Shown here one piece after another: positions 1 through 54,547 of a stretch of DNA of 54,547 bases (positions are counted from its first letter, which is position 1; every line of letters starts with the position of its first letter). A model generated the notes under the pieces. That model did not search any database, was not told the origin of the DNA, and saw only the letters and a list, made by a program, of their open reading frames with translations. A program made the translations under genes and the position numbers. The DNA comes from an uncultured Bacteroidaceae bacterium (lineage in GTDB: Bacteria; Bacteroidota; Bacteroidia; Bacteroidales; Bacteroidaceae): NCBI GenBank assembly GCA_939800445.1, contig CALNGU010000004.1, forward strand, positions 1-54,547, given 5' to 3'.

Positions 1-109
1 GAGACGTGCCATTGGCGCGTCTCCTCTGCGAGGAATGCGCTGCCCACAGCTGTCTGGTGGAATGTCATGCGCCGCCTGGCAATGAGACGCGCCAGTGGCA
101 CGTCTCTAC
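1..109. repeat. Family 4 palindromic repeat (GAGACG type), cut by the window start
   Basis: Two arms (1-23 and 84-109) are inverted copies of each other: GAGACGTGCCATTGGCGCGT at the left matches the reverse complement of the right arm with one mismatch. Each arm is itself roughly palindromic (GAGACG…CGTCTC). The structure equals that of the copies at 150-240 and 54166-54256, so it is a MITE-like or REP-like intergenic repeat. Similar GTAGAGACG palindromes are widespread in bacteria. No coding role is supported; the small reading frame across it is a by-product. Confidence 0.8.
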
Positions 110-149
110 ATCGCGTAAGCATCCCTTGTCCGTTATCAGCCCGTATGAT

Positions 150-240
150 GTAGAGACGCATAATATGCGTCTCCCCGACAGGCGGTGATTCATCAACGGA
201 TGCACGGGACGTGGTGGAGACGCATATTATGCGTCTCTAC
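150..240. repeat. Family 4 palindromic repeat, complete copy
   Basis: Left arm 150-173 (GTAGAGACGCATAATATGCG followed by TCTC) and right arm 217-240 are reverse complements except for the AT centre, and each arm folds on itself. A nearly identical 91-bp element occurs at 54166-54256, sharing the inner CCCCGACAGGCGGTGA next to the left arm. The element could fold as a cruciform or as paired hairpins in RNA. It lacks a reading frame for a transposase, so any movement would need enzymes supplied elsewhere. Confidence 0.88.
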
Positions 241-278
241 GGCTACGCTGCTGCATTCATTAAAATTGTCTGGGGGTT

Positions 279-306
279 GTAGAGACGCAGCAGGCAGCGT
301 CTCTAC
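279..306. repeat. Short family 4 hairpin
   Basis: GTAGAGACGC at 279-288 pairs with GCGTCTCTAC at 297-306 across an 8-nt loop. It is a minimal version of the family 4 palindrome and directly abuts the left end of family 1 element A. Confidence 0.8.
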
Positions 307-337
307 AGCCACGCGCCGCTATCCGTCTGGTTGCGAT

Positions 338-525
338 GGGGGATAAAACCGATGACCACAGGGGAAAACTTCCCCTCACGGTGCATGAAGTTCCTTGTCC
401 CTAAGGGGAAAGTATATTTAGAACTTTTGTTTATATATTCAAAACTTCTGTTTATATAAACAAAAGTTTTGTTTTTACTTTGCCAGCCGCCCAATGGAAC
501 TTTTTGCCTGACCTGGTGCGATTCC
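338..525. repeat. Family 1 phased AT-rich element, copy A
   Basis: An AT-rich core holds 21-bp units starting at 422, 443 and 464, each a variant of AACTTTTGTTTATATAAAC plus AA, preceded by a partial unit ending at 421. The flanks carry inverted AAGTTCC motifs (389-395 on +; reverse complement near 496-502). The left flank (GGGATAAAACCGATGACC) is shared with copies B, C and D. The minus-strand frame through it reads as heptads (FVYINRS, FEYINKS) only because 21 bp equals seven codons; copy D has stops in that frame, so a protein is unlikely. The element lies directly upstream of the truncated SusD gene. Confidence 0.85.
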
Positions 526-607
526 ATGCCTGATGTCCACGGGGTTTGTGTCTGCCGGCGTCGCGTTTTTGGCGGGATACGACGGGTTGTTGCCTTTTAT
601 GCCTTAA

Positions 608-1483
608 TTGATGATGAGGTATATGATTGAAGGGTGCAGGTATGCGTTCAACGGGGCGGCTATTGATGGGACATTCTCTTTCAGTCCTATATGTAATCTC
701 TCTTTGCCGCCATACTTGATATGCGCAGGCTTGTTAACTAATGGAGAGCAGAGATACGGGATTATGTCATGCAAAGTTGCGGAACATTTCGAAATGACCG
801 ACAGCGTGCTGGGGATAGGGTATCCCATGATAACCCGCAATGAATTCACCGCCGAGGAGACTTTGCTCTGCCGCGCCGAGGCCAACCTGATGCTTGGCCG
901 CACGGACGAGGCTCTTGCCGACATGGACATCTGGGGACTGTCCAAGCAGGACTGCTCTGGCAATTTCGCGGGTATGGGAGTTGAAGAGGCTTCAAATTAT
1001 TATGATGACTTGAGCATTGACGCGATAAAGGATTTTTATGCAAGGTCTGGGGTTAATTATACGCCCACTTGGGCGTCTGTCAACTATGACAACTCGGTTT
1101 ACAGCGATATGCTTTCCAACTACGGCACGACGGGTATGCCGGTGTTGGACGAGGACGGGATGGCTGTCCTACGCTACGTCCTTCACTCACGTCGGTTGGA
1201 GACGCTGTACGATGGGATGAGGTTCTTTGACCTGAAGCGTTTCAACATCGACTACAAGCACTGGATAGGCAACAATGGCGGCTTGACACCGGCGCGTGAG
1301 GAGGTTCTCACCTACGACGACCTGCGCCGTGCGTTGACGATGCCCGACTTGCCGGTCGAGGAGGAGACAACCGACTCGGTAGGAGCAAAGTCCCTCCGCG
1401 CACCTTACGGGCTGCGCCAGGTGCAACCTCATTCCATGTCGGTGATTGGCAGGGTGGATGCGGTCAGTGCGATGGCCGATTGA
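608..1483 (+). pseudogene. SusD/RagB-family C-terminal remnant
   Basis: The frame encodes 291 residues matching only the C-terminal part of SusD/RagB outer-membrane glycan-binding lipoproteins. Visible family landmarks are the TPR-like stretch TAEETLLCRAEANLMLGRTD (about residues 80-99) and RRLETLYDGMRFFDLKRF (about 194-211), which resembles the usual 'ERRIEL…G.R.FDLRR' near the end of the fold. A signal peptide, a lipobox cysteine and the N-terminal third or more of a normal ~500-600 residue SusD are missing, and no SusC lies upstream. Repeats fill 1-525, so the 5' end was probably lost by recombination at or insertion of these elements. It ends before a clear terminator hairpin. Translation from 608 is possible, but a functional surface protein is not expected. 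Confidence 0.78.
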
Positions 1484-1511
1484 CACGGATATTTAGTTCT
1501 GGATTATACAA

Positions 1512-1548
1512 AAGCCCTCCTTGATGGTGATGCCGTCGGGGAGGGCTT
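1512..1548. terminator. Bidirectional terminator
   Basis: AAGCCCTCC (1512-1520) pairs with GGAGGGCTT (1540-1548). It is preceded by AAAA on the left and followed by TGTCTT on the right, between the convergent SusD remnant (+) and the pseudouridine synthase (-). Confidence 0.75.
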
Positions 1549-1591
1549 GTCTTATGCCAGTTGTCTGATGGATGATGCCGTTGCTTCCGTC

Positions 1592-3220
1592 TCAGAACGG
1601 CGGAGGTGCGAAAAAATTCATCCGTTTGCCAGTGGCGGGATGGTCCAGCTGCAGGTTGATTGCGTGGAGGTACAGCCTGCTTCTTCCCCGTCCGTAGAGC
1701 CTGTCGCCGGCGATTGGCACGCCCAGTCCCAGAGGGCTGGCGGAGTGGACGCGCAGCTGGTGCGTCCGTCCCGTGAGTGGTCTGAAGATTACGAATGTCA
1801 TGCCAAAGATGTGGGAGATGACGGTGAAGTCGGTGACGGCTTCCCGCCCGCCTTGCTGGTCAACTTTTTGTCGTGGGCGGTCGTGGTAGTCGGGGGAGAG
1901 CCGCAGGGTTATCCGTCCACTGTGCTTGTGGACCGTGCCGTCGAGCATGGCATAGTAATGCTTGATGACCGTTCCGGATCTGAACTGGCTTTGCAGCGCA
2001 CGGAGTGTTGCCACGTCTTTGGCAATGACGAGCAGTCCCGATGTGTCCATGTCGAGACGGTGTGCGGCGTAGGGCGGGTGGGGCAGGTGCAGTTCGCGTT
2101 CCACCCATTCTACGGCGGACATGGCTGCGAGCTTGCCTGGCACTGACAGCATCCCGGCGGGCTTGTCGATGACAGTCATGTATCTGTCGTCGTAGATTAT
2201 CGTCGGTTTGTGCTCGCGTGCCGCTTCCTGTGCCACCGGGTCATGCTCCACGTCCAGCCCTTGCATCATGAAAGTGAGGATGGGGGCGCACTTGCCACGG
2301 CACGAGGGGTAGTAGTAGCCGTCGCGGCGCACTTCGCCACGGGGGGATTGCCCTATCCAAAACTCTGCCATGGCCAGCGGGTGCAGCCCGTTGTCGTAGG
2401 CGTATTGGAGCAGTTTCGGCGCGGCGCATTCGCCTGCTCCCGACGGCGGCACGGCTATCCCTGCGGCCTGGAACACTTTGTTGAGGTCTTGCCTTTCGCC
2501 GCGTGCGTTGGTGACGACATAGTTGTCAAACAGGCGGTGTTGCAGGGCGGCGGAGCGGGTCTTTCTGTCGGCGCACAACTGCTTGATGTGCTGCTCGTAG
2601 TCGTCTATCCGGCTTTGGGCTATGTCGATTTGTGCTTGGAGGCGTTGTTTGAGGCGGCGGTATTCGGCTTTCTGGTGGCGGCTCTCGTTGAGGAGTGCCT
2701 CTTCCGATTCGGGTGTGAGGGTGGTGCGGCGCAGTTCGTCCCGACGTGCCTTGGCGGCGGCCATGCGGGTCTTGGCTTCGGCGCGGGCTGAGGCTGCATC
2801 TTCTGTCGCAGTCTTCAGGGCGGTTTTGAGCCGGGCGTATTCTTCGGCTGATTCAAGTCTTGAGATTTCGTCGTTGATTGCGGATATTTCCTCCTCCCCT
2901 TGCTTGAAGAAACCGTCTTGGGCGAGCAGGTCGAAGACGGGCGGCACAAACCAAGGCAGGTCGTTGCGCCTGTCGAGAAATCCCGAGTAGGCTGCAATGA
3001 ATCCCACTGCACCATCGCTCTTGCGTCTGACGACCAGCACGCCGAACATCTTGCCCTTTGCCGCTTCCGCAGCGAGACGCGGAACTGAGTTGAGATGCTG
3101 GCGCACTGCTTTGGCAGCCTTGACGCACAGCGGGTGCGGCTCATAGCAGAACGGCCATGTGAATTGCCGTGGCAGCTCTTCGTCACTTATATAAAAGGTA
3201 TAGGGGTGAAATCGTTCCAT
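1592..3220 (-). CDS. RluA-family RNA pseudouridine synthase with long N-terminal extension
   Basis: The 542-residue protein ends in an RluA-type catalytic domain that isomerises uridine to pseudouridine in rRNA or tRNA. The signature HRLDMDTSGLLVIAKD is near residue 388, where the Asp of HRLD is the catalytic nucleophile; it is preceded by YDDRYMTVIDKPAGMLSVPG and followed by GRTHQLRVH, all typical of the fold. The first ~300 residues are not catalytic: a basic, Glu/Arg-rich stretch at about 120-220 looks like a long coiled coil. This long form is common in Bacteroidales, whereas E. coli RluA-type enzymes are 220-330 residues. The RNA target cannot be told from sequence. It is monocistronic and convergent with the SusD remnant. 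Confidence 0.88.
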   Translation of the reverse strand: MERFHPYTFYISDEELPRQFTWPFCYEPHPLCVKAAKAVRQHLNSVPRLAAEAAKGKMFGVLVVRRKSDGAVGFIAAYSGFLDRRNDLPWFVPPVFDLLAQDGFFKQGEEEISAINDEISRLESAEEYARLKTALKTATEDAASARAEAKTRMAAAKARRDELRRTTLTPESEEALLNESRHQKAEYRRLKQRLQAQIDIAQSRIDDYEQHIKQLCADRKTRSAALQHRLFDNYVVTNARGERQDLNKVFQAAGIAVPPSGAGECAAPKLLQYAYDNGLHPLAMAEFWIGQSPRGEVRRDGYYYPSCRGKCAPILTFMMQGLDVEHDPVAQEAAREHKPTIIYDDRYMTVIDKPAGMLSVPGKLAAMSAVEWVERELHLPHPPYAAHRLDMDTSGLLVIAKDVATLRALQSQFRSGTVIKHYYAMLDGTVHKHSGRITLRLSPDYHDRPRQKVDQQGGREAVTDFTVISHIFGMTFVIFRPLTGRTHQLRVHSASPLGLGVPIAGDRLYGRGRSRLYLHAINLQLDHPATGKRMNFFAPPPF

Positions 3221-3378
3221 GTCCGTCAGTTTGGGTTGCTAAATTAGACAAAAAAACATGAAAAGTTGTGGTTGCCACCTGTGGCGGCAATGCCTGTGGT
3301 GTCGTGGAATGGATGACGAGGTGTTAAAATACCTACTTATGGTTATTTGCATGGTTTATGTCATTTCATTAATAGTAA

Positions 3379-3386
3379 TATCTTTG
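3379..3386 (+). promoter_or_regulatory. Bacteroidetes -7 promoter box
   Basis: TATCTTTG fits the Bacteroidetes TAnnTTTG box, 36 nt before the ATG of the nucleosidase gene. No convincing TTTG lies 19-21 nt upstream. Confidence 0.6.
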
Positions 3387-3422
3387 CATCCGCGATAAAA
3401 CAGGGAAACAGCCAGTATCAAA

Positions 3423-4001
3423 ATGAAAGTACTCATCACCTATGCGTTGGATGAAGAGTGGGCAGGCGCAACGCTTGCCGGGTGTGAAACATTGTCTTTG
3501 AGGACAGGTGTCGGCAAGGTCGCTTCGGCTGCCAGATTGATGCAGGCACTGATGCAATCTGAGCCAGACCTGGTTGTCAACGTCGGTACGGCCGGGACCG
3601 TGCGGCACGATGTCGGGACTGTCATGGTGTGCGACCGTTTCATCGACCGTGACATGAAGGTGGCCGCTTTGCCGGGGATTGACTGGACAATCGATTGCGG
3701 CGCGAGCGTGATGCGTCACCTCTCCCCGTCTTGCCGTTTGCTCCGTGGCTCGTGCAACACTGGGGACAGTTTCGTGACTGTGGTCTCGGATGACGCTGAC
3801 GATATGTATGACATGGAAGCCTATGCGCAGGCATACGTTTGCCGGATGCTGGGCACGCCGTTTTTCGCGATAAAGTACGCAACCGACAAGATTGGTCAGA
3901 ATTCCGTGAAGCATTGGGAAGAAAAATTGGCTGATGCGCGGCGTGCCTTGGCCGAGTTGTTTGCTGCCGGCGATATTGTCGCGTTGCCAGAACAATCATA
4001 A
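3423..4001 (+). CDS. Nucleoside phosphorylase-superfamily nucleosidase (MTA/SAH nucleosidase-like)
   Basis: A 192-residue cytoplasmic protein of the PNP/UDP phosphorylase superfamily. It shows NVGTAG (about residue 53), the CNTGDSFV loop (about 115), DMEAYAQA (about 130; the Met-Glu pair binds the ribose in 5'-methylthioadenosine/SAH nucleosidases) and IKYATDKIG (about 160; the Asp takes the place of the catalytic Asp). The early DEEW (residues 10-13) sits where MTA/SAH nucleosidases have their base-activating Glu. At 192 residues it is shorter than the ~230 of E. coli MtnN, mostly in the middle. It likely hydrolyses a purine thio- or homocysteinyl nucleoside in methionine salvage, but the substrate is inferred. 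The next gene starts 17 bp downstream on the same strand. Confidence 0.75.
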   Translation: MKVLITYALDEEWAGATLAGCETLSLRTGVGKVASAARLMQALMQSEPDLVVNVGTAGTVRHDVGTVMVCDRFIDRDMKVAALPGIDWTIDCGASVMRHLSPSCRLLRGSCNTGDSFVTVVSDDADDMYDMEAYAQAYVCRMLGTPFFAIKYATDKIGQNSVKHWEEKLADARRALAELFAAGDIVALPEQS

Positions 4002-4018
4002 GAAGTTGGATTAATAGA

Positions 4019-6466
4019 ATGAAGAAAAGGCTTTTCACAATATTGCTGTCGGTGATGTTGGGTTCGGCAGCGTTCGCATTTGACGGTGGGGTAAAGGGAA
4101 AGGTCATAGATGCGGCTACCGGGCAACCTCTTGAGTTTGTCACAGTGTCGGTCGTCGACGCTTCTGGCAAGGCTGTCAAAGGGGGCATCTCGGATGAAGG
4201 CGGCAACTATTCGTTTGCCGGACTGGCAGCAGGGACTTATACGGTTAAGTTTTCTTTCCTCGGATTCAAGGAGTTTGCTAAGGAAATAACCATATCTGAC
4301 AAATCCACGGTCAGAAGCCTCAATGTCAAACTGGCGGAGGACACCGAGGTCCTCGGCGAGGTCGAGGTCGTGGGACAGAAGCCCCAGATGCGTTTCGAGA
4401 TAGACAAACGCGTGTTCAACGCCGACCAGGCAATTGCGGCGATAGGCGGTTCGGCCAGCGACCTGCTGAGCAATGTGCCGTCAATCGACGTGGACACCGA
4501 GGGCGAAATCTCCCTGCGCGGCAACAGCAGCGTGACCATCTGGATAAACGGCAAGGACGCAGGTCTTACTTCCGACAACCAGGCGGAAATCCTTGAGCAA
4601 CTCCCGGCAGAAAGCATCGATAGGATAGAGGTCATAACCAACCCCTCTGCAAAATATAGCCCCGAGGGCACTGCCGGCATCATCAACATCGTGCTCAAGG
4701 AGGACACTAAGCCGGGATATTATGGAAGCGCACAAGCCCAGGCTGACATACAAGGAGGTGTGCGGGCAAGTGCCAACATCAACTTCACGGCAGGCAAGTG
4801 GAGCGGATACGTCAATGCAGGCTACCGTCACAACCGCCGTGAGAGGGGAGGCTACACCAACCGTGACATGGATGGGGGAATGTTCCTCAATCAGACGACT
4901 GACGGTCTCAGCAAGCGTGACAACGGTTTTTTCCGTGGCGGCTTGAATTACAAGGCGACGGACAAAGACGTGATTTCGCTCAGCGGATTCGGCATGGTCG
5001 GCGGAGGAAGCAATGACAACACCATCAACTATGTCTCCAATGTGCCGGACAGCTATACCTCGGCAGTGCGACAGACGTTTGGCGACAACGATATGCGAGG
5101 CGGCAACGTGATGCTCTCCTATGACAGGCGGTTTGACGAACTGAAGATGCTGACCCTCTCGGCAAGCCACAACAGGTGGAATATGATGAATGGCAACGAT
5201 TACTTCCAGACATCCACCTATCCTGACCATGTGACAAACTCGCTGCAACGGCAGTCGAGTGACATCAAGAACAATGGTTGGGAGTTCCAAGCCGACTATT
5301 CCAACGCTTTCAACGACAGCCACAAGATAGAGGCCGGTTACAAGGGCGTGTTGCGTGATGAGACGAGCCCGATAGAAACATTGAGTGGGACTGGCGAATC
5401 TGACCTTGCGCCGCAGAGGAACCTTGACAATACGTTCAAGTACAAGCAAAACATCCAGGCACTCTACATGACCTATTCTGGCAAGGTGGGCAATTTCGGG
5501 ATGCAGTTTGGCCTGCGTGGTGAATACTCAAGGACAAAGACGTCTTCCTCTTACTGGAACAGTGAAAAAGGAGACGTGACAGACCCTTTTGACAAATCGA
5601 AATTCGACCTTTTCCCCAGTGTTTTCTTTTCCTATTCATTGCCAAAAGGAAATGAATTGCAGGTCAATTACACCCGCCGCATACGCCGTCCTTGGGGCGG
5701 GATGCTCAATTCATTCACCAACATCACCGACTCGTCCAACATCTCACGCGGTAATCCAGACCTCGACCCGCAGTACTCCAACGCTTTCGAGCTGAATTAC
5801 ATTAAGAATTGGGAGAGGCACATGCTGTCGGTTTCCACCTACTACCGCTCGACAAACGATGTCTTTGAGCGCATAAGCTACATGGACGGCAACAACATCA
5901 TGAATTCCACGTGGTTCAACGTGACCAAATCGGTGGCGGCAGGAGCGGAGCTGGTGGTCAAAAACAAACTTTTCGACTTCATCGACCTGACCACCACCAT
6001 CAATATGTATTATTCCAAGCTCAACGGTTTCAACTACTATATGCAGAGTGTCGATGCTTGGGTCTCGGGGGAGAGTGAGGAGAACTTTGCTTATGATGCC
6101 AAGGTCATAGCCAACTTCATGCTTCCCTATGACATCTCGTTGCAGCTCACCGGCAGTTACAGGTCGGGGCAGACGATAGCGCAAGGGACGCGTGAGCCGA
6201 CCTATAGGCTTGATGCCGGCATCAAGAAATCGTTCCTTGATGGCAAAATCAATCTGGCACTGACAGCCCGCGACTTGCTGGATTCCCGCCACCGCCACAC
6301 GATAACCTCGGGAGCAGGCTTCACGCAGGAGAGTGAATCGTGGCGGCAAGGGCGCAATGTGAGGTTGACCATCTCCTACAGTTTCGGCAATATGCGTGGG
6401 AAGAAAAACGGCGACACGATGCGTGACGATGACAATATGTCAGGAGAAGTGTACGAGGAATATTGA
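4019..6466 (+). CDS. TonB-dependent receptor-like outer-membrane beta-barrel protein
   Basis: The 815-residue protein has a signal peptide (MKKRLFTILLSVMLGSAAFA), then a carboxypeptidase-regulatory-like Ig domain (GKVIDAATGQPLEFVTVSVV, about 25-105), then a TonB plug (LLSNVPSIDVDTEGEISLRG and NPSAKYSPEGTAGIINIVLK, about 145-225), and a C-terminal barrel rich in alternating aromatic strands ending ISYSFGN. This matches the 'outer membrane beta-barrel family protein' group (OMP_b-brl_3), related to TonB-dependent transporters but lacking SusC length and a SusD partner. The ligand is unknown. It follows the nucleosidase closely and may share its promoter, though a functional link is not evident. 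A strong hairpin downstream ends the unit. Confidence 0.85.
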   Translation: MKKRLFTILLSVMLGSAAFAFDGGVKGKVIDAATGQPLEFVTVSVVDASGKAVKGGISDEGGNYSFAGLAAGTYTVKFSFLGFKEFAKEITISDKSTVRSLNVKLAEDTEVLGEVEVVGQKPQMRFEIDKRVFNADQAIAAIGGSASDLLSNVPSIDVDTEGEISLRGNSSVTIWINGKDAGLTSDNQAEILEQLPAESIDRIEVITNPSAKYSPEGTAGIINIVLKEDTKPGYYGSAQAQADIQGGVRASANINFTAGKWSGYVNAGYRHNRRERGGYTNRDMDGGMFLNQTTDGLSKRDNGFFRGGLNYKATDKDVISLSGFGMVGGGSNDNTINYVSNVPDSYTSAVRQTFGDNDMRGGNVMLSYDRRFDELKMLTLSASHNRWNMMNGNDYFQTSTYPDHVTNSLQRQSSDIKNNGWEFQADYSNAFNDSHKIEAGYKGVLRDETSPIETLSGTGESDLAPQRNLDNTFKYKQNIQALYMTYSGKVGNFGMQFGLRGEYSRTKTSSSYWNSEKGDVTDPFDKSKFDLFPSVFFSYSLPKGNELQVNYTRRIRRPWGGMLNSFTNITDSSNISRGNPDLDPQYSNAFELNYIKNWERHMLSVSTYYRSTNDVFERISYMDGNNIMNSTWFNVTKSVAAGAELVVKNKLFDFIDLTTTINMYYSKLNGFNYYMQSVDAWVSGESEENFAYDAKVIANFMLPYDISLQLTGSYRSGQTIAQGTREPTYRLDAGIKKSFLDGKINLALTARDLLDSRHRHTITSGAGFTQESESWRQGRNVRLTISYSFGNMRGKKNGDTMRDDDNMSGEVYEEY

Positions 6467-6531
6467 ATTTCCGTTGACAAATAACGCTTGATTAGTTAAA
6501 AAGGCCGTTTTGCCTATACAAAATGATTGTA

Positions 6532-6572
6532 CGGCTTGACAAATCTAAAGAAAAGATTTTGTCAAGTCGTTT
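6532..6572 (+). terminator. Terminator after the beta-barrel gene
   Basis: CGGCTTGACAAATCT (6532-6546) pairs with AGATTTTGTCAAGTCG (6554-6569), with one bulge and a short loop, followed by the T-rich TTTATCTTACTTT. The stem lies 66 nt after the stop codon at 6466. Confidence 0.75.
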
Positions 6573-6705
6573 ATCTTACTTTACTTTGCCGCATACCGAT
6601 TGATTCGGTGAGTGCCGAGCATTCGTCCACTACCCTTAAATGAAATACTATGTCAGGCATGGGCGTGATGCGGCTAATATGAACAACAATCTAACATGAC
6701 CAATT

Positions 6706-8559
6706 ATGGCAAATGAACATTTAGTCAAAGAACTGGATCAAGTGGTCGTCCGTTTCTCCGGTGACTCCGGGGATGGGATGCAGTTGGCCGGAAACATCTT
6801 CTCTGCCGTCTCTGCCGTCTTGGGCAACGACATCTCGACATTCCCAGACTATCCTGCCGAAATCAGGGCACCGCAAGGGACGTTGAGTGGTGTGTCAAGT
6901 TATCAAATCCACATCGGGGGCGACAAAGTCTACACCTCGGGCAATAAATGCGACGTGCTTGTTGCAATGAACCCGGCCGCACTAAAGGTCAACGTCAAGA
7001 ACATAACCCCGCAGACAATCATAATCACCGATGCCGACTCGTTCACTGACAAGGACTTGGAGAAAGCGCAATACGCCACCAAAGACCCGTTCACCGAACT
7101 CGGAATCAACAACACCGTCATCGATGTCCCGATAACCAGTATGTGCCGCGAAAGTCTCAAGAACAGCGGCATGGATAATAAGTCAATCCTCAAGTGCAAG
7201 AATATGCTTGCGCTCGGTCTCGTCTGCTGGCTGTTTGACCGTCCGCTTGACCACGCGATGCAGATGCTCAACACTAAATTTGCGAAGAAGCCCGACGTTG
7301 CCACGGCAAACATCAAAGTGCTGACCGACGGCTACAACTACGGACACAACATCCACGCCTCTGTCCCGACATACCGTGTCGAGACCAAGGGTGAAAAGCG
7401 GAAAGGCATCTACCGCGACGTTAACGGCAACGCCGCCACCGCCTATGGTCTCGTAGCAGCTGCCGAGAAAGCCGGGTTGCAATTGTTCCTCGGCTCATAT
7501 CCCATCACCCCCGCGACAGACATACTCCACGAACTCGCCAAGTTGAAGAATCTCGGCGTCATCACCGTCCAGTGCGAAGACGAAATCTCAGGCTGCTGCA
7601 ATGCCATCGGTGCCTCATTCGGCGGCGCGTTGGGCGTGACATCGACATCAGGTCCGGGGCTTTGCCTCAAGAGCGAAGCGATAAACCTGGCCGTCATCGC
7701 CGAGCTGCCTCTCGTCGTCGTCGATGTCCAGAGGTCGGGACCGTCCACAGGTATGCCCACCAAGAGCGAACAGACCGACTTGCTCCAGGCAATGTTCGGC
7801 CGCAACGGCGAGAGCCCGCTGGTGGTCATAGCCGCCACGTCACCGACCGACTGCTTCGATTCGGCTTACATGGCTTGCAAGCTGGCGTTGGAGCACATGA
7901 CACCCGTCATACTCCTGACCGACGGCTACATTGCCAACGGTTCTGCCGCGTGGAGGATTCCTTCACTCGACGAATACCCCGAAATCCGTCCGCCCTACGT
8001 CACCCCTGAGATGCGCGAGGGATGGAAACCCTACCGCCGCAACCCTGACAACTTCGTCCGCTACTGGGCAGTCCCGGGGACTGAAGGCTTCATGCACCGC
8101 CTCGGAGGCCTGGAAAAAGACTTCTCGACCAGCGCAATCTCGACCGACGCTGTCAACCACCAGAAGATGGTCGTCACCCGCCGCAACAAGATAGAAAAGG
8201 TGGCCGACTGCATCCCCCTCCAGGAAGTCCTCGGCGACAAAGACGATGCCGACTTGCTCATCGTGGGCTGGGGAGGCACATTCGGGCATCTCTACGACAC
8301 GATGCGCACGATGCGTGCCGATGGCAAGAAAGTCGCGCTCGCACACTTCAAATACATCAACCCGCTGCCCCGCAACACCGAGGAGCTGCTCCGCAAGTAC
8401 CCCCGCATCGTGGTCGCCGAGCAGGACATGGGGCAGTTTGCCGGCCTCTTGAGGATGCGTGTCCCGGGCGTGGACTTCAAACAATTCAACCGCATCAAGG
8501 GACAACCCTTCAAGGTCAGCCGCTTGGTAGAGGAATTCACTAAAATGATGGAGGAATAA
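6706..8559 (+). CDS. korA: 2-oxoglutarate:ferredoxin oxidoreductase, fused gamma/alpha subunit
   Basis: A 617-residue subunit of the ferredoxin-dependent 2-oxoacid oxidoreductase that makes succinyl-CoA and reduced ferredoxin in the cytoplasm (or, reversed, carboxylates succinyl-CoA). Residues ~12-190 form the gamma domain (VRFSGDSGDGMQLAGNIFS; FPDYPAEIRAPQGTLSGVSS). Residues ~225-610 form the alpha domain, with AAEKAGLQLFLGSYPITPAT, the GPGLCLKSEAINLAV segment and DVQRSGPSTGMPTKSEQTDL typical of KorA. The gamma-alpha fusion is the usual Bacteroidetes arrangement. korB starts 2 bp after the stop, so the two are co-translated. No delta (ferredoxin-type) subunit is present. A close paralogue acting on another 2-oxoacid cannot be excluded from sequence alone. 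Confidence 0.92.
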   Translation: MANEHLVKELDQVVVRFSGDSGDGMQLAGNIFSAVSAVLGNDISTFPDYPAEIRAPQGTLSGVSSYQIHIGGDKVYTSGNKCDVLVAMNPAALKVNVKNITPQTIIITDADSFTDKDLEKAQYATKDPFTELGINNTVIDVPITSMCRESLKNSGMDNKSILKCKNMLALGLVCWLFDRPLDHAMQMLNTKFAKKPDVATANIKVLTDGYNYGHNIHASVPTYRVETKGEKRKGIYRDVNGNAATAYGLVAAAEKAGLQLFLGSYPITPATDILHELAKLKNLGVITVQCEDEISGCCNAIGASFGGALGVTSTSGPGLCLKSEAINLAVIAELPLVVVDVQRSGPSTGMPTKSEQTDLLQAMFGRNGESPLVVIAATSPTDCFDSAYMACKLALEHMTPVILLTDGYIANGSAAWRIPSLDEYPEIRPPYVTPEMREGWKPYRRNPDNFVRYWAVPGTEGFMHRLGGLEKDFSTSAISTDAVNHQKMVVTRRNKIEKVADCIPLQEVLGDKDDADLLIVGWGGTFGHLYDTMRTMRADGKKVALAHFKYINPLPRNTEELLRKYPRIVVAEQDMGQFAGLLRMRVPGVDFKQFNRIKGQPFKVSRLVEEFTKMMEE

Positions 8560-8561
8560 TC

Positions 8562-9575
8562 ATGCAAGAGCAACAATATACAGCAAAGGATTTCAAGAGT
8601 GACCAGTACGTGCGTTGGTGTCCCGGCTGCGGCGACCACGCCCTGTTGAACTCGCTGCAAAAGGCCATGGCCGAGCTTGGCATCCCGCCGCACATGACAG
8701 CCGTCGTGTCGGGCATCGGGTGCTCGTCGCGCCTGCCCTACTACATGAACACCTACGGTTTCCACACCATCCATGGGCGTGCGGCGGCGATAGCCTCGGG
8801 ATTGAAAGTGGCCAACCCGGCCATCACCGTCTGGCAAATCTCCGGCGACGGCGACGGGCTCGCCATCGGCGGTAACCACTTCATCCACGCCCTGCGCCGC
8901 AACGTCAACATCAACATCGTGCTGCTCAACAACCGCATCTACGGCCTGACCAAGGGGCAGTATTCGCCCACCTCGCCGCGCGGCTTCGTCTCCAAGTCGT
9001 CGCCCTACGGCACGGTCGAAGACCCGTTCCGCCCTGCCGAACTGGCATTCGGGGCACGGGGACGCTTCTTCGCCCGCTGCGTCGATGTTGACAGCCCATG
9101 CTCGGTCGAGGTGCTCAAGGCTTCGGCACGGCACAAAGGCGCGTCGGTGGTCGAGGTGCTGCAAAACTGCGTGATATTCAACAACGGCTCGCAAAGCGCG
9201 TTGGCGACCAAGGAGCTCAGGGCCGAGAACGCCATATACCTCGAAGCCGGCAAGCCCATGCTCTTCGGCAAAGACCATGACAAAGGCCTGGTGCAAGACG
9301 GCTTCGGCCTCAAGGTCGTGCGCCTGGGCGAAAACGGCGTGACCGAGAAGGACATCCTCGTCCACGACCCCCACTGCGAGGACAACACCCTGCACATGAA
9401 GCTGGCGTTGATGGAAGGACCCGACTTCCCCGTCGCACTCGGTGTCATCAGGGACGTGCAAGCCCCCTGCTACGACGAGGCCGTCCGCGCCCAGATCGAG
9501 GAGGTCAAGGCCAAGAAGCGCGAGCATACCCTCGAGGAATTCCTCCACACGGGCGACACGTGGGAGATAAAATGA
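8562..9575 (+). CDS. korB: 2-oxoglutarate:ferredoxin oxidoreductase, beta subunit
   Basis: A 337-residue thiamine-diphosphate-binding subunit that pairs with the upstream KorA. It has the cluster/TPP-site motif WCPGCGDHALLNSLQ (about residues 18-32), GIGCSSRLPYYMNTYG (about 51-66), HGRAAAIASGLK, and the Mg-TPP motif ISGDGDGLAIGGNHFIHA with NNRIYGLTKGQYSPTS (about 88-135). Cysteines in CPGC, GIGC and a distal position would ligate the single [4Fe-4S] cluster of KorB-type subunits. The length is normal. A textbook terminator follows 25 bp after the stop, so korAB is a two-gene operon. Confidence 0.93.
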   Translation: MQEQQYTAKDFKSDQYVRWCPGCGDHALLNSLQKAMAELGIPPHMTAVVSGIGCSSRLPYYMNTYGFHTIHGRAAAIASGLKVANPAITVWQISGDGDGLAIGGNHFIHALRRNVNINIVLLNNRIYGLTKGQYSPTSPRGFVSKSSPYGTVEDPFRPAELAFGARGRFFARCVDVDSPCSVEVLKASARHKGASVVEVLQNCVIFNNGSQSALATKELRAENAIYLEAGKPMLFGKDHDKGLVQDGFGLKVVRLGENGVTEKDILVHDPHCEDNTLHMKLALMEGPDFPVALGVIRDVQAPCYDEAVRAQIEEVKAKKREHTLEEFLHTGDTWEIK

Positions 9576-9600
9576 CCATCGGCATCAGATGGATTGTGAA

Positions 9601-9626
9601 GGCTGGAGCGTGTCTCCAGCCTTTTT
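9601..9626 (+). terminator. korAB terminator
   Basis: GGCTGGAG (9601-9608) pairs with CTCCAGCC (9614-9621), then TTTTT. It is a strong intrinsic terminator just after korB. Confidence 0.9.
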
Positions 9627-9719
9627 CTTGCCCATCCGCCACCGCTGGCATACCTCGCCAGCACGACCGCCCTGCCGCGTGATGTCCCCCTATGCGGCTG
9701 CTTGCGGGCATCAAGTCAG

Positions 9720-9890
9720 GGGATGAAATCCGTGACGATAGAGGAAAACTTCGACTGCGCACCGAGAAAAGTTGGTTTGCTCGGCGAGTAAAGTATATTC
9801 AGAAGTTTTGAATATATAAACAAAACTTTTGTTTTTACTTTACTCACCGAGTGATGGAACTTTTCTCGGCGAGAGGGGGAAGTTTTCCTG
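9720..9890. repeat. Family 1 phased AT-rich element, copy B
   Basis: Two full 21-bp units start at 9803 and 9824 (AAGTTTTGAATATATAAAC…, AACTTTTGTTTTTACTTTA…), with a partial unit before them. They are enclosed by clear inverted repeats: CCGAGAAAAGTT (9762-9773) plus CTCGGCGAGTAAAGTA at the left against the reverse complement of TACTTTACTCACCGAG and AACTTTTCTCGG (9859-9870) at the right. A second pair, GAAAACTTC and GAAGTTTTC, lies further out. It sits between the korAB terminator and the ttcA-like promoter. No reading frame is conserved across copies. Confidence 0.88.
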
Positions 9891-9969
9891 GCGAGCCACA
9901 GTGTCTATGTGCCGTGCTGTCTGGCCGAGGGGCTGGGGTGGAGGCAGGTTTTAACGGGGGCGGGTGCGG

Positions 9970-9996
9970 TTGTTAGCCTATTTTGGCGTACTTTTG
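9970..9996 (+). promoter_or_regulatory. Promoter of the ttcA-like operon
   Basis: TTGTTAG at 9970 and TACTTTTG at 9989-9996 are spaced like the Bacteroidetes -33/-7 pair. The box overlaps an in-frame GTG at 9964, so transcription must begin downstream of that codon and the ATG at 10015 is the better start. Confidence 0.65.
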
Positions 9997-10014
9997 CCCC
10001 GACAACTATGGCAG

Positions 10015-10776
10015 ATGGCAAGGCTTAAGTGGGAAAATCGTGACATTGCCGACGTGGTGGCGTTGATGGACAAGGCCATCTTCGGTTATCGCCTCATCGA
10101 GGACGGTGACAAGGTGCTCATCGGGGTGTCGGGGGGCAAGGACTCGTTGGCCCTGCTTGAGCTGCTCGCACGCCGCTCGCGCATCCGCCGGCCGTCGTTC
10201 ACGGTGATGGCGGCGCACGTGGCTGTGACCAACATCGGCTACCGCAGTGACATCGACTACCTGAGGTCGTTGTGCAAGGGGTTCGGGGTCGAGCTTGTCA
10301 CGGTCGAGACCAGCTATGAGATGGCCACCGACACGCGCAAGTCGCCATGCTTCCTCTGCTCGTGGAATCGGCGCAAGGCACTGTTCACCGTCGCGCAACG
10401 GCATGGCTGCAACAAGATCGCCCTCGGGCATCACCAGGACGATGTGATTGAGACGCTCTACATGAATATGATGTTCCAAGGGGCGTTCAGCACGATGCCG
10501 CCGATGCTGCGGATGCGGAAGTTTGACCTCGCCGTCATCCGCCCGCTGTGCCTCGTCCCCGAGTCCCGCCTGGTGGCGATGGCTGCGTCGCGTGGCTACA
10601 AAGGCCAGGTCAAGGCCTGCCCCTACGAGCACCAGTCGAGCCGCACGGCGGTGAAGCGTCTGCTCAAGGAGATGGAGGCTCTCAATCCCGAAATGCGTCA
10701 CAACATCTGGGGCAGCATGAGCAACGTGCAGACGGAAATGCTGCCGCCGAAAATCATAAAACATCAGAAATCATGA
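10015..10776 (+). CDS. ttcA: TtcA-like tRNA 2-thiocytidine synthetase (PP-loop ATPase)
   Basis: A 253-residue cytoplasmic protein predicted to install 2-thiocytidine at tRNA position 32. It has the PP-loop SGGKDSLALLELL (about residues 39-51) for ATP adenylation, CFLCSWNRR (about 109) giving a CxxC pair, LGHHQDDVIETLYMN (about 140), and a distal cysteine in KACPYEHQSSRT (about 200). TtcA enzymes hold a [4Fe-4S] cluster on three such cysteines. I chose ATG 10015 over GTG 9964 because the promoter box overlaps the longer start. The last codons overlap the next gene by 4 bp (ATGA). A related TtcA/TtuA-type thiolase with another tRNA site remains possible. Confidence 0.83.
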   Translation: MARLKWENRDIADVVALMDKAIFGYRLIEDGDKVLIGVSGGKDSLALLELLARRSRIRRPSFTVMAAHVAVTNIGYRSDIDYLRSLCKGFGVELVTVETSYEMATDTRKSPCFLCSWNRRKALFTVAQRHGCNKIALGHHQDDVIETLYMNMMFQGAFSTMPPMLRMRKFDLAVIRPLCLVPESRLVAMAASRGYKGQVKACPYEHQSSRTAVKRLLKEMEALNPEMRHNIWGSMSNVQTEMLPPKIIKHQKS

Positions 10777-11141
10777 AAGGAATCTACACCATCGCCCTCC
10801 TCATCGTCTCCAATGTCTTCATGACACTGGCGTGGTACGGGCATCTCAAGCTGCAAGGCATCAAGGGTTTCGAGCGGCTTCCCCTCATGGCGGTCATCGC
10901 GCTGTCGTGGGGAATGGCGTTTTTCGAGTACTGCGCCCAAGTGCCTGCCAACCGCATAGGCTTCGTGGGCAACGGCGGCCCGTTCAGTCTCATCCAGCTC
11001 AAGGTCATACAGGAGGTGGTGTCGCTCACCATCTTCACCGTCATCGCGTCGATGCTGTTCCACAACATCTCGCTGGCGTGGAACCACGTGGCGGCGTTCA
11101 TCTGCCTGGTGCTGGCGGTCTATTTTGTATTCATGAAGTAA
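10773..11141 (+). CDS. DUF486-family small membrane protein (DMT-like)
   Basis: A 122-residue, very hydrophobic protein with four transmembrane segments (about 5-22, 33-50, 68-90, 97-118). The pattern IALLIVSNVFMTLAWYGHLK and FFEYCAQVPANRIG matches DUF486 proteins, distant relatives of the drug/metabolite transporter superfamily. Its function is unknown and no substrate can be inferred. It starts inside the stop of the ttcA-like gene (ATGA overlap), which indicates translational coupling, and is followed 22 bp later by another small gene. Confidence 0.8.
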   Translation: MKGIYTIALLIVSNVFMTLAWYGHLKLQGIKGFERLPLMAVIALSWGMAFFEYCAQVPANRIGFVGNGGPFSLIQLKVIQEVVSLTIFTVIASMLFHNISLAWNHVAAFICLVLAVYFVFMK

Positions 11142-11163
11142 TCTGGTTCAAAAACATAGCATC

Positions 11164-11448
11164 ATGGCACAGGCAGGCAAAGGACAAAAGGACCCGAGGG
11201 AGGATTTCAAGTACTCGGAGGCGGAGATTGAGGAGCTGTTGGGGTGGTTCAAGGGCAAGGATTTGCCCAAGTCGCTGAGGCTCGACAGCGGCACATTCGT
11301 CCCCGATGTGGCACGGACGGTGGCGTTGCTGTCCGAGATTGTGCGCGACAAGCAGAACCGCACATTCGAGACCACCGCCGACCAGCTCTTCAAAATCAGG
11401 AGGCTCTCGGAAGAATATCTCAACGGCGGCAACCCGCCCATGCAATGA
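11164..11448 (+). CDS. Small conserved protein, DUF6965-like
   Basis: A 94-residue soluble, charged protein: FKYSEAEIEELLGWFKGKDL near the N-terminus, LPKSLRLDSGTFVPDVARTV in the middle, and an alpha-helical tail ending RRLSEEYLNGG. The middle resembles small Bacteroidales proteins filed under DUF6965, an attribution from memory that needs a profile search. It is the third gene of the ttcA-like run, and its stop lies just before the nnr start. An ATG at 11445 would overlap its stop as ATGA. No catalytic motif or membrane segment is visible. Confidence 0.55.
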   Translation: MAQAGKGQKDPREDFKYSEAEIEELLGWFKGKDLPKSLRLDSGTFVPDVARTVALLSEIVRDKQNRTFETTADQLFKIRRLSEEYLNGGNPPMQ

Positions 11449-11468
11449 CCATCAAAAGACAAGGCACG

Positions 11469-12977
11469 ATGAAAATAGTTTCAGCAAAAGACATCAAGGG
11501 CATCGACGCACGCACCGTCGAGGAGGAAGGCATCACGTCATTCGACCTTATGAAGCGCACGGCCGATGCAATCACCAAGGAGATTTTGAAGTATGACACC
11601 GGCGGCTGTTTCCATGTCTTCGCCGGACCTGGCAACAACGGTGGCGATGCCATCCTGACCGCACTCAACATCCACAACACGGGGCGCAGGGTCAGCCTGT
11701 TCCTGTTCAACACGGCGGGCAAGCTCTCCGATGATTGCGAGAGGGCCAGGCGCGAGGCTGTCGCCGCCGAGGGGCTTGACTTCATGGAAGTGACCAAGTC
11801 ATTCGATTTTCCCCGTGTGGGCGATGGCGACATCATTATCGACGGGCTTTTCGGCACGGGGCTGAGCAAGCCGTTGAGCGGTGGGTTCGCTGCAATGGTG
11901 AGGTTCATCAACAACAGTGCCGCGCAGACATTCTCGATAGATATGCCGTCGGGGCTGATGTGCGAAGACAATTCGTTCAACAACTTGCAATGCGTCGTCA
12001 AGGCCGACCGCACGTTCACTGTGCAAGTGCCCAAGCTTGCCCTGCTTTTCCAAGAGTTCGGCTGCTACACGGGCGAGGTGCAGACGGTGGACATAGGGCT
12101 TTCTGCAAAGGCTATCGCCGAGTGCGACACGCAGTTCCAGACCTTGGAGCGGGATATGGTGGCGCACCTCATGAGGAAAAGGAAGAGGCACACGCACAAG
12201 GGGGACTATGGCCGGGCATTGTTGGTCGCAGGTTCCTACGGCATGAGCGGCGCGGCGACACTCGCGGCCAGGGGATGCCTGCGCAGCGGCATAGGACTGC
12301 TCAAGCTGCACGTGCCTAATGCTTGCGTCAGCACCGTGCAGGTGACGGTGCCCGAGGCGATGGTCTTCCCCGATTATCACGAGCGCATCTTCACTTCCAT
12401 CACGTGCGCCACATCCGATTTTGATACCATAGGCATGGGACCTGGCTTGGGTCAGGACGAATTGACCGCCGAGGGTGTCAGGCAGATACTTGCCGATGCC
12501 CAGCAGCCGTTGGTCATCGATGCCGACGCGCTCAACATCATCACCCAGGACAAGCAATTGCTCAAGCGCATACCCGCCGAGTCGATACTTACACCGCACG
12601 TCAGGGAGTTTGACCGCATCGCCGGCAAGAGCAAAGACCCATACGAGAGGATGATGAAGGCTATCGCCCTTGCCGAAGGTTTCAATCTGTATGTCGTGCT
12701 GAAAAGTTCGTTCACGGCGGTTGTCACACCGCAGGGTCAGGTCTACATAAACATCATCGGCAATCCTGGTATGGCTACCGGCGGCAGCGGCGACGTATTG
12801 ACAGGCGTGCTGACGGCGTTGCTTGCGCAACACTATCCCTCACGTGATGCCGCGCTGCTTGGCACTTACGTCCACAGCCTGGCTGGTGACATTGCCGCAG
12901 CATCAAAGGGCGAGACCGCTATGACCGCTCTCGACATCGCCGAGTGCCTGCCCGAGGCGTGGAAAGAACTGGCCTGA
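11469..12977 (+). CDS. nnr: Bifunctional NAD(P)HX epimerase/dehydratase
   Basis: A 502-residue repair enzyme for hydrated NAD(P)H. The N-terminal YjeF_N epimerase domain (about 1-210) carries FAGPGNNGGDAILTALNIHN and DGLFGTGLSKPLSGG. The C-terminal ribokinase-like dehydratase domain (about 225-500) carries the GDYGRALLVAGSYGMSGAA loop, LTPHVREFDRI and the catalytic NPGMATGGSGDVLTGVLTAL near residues 434-453. The start at MKIVSAKDIKGID matches the family; an ATG at 11445 overlapping the preceding stop would add eight residues. It is the last gene of the run and ends at a strong bidirectional hairpin shared with the HU-like gene. Confidence 0.92.
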   Translation: MKIVSAKDIKGIDARTVEEEGITSFDLMKRTADAITKEILKYDTGGCFHVFAGPGNNGGDAILTALNIHNTGRRVSLFLFNTAGKLSDDCERARREAVAAEGLDFMEVTKSFDFPRVGDGDIIIDGLFGTGLSKPLSGGFAAMVRFINNSAAQTFSIDMPSGLMCEDNSFNNLQCVVKADRTFTVQVPKLALLFQEFGCYTGEVQTVDIGLSAKAIAECDTQFQTLERDMVAHLMRKRKRHTHKGDYGRALLVAGSYGMSGAATLAARGCLRSGIGLLKLHVPNACVSTVQVTVPEAMVFPDYHERIFTSITCATSDFDTIGMGPGLGQDELTAEGVRQILADAQQPLVIDADALNIITQDKQLLKRIPAESILTPHVREFDRIAGKSKDPYERMMKAIALAEGFNLYVVLKSSFTAVVTPQGQVYINIIGNPGMATGGSGDVLTGVLTALLAQHYPSRDAALLGTYVHSLAGDIAAASKGETAMTALDIAECLPEAWKELA

Positions 12978-12995
12978 CAGTTGCCGGCATAAGAC

Positions 12996-13033
12996 AAGCG
13001 ATGGGGATGCAGCCTTGCATTCCCCATCGCTTT
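12996..13033. terminator. Bidirectional terminator between nnr and the HU-like gene
   Basis: AAGCGATGGGGATGC (12996-13010) pairs with GCATTCCCCATCGCTT (13017-13032) with one mismatch. T-rich sequence follows on the + side; on the - side it lies 59 nt after the HU-like stop. Confidence 0.85.
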
Positions 13034-13091
13034 CGTATGTCCCGCTCCGCAGCACGGCGTCATGGACGTGCGGCACGGCGGCTGTCTCCAC

Positions 13092-13715
13092 TCATCTCTT
13101 GACGTACACTTTGTGCGTGCCGCGTCCCGATGTGGTTATGCCCGTTGCCTGGTCGTCTTTCCACTGTTTCAACTCGCGTGAGGCGGTGTAGCGCAGCAGT
13201 CCGGTCAGGGCGCAGTAGTCGTCGATGGTCATGAACGGGTGAGCATCCAAGTAGTCCTGCGCCATCCGCAACCGCTCCTCGGGGGTGTGGCTGCTTGACG
13301 ATTGGCGGAATTTCTCAGGGGCGCGCTCCAGACGGCAAGCGGTGTCGGTGCGCATGACCAACCCTTTGTCGGCCTTGAAGCGGATGGCGTTGACACAGAG
13401 GCTCGCGGCGTTGCGCTGTACGTCATCGTCATTGCCGGTCTCGCGGTCGAACCCCTCACGCAACCCCAATGCGGGAGTGAAGATGCCGAGCCCGTCGATT
13501 TTGACTGAACGTCCACTGGCCATCGCGCCGGCAATCTCCTCGACGAGCGACTGTACCAGCCCCTTGACGTCGCCAGGTGTGAACGTGCCGGCGTGGCTGA
13601 TGTTCTGCGCTATCTCCTCAAGGCTTGTCTGCCCCGACAGCTTCATTCGTGGGAAGAGGATGCGTTTGCCCTCCTCGTTTGGCAGGTTGGATTCCTGCAT
13701 CTCGTAGTAAGCCAT
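13092..13715 (-). CDS. HU/IHF-like DNA-binding protein with extra C-terminal domain
   Basis: A 207-residue basic protein of the Bacteroidales 'histone-like, putative' HU-related group. SGQTSLEEIAQNISHAGTFT and KGLVQSLVEEIAGAMASGRS (about 25-70) followed by VKIDGLGIFTPALG (about 71-84) match the HU helix pair and first beta arm (compare 'G..v.l.gfG.F.v'). Classic HU is ~90 residues; here ~90 more follow, ending in a winged-helix-like segment (TIDDYCALTGLLRYTASREL). I chose the ATG at 13715 (MAYYEMQ), which matches family starts; an upstream ATG at 13805 would run into the phased AT-rich repeat. It probably binds or bends DNA. It lies directly beside phased element E. Confidence 0.78.
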   Translation of the reverse strand: MAYYEMQESNLPNEEGKRILFPRMKLSGQTSLEEIAQNISHAGTFTPGDVKGLVQSLVEEIAGAMASGRSVKIDGLGIFTPALGLREGFDRETGNDDDVQRNAASLCVNAIRFKADKGLVMRTDTACRLERAPEKFRQSSSSHTPEERLRMAQDYLDAHPFMTIDDYCALTGLLRYTASRELKQWKDDQATGITTSGRGTHKVYVKR

Positions 13716-13800
13716 AGTTCCTGTATTTAGTCGTTTGACAATCTTTTTCCGTTTCCGACAAATTCCGCCGCGCCGCATTCGACGGTGGGCGTGGTTGCAT

Positions 13801-13902
13801 GACAACTTTATTTTTAGGCTAAAGTTACATATTTTTAGGCTGCAAATATATGTTTTTAGCTTGAATTTTTATGTTTTTAAGTTGAAAACAGAGATTTTGC
13901 GG
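13801..13902. repeat. Family 2 phased AT-rich element, copy E
   Basis: Four consecutive 21-bp units begin at 13811, 13832, 13853 and 13874, each starting TTTTTAG or TTTTTAA (TTTTTAGGCTAAAGTTACAT, TTTTTAGGCTGCAAATATAT, and so on). A fifth T-tract at 13895 continues the phase. The sequence differs from family 1 but the period is identical. It lies between the divergent end of the HU-like gene and the secA terminator. The minus strand contains TATATTTG (13844-13851), a possible -7 box for the HU-like gene. Confidence 0.88.
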
Positions 13903-13989
13903 CATATAGGCGGCTCCATGCCTGTTGCGGGGCATCTGCTCCACAATGCTGCAAGCGGCATGGTGCATGGCCCAGTGGCGGATGCGGGT

Positions 13990-14029
13990 GAAAAAAGATG
14001 CCGCCTCCTGAATCAGGAGACGGCATCTT
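13990..14029 (-). terminator. secA terminator
   Basis: AAGATGCCG (13995-14003) pairs with CGGCATCTT (14021-14029), and the inner CTCCT pairs with AGGAG. On the minus strand the stem is followed by TTTTTT, 18 nt beyond the secA stop. Confidence 0.92.
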
Positions 14030-14047
14030 GGGAATGTTTAGCGTGGC

Positions 14048-17000
14048 TCAGAGGTTGCGCCCGCAGCAATGCTTGTACTTCTTGCCCGAACCGCAGGGAC
14101 ACGGGTCGTTGCGGCCTATTATTTTTTCCGATTTCATAGGCTCTTGCTTGGCGTTCTCGCGGGTGTCGCGGGCTGCCACTTCGCTCATCTGGCTTGTGGC
14201 ATCCTGCTTGTTTTCCTGCAAGTGGCGGTTTGGCTGGCGTTGCTCGGGTGGTGCTTGCCTGACATCTCCCGGGTCTTGGACGGGGATTTGCCCGCGCATG
14301 AGGACAGAGATCGTGCCGTTGTTGATCTTCTCGACCATGCTGTCAAAGAGGTTCACCGACTCAAGTTTGTATATGAGCAGTGGATCTTTTTGCTCGTAGC
14401 TGGCATTCTGCACCGAATGTTTGAGGTCGTCGAGTTCGCGGAGGTTCTCCATCCAGGCTTCGTCGATGGTGTGGAGGAGCATCCTCTTTTCAAATTCCTT
14501 CACCACTGACTTGCACTCGGTCTCATATGCTTCCTTGAGGTTGCACTGTATGTTGTATATCCTCTTGCCGTCGGTGATGGGGATGAGGATGTTCTCATAC
14601 CGGTCGCCTTGTTCTTCAAAGACTTTCTTGATGACGGGGTTGGCTATCTCGGCAAGTCTCTCTGTCTTGCGCTTGAATACGTCCATCGCGGCGTTGAATG
14701 CCTTTTCTGTGAGGTTTTCCTTGCTGACTTTCTGGAATTCGTCCTCGGTGAACGGCGGTTCCATTGCCATGATTTTGAAGAAGTTGAGCTTTGCCGTCTC
14801 GTAATCGCCGTTCTCCACGATGCTTGCGCAGCGTTCCCATATCATATTCACGATGTCCATCCCGATGCGTTCTCCCATGAGGGCGTGGCGGCGTTTGGTG
14901 TAGATGACGACGCGTTGCTTGTTCATCACGTCATCATACTCAAGCAGGCGTTTGCGGATGCCGAAATTGTTTTCCTCGACTTTCTTCTGCGCTTTTTCGA
15001 TGGCGTTTGAAATCATCTTGTGCTCAATCATTTCGCCCTCTTTGAAGCCGAGCTTGTCCATGATTGTCGCAATCCTGTCAGAGGAGAAGAGGCGCATGAG
15101 GTTGTCCTCCAACGAGACGAAGAACACTGACGAACCCGGGTCGCCTTGACGGCCCGCACGGCCGCGCAACTGGCGGTCGACGCGGCGTGACTCGTGACGC
15201 TCTGTGCCGATGATGGCAAGGCCTCCTGCGGCTTTGACCTCGGGACTGAGCTTGATGTCCGTTCCACGTCCTGCCATGTTGGTCGCGATGGTGACTGTCC
15301 CGCTCTGACCAGCCTGGGCGACAATCTCTGCCTCCTTTTGGTGGAGCTTGGCATTCAGGACGTTGTGCTCTATTTTCCGCATCTGGAGCATCTTGCTCAA
15401 CATCTCTGAGATTTCGACTGAGGTCGTGCCGACCAGTACGGGGCGGCCGCAGTTGTGCATCTTCTCTATTTCTTCAATGACTGCCTTGTATTTTTCACGC
15501 TTTGTCTTGTACACGCGGTCGTTCATGTCGATGCGTGCGATGGGTTTGTTGGTGGGGATGACTACGACGTCGAGTTTGTAGATGTCCCAGAATTCGCCAG
15601 CCTCAGTCTCTGCCGTACCCGTCATGCCTGACAGTTTGTGGTACATCCTGAAGTAGTTTTGCAGCGTGATGGTAGCGAATGTCTGGGTTGCCGCCTCGAC
15701 TTTGACGCTTTCCTTGGCTTCTATCGCCTGGTGCAAGCCGTCCGAGTAGCGGCGGCCTTCCATGATGCGGCCGGTTTGTTCATCCACGATTTTGACTTGA
15801 CCGTCGATAACGACATATTGGTCGTCCTTCTCAAACATCGCGTAGGCTTTCAGCAGCTGGTTGATGGTGTGCACGCGCTCTGACTTGACGGAGTAGTCGG
15901 TCAGGAGTTCGTCCTTTTTGTTCAACTTCTCCTCCTCTGAGAGGTCTTTTTGCCCTTCGAGTTCCGCAAGTTGGCTGGTGATGTCTGGCAAAATGAAGAA
16001 CGACGGGTCGGAAGCATATTTTGAGATGAACTCGATGCCCTTGTCCGTGAGATCCACCGAGTTGAGCTTTTCGTCTATCACGAAGTACAACTCGTCTGTC
16101 GCCTCATGCATCCGCTTGTTGTTGTTCTCCATGTAGATTTCTTCAGTCTTGAGCATTCCTGCTTTGATGCCTGGTTCGCTCAGGTACTTTATGAGAGCCT
16201 TGTTCTTGGGCAGTCCCTTGTGTGAGCGGAACAAGGAGAGCCAGCCTGCTTCCTGCTCCTCTTTCTTGTCTGACTGGATGAGCCGTCGTGCATCCGAGAG
16301 GAGTTTGGTGGCCAAAGTCCGTTGGGTGTTGAAGAGGTTCTCGACCATAGGCTTGAATTCCTCGAACATCTGGACTTCGCCCTTGGGAACTGGACCGGAG
16401 ATAATCAGAGGGGTACGTGCATCGTCAATCAACACAGAATCGACCTCATCGACTATGGCATAGTTGTGCTTGCGTTGTACGAGGTCGCGCGGGTTGCCCG
16501 CCATGTTGTCGCGCAGGTAGTCGAAACCGAATTCATTGTTCGTCCCAAACGTGATGTCCGCGAGGTATGCCTTGCGCCTTGCTTCCGAGTTGGGTTTGTG
16601 TTTGTCGATGCAGTCAACACTCAGCCCGTGGAATTCGTAGAGTGGCCCCATCCATTCGGAGTCACGCTTAGACAGGTAGTCGTTGACAGTGACCACGTGC
16701 ACCCCATTGCCCGTCAATGCGTTGAGGAATACCGGGAGTGTGGCCACGAGGGTCTTGCCTTCACCTGTCGCCATCTCGGCTATCTTGCCTTTGTGCAGGA
16801 CTACGCCGCCGAAGAGTTGGACGTCGTAGTGGACCATGTTCCATGTGATTTCGTTACCGCCAGCCATCCAGTGATTCTGGTATATAGCCTTGTCGCCGTC
16901 AATCCTGACAAAATCCTTGGTGGCGGCAAGCTCGCGGTCAAAGTCGGTGGCTGTCACGACGATTTCCTCGTTGCTTGCAAATCGCTGGGCGGTGTTTTTC

Positions 17001-17341
17001 ACAATTGCGAATGCTTGCGGGAGGATTTCGTCAAGAGCCTTCTCGTATTTGTCAAGGACTTCTTTCTCCAGCTTGTCTATTTGGTTGAAGACTTCCTCGC
17101 GGTCTTCGAGTTCGAGGGTTTCGACCTTGGCCTTCAGATCGTTTATCTTTTCTTCCTCTTCTTTCGCTGAATCCTTGACGAACTTGCGGAGCTCTTGTGT
17201 CTTGGCACGCAGCTCGTCATTTGACAGTTTCTCTATTTCCGGATAAGCGTCCTTGATTTTTTGAACCCAAGGCTGTATCTCTTTCATGTCTCGGGTTGAC
17301 TTATTCCCGAAGAGCTTTTTTAGAATCTCGTTAAATCCCAT
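14048..17341 (-). CDS. secA: Preprotein translocase ATPase SecA
   Basis: The 1097-residue motor drives proteins through SecYEG at the inner membrane. Visible parts are the Walker A loop [15 protein letters not shown] (about residue 190), the DEAD-like [20 protein letters not shown] (about 298), [15 protein letters not shown] and [16 protein letters not shown] of the second motor domain (about 690-745), and a C-terminal zinc SEC-C motif ([20 protein letters not shown]). It exceeds E. coli SecA (901) through insertions, including one near 340-430, as is usual in Bacteroidetes. The C-terminal linker is Gln/Arg-rich. A TAACTTTG box lies 47 bp upstream, so it has its own promoter within the minus-strand run. 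Confidence 0.97.
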
Positions 17342-17387
17342 CTTGTAGTAATGTTGTTTATTGGTTGCTGCAAGGATAACCCCGTTG

Positions 17388-17395
17388 CAAAGTTA
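17388..17395 (-). promoter_or_regulatory. secA -7 promoter box
   Basis: Read on the minus strand this is TAACTTTG, about 47 nt before the secA ATG. A TTTG at 17411-17414 lies nearer than the usual -33 spacing, so only the -7 box is claimed. Confidence 0.55.
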
Positions 17396-17419
17396 TGTAA
17401 ATAGTTAATACAAACGCTC

Positions 17420-19048
17420 CTACCCCTGTTTTAAATCGGTGACAGGTATTGCCGAGGCCGCGTTGGGGGCTCTTATCCTCAGATAATAGGCGATTGTCGG
17501 GGCGACAATCTCTGTATTTACCGGTGTGTTGATCAACTCTCCCTTGATGCCGCCTCCCCAGAAAATTATGGGTGATGCGGTGAAATTGGCTCTTTCAACC
17601 CTGTACTCGTAGGAGTTTTCGTTTCTCGATGACCAGCCAGGCAACAGTTCGTAGAGGATGTCACCGGACCGCCGGTAGTTGAAACGGTTGCGCCACCTCT
17701 GAATCTCGGGGTCCCACGCGCCAATCAGTATGCGTTTGGCAGTGTAGGCGTTGGCTATCCCGTCGAAGGTTGATAGAAACTCGGTGGCGTCGCGTGTTAT
17801 CGTGTCGTAGTCCAGTTTCCGTTCCTTCAGCAATGGATGGTTGAGGTATATCTCGTTGCCTGAATAGCCGTGCACGTAGTTGCCCTCGCCGTATTTTGCC
17901 ATGAGAAACATATTGAGCAGGGCGGAACAGCGGTTTATGTAGAATTCCCCGGCTGGAATCTTATACTTCTTCAGGTCGGCATTCTCTTTCCCGACATATC
18001 CGGTCGAGGTGATGACGACGAGCAGGTTGTTTGCTCCACCCGCTTTCTTTGCTGCCGCGTCAATTATGCGTCCGACCTGGCGGTCGAGGCGTGCGTAGGT
18101 GTCCTGGATTTCAAGCGAGCATTCCATCGTGCTCTTCCCGTCGAAATTGCCGGCATAGAGCGTGACTGCCACGAGGTCGGGTGTCCCGTCATCACCGGCA
18201 GGGCTCTTCTCGATGCATTGCACGACCATATTGCCGATTTCCTCATTGACAAGCGCGCTTTTGACGAACTTCTTGAGCTTGAGGAAACGGAAGTCCTTGA
18301 ATTTGTGGTTGAACGTCTCCTCCTGCCACTCAGATGTGAGGTAGGTGTAGTTCTTGCAGTCGAGCAGCGGCTGCCACTCCATCTTGTCTATCCGTTGGTC
18401 GATTGAGAGCGAGTCGTTGTAGATTGTCACCCAGTAGGGCAGGTCTTTGTAGTAGGTGGTCGAGCACCATTTGCCGTTGTCTTCGTTTATCCACACGGCG
18501 CAGTCGGCATTGCGGCCTGCCGAGAGCAATGCGCTCTCGGGGTCGGCGGCGATGGTGAAGACGAAACCTCGCTCTTGCGTCGAGATTTTCAACTCATCGG
18601 CGAGGGTCGAGACAAGGAGCTTCTCGGGTGAGAATCCCGACCTGGTGTAGTTGCCAAGGAACTCATCGTCGCCGACACAGTTGACGACGCTCTCGCTCCG
18701 CCTGTCAAACCAGTCACGGCCTATTATGCCATGGACGGATGGCGATGTGCCAGTGTTGATGGTCGCCACTGCCGATGCCAGGTCAGGGTTGTTGAAGTCG
18801 AGATAACCGTTGCGGAAGGTAGTCCCGTCCCTCATCAACCGTTTGAATCCGCTCTCCCCGAACAGTGGGGTGAAACGTTCCAGATAGTCGCTTCGCAGCT
18901 GGTCCACCGTGATGCTCAGCACCAGTCGTGGCGGCACGTCACCTCCCTGCGCCTTGCCCTCGGTCATGGCGAGCATGGCCAGAGCCGAGATGAGCAGCAG
19001 CTTCAGGCGGCGGTCAGTTTCTTGCAGTTTGTTCTCAGAGTGTAACAT
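17420..19048 (-). CDS. Alkaline phosphatase-superfamily protein, probably catalytically inactive
   Basis: A 542-residue exported protein with a signal peptide near residues 15-34 (LKLLLISALAMLAM…) and a type I phosphodiesterase/PafA-like fold: RLVLSITVDQLRSDYLERF (about 41-59), TINTGTSPSVHGIIG, QDTYARLDRQVGRIIDAA and ASPIIFWGGGIKGE. Only the first metal-ligand Asp (in TVDQ) remains. The nucleophile region reads NPDLASAVATIN, the usual D..GH site reads AGNFDGKSTME, the DHG site reads TSTGYVG, and no C-terminal HG is seen. It therefore looks like a pseudoenzyme that may bind a ligand or partner. It overlaps the upstream DUF4105 gene by 46 bp, so expression is coupled. No alternative ATG keeps the signal peptide. 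Confidence 0.72.
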   Translation of the reverse strand: MLHSENKLQETDRRLKLLLISALAMLAMTEGKAQGGDVPPRLVLSITVDQLRSDYLERFTPLFGESGFKRLMRDGTTFRNGYLDFNNPDLASAVATINTGTSPSVHGIIGRDWFDRRSESVVNCVGDDEFLGNYTRSGFSPEKLLVSTLADELKISTQERGFVFTIAADPESALLSAGRNADCAVWINEDNGKWCSTTYYKDLPYWVTIYNDSLSIDQRIDKMEWQPLLDCKNYTYLTSEWQEETFNHKFKDFRFLKLKKFVKSALVNEEIGNMVVQCIEKSPAGDDGTPDLVAVTLYAGNFDGKSTMECSLEIQDTYARLDRQVGRIIDAAAKKAGGANNLLVVITSTGYVGKENADLKKYKIPAGEFYINRCSALLNMFLMAKYGEGNYVHGYSGNEIYLNHPLLKERKLDYDTITRDATEFLSTFDGIANAYTAKRILIGAWDPEIQRWRNRFNYRRSGDILYELLPGWSSRNENSYEYRVERANFTASPIIFWGGGIKGELINTPVNTEIVAPTIAYYLRIRAPNAASAIPVTDLKQG

Positions 19049-20226
19049 ACGCTTCGGAGCAGCAAAGATAGTGCCAAAAACAGTATGGCACTGTTGAATT
19101 CTTGTGGAATGACAAAGATAAATGCAAAAAACAACGCAATTACCGCCGCATTCGCCATGTGGTAGTAGGACTTGCGCCGCTTCACCTCTTTATATATGAA
19201 GAACGGCATCAGCAGCAGGTGCGCCGGATGCGTGAACAGCAACATATAGTTTGGCGACGTGGCAGGGTGCGTCGAGAACAGCACCAGAAATGCCACCACC
19301 AACCCGCAGACACCAGCCGCGCCAAACAGGATGATGTCAACACCCCACAGCGTCTTGCCTATGCGCCACTCGATGATGCACACGGCGGCGGCCAGCACAA
19401 ACAGCGTGACAAACACCATCATCGGCGACGGCACCCACGGCTGCGGCGCGACCTCGGCGGCCGAGACGATGGCGCGTGGCGTGCCGGCGAGCTTGACCCT
19501 CACCCCGGTGCTGTCGGTGTAGTAGGCGTTGTCGAGGAAGTCCTTGTAGTAGAACGGTGCAAACATGGCCTCGCGCACCCCGATAGGCGCGTCGGCAGGG
19601 CTGCCAATGCAGATGTCCATCCCGAGCTGCGACCACTCGTGCCCTTGGGCAAACTGACGCACAATCGTGCGGAAAGAGGTGGCCGTCAGGCTCTTGTCAT
19701 AATCGACCACAGCACCGACAGCCTCCTCAATCCTGTCCCTTGCTCGTGTCGTGCAGTTGTCGTAGAAGAAGTTGTAGCGGTAGACGCGGTTCTCGGGTGC
19801 ATAGTTCTCCACCAGCGCGAGGAGCAGCGACAGTTTTTGCCCGTCTGTGAGGTTCAGCTCTTGCTCGTAGATTTGCGAACCCCGGTGGTGGTACTCGGGC
19901 CAGAACCACTCAAAGCCTGTGATGCCGAGCTGGTAGTCCGTCTCGCCCTTGACAAACCTCCAAACGAAATGCGGTGTGTCGAAGCTGAACATCCCGTAGT
20001 TGAAAACAATGTCAGCACCGTTGTCCGCATTCTCATAGCGGATGGCCGTGTGCCCGAACAGTTCGTATATCTCGTCCCCCGGTGCACACGTCAGCAGGCT
20101 GAACCGCACCTTGTCGAGGCGCAGCGTGTCCCCCGTCGCAAGCACCACCGACGATGCCCGTGCCGTCATGGTGACGAGCAGGGCGATGGCCACGGCGAGC
20201 AGCGGGGATGCAGATTTCCTATTCAT
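19003..20226 (-). CDS. DUF4105/Lnb-type membrane-anchored protein
   Basis: A 407-residue protein with a signal peptide (about 1-25), a periplasmic DUF4105 domain (about 35-300), and four or five C-terminal membrane helices (about 275-400). The domain shows GDEIYELFGHTAIRYE with His59 and YRYNFFYDNCTTRARDRIEE with Cys158, plausible catalytic residues of a papain/NlpC-like fold. Pfam now names this region the Lnb N-terminal periplasmic domain after a Bacteroides lipoprotein N-acyltransferase; applying that activity here is an inference. Its start overlaps the exosortase stop by 4 bp, and its end overlaps the phosphatase-like gene, giving a tightly coupled three-gene unit. Confidence 0.75.
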   Translation of the reverse strand: MNRKSASPLLAVAIALLVTMTARASSVVLATGDTLRLDKVRFSLLTCAPGDEIYELFGHTAIRYENADNGADIVFNYGMFSFDTPHFVWRFVKGETDYQLGITGFEWFWPEYHHRGSQIYEQELNLTDGQKLSLLLALVENYAPENRVYRYNFFYDNCTTRARDRIEEAVGAVVDYDKSLTATSFRTIVRQFAQGHEWSQLGMDICIGSPADAPIGVREAMFAPFYYKDFLDNAYYTDSTGVRVKLAGTPRAIVSAAEVAPQPWVPSPMMVFVTLFVLAAAVCIIEWRIGKTLWGVDIILFGAAGVCGLVVAFLVLFSTHPATSPNYMLLFTHPAHLLLMPFFIYKEVKRRKSYYHMANAAVIALFFAFIFVIPQEFNSAILFLALSLLLRSVCYTLRTNCKKLTAA

Positions 20227-20843
20227 TCCTTCCCTTGTCCTTTGTTACTGTATGCTTTCAAGTGTGTCTCGACGCACGCCGCCATGACGGCGAAGACGGC
20301 TATGGTGAACGGCACTCCCACCGTCACGTCATGGACGAAGGCGAAAGAGCCGTGGTCGTCGCCCGTTGCCGTCGCGATGACAGCTATGCGTGCCACGTTC
20401 ATCACCCCTGTCGCCGCCACTCCCGCGAGGGCGGCCAGCGACTTGCGTCCCGCATTGCCAGGCAGGCACATCACAGCAGCGATGAGCGCGAGCATATGCC
20501 TTGCCCCCGTGCACCTGCCGCTGATGCTGAACGCTGTCCCCGTGCCGCCATCGATGATGCAATGCCTCACGCCGTGCGCCGTCCTTGCCTTGCGGGTGGC
20601 ATATCCGCCCTCCGCCACGTTGCACGCCGCCGTGGCAGCCCGTGCAGTCAGCCCGCATGAGGCATCGACCGCTGCTGTCCACAGGTGCGCCAGATGTTGC
20701 GCCGTCCGCCCGTGGCCGCCGGCATCGGCCCATACCGTGATGCCGCGCCCTGCATAGTCCAGGGCGAACAGCGTGATGACGAAGACGAACAGGCAACGCA
20801 CCCTCGTCAGCATCATCCCCTTGCCCGCAACCGTCCTTGCCAT
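20223..20843 (-). CDS. Exosortase/archaeosortase-family membrane protein
   Basis: A 206-residue integral membrane protein. Hydrophobic segments lie near 15-37, 113-127, 136-158 and 170-192. The exosortase triad is recognisable: Cys111 in GRCTGARHMLAL (usual 'CSGLR'), Arg152 in GVMNVARIAVIA (usual 'N..RI'), and His171 in FVHDVTVGVPF. These enzymes cleave and process proteins bearing C-terminal sorting tags at the cytoplasmic membrane. No PEP-CTERM-like substrate is visible in the window. It is the first gene of the unit with DUF4105/Lnb (4-bp overlap), so it may work on envelope proteins with that partner. The middle of the protein is divergent, hence moderate confidence. Confidence 0.65.
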   Translation of the reverse strand: MARTVAGKGMMLTRVRCLFVFVITLFALDYAGRGITVWADAGGHGRTAQHLAHLWTAAVDASCGLTARAATAACNVAEGGYATRKARTAHGVRHCIIDGGTGTAFSISGRCTGARHMLALIAAVMCLPGNAGRKSLAALAGVAATGVMNVARIAVIATATGDDHGSFAFVHDVTVGVPFTIAVFAVMAACVETHLKAYSNKGQGKE

Positions 20844-21038
20844 AGTGCCGCGTGTCAGTCAAAACGCTGCAAAAATAAGGATTTATTCCACGTCGGCACG
20901 CAGGCGTGCGCCCCTTTCACCCCGCACGCCTGCCGTTTTGCCCGATGGCAAGGCATTGTGCGGGCGGGAGCATACGGTGTTTCTTCCCACATGGTCTGAC
21001 GCTACCGCGCACATCACCGCATGATGTTGCCAAAGTCA

Positions 21039-21109
21039 TCAGTTGTTAGTGGCTATAACAAACATTGTTTGTCACAATAACAAGGTTTGTTATAGCCACT
21101 AACAACTGA
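21039..21109. repeat. Family 3 phased dyad array (three 19-bp dyads, 22-bp period)
   Basis: Units begin at 21043, 21065 and 21087. Each is a 19-mer of form TTGTT-N9-AACAA, separated by 3 bp. Unit 3 (TTGTTATAGCCACTAACAA) is the exact reverse complement of unit 1. With neighbouring bases the outer arms (21039-21063 and 21085-21109) form a perfect 25-bp inverted repeat. Flanks shared with the copy at 34.7 kb, in opposite orientation, include GATGACTTTGGC and ACACCGTATGC (minus strand, 20963-21040). It lies between the divergent exosortase and ruvB genes. Confidence 0.9.
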
Positions 21110-21212
21110 CCATTTTGCCCGCACCCCCGGATGATGTCGCCCGCGAGTGACTGTGACGCGGCGTTTGCCCCCGAAATCGATGCCCCTTGTGACAAAACTG
21201 TCCCCAAATGTT

Positions 21213-21220
21213 TAACTTTG
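21213..21220 (+). promoter_or_regulatory. ruvB -7 promoter box
   Basis: TAACTTTG lies 17 nt before the ATG at 21238. It overlaps an in-frame ATG at 21208, which therefore cannot be the start of the transcript-encoded protein. Confidence 0.6.
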
Positions 21221-21237
21221 CCATCCAAATGGGAAAG

Positions 21238-22266
21238 ATGGACAACAGTTTTGACATACATGACTACAAACTGTCAGACCGCGAGCGCGACTTCGACAAA
21301 GCGTTGCGCCCGCTGTCTTTTGACGACTTCAGCGGGCAGGACAAGATAGTTGACAACCTGCGCATCTTCGTCAAGGCGGCCAAGTTGCGCGGCGAGGCTC
21401 TCGACCACGTGCTGCTGCACGGGCCTCCGGGACTGGGCAAGACGACGCTGTCAAACATCATCGCCAACGAGCTGGGGGTGGGATTCAAAGTCACCAGCGG
21501 GCCCGTGCTCGACAAGCCGGGCGACCTGGCGGGCGTGCTGACCAACCTTGAGCCGAATGACGTGCTGTTCATCGACGAGATACACCGTATGCCGCGCATC
21601 GTGGAGGAGTACCTCTACTCGGCGATGGAGGACTACCGCATCGACATCATGATTGACAAGGGGCCTTCGGCGCGGAGCATCCAGATAGAGCTCAACCCCT
21701 TCACCCTCGTGGGTGCGACCACGCGCAGCGGACGGCTCAGCCCGCCGTTGCGTGCGAGGTTTGGCATCAATATGCACTTGGAGTACTACGACAACAACAT
21801 CCTGAGCAGCATCGTGGCGCGTTCGGCGAAAATCCTCGGGGTGCGGTGCTCGACGCAGGCCGCCGACGAGATTGCCTCGCGCAGCCGTGGCACGCCGCGC
21901 ATCGCCAATGCCTTGCTGCGCCGCGTGAGGGACTTCGCCCAGGTCAAGGGCGAGGGGCACATCGACTATGACATAGCCCTCTATGCCCTCGAGGCGTTGA
22001 ACATCGACAAGTACGGGCTGGACGAAATCGACAACAAAATCCTTTGCACCATCATCGATAAATTCAGTGGCGGCCCCGTGGGTCTGACGACCATCGCCAC
22101 GGCGTTGGGCGAGGAGGCCGACACGTTGGAGGAAGTCTATGAGCCGTTCCTGATCAAAGAGGGCTTCATGAAGCGCACGCCGCGTGGACGTGAGGTGACG
22201 GAGCTGGCCTACAAGCACCTTGGCCGCGCTTTCTTCGGACGTGGAACGTCGCTGTTTGATAGTTGA
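21238..22266 (+). CDS. ruvB: Holliday junction branch-migration ATPase RuvB
   Basis: A 342-residue AAA+ motor that with RuvA drives branch migration. Walker A is [14 protein letters not shown] (about residues 61-74), Walker B is [11 protein letters not shown] (about 111), sensor 1 is [19 protein letters not shown] (about 159), and the arginine finger region follows. The C-terminal winged helix ends [18 protein letters not shown] set the start at [11 protein letters not shown], which matches RuvB family N-termini and lies downstream of the TAACTTTG box; ATG 21229 would add three residues. The next gene follows after a probable terminator. Confidence 0.95.
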
Positions 22267-22280
22267 ACATTCGCACATCT

Positions 22281-22318
22281 CCCGTGCGTGGCCGTGGCAG
22301 GCTGGCACGGGATTTCCT
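22281..22318 (+). terminator. Probable ruvB terminator
   Basis: CCCGTGC (22281-22287) pairs with GCACGGG (22305-22311) across a 17-nt loop that contains a smaller GGC/GCC pairing. ATTTCCTTT follows. It lies in the 69-bp gap before the flippase gene. Confidence 0.6.
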
Positions 22319-22335
22319 TTAAAGTATGATAGAAG

Positions 22336-23829
22336 ATGTCAGGTCTTAAATCCCTTGCCCGCGACACGGCCATCTATGGGCTGAGCAGCATAGTCGGGCG
22401 TTTTTTGAACTATTTGCTCGTGCCGCTCTACACGGCGAAGATGTCGGTGGAGTCGGGCGGTTATGGTGTCATCACCAATGTCTATGCCATGACGGCCCTG
22501 TTGCTGGTCATCCTGACGTATGGCATGGAGACGGGTTTCTTCCGTTTCGTCAACCGCCAGGACAGGGAGCCGATGGTGACGTACAGCACGACGCTGATTT
22601 CGGTGGGCGTTTCCTCGCTCGCTTTCATCGTGTTGTGCCTCTCGTTCCTCAGACCCATCTCGTCGGTGCTGGGCTATGGCGACCATCCGGAGTACATCGG
22701 GATGATGGCTGTGGTGGTGGCTTTGGACGCGTTTATGAGTATCCCGTTTGCCTATCTCCGCTACAAGAAACGTCCGATAAAGTTTGCTGCGGTCAAGATG
22801 CTGTTCATCATCCCCAACATCGCCTTGAACCTTTTCTTCTTCGTCGCTTGCCCGTGGCTGTCTGAACACTTGCCGTGGGCGGTTGATTGGTTTTACGACC
22901 CGGGTTACGGGGTGGGCTATGCTTTTGTCGCCAACTTCATCTGCACGTCCGTCCAGTTGCTGTTCCTTGTGCCGGAGCTTCGTGGATTCCGCTACACTTT
23001 TGACCGGCGGTTGTGGAGGGAGATGATGCGCTACTCGATGCCTATCCTTGCGCTCGGGGTGGTGGGCATCCTCAACCACACGATTGACAAAATCATCTTC
23101 CCCCATCTCTTCGCCGACCGTGCGGCAGCCGAGTCGCAGCTGGGGATATACGGGGCGGTGAGCAAGGTGGCGATGGTCATGGCGATGTTCACACAGGCTT
23201 TCCGTTTTGCCTATGAGCCTTTTGTCTTTGGCAAGAGCCGTGACAAGGACAGCCGTGCGACGTATGCCGACGCGATGAAGTATTTCATCATTTTCGGGCT
23301 GCTGGCTTTCCTCGCCGTGGCCTGCTATCTGGACTTCCTGAAGTTTATCATCGCTCCCGACTATTGGGAAGGTCTGGGCGTAGTGCCTGTTGTCATGGCT
23401 TCGGAGCTGTTTGTCGGCATCTTCTTCAACCTGTCGTTCTGGTACAAGCTCATCGATGAGACGCGGTGGGGGGCGTGGTTTTCGCTCGCCGGGCTTGTCG
23501 TGGTCGTCACGCTCAATGTGGTCTTTGTCCCCCGTTATGGCTATGTGGCGTGTGCATGGGCATCGTTGTCGGGCTATGTGGTCATCACCCTGTTGTCCTA
23601 CTTCGTGGGGCAGCGCAAGTATCCGATACGCTATGACCTCCGCTCCATATGCCGTTATGTGCTGCTTGCGGCGGTGCTCTATGCTGTCAAGGTCTTTGCC
23701 GCGACCGGCAACCTGTGGATTGATGCCGGGGTGGGGACGTTGCTCCTGGCGGTGTTTGTCGTCTATGTGGTTAGGCATGACCTGCCGCTTAGGGACATCC
23801 CAATCCTGAACCGGCTGGTGAGGAAGTGA
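22336..23829 (+). CDS. Wzx-type polysaccharide/oligosaccharide flippase
   Basis: A 497-residue polytopic inner-membrane protein of the MOP (MATE/Wzx) superfamily. It begins LKSLARDTAIYGLSSIVGRF, the typical start of lipopolysaccharide or capsule flippases, and about 12-14 hydrophobic segments follow to residue ~490. Charged loops (RYKKRPIKFAAVK; KSRDKDSRATYADAMKYF) separate the two halves. Such proteins flip undecaprenyl-linked glycans to the periplasm. No glycosyltransferase or polymerase genes surround it, so it is a stand-alone copy between ruvB and a J-domain gene and its lipid-linked substrate is unknown. Confidence 0.88.
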   Translation: MSGLKSLARDTAIYGLSSIVGRFLNYLLVPLYTAKMSVESGGYGVITNVYAMTALLLVILTYGMETGFFRFVNRQDREPMVTYSTTLISVGVSSLAFIVLCLSFLRPISSVLGYGDHPEYIGMMAVVVALDAFMSIPFAYLRYKKRPIKFAAVKMLFIIPNIALNLFFFVACPWLSEHLPWAVDWFYDPGYGVGYAFVANFICTSVQLLFLVPELRGFRYTFDRRLWREMMRYSMPILALGVVGILNHTIDKIIFPHLFADRAAAESQLGIYGAVSKVAMVMAMFTQAFRFAYEPFVFGKSRDKDSRATYADAMKYFIIFGLLAFLAVACYLDFLKFIIAPDYWEGLGVVPVVMASELFVGIFFNLSFWYKLIDETRWGAWFSLAGLVVVVTLNVVFVPRYGYVACAWASLSGYVVITLLSYFVGQRKYPIRYDLRSICRYVLLAAVLYAVKVFAATGNLWIDAGVGTLLLAVFVVYVVRHDLPLRDIPILNRLVRK

Positions 23830-23887
23830 GCGTTGCTGCACCGCACCATCCGTCAACGTGCCTGGTTGCTAAAGAATGTTGTCACGG

Positions 23888-23918
23888 TTGGTAGGGGGAG
23901 GAAAGAGACGTACTTTTG
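23888..23918 (+). promoter_or_regulatory. Promoter of the TerB/J-domain gene
   Basis: TTGG at 23888-23891 and TACTTTTG at 23911-23918 are separated by 19 nt, close to the Bacteroidetes -33/-7 pattern. The ATG follows 37 nt downstream. Confidence 0.65.
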
Positions 23919-23955
23919 TACAGAAATCTGCAATCAATAATCAGAAAGGAACATT

Positions 23956-24735
23956 ATGGGAATAGGAAAGTGGATAGCTGGTGCCCTTGGCTTTATGACC
24001 ATGGGTCCGTTGGGTGGCTTGGCAGCTTTTGCGCTGGGTCATGCTTTTGAGAAATTGAACGATGGCAAGCATGGCGAACCTGGCATCCCCGCCGGTGACG
24101 GCACGGCGCAAGGACAGCGCAACAGCTTCATGTTCTCGATGCTGGTGCTTGCTTCCTACATCATGAAGGCGGATGGCAAGGTGATGCACAGCGAGATGGA
24201 GACGATGAGACGCTTCCTGCGCAACAATTTCGGCGCAAGTGCGGAGGTGCAGGGTGAACAGATCATCCGCAGGCTCTTTGAACGCAGGAAGGAGATGGAC
24301 AGGACAAATCCTGAGGCGTTCAGGAACACGATCCGCGAGTGCGCGGCCCAGATGGCGGACAATCTGACATACGAGGCGCGTCTCCAGTTGATAGAGTTTC
24401 TCATCGAGATTGTAAAGGCCGACGGGCGCATTGCTTCCGAAGAGGTGGCTGCATTGCATGAGGTGGCAGTCTATATGCGCATCCCGGTAGCTGAAGTTGA
24501 CTCGATGCTCAACCTCGGTGGAGGCGGGTCACTTGATGATGACTACAAGGTGCTGGAGGTCAGCCCTACGGCTACGAATGAGGAGGTAAAGGCCGCTTAC
24601 CGCAAGATGGCTCTGAAGCATCATCCTGACAAGGTGGCGATGCTCGGTGAAGACGTGCGCAAAGCGGCGGAGATGAAATTCCAGGAAATCAATGCTGCGA
24701 AGGAGAGGATTTACAAGGCACGGGGGATGAATTGA
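23956..24735 (+). CDS. TerB and DnaJ-domain co-chaperone (DjlA-like)
   Basis: A 259-residue protein with a Gly/Ala-rich, weakly hydrophobic N-terminus ([20 protein letters not shown], possible membrane association), a TerB-like helical domain (about 50-170; [20 protein letters not shown] and [20 protein letters not shown], two acidic 'aDG.i...E' motifs), and a C-terminal J domain (about 196-258) with [20 protein letters not shown] and the HPD tripeptide in [12 protein letters not shown] domains stimulate DnaK. The architecture equals DjlA, although the N-terminal anchor is less clear. It has its own promoter and ends at a hairpin shared with the convergent SusD gene. Confidence 0.88.
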
Positions 24736-24795
24736 CCGCTCCCGACCTCCCATCTGACGGTGAGCCGGCAGCACCTTATATTAAATATGAAAAGG

Positions 24796-24830
24796 AAAGA
24801 GGTCTCCAAACTGGAGGCCTCTTTCTTCTT
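24796..24830. terminator. Bidirectional terminator between the J-domain gene and susD
   Basis: AAAGAGG (24796-24802) plus CTCCA pairs with TGGAG plus CCTCTTT (24818-24824). TCTTCTT follows on + and GAAAAGG-type sequence precedes, which reads as T/C-rich on -. Confidence 0.85.
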
Positions 24831-24848
24831 GTTCACATCAAGGATGAC

Positions 24849-26735
24849 TCAATCGCCGTCATTCTCGAAGTTTCCAACATTTGCGTTGTCCCACCAAACG
24901 CGTGTTCCGCCATGGTCGCCAGAAATCGTTGATGAAGTGTTCTCTTCATTAAGAATCCTTATGGCATCGTTCATCGCAGCACCGTTGGTGTCGTAGCAAG
25001 TGGAACTGTATATCACGCGGCGCACACCTTCATTAGTGTTGACAGCCATGCCACCAGGGCCGAGACCTGCAGCATCGTTTGTCCTTTCGCTCTCGTTGAC
25101 CCTGCCTTTGAACAGGATTGGGTAGCCCGTGCGGCGTTGCTCTGCCCATGCCTCTATTGACAGCGGGAAGAGGGCGAAGTACTTCTGCGTGATGATGCGT
25201 TGCAACTTCTCTTCATCCGTTGCGCCTTCGTCCCATTTCACAGGCAGGTCGTTTTCAGCTACACGATTGTTGATGTCGGGGTCAGTGTTCCCTTCAACAA
25301 GCAATTCCGGGTGGAGGCTTGCAATAGGATCAACATAGTCAATTTGAACATCCGTATCGTTGTTGATGTAGTTGTCAACAGCTCCGGTTTCGTATCCTGT
25401 TACCCCTGCGTATGAACCACGGTACTTGAGCTCTGCTTCCATTGAGGTGCGTATGCCTTCTTCATACAAATCTTGTACTCTCTCTGAACCAATGTCCCAA
25501 CGCAGTTTAGCCTCGGCACGGAGGAAGTAGCCCTCTGCACATTTCATAATCGGAAGTGGCATTGCATAGCTAGAACCACTGTTGCCTTGGATCCAGTTTG
25601 ACAAGTTTCCCCAAAGGTTTGGTTTTGCCGGCAGTCCGCTTGCGAAAGCTATGCCGTAGTAATCCGTGTCTTCAGGGATTAAAGTGGCCTCTTCTTTTGT
25701 GTACTCCTTGGTGTCATTTTCATCATTAGTGTTCTTGTAGAATCCGGTTTCCTTGCCCGCATCGTCTTTTATGGCCTCATATCCAGGTTTGAAAATAATC
25801 CTGTTCTTAGTCATGTAGAGCGGCAGGCGCGGGTCTTTCATGCCGACCATCATTGTCACAAGGTCAGCTCCAAATCCGCAGTCTCCCCAGTTGAACATCA
25901 ACCACATCTCGTTTTCCAGGCCTTTTGCTATTACAATGTCGCCGTCTTCTTTGGTGAGGATGCCGCCATCAATAGCTTCTTGGGCAATTTGCTTGATGTC
26001 TACGCCCATATCCTTGGCTTCTTGGCCGCGTTTGGTCAGACGCAGGGCCATGCGCAAACGGAATTGGTTGGCTATTTTCACCCATTTTTCAGTATCGCCA
26101 CCGCACCAAGTGTCAGCAGAGGCAAGCACATCCTTCTCAGTTTCAGTCATGCCCTTGATTTCTTCGACCGCTTGTTTGAGGTCATCGAGCATGTATTTGA
26201 ATATGTCTTTCTGGCTGTCGTAAGCGAATTCGCTTGTGCTTTGGCTTGTCCCGAACACAGATGAGTACGCGATAGGACCGTATGCGTCTGTGGTCATCAA
26301 TGTGCCGTAGGCTTGTACGACCCTCATGACACCTGCCAACCCCATCTGGTTGTTGGCTTCGCATTGCTCAATGATGCGGCGAGTGTTATTGAATATGTGG
26401 AGGTAGTAGTTCTCGTACATACCGCCGCTATGTCCTCTGTTTTCACCCATGTCCCCGTTGGAGAATCCTCCGTTTGGGGTCATGAAGTAACCGCAGTACA
26501 TATCCATCGTCAGGTTTGTCCAGAACTGGAACATATTTTGCTGCGGCGGATAACAGTAGTTCATTGGTTCTGCAAATTGCGCCTCGAATGGCAAGTCTTC
26601 AGGATCGACTTCGATTCCGCTCGTATTGATCGTTTCAAAGTCGTCTGTGCAGGCTGTGCCGAGCATCAGTCCTCCCACAATGATGGGAAGGGACATTATG
26701 AATAATCTTGATTTATTTCGTTTCATGGTTCTCAT
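24849..26735 (-). CDS. SusD/RagB-family outer-membrane lipoprotein
   Basis: A 628-residue surface lipoprotein partner of the SusC transporter upstream. The lipobox is LGTAC (cysteine near residue 29) after a hydrophobic signal. FETINTSGIEVDPEDLPFEA then resembles the 'f..iNtnP…' start of the SusD-like 2 group. TPR-like helices follow (LRMALRLTKRGQEAKDMG; ALFPLSIEAWAEQRRTGYPI) and the C-terminus GGTRVWWDNANVGNF is typical of that group. The start may be the first Met or the MKRNK four codons later. The gap to susC is 2 bp, so they are co-transcribed. No glycosidase, sulfatase or regulator lies nearby, so the ligand is unknown and could be a peptide or glycan. Confidence 0.9.
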   Translation of the reverse strand: MRTMKRNKSRLFIMSLPIIVGGLMLGTACTDDFETINTSGIEVDPEDLPFEAQFAEPMNYCYPPQQNMFQFWTNLTMDMYCGYFMTPNGGFSNGDMGENRGHSGGMYENYYLHIFNNTRRIIEQCEANNQMGLAGVMRVVQAYGTLMTTDAYGPIAYSSVFGTSQSTSEFAYDSQKDIFKYMLDDLKQAVEEIKGMTETEKDVLASADTWCGGDTEKWVKIANQFRLRMALRLTKRGQEAKDMGVDIKQIAQEAIDGGILTKEDGDIVIAKGLENEMWLMFNWGDCGFGADLVTMMVGMKDPRLPLYMTKNRIIFKPGYEAIKDDAGKETGFYKNTNDENDTKEYTKEEATLIPEDTDYYGIAFASGLPAKPNLWGNLSNWIQGNSGSSYAMPLPIMKCAEGYFLRAEAKLRWDIGSERVQDLYEEGIRTSMEAELKYRGSYAGVTGYETGAVDNYINNDTDVQIDYVDPIASLHPELLVEGNTDPDINNRVAENDLPVKWDEGATDEEKLQRIITQKYFALFPLSIEAWAEQRRTGYPILFKGRVNESERTNDAAGLGPGGMAVNTNEGVRRVIYSSTCYDTNGAAMNDAIRILNEENTSSTISGDHGGTRVWWDNANVGNFENDGD

Positions 26736-26737
26736 CG

Positions 26738-29700
26738 TTAGAAGTTAAGTTTAATGTTGAGTCCGAAGCTACGTGATGTGGGCAGCGAGAAAATGTCGAT
26801 GCCTTGCATACCGTTGCCAGTACCTATTGACACATCCGGATCCATCGGGGCGTCCTTGTAGAAGAAGAAAAGGTTGCGTCCGATGAGTGACAACGTGAGG
26901 TGGTTGCCTGTGCCGAGCAGGTTGCGGAATGTGTAGCCGAGCGACAGTTCGCGCAGACGGAAGTTGGTTGCATTGTAGACATATTGGCTGTTGTCGTAAG
27001 CCGTGTTGTAGCTTGTGCTACCTACAGTAGTGTAGTACTTTTGTGCATCAAATGTCACACCATCCACTGTAACTGTACCTCCGTTGTCTCGTGCTTCGCC
27101 TGTACGTTCAGAGACACCCCAGCCGTCCATGGTTGCTTCAGTCATTGACAGCACCTTGCCGCCGATGCGACCGTCGATTAAGAATGACAATGTGAAGTCC
27201 TTGTAACGGAAGGTGTTGTTCCAGCTCAAGTTCCATTTGGAGTTCATGTTGCCTACATAGAATTCTTCATCAGCCGTGGGATCTCCACTTATGACTGGCT
27301 TGCCGTCTGCCGTGATTTGTGGCTTGCCGTCTTCGTACACCATGTGGCGCACATAGAGGTCGCCATACTCGCCACCTTCTTTAAGGATAATCTTGGCACC
27401 ACCAAAGTCGGAAAGCGTAAGACCGTTAGGCAGTCCATCAACAAGCTCTACTATCTTGTTGTCATTGAACGAAAGGTTCACGTCAGTCTGCCAGCTGAAG
27501 TCGTCATTGAATGGTTGGAACCAACCCAAACTTGCCTCAAAGCCTTGGTTCTGCACATTACCTGCATTGACATAGCGGTTGCGCAATCCAGTCTCAAATG
27601 GAGAAGACACTACGAAATATTGATTCCTCGTGTTGGTCTTGTAGTAGGTCAAGCTGACATTAAAGCGGTTCTGGAAGAATGTACCATCAAACCCTGCTTC
27701 GATTGATGTCGTCTGCTCGGGTTCCATTGTTTTGAACGGTGCCTCTTCCGGAGGAGTCAGCGTGCCTTGCGTGCCAATGCGGTAAAGTCTGTTGGTGATG
27801 TAGACAGGCACGTCGTTACCTACCATTGAGTAAGAAGCCCTCACCTTGAACAAATCGACATTGCTGCCCATGTCAACAAATTTGTCGAGCAACAAGCTTG
27901 CACCTACCGACGGATAAGCAAATGAGCATTTGTCAGTGAATGCCAACGTTGACGACCAGTCATTACGGACAGACGCGTCGATGAACAGACCTTCACGGAA
28001 GCCAAACTGTGCTGTGGCGAACACGGAGTTCAATCTCTTCTCTGTCTCCCAATCACCATCGCTCAATGATGACATGTTTGCGTAGTAGTTGTTCGGAGTG
28101 AAGATGTTAGGATAGTAGACATTACCAGAAACGACACCGTTGTTCACAGTGAACTTCTGGCCTTCAGCCCACAAGTCAACGTGTGAAGTCGTGTTTTTGG
28201 TGAAGCTCGAACCGGCTGTTACTGACAACGAGTAGTCACCCCAAGTGTGGTTGTAGCTCAAAAGCACGTCGCCATAGAGCTGGTCGCTGAAGTAACGGTT
28301 GTCTTTCATGCGACCCATCGGGTAACGGTCTGCCACAGATGACGCGTGGAGGTTGTGTTTCCAACGCTCGTCGGCGCGCTCATACTTCAAACGACCCTGC
28401 ACTTTCCAGTCAGAAGTGATGTCCCAAGTCACGTTGCCACCAAATTCGTAACGGTTGCGGTCAACCTCTTGTTTCTGGCGGTTCAATATCCAATATGGAT
28501 TGCCAAATTGTTCTTGCTTGTTGTTGACCCAGTTTTGGACAGATACGCCTCTTGATTCATCCCAAACCTCATAGTTCTCTTTGTAACCATCCCAGTTCTC
28601 ACCTCTCGGGAACAGATAGACACCTGTCAACGGGTTGAACAGGTAGCCTGCTGCCGGCTGGTTGTCGACCTGCTGGTTGGTGTACTTGGCTGTGAAGTCA
28701 ATATGCACGTTCTTCCATGGATTGAAGCCCACCTTTGAATTGAAGTTGTGGCTCATGAAATCATTCTCAGGAGTGATGCCCCTCGACCAAACGTTCTGGT
28801 AGGAGAAGTAGGCTTGTATCTTTTCAGTACCGCCCGACAACGAGATGGAGTTGTTTGTCGTCACTCCGACCTGGTAGAAATCCTTGGCATAGTTTGGAGC
28901 CTCACTACCCAGCTTGCTGCCCCAACTGTATAAGCCCTCGCTCATCCCGTAACTGTTCTGGAACTTGGGCAGCACCATCGGTGTCTCGACCGTCGTGTTG
29001 CTTGAGAAGTTGACGGCCACTTTGCCGGAACTTGCTGACTTGGTGGTAATCATTATCGCACCGTTGGCGGCGACTGCGCCGTAGAGGGCTGCTGCCGAGG
29101 CGCCTTTCAGCAAAGTGATTGACGCGATGTCGTCAGGGTTGATGGTTGACATGGCATCACCACCGTCTCGCTGGCCACCATAGTTTGAGTCAACCTGTTG
29201 CGTTGTCAAGTCCATCATCAAAGGCACACCATCGACAACGACCAGAGGACGGTTGCTGCCGCTGATTGACTTGGAGCCACGGAATTGGATCTTTGACGAA
29301 CCGCCCGCGCCGGTCGAGTTAGGAGTGATTGTGAGACCCGCGCTCTTGCCTTGCAGGGCGTTGATCATGTTGACGCTCTTCAGCTCGTTGACATCCTTGC
29401 CACCGACAGTTTGCGCCGAGTAGGTCAGCGTCTCAGATTGACGCTCGATGCCCATGGCAGTCACCACTACCTCGCCGAGCATCTCAGAGTCTTCTTGCAG
29501 CTTGACACTGTAGCTGTCGCGGCCATCGACAGCAAAGGTCACTGTCTTGTAGCCGATGTACGAAACTTCGACCGTTGCACCCGCCGGCACGCCTGTCAGC
29601 ACGAAGTTTCCGTTGAAGTCCGTGATTGTCCCGTTAGGAGTCCCGACAACAACGATGTTGGCACCGATGATCGGCTCGCCTTTGGCATCGACGACCGTTC

Positions 29701-29878
29701 CCTCGATTGAGTCGCTTTGTTTCACCTCAAGGACTGACTGCACTCTGCTTTGCGCGTTATTTGCGTAAAGGCTGTTTCCAGCCCCGAGGAGGGCTAAGCA
29801 GAACAGCGTAATACCCCCCCCCATCAGCAAATTTGGATGGCGTGGAGAGCGTCTAATCCGTTCATTCCTTTTCTCCAT
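26738..29878 (-). CDS. SusC/RagA-family TonB-dependent outer-membrane transporter
   Basis: A 1046-residue TonB-dependent transporter. A signal segment (about 17-40) is followed by a carboxypeptidase-regulatory-like domain (EGTVVDAKGEPIIGANIVVV, about 59-78), the SusC plug signature (ALQGKSAGLTITPN, then IQFRGSKSISGSNRPLVVVD, about 175-220), and a barrel ending SFGLNIKLNF. It pairs with SusD just downstream to import a ligand over 600 Da. A run of nine G's on the coding strand (29814-29822) lies in the signal-peptide region (LLMGGGITLF), so slippage could switch expression. No STN or anti-sigma partner is present, so regulation is probably by the basal promoter. Confidence 0.95.
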   Translation of the reverse strand: MEKRNERIRRSPRHPNLLMGGGITLFCLALLGAGNSLYANNAQSRVQSVLEVKQSDSIEGTVVDAKGEPIIGANIVVVGTPNGTITDFNGNFVLTGVPAGATVEVSYIGYKTVTFAVDGRDSYSVKLQEDSEMLGEVVVTAMGIERQSETLTYSAQTVGGKDVNELKSVNMINALQGKSAGLTITPNSTGAGGSSKIQFRGSKSISGSNRPLVVVDGVPLMMDLTTQQVDSNYGGQRDGGDAMSTINPDDIASITLLKGASAAALYGAVAANGAIMITTKSASSGKVAVNFSSNTTVETPMVLPKFQNSYGMSEGLYSWGSKLGSEAPNYAKDFYQVGVTTNNSISLSGGTEKIQAYFSYQNVWSRGITPENDFMSHNFNSKVGFNPWKNVHIDFTAKYTNQQVDNQPAAGYLFNPLTGVYLFPRGENWDGYKENYEVWDESRGVSVQNWVNNKQEQFGNPYWILNRQKQEVDRNRYEFGGNVTWDITSDWKVQGRLKYERADERWKHNLHASSVADRYPMGRMKDNRYFSDQLYGDVLLSYNHTWGDYSLSVTAGSSFTKNTTSHVDLWAEGQKFTVNNGVVSGNVYYPNIFTPNNYYANMSSLSDGDWETEKRLNSVFATAQFGFREGLFIDASVRNDWSSTLAFTDKCSFAYPSVGASLLLDKFVDMGSNVDLFKVRASYSMVGNDVPVYITNRLYRIGTQGTLTPPEEAPFKTMEPEQTTSIEAGFDGTFFQNRFNVSLTYYKTNTRNQYFVVSSPFETGLRNRYVNAGNVQNQGFEASLGWFQPFNDDFSWQTDVNLSFNDNKIVELVDGLPNGLTLSDFGGAKIILKEGGEYGDLYVRHMVYEDGKPQITADGKPVISGDPTADEEFYVGNMNSKWNLSWNNTFRYKDFTLSFLIDGRIGGKVLSMTEATMDGWGVSERTGEARDNGGTVTVDGVTFDAQKYYTTVGSTSYNTAYDNSQYVYNATNFRLRELSLGYTFRNLLGTGNHLTLSLIGRNLFFFYKDAPMDPDVSIGTGNGMQGIDIFSLPTSRSFGLNIKLNF
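29814..29822 (-). repeat. Poly-G (9) tract in the SusC signal peptide
   Basis: Nine consecutive C's on + (G's on the coding strand) include the G of an internal ATG and three codons for Gly-Gly-Gly, about residues 19-22. A change of one base would put the rest of SusC out of frame. The downstream coding sequence shows no other homopolymer of this length. Confidence 0.9.
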
Positions 29879-30004
29879 AATAAATCGAATTAAAGTTTAA
29901 CGTAATGTTACTTCGTCTTTGGTGCTAATTTTATAGCGGTTTAATTTTTGTTTATGTCTGTCTGTTGGTATGTGAAAATTTACTAATAATATGTTAACCT
30001 CGCG

Positions 30005-30012
30005 CAAATATA
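30005..30012 (-). promoter_or_regulatory. susC -7 promoter box
   Basis: TATATTTG on the minus strand, about 127 nt before the susC ATG, leaves a long AT-rich leader. No clear TTTG is present at the -33 position. Confidence 0.45.
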
Positions 30013-30330
30013 AACTTTATATTTTGTATGACGTACTTGTTAGTAAATATAGATGCAATTTAAATCTTAAACAGTGTTAAACGGCGGTTCGTTTGTTGTG
30101 TTCGCTCCTTTTGTTTTACTAATTACGGCTCTCCGTTTGTTGTCGTCACAGATTAGGCGGATTGTCGTAAATGTTTCATCATCTGCTTTTTGCGCGTCCC
30201 ATCCACCTTGCCTTGCATGATGTCGCACCTTGGGTTTGTGGCGCACCGTGTTATTTGCATTCCGTTTGATGAAATTTTTGCCTCAATGCTGTTAGTGGTT
30301 TGCGGGGTCGCCCGATAATCCGCCACCATG
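30013..30330. other. Intergenic stretch, nothing recognised
   Basis: Between the susC promoter and family 2 element F I see AT-rich sequence without a credible reading frame, RNA gene, hairpin or repeat copy. Short runs such as TTTGTTTT occur but show no regular period. Confidence 0.5.
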
Positions 30331-30440
30331 CCGTGAAAACTTTATTTTTAGCCTAAATCTATATAATTGCAAGTTGAAAATATATAGTTTTAACCTACAA
30401 TTATATGTTTTTAAGTTAAAAATAGAATTTTCATCCCATG
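30331..30440. repeat. Family 2 phased AT-rich element, copy F
   Basis: Four 21-bp units start at 30345, 30366, 30387 and 30408 (TTTTTAGCCTAAATCTATAT, ATTGCAAGTTGAAAATATAT, GTTTTAACCTACAATTATAT, TTTTTAAGTTAAAAATAGAA). The ends form an imperfect inverted repeat (CATGCCGTGAAAACTTTATT against the complement of AATTTTCATCCCATG). The first and last units match element E closely in the same orientation. It sits between susC and the OmpH-like gene. Confidence 0.87.
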
Positions 30441-30609
30441 CCGTCAACTTTCCGCTGCTTGCTGGCGTGCATTGGGTGTGGTGCGCGGCGGTGATGTCTG
30501 GGCTGGAGTGGGTCTGTCGTGGCGTAGGGGCAAAAAGAAGCCTTGGCAACCGTCAGGCTTTCGTCTGCCGTTGTTGTCAAGGCTCCTGTTGCCAGTTGTG
30601 GTGTCGGGG

Positions 30610-31188
30610 TCAGTCTTTGGCGGGATAACGCTTGTTGAGTTCCTCGAGGACCATTGCCGTGATGTCGTATTCCTCACCCGCGCTCAAGGGGTCGGCGAGG
30701 ATGATGTCGTAGCCCTCCCTTTCCCTGATGAAGGTCAGGACGTTTTGCACCGAGTCGGTCAGCCTGATCATGTTTTGCTGGGCTTCGTTTGCCAGTTCGC
30801 CAACGAGCTTGTCGTTGAGTGCTTGCAGTTCCTGCTGTTTCTTGATGAGGTTTGACTGCTCTTGCTCGGCTCTTTCGCGTGTGGCGTATGCGTTGTTTTC
30901 CAGTTTGTATTGGAAATCTTGCGCGTCCTTCTCCAGTTCGCGTTGCTTGGCATTGAGGGTGGCGCGGACGTTTTCTTCCTTTTTGATGTTGGCTTCGCTC
31001 AGTTCTTTGTAGAGGTTGTATTGTGAGAGGAGCGAGTCCTGTCGCACGTAGACGATGGTGAGGCCCGTGCTGTCAGCCACTGCCTTGGGGGCTCGTGCGG
31101 CTCCCCCTTTGTTGTCTCCCGCGCAAGCGGTCAGTGACGCTGCCGCGATGGCGGCGAGCAGTCCTTTTGTGAGTAGGTTGTTTGTCAT
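30610..31188 (-). CDS. OmpH/Skp-family periplasmic chaperone-like lipoprotein
   Basis: A 192-residue protein of the OmpH/Skp family, which bind unfolded outer-membrane proteins. Unusually it has a lipobox (ASLTAC, Cys at residue 22) followed by a Gly/Ala linker, then STGLTIVYVRQDSLLSQYNL (first beta strand), a long charged coiled-coil hairpin (about 65-150, KEENVRATLNAKQRELEKDA), and a closing IREREGYDIILADPL segment. Classical Skp is soluble, so this is predicted to be a lipid-anchored variant, as in many Bacteroidetes. A small membrane-protein gene lies 18 bp upstream on the same strand and probably shares the transcript. Confidence 0.83.
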   Translation of the reverse strand: MTNNLLTKGLLAAIAAASLTACAGDNKGGAARAPKAVADSTGLTIVYVRQDSLLSQYNLYKELSEANIKKEENVRATLNAKQRELEKDAQDFQYKLENNAYATRERAEQEQSNLIKKQQELQALNDKLVGELANEAQQNMIRLTDSVQNVLTFIREREGYDIILADPLSAGEEYDITAMVLEELNKRYPAKD

Positions 31189-31206
31189 GTTATGTTTGGT
31201 TTATGA

Positions 31207-31440
31207 TTATTTGCCGAGCATCTTTTCCATCCTTTCGGGGGTGAGCAGCGTTTTGCCGCGTGCTTCGCGGTCTTGTGACTGGACGCACCCTATGCCTTTT
31301 TCCCTCAGGTGCTTGTTGCCGCCGACGTGTATGTTGGGGAAGCGTCCTCCCTTGACGAGGATGATCCTGATGCACAACAGGGCGACCGACACGGCGACCA
31401 AGGCCAGTGTGATGAGTAGGGTTTTCAACATATATTCCAT
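31207..31440 (-). CDS. Small conserved Bacteroidales membrane protein
   Basis: A 77-residue protein with one N-terminal membrane helix (about 5-28, MLKTLLITLALVAVSVALLC) and a conserved tail VKGGRFPNIHVGGNKHLREK then GIGCVQSQDREA. I recognise the 'GGrFP..H…N..LrkkGI.C..sQD' pattern as a common uncharacterised Bacteroidales protein. The Cys and His may matter but no function is known. It is upstream of the OmpH-like gene with an 18-bp gap. The start may be MLK, three codons later. Confidence 0.7.
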   Translation of the reverse strand: MEYMLKTLLITLALVAVSVALLCIRIILVKGGRFPNIHVGGNKHLREKGIGCVQSQDREARGKTLLTPERMEKMLGK

Positions 31441-31667
31441 ATATTTGCTTCACAAAGGCGGTGTCGTCTCTGCGAGCGTCCGTTCTGGGTGCAAATATAT
31501 GTCATTGCAAGGAGTTGGGCTTCCTTTGTCTGACCGAATGTCATCAAATGTTACGGATTTTGCGCTTGTATTAACTTTTTTTGGCAAAGGATGCCGCGCC
31601 GCCCGCCTGCCGTGCTGTCACGGTGAAAGCAAGGAATGATTTGGGTAATACATAAAACGTTATCAAA

Positions 31668-33128
31668 ATGAAAGAGCAAACATTGGTTCCTGAAGAACTG
31701 TTCCATTACTTCGCGGAAGTCTGCAAAGTGCCTCGCCCGTCCAAACACGAGGGGCGGATGGTCGAATTCCTCAAACGTTTCGCCGCCGACCACGGGCTGC
31801 CGTGCAAGGTAGACGATGCCGGCAACGTGCTCATCAGCAAGCCCGCCACGCCGGGACGCGAGGGATTGCGCATGGTCATCCTGCAATCGCACATGGACAT
31901 GGTGTGCGAGAAGAATGCGGACACCGTGCATGATTTCACCACCGACCCGATCGAGACCTACGTCGATGGCGAGTGGCTCAAGGCACGCGGCACCACGCTG
32001 GGTGCTGACAATGGCATCGGTGTGGCTACCGAACTTGCCATACTGGCTTCTGACAGCGTCGAGCATGGTCCGTTGGAATGCCTGTTCACGGTCGATGAAG
32101 AGACGGGATTGACCGGGGCTTTCGCCTTGCAGCCTGGGTTCATGAGCGGTGAGATGCTCATCAACCTTGACTCGGAGGACGAGGGCGAACTGTTCATCGG
32201 TTGCGCGGGAGGCATCAACACTACCGTCGATTTCGCCTACACCACCGAGCCTGTCCCTGCCGGCTATGCGGCGATGCGTGTCGCGGTGCGCGGTCTCACA
32301 GGCGGTCACTCGGGTGATGACATCAACAAGAACAGGGCGAATGCCAACAAACTCCTCAACCGTTTCCTCTGCGCCACCGCTGCCAAGATGGATATGCGTC
32401 TGTGCAGCATCGACGGGGGCAACTTGCACAATGCCATCCCACGCGAGGCCGAGGCTGTCATCGCCGTGCCTGATGCCGAGAAGGAAACGGTGCGCGTCGA
32501 TCTCAATGTCTTTGCTGCGGCCGTCGAGGACGAGTATTCCGTCACCGAGCCTGGCGTGAAATTCTTCCTTGAGTCGGTCGAGACACCGGCCGTCGCCGTG
32601 TGCCGCGACGTGGCAGGCAGGATGATGAAGGCGGTGCATGGCGTATATTGCGGCGTCTTCGCCATGAGCCAGGACATCCCGGGTTTTGTGGAGACATCGA
32701 CCAATCTCGCCTCAATCAAGATGAACACCGAGGGCAACGTCCGCATAGTCACGAGCCAGCGCAGCTCAATCACCTCCGCCCGCGATAATGTGAGGGACAG
32801 TGTCGCAGCCGTCTTTGAACTTGCCGGCGCGAAGGTCTCGTCCAACGACGGCTATCCCGGCTGGAAACCCAACCCGTCGTCGCGCATCCTCGCTATCGCC
32901 GTCGAGTCCTACAAGCGGCTGTTCGGTGTCGAGCCTAAGGTGAAAGCAATCCATGCGGGACTGGAGTGCGGGCTGTTCCTGGAGAAATACCCGTCGCTCG
33001 ACATGGTGTCATTCGGCCCCACGCTCCGTGGGGTGCATTCGCCTGACGAGAGGATGCACATCCCGTCGGTTGACAAGTACTGGCGTCACCTGCTCGACGT
33101 GCTTGCCCACATCCCGGGCAGGGAGTGA
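31668..33128 (+). CDS. pepD: Aminoacyl-histidine (Xaa-His/nonspecific) dipeptidase
   Basis: A 486-residue cytosolic zinc dipeptidase of family M20C. Metal and catalytic motifs are LQSHMDMVCEKN (about residues 70-81), GTTLGADNGIGVA (about 108-120), TVDEETGLTGAFAL (about 142-155) and EGLECGLF-type sequence near the end (HAGLECGLFLEKYP, about 428), plus GPTLRGVHSPDER (about 446), which supplies the last His ligand. The length equals E. coli PepD. It cleaves dipeptides such as carnosine-like Xaa-His. It is a single gene bounded downstream by a strong hairpin. Confidence 0.94.
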   Translation: MKEQTLVPEELFHYFAEVCKVPRPSKHEGRMVEFLKRFAADHGLPCKVDDAGNVLISKPATPGREGLRMVILQSHMDMVCEKNADTVHDFTTDPIETYVDGEWLKARGTTLGADNGIGVATELAILASDSVEHGPLECLFTVDEETGLTGAFALQPGFMSGEMLINLDSEDEGELFIGCAGGINTTVDFAYTTEPVPAGYAAMRVAVRGLTGGHSGDDINKNRANANKLLNRFLCATAAKMDMRLCSIDGGNLHNAIPREAEAVIAVPDAEKETVRVDLNVFAAAVEDEYSVTEPGVKFFLESVETPAVAVCRDVAGRMMKAVHGVYCGVFAMSQDIPGFVETSTNLASIKMNTEGNVRIVTSQRSSITSARDNVRDSVAAVFELAGAKVSSNDGYPGWKPNPSSRILAIAVESYKRLFGVEPKVKAIHAGLECGLFLEKYPSLDMVSFGPTLRGVHSPDERMHIPSVDKYWRHLLDVLAHIPGRE

Positions 33129-33167
33129 CGGCGGTCGGGATAATAAAAGACATCAATCACCGTTTAT

Positions 33168-33210
33168 AATAGTGGCTGGTCACGTCGTGGCCGCCACTAT
33201 TTTTCTTTTG
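33168..33210 (+). terminator. pepD terminator hairpin abutting the next start codon
   Basis: AATAGTGGC (33168-33176) pairs with GCCACTATT (33193-33201), followed by TTTCTTTT. Only three bases separate the T-rich tail from the ATG at 33214, so the hairpin is also the leader of the next gene. Confidence 0.82.
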
Positions 33211-33213
33211 CCC

Positions 33214-34674
33214 ATGTCAAAGATAAGATACTGCATATATATAATAGGTATAGCCGCCCTCCTCCTGCCCTCGGTGCTCGTGTCGTGCATGGATGAGAAG
33301 TTCTCGTCAGACCCGTCGCACACCCTCGCGTTCTCGGCAGACACTGTCAGCTTCGACACCCTGTTCACCGGCATCGGGTCGGCGACCAGGCTGCTCAAGG
33401 TCTACAACCGCCACGACAAGTCTCTGATGTTCTCGGTGCAGCTGGCGGACAAGGCCAACTCGGGATTCCGTGTCAACGTCGATGGGCGTACAGACGTGGG
33501 CGTGACACGCTTTGACGGTTTGTCGGTGAGGGGAGGCGACAGCCTTTACATCTTCATTGAACTGACTGCCGCCGCTCGCAACTCGGCGGACATAGGCATG
33601 ATCAAGGATTCGCTTGTGTTTGTCACCAACGGCACGCGGCAGGATGTCAAGCTCATCGCCTATGGCCGCGATGCCACCATGCTGTACGCGCCGGTGGTGA
33701 GCCGTGACACGACATTCACCGCGCACCGACCCATCATCATCCACGACAGTCTTGTCGTGGCCGAGGGTGCGACGCTGACGTGCGAGGCAGGCACGTCGCT
33801 CTATTTCCATGACAAGGCGGGGATGATCGTGCGCGGCCGTCTCGTCGTGTCGGGCGAACCCGGACGCGAGGTCGTGCTGCGCGGCGACAGGACCGACCGC
33901 CTGTTCCCCTACCTGCCCTACGACCGCGTGCCGGGACAGTGGGGGGGAGTGACGTTCACGACCGGGAGCTATGGCAACGAGTTGCTCCATGCAGACATCC
34001 ACGGCGGACTCTATGCCGTCAGGTGCGATTCGTCGGACGTGACGCGTGACAAGGTGCGGATAGTTGGGTGCAAACTCACCAACACCACGGGCAACGTGCT
34101 CGAGATGACCGACTGCCGCGCCGACATAGCCAACACCGAGCTGAGCAACGCGGGGCTGAGCTGCGTGGACCTGACTGGCGGCGACGTGCGCTTCACGCAC
34201 TGCACGCTGGCCAATTACTTCAGCTACGGCATCAAGCACGGTGTCGCCCTGAGCCTGCGCAACGCCGTGGGCGACGTGCAGCATCCAGTCATTGAGGCCG
34301 CATTCGTCAATTGCATAATCGCCGGCTCAAGCCGTGACGAGATAAGCGGCGGCGTGTCGGATGACGAATCGACCCCCTACAACTACCGTTTCCACAATTC
34401 CCTCGTCAACAGCGTCGAACCTGACGACGGCGACATCGGCGGCTGCCGTTGGGAAAAGGACGACCATTTCCGCCTCATCGATGGCGACAACTACATCTAC
34501 GACTTCACCCTCGATTCGCTGTCGGCGGCGAGGGACATGGGTTCGCCTGCCGCTGCCGCCGACTATCCCCTTGACCGCCTCGGCCGCCCGCGCTCTTCTG
34601 CCATGGGTGGCGACGGGATGCCCGACGCGGGATGCTACGAGTGGATGCCGGGCAATTGGCAACCCCGGCAATGA
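33214..34674 (+). CDS. Secreted lipoprotein with predicted right-handed beta-helix
   Basis: A 486-residue lipoprotein. The signal YIIGIAALLLPSVLVSC gives a lipid-modified Cys near residue 23. The N-terminal half looks like an Ig-type or beta-sandwich domain (SFDTLFTGIGSATRLLKVYN). The second half (about 185-420) has short repeated turns such as LVVAEGATLTCEAGTSLYFH, CKLTNTTGNVLEMTDCRADI and NTELSNAGLSCVDLTGGDVR, typical of parallel beta-helix proteins. The C-terminal RDMGSPAAAADYPLDRLGRP resembles the end of choice-of-anchor/beta-helix secreted proteins. No catalytic residues can be named. The start at 33214 is the only one that keeps the lipoprotein signal. It is probably surface-exposed; ligand unknown. 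Confidence 0.72.
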   Translation: MSKIRYCIYIIGIAALLLPSVLVSCMDEKFSSDPSHTLAFSADTVSFDTLFTGIGSATRLLKVYNRHDKSLMFSVQLADKANSGFRVNVDGRTDVGVTRFDGLSVRGGDSLYIFIELTAAARNSADIGMIKDSLVFVTNGTRQDVKLIAYGRDATMLYAPVVSRDTTFTAHRPIIIHDSLVVAEGATLTCEAGTSLYFHDKAGMIVRGRLVVSGEPGREVVLRGDRTDRLFPYLPYDRVPGQWGGVTFTTGSYGNELLHADIHGGLYAVRCDSSDVTRDKVRIVGCKLTNTTGNVLEMTDCRADIANTELSNAGLSCVDLTGGDVRFTHCTLANYFSYGIKHGVALSLRNAVGDVQHPVIEAAFVNCIIAGSSRDEISGGVSDDESTPYNYRFHNSLVNSVEPDDGDIGGCRWEKDDHFRLIDGDNYIYDFTLDSLSAARDMGSPAAAADYPLDRLGRPRSSAMGGDGMPDAGCYEWMPGNWQPRQ

Positions 34675-34680
34675 TGTGCC

Positions 34681-34743
34681 TTGTTAGTGGCACTAACAAG
34701 CTTTGTTAGTCGCATTAACAAGCCTTGTTAGTGCGATTAACAA
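34681..34743. repeat. Family 3 phased dyad array (three 19-bp dyads, 22-bp period)
   Basis: Units TTGTTAGTGGCACTAACAA (34681), TTGTTAGTCGCATTAACAA (34703) and TTGTTAGTGCGATTAACAA (34725) repeat every 22 bp with 3-bp spacers. Unit 3 is the reverse complement of unit 2 apart from two bases. The right flank GGATGACATTGCCAAGGACA … ACACCGTATGCC (to 34816) is shared with the 21-kb copy. The array begins 7 bp after the beta-helix lipoprotein stop, upstream of serS. Confidence 0.9.
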
Positions 34744-34879
34744 AGGATGACATTGCCAAGGACATCCGACCATTTTGCACGGGACATGGGATGGTGCGGG
34801 CAAAAACACCGTATGCCACCGGCCGTAGCACCGGATGAAAAAATCAACAGGGCTTGGCGCAAACTCTGTGGCATATACC

Positions 34880-34887
34880 TATCTTTG
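34880..34887 (+). promoter_or_regulatory. serS -7 promoter box
   Basis: TATCTTTG lies 49 nt before the serS ATG; TTGG at 34854-34857 is about 22 nt upstream. Confidence 0.6.
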
Positions 34888-34935
34888 CACGTCCGTTAGG
34901 ACGGCATTGCGCGAATCATAAGAAACAATCAAGAT

Positions 34936-36210
34936 ATGCTTACACTCAAATTAATCAAGGAACAGACCGAGGAGGTCATCAAGGGGCTTGAGAAAAAGCA
35001 CTTCAACAATGCCCGCGAAGCCATCAACAAGGTCATCGAGGTTGACAAGGCACGCCGCGCGGCGCAAAACGAATTGGACAAGAACCTGTCGCAGGTCAAG
35101 ACGCTCTCGAAGTCTATCGGTGCTCTCATGAAGGAGGGACGCGCCGACGAGGCCGAGCGGGCGCGCGCCGAGGTGGCTGCGATGAAGGAGACCAACAAGT
35201 CGCTCGAGGCGGCCATGACCGAGGCTGAAGCGCAGCTGACCACGCTGCTCTGCTCCATCCCCAACGTGCCCAACAGCTCCGTGCCCGAGGGCAGTGATGC
35301 CGTGGACAACGTGGTCGAGAGGCAAGGGGGGCATATCCCGCAGCTGGGGCCTGGCGCGTTGCCGCACTGGGAGCTGGCCAAGAAGTATGACCTCATCGAC
35401 TTCGAGCTGGGTGTGAAGATTACAGGGGCTGGTTTCCCCGTCTACAAAGGCAAGGGGGCGCGGTTGCAGAGGGCGTTGATCAACTTCTTCCTCGACGAGG
35501 CACGCGCTGCCGGCTATCTTGAGATTGAGCCACCGTATGTTGTCAACGCGGCCTCTGGCTATGGCACGGGACAGTTGCCCGACAAGGAAGGGCAGATGTA
35601 TCACGCCAATGAGGATGACCTCTACCTGATACCGACCGCCGAGGTGCCCGTGACCAACATCTACCGCGATGTCATCCTTGATGAGAAGGATTTGCCGGTG
35701 AAAAACTGCGCCTACTCCGCTTGTTTCCGCCGCGAGGCAGGGTCTTACGGCAAGGATGTCCGCGGGCTCAACCGTCTGCATCAGTTCAACAAGGTCGAGA
35801 TAGTGCGCATCGACACCCCCGAGCACTCCTACCAGTCGCTTGACGAGATGATTGCCCACGTCGAGGGTCTGGTGCAGAAGCTGGAGCTGCCCTACCGCAT
35901 CCTGCGGCTGTGCGGCGGTGACATGAGCTTCACGTCGAGCATCACGTTTGACTTCGAGACATTCTCGGCGGCGCAAGAGAGGTGGCTGGAGGTGAGCTCG
36001 GTGTCCAACTTCGAGTCCTACCAGGCCAACCGCCTGAAGTGCCGTTACCGCACGGCAGACCGCCGCATCGAGTTGTGCCACACGCTTAACGGTTCGGCTC
36101 TGGCATTGCCCCGCATCGTGGCTACCATCTTGGAAAACAACCAGACACCCGAGGGCATCCGCGTGCCACGGGTGCTTGTCCCCTATTGCGGGTTTGACAT
36201 GATTGATTGA
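34936..36210 (+). CDS. serS: Serine--tRNA ligase
   Basis: A 424-residue class II synthetase. An N-terminal antiparallel coiled-coil arm (about 1-105, rich in KAR/E and AEAQLTTLLCSIPNVPNSSV) recognises the long variable arm of tRNA-Ser. The catalytic core shows motif 2 ACFRREAGSYGKDVRGLNRL (about 262-281) and motif 3 NGSALALPRIVATILENNQ (about 395-413), with the TAEVPVTNIYRD serine-binding segment (about 235). The length is normal. It is a single gene with its own promoter and a strong terminator. Nothing unusual is visible. Confidence 0.97.
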   Translation: MLTLKLIKEQTEEVIKGLEKKHFNNAREAINKVIEVDKARRAAQNELDKNLSQVKTLSKSIGALMKEGRADEAERARAEVAAMKETNKSLEAAMTEAEAQLTTLLCSIPNVPNSSVPEGSDAVDNVVERQGGHIPQLGPGALPHWELAKKYDLIDFELGVKITGAGFPVYKGKGARLQRALINFFLDEARAAGYLEIEPPYVVNAASGYGTGQLPDKEGQMYHANEDDLYLIPTAEVPVTNIYRDVILDEKDLPVKNCAYSACFRREAGSYGKDVRGLNRLHQFNKVEIVRIDTPEHSYQSLDEMIAHVEGLVQKLELPYRILRLCGGDMSFTSSITFDFETFSAAQERWLEVSSVSNFESYQANRLKCRYRTADRRIELCHTLNGSALALPRIVATILENNQTPEGIRVPRVLVPYCGFDMID

Positions 36211-36235
36211 GCGGTCAAGTGATGGCCGGCAACAC

Positions 36236-36277
36236 ATCCCCCTTTGGCGTGCAAACCGTCGGAGGGGGATTTTTTTG
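36236..36277 (+). terminator. serS terminator
   Basis: ATCCCCC (36236-36242) pairs with GGGGGAT (36264-36270), followed by seven T's. Confidence 0.92.
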
Positions 36278-36343
36278 TCCCTTATGCCACGGCGGTATGG
36301 CTCGTTTGTGGCGGGCGTGAGATGGAATGGAGCAAGTGGTTTG

Positions 36344-36375
36344 TTTGCATAGTTTACCGATTTACAATAAATTTG
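36344..36375 (+). promoter_or_regulatory. Promoter of the 1310-residue secreted protein gene
   Basis: TTTG at 36344-36347 and TAAATTTG at 36368-36375 are 20 nt apart, the best -33/-7 match in the window. The ATG follows 38 nt downstream. Confidence 0.75.
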
Positions 36376-36413
36376 CGCCCAGAAACTAAACTATAACTAA
36401 AAAATTAGGAAGT

Positions 36414-39400
36414 ATGAACATTGGCAAACGCTTTATCGCGGCCGTTGCCGCGCTGTGCCTTTTGCCGTCCATCTATGCGCAAGGACAGTTGCCGCTGGCG
36501 GTGGGGGAGAGTGTGTTTTACGACAACAACACCTTTATTTACAAGGACAAGATGTCTTGCAACGGAAGTGAAATCTACACCAGTGATGGCTGGGGAGCTT
36601 TCACCATGACATTCCAGGATGCGCCTGGGATGCTGACGTTGCAGTATTCGAGAAACCAATGGGGAAAAAACAATGAGATGGGTCTCCAGGAGAGTTCCAA
36701 CAACACGGACTGGACGGACATCTATGTCGGAAATCCGCCTACCGACTGGACTGACCTCTCATTCATGCTTAAGCCGGAAACGAGGTATATCCGCTTTTGG
36801 TACGGTGCTGATTTCAAAATTGGTGATTGGTGGACCAAGGTGGGCTACTTGCGGGACATCAACATAGCGAAGGCTATCTACACCCCGACCGAGAGCCTTG
36901 CTTTCGAGACCGAATGCAATGTGCAGCAAGCCCAGGAGTTTGAATTGGATGTGACGAACCTCAAGGGCGATGTCGTGCTGGAGTGCTCCAATCCAGACTT
37001 CACCGTCTCGCCGTCGTCATTGAGCCGTGATGAGGCTTTGGCGGCGGGCACTGTCACTGTCACCGTCACCTACACCCCGACCGAAGCGGTGTCGGCCGAG
37101 GCGGTACTGACGATAAAGGATGCAGCCTATGAAGCCAACAACGAGACTATCGCCTTGAGCGGAACAATGTTGCCGTCAGTCCCGACGGTGGGTGAGGCGA
37201 CAGAGGTGGATGCCACCTCGTTTGTCGCCAATTGGCAGAATGTTGCAGACTTCACCACCCTGCTCACTGTGATGCGTGACGGCACGCCGCTCGACGGTTA
37301 TGCCGACCTTGAGTGCCAAGGGTTCAGCCACAAAGTCGAGGGATTGCAGCCAGGAGCGACCTACACCTATCAAGTCAAGGCTAAGAGCGGCGAGACGGTG
37401 ACTGAACCGTCCGACGTGGCTACCGTGACATTGCCTGTCCCGTCTGTCGAGGTGGAAGGGTTTGAGCCGTTTGTTACCACGGCTGGTGCACCGGTGTCGC
37501 AGACCGTAGGCATCACGGCAGCGAATCTTGTCGGCGATGTCGCCTTGTCATTGAAGTATGGCGAAGTGTTCACTCTTGACACAAGCAGCCTTGGCGCGGA
37601 TGAGGCCGATGGGGCAGTGGTGGAAGTCTCCTATTCGCCTGTCGCAGTGGGCGAGGATGTTGACACTCTGTTCGTCACCACCGACTACGCCACTGCGTTG
37701 TCCATTCCGTTGCGCGGTGTCAATTCGCTCGAAGCTCCTGTTGCCTTGGAGGCTGAGAATGTGACCAACTCGGGATTCACCGCACGCTGGGAGGCGGTTG
37801 ACGGTGCGACGGACTATCGTTTGACGGTCATGGACGCTGCCGGCACGCCGCTTAATATATATAATGGTATAGCGACTGGCGATGTCACGTCCTATGCCGT
37901 CACCAACCTCTTGCCGTCCACCACCTATTCCTATTCGGTGCGCTCGGTGGCAAACGGTGCGGTGTCGGAGGATGCGTCTGACGTGATCAGCGTCACCACT
38001 GCCGACGGTGCGGTCATCACCTACTCGCACACGCCAAAAGACTTTGTGGCAGTGCGCGGCACATCGGTCGCACAGGCTGTCAGCGTCAGCGGCTCGAATG
38101 TCTTCGGTGCAATCACGGCAGCGGTCACGGGCGGCGAATCGTTCACCATCGACAATCCATCGCTCCCGGCAGAGGGCGGGATGCTGACCATCACATTCGC
38201 CCCTGATGCTTTCGGCACTCACACAGCCACGTTGTCGCTCTCTGCCTCGGGGGCTGAGACGGTCAACATAGCTCTCAACGGCACTGCCACTCCTGACCGT
38301 GTGGCAGCATCGCCGGCGACGGAGGTCGGCACGTCTTCATTCACTGCCAACTGGGAAGCGGTCGATGGCGCACAGTCCTATCTCCTGACCGTCCGCCGTG
38401 GCGGTCAAGTACTCCCTGAGTGGGACGGCGTGGAGGTCGCCGATGCCACTTCGCACGCCGTTGACGGGCTGAACGAGGCAACATCCTACAACTATTCGGT
38501 CAGTGCGGTGGCCGACGGTGCGGTGGGCGAAGCATCACCCGCCGTAGGGGTCGTCACCCTTTACACCCCGGTGGTGGAGGTTGTTTCTGTCAATGAGGCA
38601 TCGGCTGCCGTCAAGTGGAACGCTCCGTTTGCGGCGGACAACTATACACTCACGTTGAAGCAGGCTGGCAGCATCGTCAATGGCTATGCCGAGGTGCATC
38701 CCACGTCGGCGGCCTATACGTTCACTGGTCTCCAGCCTTTCACCGAGTATGAATGCGAGTTGACCACAACCTTTGGGGCGGTAGAGGTGCAGTCCGCCAC
38801 CGTGTCATTCACCACAACGGCTGCCGGCACTGCGTACGGCAACCAGCTGCATAACTCCGGCTTCGAGCAATGGGAGGGGTCGGGCGACACATACGAGCCA
38901 GTCGATTGGAACAGTTTCGGCACCATGACCGGCAGCTATGCGTCAATGGCGGAGATGGCCGGCATACGCATGGAGCAATCTGCCGATGTACGCCCCGGCA
39001 CCGACGGCAGCAAGAGCGTGCGCATCTGGACGGGGAGCGTGTTTGGCATCAAGGCAAACGGCAACCTCACCACGGGGCGCATCAACGCAGGCTCGATGAC
39101 TGCCACCGACGCGGCCAACCACAACTTCACGGTCGTTGACGACGAGGCGTTCAGCGAACGCATCGACGCGCGTCCCGACTCGTTGACGGTGTGGGTCAAG
39201 TATACTCCCGCCAACTCGTCGTCAAAGGCGAAAGTCTCGGCCATCATACACGACAACTACTCCTACCGCGACCCGTCTGGCAGTGACCCCGATGCAGGCA
39301 ACCATGTCGTCGCGACCGCTGAGATGAGCTACCAGTCGGCAGGGGGAGGGTGGCAGCGTCTGTCCGTCCCGTTCAACTATCGCGACAACGGGCTGTCCCC

Positions 39401-40346
39401 CGACTATATGCTCGTGTCGTTCACTTCCAACATGACCCCTGGCGGAGGCGATGCCGACGACGCGGTGATTGTCGATGACCTGCATCTCGTCTACAAGCCC
39501 GTGCTGACCGTTTCGCCGCTCGCGGTGAATGCTGTCAAGGCCGGTGACGTGCTGGTTGTTGACTACGAACTCACCGGCTCTATGTCTGTGTCCAACATAG
39601 CTGCCGACCGCAACACCGTTTCGTTGCAGCTGTCGGATGCCAACGGTTCGTTTGCATCCCCGCACGTCCTCGCCACCATCACCACGGACAAGTCGGGCAA
39701 GCTCGTCGGCACAGTGCCCGAAGGGCTTGAGCCTGGCGGCGGATACAAGGTGCGTGTCGTCACCACCAACTATCCCATGACCGCCGAGGCGCGCGGGACG
39801 CTGACCGTGTCGGGCGACGGCGTGCCGGTCATCAATGCATCATTCGACCAGGTGCTTGAGGCGCAGGTAGGCGTGGGAGCGGCACAGGCGCAGATGAGCA
39901 TCGGCGGCGAGAACCTTGCGGGTGAGATATTTCTTAACCTCTCGTCGGATGTCTTCACCGTGTCGCCCACCGTGCTGCCAGCCACAGGGGGGACGGTGAC
40001 AGTCACTTACGCGCCGCACCTCCCGGGTGACGACGAGGCACGGCTCGTGATCAGCTCTGTCGGGGCAGAGGATGTCGCGCTCACCCTGCGCGGACGTGCC
40101 GAGTTGCCCGTGGCAGTAGGCAGTGTCATCGCCGACGGCACGCGCATCGGCCTCTGGCCCAATCCAGTGGTTGACATCGTTACGCTTGACGGTGTTGAGG
40201 ACGATGCGCCGTTCTGCATCTACTCGCTCGACGGGCGCATGGCCATGGCGGGCAAGCTGCAAGGCGTGACCGCCGACCTTTCCGGCCTGCCGCGCGGCGC
40301 GTATGTCATGGTCGTGGCAAACACTCAGGTCAAGTTCATCAAGTGA
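36414..40346 (+). CDS. Large secreted FnIII/Ig and PCMD-domain protein with T9SS sorting domain
   Basis: A 1310-residue exported protein. Signal peptide 1-22. FnIII-like modules occur near 254-340, 440-530, 627-715 and 720-805 (each with 'sF.a.W..v.ga..Y' as in TSSFTANWEAVDGAQSYLLT), interleaved with Ig-like choice-of-anchor modules near 343-437, 535-625 and 1138-1229. A jelly-roll PCMD carbohydrate-metabolism-type domain spans about 809-1029 (NQLHNSGFEQWEG … VIVDDLHLVYKP). The last ~65 residues (LWPNPVVDIVTLDG, CIYSLDGRMAMAG, ADLSGLPRGAYVMVVA, VKFIK) match the type A C-terminal sorting domain of type IX secretion. It is probably displayed on the cell surface and binds or organises glycans. 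It has its own promoter and terminator. Confidence 0.82.
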   Translation: MNIGKRFIAAVAALCLLPSIYAQGQLPLAVGESVFYDNNTFIYKDKMSCNGSEIYTSDGWGAFTMTFQDAPGMLTLQYSRNQWGKNNEMGLQESSNNTDWTDIYVGNPPTDWTDLSFMLKPETRYIRFWYGADFKIGDWWTKVGYLRDINIAKAIYTPTESLAFETECNVQQAQEFELDVTNLKGDVVLECSNPDFTVSPSSLSRDEALAAGTVTVTVTYTPTEAVSAEAVLTIKDAAYEANNETIALSGTMLPSVPTVGEATEVDATSFVANWQNVADFTTLLTVMRDGTPLDGYADLECQGFSHKVEGLQPGATYTYQVKAKSGETVTEPSDVATVTLPVPSVEVEGFEPFVTTAGAPVSQTVGITAANLVGDVALSLKYGEVFTLDTSSLGADEADGAVVEVSYSPVAVGEDVDTLFVTTDYATALSIPLRGVNSLEAPVALEAENVTNSGFTARWEAVDGATDYRLTVMDAAGTPLNIYNGIATGDVTSYAVTNLLPSTTYSYSVRSVANGAVSEDASDVISVTTADGAVITYSHTPKDFVAVRGTSVAQAVSVSGSNVFGAITAAVTGGESFTIDNPSLPAEGGMLTITFAPDAFGTHTATLSLSASGAETVNIALNGTATPDRVAASPATEVGTSSFTANWEAVDGAQSYLLTVRRGGQVLPEWDGVEVADATSHAVDGLNEATSYNYSVSAVADGAVGEASPAVGVVTLYTPVVEVVSVNEASAAVKWNAPFAADNYTLTLKQAGSIVNGYAEVHPTSAAYTFTGLQPFTEYECELTTTFGAVEVQSATVSFTTTAAGTAYGNQLHNSGFEQWEGSGDTYEPVDWNSFGTMTGSYASMAEMAGIRMEQSADVRPGTDGSKSVRIWTGSVFGIKANGNLTTGRINAGSMTATDAANHNFTVVDDEAFSERIDARPDSLTVWVKYTPANSSSKAKVSAIIHDNYSYRDPSGSDPDAGNHVVATAEMSYQSAGGGWQRLSVPFNYRDNGLSPDYMLVSFTSNMTPGGGDADDAVIVDDLHLVYKPVLTVSPLAVNAVKAGDVLVVDYELTGSMSVSNIAADRNTVSLQLSDANGSFASPHVLATITTDKSGKLVGTVPEGLEPGGGYKVRVVTTNYPMTAEARGTLTVSGDGVPVINASFDQVLEAQVGVGAAQAQMSIGGENLAGEIFLNLSSDVFTVSPTVLPATGGTVTVTYAPHLPGDDEARLVISSVGAEDVALTLRGRAELPVAVGSVIADGTRIGLWPNPVVDIVTLDGVEDDAPFCIYSLDGRMAMAGKLQGVTADLSGLPRGAYVMVVANTQVKFIK

Positions 40347-40378
40347 CGCGGCGCAGTCGTCTGCACCACCACAGCAAT

Positions 40379-40420
40379 ATTCCCCGTGACGGCATCGCCC
40401 GCCACGGGGAATTTTTTTTT
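40379..40420 (+). terminator. Terminator after the T9SS cargo gene
   Basis: ATTCCCCGTG (40379-40388) pairs perfectly with CACGGGGAAT (40403-40412), followed by a nine-T run. Confidence 0.95.
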
Positions 40421-40494
40421 GTGCGCCTGGCACTTCGTGGCCATTCCTCTGCCACGTCGCGGCCTTTGCCGCTGATGCCACGGCATCATCCTCC

Positions 40495-40732
40495 GGGCAT
40501 AAAGCCGATGAAGTCAGGAGAAAAGTTCCACCAAGTCAGACCTAAAGTTACTTACCTCGGTGCATCAAGTAAAAACAAAAGTTTTGTTTTAATATTCAGA
40601 ACTTTTGTTTATATAAACAAAACTTTTGAATGGTCGTACAAAGCTTTTGTTTTTACTTGAAGCACCGAGCAAGGGAACTTTTCTCGGCGTGCAGTGCAAG
40701 TTTATGTCTGTCGTCACCGCCTTTGAGCCCTG
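40495..40732. repeat. Family 1 phased AT-rich element, copy C
   Basis: The longest and most symmetric copy. Four 21-bp units start at 40579, 40600, 40621 and 40642 (for example AACTTTTGTTTATATAAAC). Inverted flanks are CTCGGTGCATCAAGTAAAAA at the left against the complement of TTTTTACTTGAAGCACCGAG at the right. GAGAAAAGTTCC at the left pairs with GGAACTTTTCTC at the right, and the outermost GGGCATAAAGCCGATGAAG pairs loosely with the right end. It lies between two convergent terminators. Confidence 0.9.
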
Positions 40733-40773
40733 TCCCCATTCCCTGCACGGTCTCGCCACGCCCGCGCATAAAG

Positions 40774-40823
40774 AAAACCCCACCGCCACGCGGGCTGTTG
40801 CCAGCCTTTGATGGACGGTGGGG
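40774..40823 (-). terminator. Terminator of the glycogen operon
   Basis: On the minus strand CCCCACCG (40823-40816) pairs with CGGTGGGG (40785-40778), followed by TTTTCTTT. It lies 53 nt beyond the GH57-like stop. Confidence 0.85.
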
Positions 40824-40875
40824 CACTCACGCCGTGACCAGGCATTCCTGACTGTCAGGGATGCTGGTTGTCAGG

Positions 40876-42243
40876 TCATTCCTCTTTCTTCCGTGCAGTC
40901 GCTCTTGGTGTTTTTGCCGGTTTCGGCTCTGCTTTGGCGAGCGCGGTTTCAAGTTTCTTGACCTTTTTCTCGCTGTCGGCCAATTTCTTGGTGAGCGTGT
41001 CGATTTCGATGCTCTGGTTCTTGATGGTCTGGGTCAGTGCGTCGAGTTGCTCGTTGTCGATGTCCTCGGGGTAGAGTGAGTTGACGCGGGCGATGAAGTC
41101 GGCTATGACGTTCATGTAGTTGGTGAACGCGTCAAACGGCGAGTCGAATATCCCACGGTTGATTCCCACGCCCGTGTTCTTGGTTGACATGTAGTGGAAG
41201 TAATCGCTCGATTGCAGGTAGTCCCACGTCTGTTTGACCAGCTTGTTGTTGCACATCCTCACGCGCTCGGCCACGCTGTACAGCTTGTCGAGTGCCTCGC
41301 GTTGCATGACATTGCCTGTCCATGAGCTCGTGTCGCGCTCTTCGTCGCACCATGAGATCGGGTGGTCGATGTCGATGGATGAGACGGGTTTGAACTTGCG
41401 TACCACCTCTGTCGGTGTGGAGAATGTCAATCCGCGCTGTGCGGCGCACGCTGGGATGGCTTTGAGGAAGTCGAGGATGTTGGACGACAGCGGCTGGGCG
41501 ATGCCAAATGCTGACATGTCCATGGCGATGAGCACGACTTGCTCCTCTTCGGGCAATGCGGCGATCCAGTCCACATATTTGTCTGCGAAGAGGGGATACT
41601 CGTCCCACGTGCTGTTGGCGAAGCGCAGGCTGATGTCGTCGGAGAGCTTGAAGTCGCGGAAAAGGAGCGCGAGCGACGGGTTCTGCGACGAGTTGTAGAC
41701 GTAGTGGGGGCTCTTCCATCCGAGGATGTGCTTCGCGCCCTCGGTCAGCACGACCTTGTAGCCCATTGACGAGACCATCGAGCCGATTTCGTCCGAGTAG
41801 ATCATGTTGCTGTTGGCAAACACGGTGGGCGACACGCCGAAGAGTTGCTTGAGTTTCTTGCTCAACCGCTTCACTTCGTCGATGAATCCCATCTCGTCAT
41901 ACAGCGACGACAGGCCGTAGGAGTAGGGCTGTGCGACGAATTCGCAGCACTTCGTGTCGGCGAGCCTCTTGAGCTTCTCGATGAAGTCGGGGGCGTGCAT
42001 CTCAAACAGCTCGAGTGCCGTGCCTGAAATGCCCAAGGCGAACTTGAAGCGGCCGTCCGAGTTGTATATCATGTCGAGGAGCGCATCGACCGTCGGCCCG
42101 TAGGACTTGGCAATGACATCCTCGATGTTGGTCTCGTTGGCGAAGTCGTCGAAGTAGTAGTGGTCGTAGTCTATGTCAAAGAAGCGGTAACGCTTCATGT
42201 TGAACATCTGGTGTATCTCGAAATAGAAACAGATTGTTTTCAT
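40876..42243 (-). CDS. GH57-family amylase-like protein, catalytic residues apparently lost
   Basis: A 455-residue protein with the GH57 (beta/alpha)7 fold. MKTICFYFEIHQMFNMKRYR (usual 'vHQPfRL'), LTEGAKHILGWKSPHYVY and PLFADKYVDWIAAL identify the family. The nucleophile motif, normally NTEL, reads NSNM near residue 143. The acid-site DYETFGEH reads DMSAFGIA near 241, keeping the Asp but not its surroundings. GH57 amylase-like proteins without catalytic residues are known as a group, so a binding or regulatory role in glycogen metabolism is likely. The C-terminus (about 400-455) is a charged coiled coil ending in a Lys/Ala tail. It is the last gene of a three-gene operon with the glycosyltransferase and debranching enzyme. 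Confidence 0.82.
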   Translation of the reverse strand: MKTICFYFEIHQMFNMKRYRFFDIDYDHYYFDDFANETNIEDVIAKSYGPTVDALLDMIYNSDGRFKFALGISGTALELFEMHAPDFIEKLKRLADTKCCEFVAQPYSYGLSSLYDEMGFIDEVKRLSKKLKQLFGVSPTVFANSNMIYSDEIGSMVSSMGYKVVLTEGAKHILGWKSPHYVYNSSQNPSLALLFRDFKLSDDISLRFANSTWDEYPLFADKYVDWIAALPEEEQVVLIAMDMSAFGIAQPLSSNILDFLKAIPACAAQRGLTFSTPTEVVRKFKPVSSIDIDHPISWCDEERDTSSWTGNVMQREALDKLYSVAERVRMCNNKLVKQTWDYLQSSDYFHYMSTKNTGVGINRGIFDSPFDAFTNYMNVIADFIARVNSLYPEDIDNEQLDALTQTIKNQSIEIDTLTKKLADSEKKVKKLETALAKAEPKPAKTPRATARKKEE

Positions 42244-42267
42244 AATATGTCTGTACTGTTTAAGTTA

Positions 42268-43536
42268 TTATCTGTAATTGTTTAACACTTGCTCGTATAT
42301 CTTGCGGACTTTCAATCCCACCTTGTCCCAGGTGATAGCATCGACTTCCTTCTTGCCTTCCTCCTTGAGGTAGTTGTAGAGCGAGTCATTGGTGCAGATT
42401 GAGTGTATCGCGTCGGCCATGGCGTGGATGTCCCAGTAGTCGATCTTGATGCATTTGTCGAGTATCTCGGCGCATCCCGATTGCTTGGAGATGATGGTCG
42501 GGACGCTCACTTGCATGGCTTCGAGCGGGGATATGCCGAATGGCTCGGAGACTGACGGCATGACGTAGACGTCGCTCGACTTGAGGACTTCGTAGACCTG
42601 CTTGCCGCGCATGAAGCCCGGGAAGTGGAAGCGGTCGGCGATGCCTCTCTCGGCGGCGAGCTTGATCATCTTCTCCATCATGTCGCCGCTGCCTGCCATG
42701 ACGAAGCGTATGTGCTTGGCACGGGCGAGCACCATGGCGGCTGCTTCGACGAAGTACTCCGGTCCTTTCTGCATGGTGATGCGGCCGAGGAATGTGACAG
42801 TCTTTTCGTGTTCACGCTTCTTAGGCACGATGTCCATTATCTCTTGTGACAGCGGGGTGGCGGCGTTGTGGACTGTCGAGACCTTGGCCGGGTCTTGATG
42901 GTATTTATTGATGACCGTCTGTCTCGTGAGTTCGCTGACACACATGATGTGGTCGGCGTGATCCATGCCGTTCTTCTCGATGGCATAGACGGTGGGGTTG
43001 ACGTTGCCACGGCTTCTGTCAAAGTCGGTCGCGTGGACATGGATGACCAGCGGACGGCCTGACACCTGCTTGGCGTGTATGCCGGCGGGGTAGGTCAGCC
43101 AGTCGTGCGAGTGGATTATGTCAAATTTCTGCTGGCGGGCTACCACTCCTGCGACGATTGAGTAGTTGTTGATCTCCTCTTGCAGGTTGTCCGGGTAGCG
43201 GCCTGAGAACTCGATGCACCCGAGGTCGTTGGTGTGCAGGTAACTGAAGTCGGCATAGATGTGGTCGCGCAGGTCGTAGTAGAGCTGCGGGTTCATGTAG
43301 CTGCCGATGCGGCTGTTCACGTAGTCATAGTTGACGTCGCGCCAGACGACCGGCGTGCTGTTCATCCCGATGATTTTGAGGAAGCTCTGGTCTTCGTCCC
43401 CCCATGGCTTCGGGATGCAGAATGTGATGTCCATGTCGTTCTGTAACGACATTCCCTTGGTCAGGCCGTAGCTTGCCGTGCCCAACCCTCCTAAGATATG
43501 CGGTGGAAACTCCCAACCAAACATTAAGACTTTCAT
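42268..43536 (-). CDS. GT4-like glycosyltransferase, probable glycogen synthase
   Basis: A 422-residue GT-B fold enzyme. The N-terminus MKVLMFGWEFPPHILGGLGT has the 'GGLg.a..gL' donor-domain loop of glycogen synthases. HSHDWLTYPAGI (about 146-157) and HVHATDFDRSRGNVN follow. The C-terminal domain shows VTFLGRITMQKGPEYFVEAA (about 249-268) and the E-x7-E element SEPFGISPLEAMQVSVPTII (about 337-356). In Bacteroidales this gene sits between debranching enzyme and GH57-like genes, so it most likely elongates alpha-1,4-glucan in the cytoplasm. The donor (UDP- or ADP-glucose) cannot be read from sequence. Gaps to its neighbours are 15 and 24 bp. Confidence 0.87.
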   Translation of the reverse strand: MKVLMFGWEFPPHILGGLGTASYGLTKGMSLQNDMDITFCIPKPWGDEDQSFLKIIGMNSTPVVWRDVNYDYVNSRIGSYMNPQLYYDLRDHIYADFSYLHTNDLGCIEFSGRYPDNLQEEINNYSIVAGVVARQQKFDIIHSHDWLTYPAGIHAKQVSGRPLVIHVHATDFDRSRGNVNPTVYAIEKNGMDHADHIMCVSELTRQTVINKYHQDPAKVSTVHNAATPLSQEIMDIVPKKREHEKTVTFLGRITMQKGPEYFVEAAAMVLARAKHIRFVMAGSGDMMEKMIKLAAERGIADRFHFPGFMRGKQVYEVLKSSDVYVMPSVSEPFGISPLEAMQVSVPTIISKQSGCAEILDKCIKIDYWDIHAMADAIHSICTNDSLYNYLKEEGKKEVDAITWDKVGLKVRKIYEQVLNNYR

Positions 43537-43551
43537 AGTTTATTCCACCTC

Positions 43552-45498
43552 CTACTGTTGATTGTTATATTTTTCTAAAATGTTTATGATTCTCAGTATT
43601 TCCGCGACGTTCATGGCAAACGACACTGCGCCTCTGCCTCTGAACGGTGGGTTGCCGTCATACATCTCCGAGATGGAGCCGATGCAGTGGTAGCGCATTT
43701 CGGACTCGAACCCGATCAATGTCCTCTCGACGAATGACAGGCCGCTCATCTTGTATATCTTGAGGTATGCCTCGATGTAGAAGCCCATGAGCCAAGGCCA
43801 TGCCGTTCCTTGGTGGTACGCATAGTCGCGCTGGACTTGCGGTCCGACGTAGTAGGGGTTATATCCCACGCTTTTCGGGCTGAGCGAGCGGATTCCCTTC
43901 GGGGTCAACAGTTCCTTGGTAACGATGTCAAGGACTTGGCGTTTCTGCTTCTTGTCAAGCGGGGAGTAGTCAAACGCAACGGCAAACAGCATATTGGGGC
44001 GCACGCTCCAATCCACAGTGTTGTTGTCAACGTAGTCAAACAGATAGCCGTGTTCGTTGAGGAAGACGCGGACAAATGACTCGGCAGTCTTGAGCGAGGT
44101 CGTCTCCATCTTGTCGGCGAATGAGTCGTTGCCCATCGTGCGGCACACCTCTGCGGCAAAACGCATGGCATTGTACCACAGTGCGTTGAACTCGACCACA
44201 TAGCCTGTCCTCGGCACGACAGGGCGGCCGTAGGCTGTGGAGTTCATCCATGTCACTGCCTCGTCCTTGCCGTCGGTGTAGACAAGCCCGTTGTCATGCA
44301 AGAAGAGGTTGTTGTGCTTTTGGTGGAAGAAGAACGACATGATGTCTTCGATCAGTTTGCCGTAACGGTTGGTGCATTCCTCCAGCGATGTGAATTTGGA
44401 GTATTGTTGCAAGGCCCAGACAGCCCACAGCAACACATCGGGGTGCTGCATCTCGTATATCTTGACCGAGATGTTGTTGCCTGCCATGAAGTCCCTGACG
44501 GCCTTCTCGGCTGTCCCCATGATGGCGTGGAACCTGTCGAGCTCGTTGTTGACCAACGTCAGCCCGGGCAGTGAGATGAAGAGGTCACGTCCTCTGCATT
44601 TGAACCAAGGATAGCCGGCCAGGACATAATGCTCGTCGCCTTGTCTGTTGTAGAATTGGTGTGCCGAGTTGATGAGGCAGTGCTTGAAGCTGTCGCGCGG
44701 CGTACGCTCATCGACTTCTTTCTGGAATTCGGCAAGGAGCGCGGATGTCTCGACTTCGCTCGTGCCTGCCGAGAAGACGATGCTCTCGCCTTTCTCGATG
44801 TGACATTCAAAGTAGCCAGGGACATACAAGTCCTCGTTGAAGTCATAGCCGCGCTCCAATTCCTTTTGGTACTCTATGTTCCTGTACCAGTCAGGCTTGA
44901 AGACGAAATCGACGTGCTTGCTGAATTGCATATACAGGTCGGGGTAGCTGGTGTACATACAGGTCTTGATGCCGTTGTCAACCTCGTGGTATTCGCGGTT
45001 TGCCTGCAAGTTTTCGTGCGTGTACTCCCTGACCGAGCGGAACGCCAGGAACGGTTTGAACCGCAACGTGGTCTCTGAGTGCGCATCGACGAGGGTGTAC
45101 CTTATCAATATGCGGTTTTCGTGATGCACGAACACTATTTCCTTCTTCAAGATTACGCCGCCGACGCGGTAGACGGTCTGCGGCACTTTCTCACAGTCGA
45201 AGTCGATGATGTATTTGTGCCCCTTGGGGCTGAAGCTGCCTCCCTTGTATTTATGCAGCCCCATGTTGAATTCTGCCCCATGCTGGATTACCGTTTCGTC
45301 CAGCGACGAGAGCAGCACGTGGTTTTCATCATCGATTTCAGGGATAGGGATGACCAACAAGCCGTGGTACTTCCTTGTGTTGCATCCCACGATTGTTGAA
45401 CAATGATAAGCACCTGCGCGGTTCGTCCTCAGGATTTCCTTTTGCAAGGACTCCTCAAGGCGAATCATCTCGGTTTTATCAAAACGTAGATAGCTCAT
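43552..45498 (-). CDS. Glycogen debranching enzyme-family (amylo-alpha-1,6-glucosidase) protein
   Basis: A 648-residue protein with the N-terminal GDE beta domain (YHCSTIVGCNTRKYHGLLVI, about 30-49) and a C-terminal (alpha/alpha)6 barrel (about 270-640) with FKCRGRDLFISLPGLT, GYVVEFNALWYNAMRFAAE, YAYHQGTAWPWLMGFYIEAY and GSISEMYDGNPPFRGRGAVS. The Glu of ISEMYDG fits the catalytic base. The acid motif that reads TWMDA or TWMDK in characterised enzymes is TWMNS here (about residue 416), so hydrolysis may be impaired or another residue used. It is the first gene of the glycogen operon, with a TATATTTG box 55 nt upstream. Confidence 0.87.
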   Translation of the reverse strand: MSYLRFDKTEMIRLEESLQKEILRTNRAGAYHCSTIVGCNTRKYHGLLVIPIPEIDDENHVLLSSLDETVIQHGAEFNMGLHKYKGGSFSPKGHKYIIDFDCEKVPQTVYRVGGVILKKEIVFVHHENRILIRYTLVDAHSETTLRFKPFLAFRSVREYTHENLQANREYHEVDNGIKTCMYTSYPDLYMQFSKHVDFVFKPDWYRNIEYQKELERGYDFNEDLYVPGYFECHIEKGESIVFSAGTSEVETSALLAEFQKEVDERTPRDSFKHCLINSAHQFYNRQGDEHYVLAGYPWFKCRGRDLFISLPGLTLVNNELDRFHAIMGTAEKAVRDFMAGNNISVKIYEMQHPDVLLWAVWALQQYSKFTSLEECTNRYGKLIEDIMSFFFHQKHNNLFLHDNGLVYTDGKDEAVTWMNSTAYGRPVVPRTGYVVEFNALWYNAMRFAAEVCRTMGNDSFADKMETTSLKTAESFVRVFLNEHGYLFDYVDNNTVDWSVRPNMLFAVAFDYSPLDKKQKRQVLDIVTKELLTPKGIRSLSPKSVGYNPYYVGPQVQRDYAYHQGTAWPWLMGFYIEAYLKIYKMSGLSFVERTLIGFESEMRYHCIGSISEMYDGNPPFRGRGAVSFAMNVAEILRIINILEKYNNQQ

Positions 45499-45552
45499 AA
45501 TATCAGTTAGTTTGGTTTTATACGCAATGTTTCATTAATCAAAGTTGATTGA

Positions 45553-45560
45553 CAAATATA
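45553..45560 (-). promoter_or_regulatory. Glycogen operon -7 promoter box
   Basis: TATATTTG on the minus strand, 55 nt before the debranching-enzyme ATG. A TTTG (45577-45580, minus) is 16 nt upstream, a little short of the usual spacing. Confidence 0.55.
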
Positions 45561-45624
45561 CAATATTTATTAAAATCAAAGAATGCTTTGATGCTATTTT
45601 CTGCTAAAAACCGAAGAAATGTAA

Positions 45625-45632
45625 TAGCTTTG
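45625..45632 (+). promoter_or_regulatory. Rhomboid gene -7 promoter box
   Basis: TAGCTTTG ends 11 nt before the first ATG (45644). The transcript would have almost no leader if that ATG is used; the ATG at 45656 is an alternative. Confidence 0.55.
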
Positions 45633-45643
45633 TAGCCTACACA

Positions 45644-46426
45644 ATGCCGCAAACGATGGATAACCACCTTAAAAGGCTCAAATTGTCAGCCGTAGTGCCT
45701 TTGATATTAATTTTCATCATGCTCATGGTTGAGCTGCTGCGCCAGACGTTGCTGCTGGATTTGACCATGCTCGGTGTGCACCCGCGCCATGCTGACGGGG
45801 TGGTTGGCATCCTGACGCACGTCTTTGTGCATTCGTCATGGCGTCATCTGTTGGTCAACAGCCTGCCGTTGTTCTTCCTTGCGTGGTGCTTGAACTATTT
45901 TTACAAGGACTGGTCATTCGTGATATTCGGGGTGGTGTGGGTGATGACAGGCGCGTTGACATTCGCCATAGGGCGCGACGGGTGGCACGTCGGTGCGAGC
46001 GGCATCATCTACGCGCTGTTTGCCTTCCTGTTTTTCAGTGGGTTGGTCAACAAGACCAAGCCTATGGTCGCCGCGTCGCTCTTGATAGTGTTCCTTTACG
46101 GGGGCATGGTGTGGGGCATAACGCCTTACTTCGTCGAGCGCAACGTGTCGTGGGAAGGGCATCTCGCCGGTTTTTTGAGCGGGATGGTCGCCGTCCTGTT
46201 CTTCCATTCCAAGAGCGACTACGCCAAGGAGCCGGAGAGGCATTATGACGATGCCGAGGATGAGGCTCTATACAACAAATGGGTCGAGTCGCTCAAGCCG
46301 ATGCCCAAAGTGACGGGGGATGATGTCAAGTCTGACACAGCAGAGCCCTCGGGCGAGCAGCCCGATGGTGAACAGCGGCAGGATGGGGGTGATGCCACAG
46401 CCGCGCGGTCATCTGATGGGCATTGA
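45644..46426 (+). CDS. Rhomboid-family intramembrane serine protease
   Basis: A 260-residue inner-membrane protein with six predicted helices (about 17-190). The catalytic Ser is in GRDGWHVGASGIIYALFAFL (about residue 121), the partner His in NVSWEGHLAGFLSG (about 172), and the structural motif HVFVHSSWRHLLVNSLPLFF (about 52-71) is characteristic. The C-terminal ~70 residues are soluble, acidic and low in complexity (DAEDEALYNKWVESLKPMPK, then a Gly/Asp/Ala-rich tail) and are not part of the protease. Its substrate is unknown. It is divergent from the glycogen operon, sharing an AT-rich promoter region. Confidence 0.92.
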   Translation: MPQTMDNHLKRLKLSAVVPLILIFIMLMVELLRQTLLLDLTMLGVHPRHADGVVGILTHVFVHSSWRHLLVNSLPLFFLAWCLNYFYKDWSFVIFGVVWVMTGALTFAIGRDGWHVGASGIIYALFAFLFFSGLVNKTKPMVAASLLIVFLYGGMVWGITPYFVERNVSWEGHLAGFLSGMVAVLFFHSKSDYAKEPERHYDDAEDEALYNKWVESLKPMPKVTGDDVKSDTAEPSGEQPDGEQRQDGGDATAARSSDGH

Positions 46427-46598
46427 CGCGGCATTGCGCGCTGTTGCCGTTGGCATACGGTGCTGATGCTCCTTTCATGCAATGTTTTTGCTCTTTGCAT
46501 CTGATGCCGCCATCGCAGTGTCAGGCGGTGGCATGGCAGCATCTGGCAGCAGGTCTGCTGGGAGTGCGCTTCGTTTGGTCAGGTTGGCATTTGCTATG

Positions 46599-46633
46599 AA
46601 AAAATAAGGGGTTGCCCTTTGTTGGGCAACCCC
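46599..46633 (-). terminator. gapA terminator
   Basis: GGGGTTGCCC (46608-46617) pairs perfectly with GGGCAACCCC (46624-46633). On the minus strand it is followed by TTATTTTTT. Confidence 0.93.
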
Positions 46634-46661
46634 TCGTGCTTTATTTGTCTATGACTGCGGA

Positions 46662-47687
<1,026 letters not shown>

Positions 47688-47770
47688 TTATTAAAAATAA
47701 GTTGTTCCAATAGCCAAGGGTCGCTCCCGTCATGTCTTGGGTATGGCAACCCGCCCTCTTTAAGACGACG

Positions 47771-47778
47771 CAAAAGTA
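47771..47778 (-). promoter_or_regulatory. gapA -7 promoter box
   Basis: TACTTTTG on the minus strand, about 98 nt upstream of the gapA ATG, leaving a longish leader. Confidence 0.6.
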
Positions 47779-47992
47779 CAAATTACTTTTAATCCTAATG
47801 TTTAAATACTATTAAAAAACTTCAGAGCATCAGGATTTTTCCTTGCGGATGACGCTGACAGTGACATTGTATGCCGCTAATAAAATTAAGATATATTCCT
47901 ATATTTTAAGGATAATATTTTTGACCGCCTATCCTATTATATATTGTTATCTTCGCGGCGGATTTTGTGAAAACATTGTAAACCAACAATAC
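47779..47992. other. Divergent AT-rich promoter region
   Basis: AT-rich sequence between gapA and the lipoprotein gene. A variant box TATCTTCG (47948-47955) precedes the + gene by about 38 nt. An in-frame ATG at 47843 would add 50 residues lacking family character, so this stretch is treated as non-coding. Confidence 0.5.
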
Positions 47993-49783
47993 ATGGAACG
48001 AAAATTGAAAATGAGATTGACAGGCTTTGCAGGTTTGTCAATCGTGTTGATGGCCTCGTGTGTCGATTCTGATTATGACCTCGACAAGGAAATCAACAAA
48101 GACATCTCCATCTTCAACAACGGCATCGCCCTGCCCGTGGGCAACGTGGACACGCTCAAGGTCGGCGAATTGCTTGACTTGGAGAATTCGGATATGATTG
48201 AAGTCGATGCCGTGACAGGCGAGTATTTCTTGGTGAAGTCAGGGACTTCGGAGGCGAACTTTGACATCAAGGTCGATGAAGCCAGCATCACCACTGATCC
48301 GACCGAAGTGAAAAGGGTAGCGGAGACGCACAACCCTTTCTCGGGACAGGATGTCGATTTCGCCGAGCCGCAGTATGACCCTGAGAAAGGAGAATGGGTT
48401 GACTATCTCGGTCTTGCAGTTAATGTGGCGGAAGGCGGTCAGGAGGTGACAGACTTTGACATCACGAGCAATGACGTGCCTGACGAGGTGCTGAACTTCA
48501 AGAGCATAACGTCTGACAGGACCAATATCAACATGACATTGGTCCTGACTGGCATGGGGGACATAACCGATACGCCGATAGCCCTTGACGATGATTTATT
48601 TATCGTTGTTCCAAGCTCGTTGATGACCGATGACCCCAATGTCAAGATGGTCAACGGGCAACGGGTGCTTGATCTCACCGGGCGTGCCATCGAGATTGGG
48701 AGCGACAACAACGGCTATTTGTCCTATTCACTTCCGATTCTCGGTTGGGATGTCGGCGGGGACGGGGTGGACATCGTTGACAATTCGTTCACATTGCACG
48801 ACAGTTTCATCCTTGGCGGGACAATACGCCTCATGCGCCTTAAGGCAAGCGCACCAAGCACTATCAGCTTGCCGATGGATTTGAAGGTGGATGGCGTGAG
48901 CGCGACAATACGTACTGCCACAGGAAAATTTGATCCGAAAATAGACCCGATAGAGGAGTTTGTCGAAATAGCGAAAGATGACCTCCCGGATTTCTTGCAA
49001 AGCGAGGATGTCTGCATCGATGCCGCCCACGCTTCGGTTGAAATCTCCCTTATGGGAGAAATCCCGATGAACTTCGCGCTTGACGGTGACTTCGTTTCTT
49101 CCCGTCAGTCCCAGGCATTTGGAATGGCACGCATTGATGGGCTTGTTGTCACTGAAAATGAAAAGAACTTCATACTGTCTGACAACGGTCTGCAAAAGCC
49201 TGGCTTCACAAGCGTCACGGTTGACAATCTCAATGGCTTGCTTAAGTACATCCCTGATAATATAGATATGGTGATGAATGCATCGGCCGACAGCGAGAAC
49301 TACTATGAGATTGAAATCAACAAGAGCAACAACATCAGTATTGATTATACTTTCAAAGCACCCCTTCAGTTCGGTGATGAGATGAATGTCGTCTATGACG
49401 AGCTCATCGACGGCTGGCATGGAGACCTTGAAGACCTGAATGCCGGCAGCTTGATGCTGCAAGGCACCATGGTCTATTCCACCCCTGTCGATGTCGAGAT
49501 AAAAGCTGTTGCCATCGACAGCGAAGGCAACGAATTGAGCGGATTGGATGTGGATGTGATGCCTGAGAGGGTCGTCAAGGGCGACAACGAGCTTGCCATC
49601 ACCATCACCGACCCGACGCGCAAGATAATAGGCGAGTCGCTCGACGGCATCAAACTGCAACTCGTCTTGACCAACCAGTCGGGCAATCAGGAGACTTTGA
49701 AGTCTGGAGACTACGTAGTGCTGAAGGACTTGAAGCTGAAGTTGCCTGAGGGCATAATATTTGACGGCAATTCGATTTTCTAA
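47993..49783 (+). CDS. Large uncharacterised lipoprotein
   Basis: A 596-residue predicted outer-membrane lipoprotein. The signal MRLTGFAGLSIVLMASC gives a lipid-modified Cys near residue 23, followed by an acidic VDSDYDLDKEINKDISIFNN. The rest is beta-rich, acidic and has few Cys; repeated hydrophobic beta-strand patterns (GTIRLMRLKASAPSTISLPM; VTVDNLNGLLKYIPDNIDMV) suggest several beta-sandwich modules. No catalytic motif is recognised. I set the start at 47993 because it yields a proper lipoprotein signal. The next gene begins 4 bp after its stop and encodes a DUF5723 barrel, so the two probably form an envelope pair. Confidence 0.72.
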   Translation: MERKLKMRLTGFAGLSIVLMASCVDSDYDLDKEINKDISIFNNGIALPVGNVDTLKVGELLDLENSDMIEVDAVTGEYFLVKSGTSEANFDIKVDEASITTDPTEVKRVAETHNPFSGQDVDFAEPQYDPEKGEWVDYLGLAVNVAEGGQEVTDFDITSNDVPDEVLNFKSITSDRTNINMTLVLTGMGDITDTPIALDDDLFIVVPSSLMTDDPNVKMVNGQRVLDLTGRAIEIGSDNNGYLSYSLPILGWDVGGDGVDIVDNSFTLHDSFILGGTIRLMRLKASAPSTISLPMDLKVDGVSATIRTATGKFDPKIDPIEEFVEIAKDDLPDFLQSEDVCIDAAHASVEISLMGEIPMNFALDGDFVSSRQSQAFGMARIDGLVVTENEKNFILSDNGLQKPGFTSVTVDNLNGLLKYIPDNIDMVMNASADSENYYEIEINKSNNISIDYTFKAPLQFGDEMNVVYDELIDGWHGDLEDLNAGSLMLQGTMVYSTPVDVEIKAVAIDSEGNELSGLDVDVMPERVVKGDNELAITITDPTRKIIGESLDGIKLQLVLTNQSGNQETLKSGDYVVLKDLKLKLPEGIIFDGNSIF

Positions 49784-49787
49784 AACA

Positions 49788-51203
49788 ATGACAATTATGA
49801 AAAGACATATAATCATCTTATTAATGTTTGTTGCCGCCTGCTTCACCGCGAATGCGCAGGGATTGAGGTCGGGCTATTTCTTGGAAGGCAACTATTACAG
49901 GCATCAGCTCAATCCCGCTTTCGGCAATGAGCGTGCGTTCTTCAGCTTCCCGGCATTGGGAAACATGAACATTGATGTCCAGTCGAACATGGGAATTTCC
50001 ACATTCCTGTATAAGAGCACAACTCCTGGTTATGACTTGACGACTTTCCTTGACCCGAATGTCAGCGCATCTGAATTCTTGGACAAACTGAAAGACATAA
50101 ACCGGATAGGGGTGAACGTCAATATGCAAATCCTGTCAGCCGGTTTCAAAGTCAAGAAAGGCTACATGACCATTGATCTCGGCATCAAGAGCAATGTGTC
50201 GTCAAGGTTGCCTAAGGATTTCTTTTCACTCTTCAAGAACGGGATGGACGACAGCGGTGTCACCCAATGCGACTTCAACAACCTGAGCGTCTCTGCCAAT
50301 GCTTATGCCGAGATAGGCGTGGGCTATTCGATGCGTGTGTTGGACAATCTGCGTGTGGGTGCTAAACTCAAGTTTCTCATCGGTGGGGCTTATGCCCAAA
50401 TGACCTATGACAAGCTGACCATGAAACTGTCTGATGAGCAATGGGACATCACTGCCGACGGACATCTTGACATGGCAGTGCCGACGATGGGCTTTGAAAC
50501 TGAATTGGAGAATGGCAGGAGCAAGGTCTCGGATGTCTCCACTGACGATCCGTTCTCCCTTTCGGGCGGAGGTTTTGCCATTGACTTGGGAGCAACCTAC
50601 AAGGTGTTCGACGGACTTGAGATCTCTGCCGCTATCCTTGACCTCGGGTTCATAAAGTGGAAAGGCATCAACCGCGCGGTGTCTGGCGGCAACTATACGT
50701 TTGACGGCTTCAACGACATACAGACTGACAAGGACAGCCCAGATTACGAAGACAACAGCATCGACAACCAACTCGACAATCTTGGTGAGGACATAAAGGA
50801 TGTATTCCTCCTTTACGAAGAGGGGACAGGGATTGGCAAGGCAAAGGCTCTGGCCGCAACGCTCAACATTGGTGCTGAGTACACCATGCCGTTCTACGAC
50901 AAATTGTCGGCCGGCTTCCTTTCTTCCACCCGCATTGCAGGTAAGATGTCCACGAGCGAAGGGCGTTTCTATGCTAATCTCAGCCCGGTGTCAGTTCTGG
51001 ATTTGTCGGTCAGCTATGCTATATCGTCCTACGGTTCAAATTTCGGTTGGATGATCAATCTGCATCCGAGAGGATTCAACCTCTTCATAGGCAGTGACAG
51101 CCAGTTCTTCAAGATTTCACCGCAATTTGGCGGCATCAAGAGGATGAACACCAATGTCAGCATGGGCATCAACTTCCCGATAGGGCGCAAGCTGTCCATG
51201 TAG
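49788..51203 (+). CDS. DUF5723-like outer-membrane protein
   Basis: A 471-residue exported protein (signal about 4-23, MKRHIIILLMFVAACFTANA; the start may be the ATG at 49797). It begins QGLRSGYFLEGNYYRHQLNP, 'gL.Sgyfle.s..R…NPA' being the start of the DUF5723 family, and alternates beta strands to the C-terminus GINFPIGRKLSM, consistent with an outer-membrane barrel. The function of DUF5723 is unknown. It is co-directional with, and 4 bp from, the upstream lipoprotein gene. An acidic insert (about 305-345) may be an extracellular loop. Confidence 0.75.
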   Translation: MTIMKRHIIILLMFVAACFTANAQGLRSGYFLEGNYYRHQLNPAFGNERAFFSFPALGNMNIDVQSNMGISTFLYKSTTPGYDLTTFLDPNVSASEFLDKLKDINRIGVNVNMQILSAGFKVKKGYMTIDLGIKSNVSSRLPKDFFSLFKNGMDDSGVTQCDFNNLSVSANAYAEIGVGYSMRVLDNLRVGAKLKFLIGGAYAQMTYDKLTMKLSDEQWDITADGHLDMAVPTMGFETELENGRSKVSDVSTDDPFSLSGGGFAIDLGATYKVFDGLEISAAILDLGFIKWKGINRAVSGGNYTFDGFNDIQTDKDSPDYEDNSIDNQLDNLGEDIKDVFLLYEEGTGIGKAKALAATLNIGAEYTMPFYDKLSAGFLSSTRIAGKMSTSEGRFYANLSPVSVLDLSVSYAISSYGSNFGWMINLHPRGFNLFIGSDSQFFKISPQFGGIKRMNTNVSMGINFPIGRKLSM

Positions 51204-51258
51204 GCTCACATTGCACATAAAAACAAAAAGGGGATAGGGGCTTTTAATCCAAAGTCCC

Positions 51259-51266
51259 TATCTTTG
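51259..51266 (+). promoter_or_regulatory. Promoter box of the LysE-DUF4924-prfC operon
   Basis: TATCTTTG ends only 5 nt before the ATG of the LysE gene, implying a leaderless or near-leaderless transcript, or a start further in. Confidence 0.6.
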
Positions 51267-51271
51267 CATTC

Positions 51272-51916
51272 ATGTTAGACGCATTCGACATCCTTTACAA
51301 AGGTCTGATTATTGGCGTGGTCGTTTCCGCACCCCTCGGTCCTGTCGGCGTGCTCTGCATCCAGAGGACGTTGAACAAAGGGCGTTGGTATGGTTTCGTC
51401 ACAGGCATAGGGGCGACGCTGAGCGACTTGAGCTACGCTTTGCTCACGGGTTACGGTTTGAGCCTTGTGTCCGACTTCATGTCGCAGCATATAAAGGAGT
51501 TGCAGATTCTCGGCTCCATCCTGCTCCTGGTTTTCGGCATATACACTTTCCGGAGCAATCCCATGAAGTCCATCCGTCCGAGTTCGGGGAAGAAAGGCAC
51601 GTATATGCACAACCTCGTCACCGCTTTCATGCTCACGCTTTCCAATCCTCTCATTATATTCCTGTTCATAGGTCTGTTCGCCCGTTTCGGTTTCCTCTCA
51701 CGTGAGGAGACTATCTTCGAGCACGTTGCCGGCTATCTTTCCATCGCAATCGGTGCGTTGCTCTGGTGGTTCACCATCACCTACGGGGTCAACAAGGTCA
51801 GGAAGCATTTTGACGTGAGGGGCATCTGGATTATCAACAGGATCATAGGCACGGTGGTCATCATCATCTCGATTGTCGCGCTCATCCTCACCTGCACTGG
51901 CAAATCATTATACTAA
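51272..51916 (+). CDS. LysE-family amino-acid exporter-like protein
   Basis: A 214-residue inner-membrane protein with about six helices. The N-terminal GLIIGVVVSAPLGPVGVLCI QRTLNKGRW pattern ('aPGPv…i…l..G') and the later LTLSNPLIIFLFIGLFARFG match LysE/RhtB translocators, which export amino acids. The actual substrate is unknown. The TATCTTTG box is very close to the ATG. The next gene starts directly after the stop (TAA then ATG), so the two are coupled. Confidence 0.87.
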   Translation: MLDAFDILYKGLIIGVVVSAPLGPVGVLCIQRTLNKGRWYGFVTGIGATLSDLSYALLTGYGLSLVSDFMSQHIKELQILGSILLLVFGIYTFRSNPMKSIRPSSGKKGTYMHNLVTAFMLTLSNPLIIFLFIGLFARFGFLSREETIFEHVAGYLSIAIGALLWWFTITYGVNKVRKHFDVRGIWIINRIIGTVVIIISIVALILTCTGKSLY

Positions 51917-52465
51917 ATGTACATATCAAGGCAACTGAAAGAGACCAACATTGCGGAGTACCTTATCTATATGTGGCAAGTGGAAGACCAGATACGTGCT
52001 GCCAACCTCGACTTGCCGACAATCAAGGCGGGCATCATCGACAAATATGATGCCAGCGACGAGCAAAGACAGGAACTCCTCAAATGGTACTCCGACCTCA
52101 TCGACATGATGCGCATCGAGGGCGTGCAGCACTCGGGGCATCTGCAAATCAACAAGAATGTCATCATCGCCCTCAACGACCTGCACGCGGCGTTGTTGGC
52201 CTCGACACGCGAACCGTTCTACAACGCAGCCTACTTCAAGGCACTCCCATTCATCGTGGAACTCAGGAACAAAGCGGGCAAGACCGACGAGACGGAAATC
52301 GAGACCTGCTTCGATGCCCTCTACGGAGTGCTGATGCTCCGCCTGCAAAAGCGTGAGATAACCCAGGCGACGGCCAAGGCAATGGAGGAGATAACCAACT
52401 TCATCTCGATGCTCGCCAACTACTACAACAAGGACAGGCGCGGCGAACTCAAACTTGACGACTAA
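51917..52465 (+). CDS. DUF4924-family protein
   Basis: A 182-residue soluble, all-helical protein beginning [20 protein letters not shown], with [20 protein letters not shown] and a central [20 protein letters not shown]. This matches the Bacteroidales DUF4924 family, of unknown function. No signal peptide or catalytic motif is evident. Its ATG directly follows the LysE stop and prfC starts 20 bp after its own stop, so it is the middle gene of a three-gene operon. Confidence 0.8.
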
Positions 52466-52485
52466 CCAAACCAACAGACACTGAC

Positions 52486-54054
52486 ATGAACAGAGAAATA
52501 CTCCGCAGGCGCACATTCGCCATAATCTCGCACCCCGATGCCGGCAAGACGACACTGACCGAAAAGCTCCTGCTCTTCGGCGGGCAAATCCAGGTGGCAG
52601 GCGCGGTCAAAAGCAATAAAATCAAGAAGACTGCCACGAGCGACTGGATGGAAATCGAGAAGCAGCGCGGCATCTCAGTCACCACGTCGGTCATGGAGTT
52701 TGACTACGACGGCTACAAAATCAACATCCTCGACACCCCGGGACACCAGGATTTCGCCGAGGACACCTACCGCACGCTCACGGCAGTCGATAGCGTCATC
52801 ATCGTCGTCGATAGTGCCAAGGGCGTCGAGGCGCAGACCCGCAAGCTCATGGAGGTATGCCGCATGAGGAAGACCCCCGTCATCATCTTCATGAATAAAA
52901 TGGACCGCGAGGGGCGTGACCCATTCGAACTGCTGGACGAGATTGAGGAGGAACTCAAGATAAAAGTCCGTCCCCTGTCATGGCCCATCGAGCAGGGGCA
53001 ACGGTTCAAGGGCGTGTACAACATCTATGAGCAGAAGCTTGACCTCTACACCCCCAGCAAGCAGACCGTCACCGAGAAAGTCGAGGTGGACATAAACACC
53101 GACGAGCTGGAGCGCAACATAGGCGACGAGCAAGCCGCCAAGCTCCGCGCCGACCTCGAACTCATCGAGGGAGTCTACCCCGCATTCGACGTTGACACCT
53201 ACCTGCACGGCGACCTCGCCCCCGTCTTCTTCGGTTCGGCACTCAACAATTTCGGTGTCAAGGAACTGCTCGACTGCTTCGTCAAGATAGCCCCCTGCCC
53301 CCGTCCCGTGATGGCCGAGGAGCGCGAGGTGCGTCCCGATGAGGAGAAGTTCACAGGCTTCATCTTCAAGATAACGGCCAACATCGACCCCAACCACCGC
53401 TCGTGCGTGGCATTCTGCAAGGTATGCTCGGGACGATTCGTCCGCAACGCCCCCTACAAGCACGTCCGCCAGAACAAGACCATGCGATTCTCGTCCCCCA
53501 CGCAGTTCATGGCGCAGAAGAAAAGCACCGTCGATGAGGCTTGGGCGGGCGACATCATCGGGTTGCCCGACAACGGCAACTTCAAGATAGGCGACACCAT
53601 GACCGAGGGCGAAGTGCTGCACTTCCGCGGCCTGCCCAGCTTCTCGCCCGAGCTGTTCAAGTACATCGAGAACGACGACCCCATGAAGGCCAAGCAACTC
53701 GCCAAAGGCATCGACCAGCTCATGGACGAGGGCGTGGCACAGCTGTTCGTCAATCAATTCAACGGGCGCAAAATCATCGGCACGGTCGGCCAGCTGCAAT
53801 TCGAGGTCATCCAGTACCGCCTGGAGAACGAGTACAACGCCCGCTGCCGCTGGGAACCCCTCAGCCTCTACAAAGCCTGCTGGATAGAGAGCGACGACCC
53901 GGAGGAACTCGAAGCGTTCAAGAAGCGCAAATACCAATTCATGGCACGCGACCGCGAGGGGCGCGACGTCTTTCTCGCCGACAGCAACTACGTGTTGCAG
54001 ATGGCGCAAAACGACTTCAAGCACATCCGCTTCCACTTCACCAGCGAGTTCTGA
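52486..54054 (+). CDS. prfC: Peptide chain release factor 3
   Basis: A 522-residue translational GTPase that recycles RF1/RF2 from the ribosome. G motifs: [20 protein letters not shown] (G1, about 17-36), [11 protein letters not shown] (G2, about 64), [16 protein letters not shown] (G3, about 86) and [20 protein letters not shown] (G4, about 140). RF3-specific domains follow ([40 protein letters not shown]). The length is normal. It is the last gene of the LysE-DUF4924-prfC unit, and a weak hairpin lies downstream. Confidence 0.96.
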
Positions 54055-54097
54055 CGCGGCGGCGGGGGCATCCCCTGCTCGTGTCATCTTATGGTTT

Positions 54098-54133
54098 CGG
54101 GGACGAGCCGCAAGGCGCGTCCCCGCGTTTCTT
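54098..54133 (+). terminator. Possible prfC terminator
   Basis: CGGGGACG (54098-54105) pairs with CGTCCCCG (54118-54125) around GCCGCAAGGCG, then CGTTTCTT. The T-tract is weak. Confidence 0.5.
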
Positions 54134-54165
54134 GCACACCTCTTCTTTGTCATCTGGCCGTAGGT

Positions 54166-54256
54166 GTAGAGACGCATAATATGCGTCTCCCCGACAGGCG
54201 GTGAATCTACGGTGTGTGCACAGGACATGGATGAGACGCATATTATGCGTCTCTAC
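54166..54256. repeat. Family 4 palindromic repeat, second complete copy
   Basis: Arms 54166-54189 and 54233-54256 match the copy at 150-240 in sequence and in total length (91 bp); only the inner ~35 bp differ. As at the other end, a family 1 element follows about 75-100 bp to the right. Confidence 0.88.
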
Positions 54257-54331
54257 ATTCCACCTACCTTTATTTATAATCCATGGCAGCATCTCTGCGG
54301 CTGCGTGCCGTTGTCCCACGGGATAGGTCAA

Positions 54332-54500
54332 GGGATAATGTCGATGACAATAGGCATAAACTTCCCCCACACGCCGAGAAAACTTCCTTGTCTCGGTGAG
54401 TAAAGTATATTCAGAAGTTTTGTTTTAATATTCAAAACTTTTGTTTATATAAACAAAACTTCTGTTTATTCATTCAAAACTTTTGTTTTTACTTTAGAGG
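54332..54500. repeat. Family 1 phased AT-rich element, copy D
   Basis: Four 21-bp units start at 54415, 54436, 54457 and 54478 (AAGTTTTGTTTTAATATTCA…, AACTTTTGTTTATATAAAC…, and so on). The left arm CCGAGAAAACTTCCTTGTCT plus CGGTGAGTAAAGTATA matches copies B and C. The right arm is absent: after 54498 the sequence becomes AGAGGAGTTCTATAAATT, so this copy is right-truncated or degenerate. Two stop codons break the heptad frame here. Confidence 0.85.
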
Positions 54501-54547
54501 AGTTCTATAAATTAAAATATTGTAGTACAGTTGTTTATATGGTTCCA

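Follow-up and report, generated by a model that had tools for sequence, protein, structure and literature searches.

An exosortase-family gene upstream of a conserved Lnb, pseudo-phosphatase and SecA gene block in Bacteroidaceae

Lnb was identified in 2024 as the enzyme that N-acylates lipoproteins in Bacteroides (Armbruster et al. 2024, PNAS 121:e2410909121, as cited in PMC13103446 and PMC12994826). Its activity in this genus, as well as the His/Cys core of the family, is described here after these two citing reports (PMC13103446, PMC12994826). Among the exosortases of Bacteroidota, XrtF (TIGR04128, Flavobacterium johnsoniae Fjoh_1448) and XrtX (NF046081) are likewise small proteins with a Cys-Arg-His core, and XrtF of F. 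johnsoniae is required for surface colonisation and biofilm (PMC10936215). A third described relative is the alkaline phosphatase PafA (5tj3). In this study, we report the analysis of a stretch of 54,547 nucleotides from an uncultured Bacteroidaceae bacterium (contig CALNGU010000004.1), referred to as the window, in which an exosortase-family gene, an Lnb gene and a gene for a degenerate relative of PafA follow one another. The features of the locus are provided in Table 1.

Table 1. Features of the exosortase-Lnb locus, with positions numbered from the first letter of the window
Feature	Position	Strand	Description
Exosortase/archaeosortase-family gene	20223..20843	-	206 aa, predicted multi-pass membrane protein; TIGR04178 match
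ATGA stop/start overlap, exosortase/Lnb	20223..20226	-	4 bp; also in relatives
Lnb lipoprotein N-acyltransferase gene (predicted)	19003..20226	-	407 aa; DUF4105 periplasmic domain and 5-TM domain
PafA-family pseudo-phosphatase gene	17420..19048	-	542 aa, secreted; start possibly near 19003 instead
SecA gene	14048..17341	-	1097 aa; final gene of the conserved Lnb-pseudoPafA-SecA block

An earlier note on this DNA had described three overlapping genes that are translated together. The three reading frames were recovered on the minus strand and the ATGA overlap of the first two is real, while the 46-bp overlap proposed for Lnb and the pseudo-phosphatase exists only with the ATG at 19048 as start. 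Pseudo-PafA homologues at loci L020 and L022 begin at the position corresponding to codon 16; this codon is CTG in the window (19003) and ATG in L018, so that the second overlap depends on the choice of start. The ATGA overlap was kept in each of the five Avibacteroides and the two f24 genomes, the latter from another family, and thus in 7 of the 11 genomes with an exosortase upstream of Lnb; in the two Bacteroides sequences inspected it was absent, the genes being separated by 2 and 16 bp. Since the Avibacteroides and f24 exosortases that share it are only ~20-60% identical to each other, the overlap is not due to chance, which supports joint translation of the exosortase and Lnb genes. The unit had been drawn as ending at the pseudo-phosphatase, and here it has to be extended: secA starts 78 bp downstream and was missed. 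Its product, which we take to be SecA by its sequence, is 62-98% identical to that of the downstream gene at homologous loci.

On the other side of the locus, a perfect 24-bp inverted repeat with a 21-bp loop was found at 21040-21108, between ruvB and the exosortase gene. Its arms are scattered through the genome (19 matches with ≤3 mismatches; control, 0), and the repeat is a member of a REP- or MITE-like family.

The possible lipoprotein N-acyltransferase of the earlier note gained support from the profile searches. The protein matched NF051878 almost from end to end (profile positions 21-390 of 394) with 505.9 bits and E = 6.6e-152; this score lies under the equivalog cut-off of 550, which only 3 of the 135 matching genomes of the order passed. 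PF13387 and PF25221 were both over their cut-offs, so that the Lnb_N and 5TMH_Lnb domains are present, and the protein was the only PF13387 match of the genome. Residues H59 and C158 were invariant in all eight sequences compared and, from their order in the sequence, would form the catalytic pair of a permuted NlpC/P60 core (cf. PMC12994826). The product is thus predicted to be an Lnb-type lipoprotein N-acyltransferase, sharing with Bacteroides Lnb the full-length match, both domains, the His/Cys pair and the single genome copy, but differing in its score and in the exosortase gene upstream. Comparison with locus L019 gave a dN/dS of 0.17-0.21 for Lnb.

The exosortase assignment also held, the profile searches that might have spoken against it giving 39.6 bits for the TIGR04178 signature (cut-off 23). 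The proposed residues Cys111, Arg152 and His171 are correctly placed, and were invariant in the nine Lnb-linked exosortases aligned and in 56 of 56 relatives within the order. The protein did not reach the gathering score of PF09721 (Exosortase_EpsH; 15.9 bits against 25.7) nor the cut-offs of the named subtypes XrtX (31 against 170 bits), XrtH (35.9 against 86) and XrtY (18 against 160). For XrtF it had no listed match, and its relative at L020 scored 49.6 bits against a cut-off of 90. XrtF and XrtX are the best named profile matches of its relatives, with scores far under the subtype cut-offs, and their gene context differs. In addition, the XrtF partner family TIGR04127 was not found in the window's genome, nor above cut-off in 247 genomes of the order. 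By these scores, it is a real exosortase that falls in no named subtype. The AF2 model was helical (pLDDT 74); Foldseek returned no significant match to it, and the hits of VIA-align were unrelated helical proteins, with Z no higher than 6.4. When PDB sequences were searched with the alignments of the exosortase and of Lnb, nothing relevant was returned.

The degenerate phosphatase had been recognised correctly and proved not to be a local oddity. It matches PafA (5tj3) with E = 3e-59 (phmmer) and is alignable over about 500 residues, but differs at the catalytic and zinc-binding residues: the nucleophile Thr79 is replaced by Leu, Lys162/Arg164 by Asp/Glu, D305/H309 by Asn/Lys and D352/H353 by Thr/Gly, and H486 is lost, leaving the equivalent of D38 as the only one kept. 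An active phosphatase of the PafA mechanism was ruled out, the nucleophile and nearly all zinc ligands being gone. Every Lnb-linked PafA relative examined (87 of 87 in Bacteroidaceae and 26 of 26 further copies) had likewise lost the nucleophile and almost all of the metal ligands, and these copies typically carry Asn, Thr and Gly at D305, D352 and H353. Between the window and L019, dN/dS was 0.06-0.08 for pseudo-PafA, below the values for Lnb and the exosortase, and 0.02 for SecA; judged by these values, pseudo-PafA is under strong purifying selection although predicted to be catalytically dead. In a set of 50 genomes lacking an Lnb match, a PafA relative of any kind was present in 14 and the Lnb-type Thr-Gly signature in a single one. 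At loci L268, L269, L270 and L272 of Lnb-lacking Bacteroidales, other degenerate PafA relatives adjoin a gene that by eye resembles geranylgeranylglyceryl phosphate synthase, with a peptidase-like gene (also named by eye) beside them in some; this looks like a second gene context for pseudo-phosphatases.

Lnb and a PafA relative were adjacent at all 80 Bacteroidaceae Lnb loci surveyed. SecA followed at 77, and at the other three the examined stretch ends first. In other Bacteroidales genomes, 17 of 20 Lnb loci had the order Lnb-Paf-SecA and 18 had Lnb-Paf. An exosortase stood upstream of Lnb at 5 of the 80 loci, belonging to four Avibacteroides and Bacteroides luti, and coaX was found divergently upstream at 50. 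With the window and three further Bacteroides genomes, there are nine exosortase-Lnb loci in Bacteroidaceae, and the total of 11 comprises Avibacteroides (5 of 5), Bacteroides (four) and f24 (two). Both f24 genomes have exosortase-Lnb-Paf, with SecA next in G323 and the contig ending first in the other. On these gene orders, the conserved unit is Lnb-pseudoPafA-SecA, old and widespread in Bacteroidales, with the exosortase as an optional, lineage-restricted upstream gene. The three-gene module of the earlier note therefore stands as to order and coupling but has to be redrawn around this core.

Across the order, the exosortase and Lnb genes were not associated. In a reconstructed list of 295 genomes, 52 had both, 73 the exosortase only, 83 Lnb only and 87 neither (p = 0.24). 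Among the 47 with both and with positions listed, the genes were linked in 3; in the other 44 they lay on separate contigs or more than 100 kb apart, in assemblies that are fragmented. The arrangement is not unique to this genome, but an exosortase is usually found far from Lnb. In families f78, f31 and f91, the related exosortases adjoin coaX without Lnb. Those of f42 (L169, L170, L172, L176) were seen beside a tsaD-like gene. All Lnb-linked exosortases and their coaX- or tsaD-side relatives fell in one supported clade of 25 rows (95/100), and a single origin of the Lnb-linked ones was not rejected (p-AU 0.23), on a weak tree with long branches. We infer that an old coaX-exosortase neighbourhood joined Lnb-Paf-SecA and was then lost in most Bacteroidaceae; the f24 arrangement may represent a separate joining. 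Given the coupling signal and its recurrence, yet no co-occurrence, translational coupling of the exosortase gene to Lnb, with co-expression of the two, is well supported, whereas an obligate exosortase-Lnb pathway is not. Pseudo-PafA associates with Lnb more tightly than the exosortase does, and the Lnb-pseudophosphatase link is the stronger lead.

The search for a substrate covered 843 kb, 38% of the genome. No C-terminal tag of exosortase type (motif, TM segment and basic tail) was seen in it by a heuristic scan run without a positive control, nor among the window proteins, as previously noted. The scan gave 11 strict and 2 looser matches, none resembling a repeated exosortase tag; presumably, one of the two looser ones is like an rRNA methyltransferase and the other like NuoA. 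In the genome, 32 matches to type IX secretion C-terminal domains were found, so that a C-terminal sorting system other than the exosortase is probably present. One of them (40152-40343) lies in a large exported protein encoded in the window at 36414-40346.

The explanation we propose joins the anatomy of the locus, the redrawn unit with its optional exosortase and a role for the pseudo-phosphatase as partner of Lnb, and as a whole we hold it with somewhat more confidence than doubt. SecA would drive export. Lnb would N-acylate diacylated lipoproteins on the outer side of the inner membrane, an activity established for the Lnb of Bacteroides. Pseudo-PafA, which is secreted, would act as a non-catalytic partner of Lnb, for example by binding the phospholipid donor, the lyso-product or the lipoprotein substrate. 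Acting on one or a few proteins exported by Sec, the exosortase would cleave their C-terminal membrane segment and hand the new end to an acceptor. Exosortase and Lnb would have expression and compartment in common; a common substrate is possible, though not indicated.

It must be considered that the exosortase could serve an unrelated envelope pathway, such as the attachment of an adhesin or exopolysaccharide, and use the constitutive Lnb-SecA operon only for steady expression. We give this about an even chance; it overlaps with the proposed explanation and differs from it only in the target of the exosortase. The lack of co-occurrence in the order, the related exosortases beside coaX or tsaD in other families and the need for XrtF in surface colonisation and biofilm by F. 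johnsoniae (PMC10936215) speak for it, but the linkage with its ATGA overlap is seen in two families whose upstream genes differ, and it has been kept although the exosortase diverges very fast. The conserved gene order and translational coupling would fit the module of the earlier note, a single protein- and lipid-modifying pathway of exosortase, Lnb and pseudo-PafA, in which the exosortase processes the C-terminus of lipoproteins N-acylated by Lnb. This is unlikely: most Bacteroidaceae have Lnb and pseudo-PafA without an exosortase, the two genes do not co-occur in the order, and no lipoprotein with an exosortase-like tail was found in the 843 kb scanned. More doubtful still is a Sec-linked lipoprotein maturation operon that needs the dead phosphatase as Lnb partner and in which, in some lineages, this exosortase subtype acts on the same lipoproteins by trimming or anchoring their C-terminus, both ends being modified.

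Decay of the exosortase gene in the window's lineage would explain its low identity to L019 (61%, where Lnb reaches 83% and SecA 98%), its skewed composition and its shortened N-terminal half. However, the frame is open in five of five species, the triad is invariant, dN/dS is below 1 (0.35-0.45 against L019) and the ATGA overlap is kept, which makes decay very improbable.

With respect to the proposed Lnb-pseudoPafA-SecA unit and its optional exosortase, the pseudo-phosphatase tied to Lnb across Bacteroidales provides lipoprotein N-acylation in abundant gut bacteria with a concrete candidate for a missing partner. In addition, an exosortase subtype with a defined and conserved operon context allows the search for its substrate to be put to the test in Bacteroides that can be cultured, B. 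luti among them.
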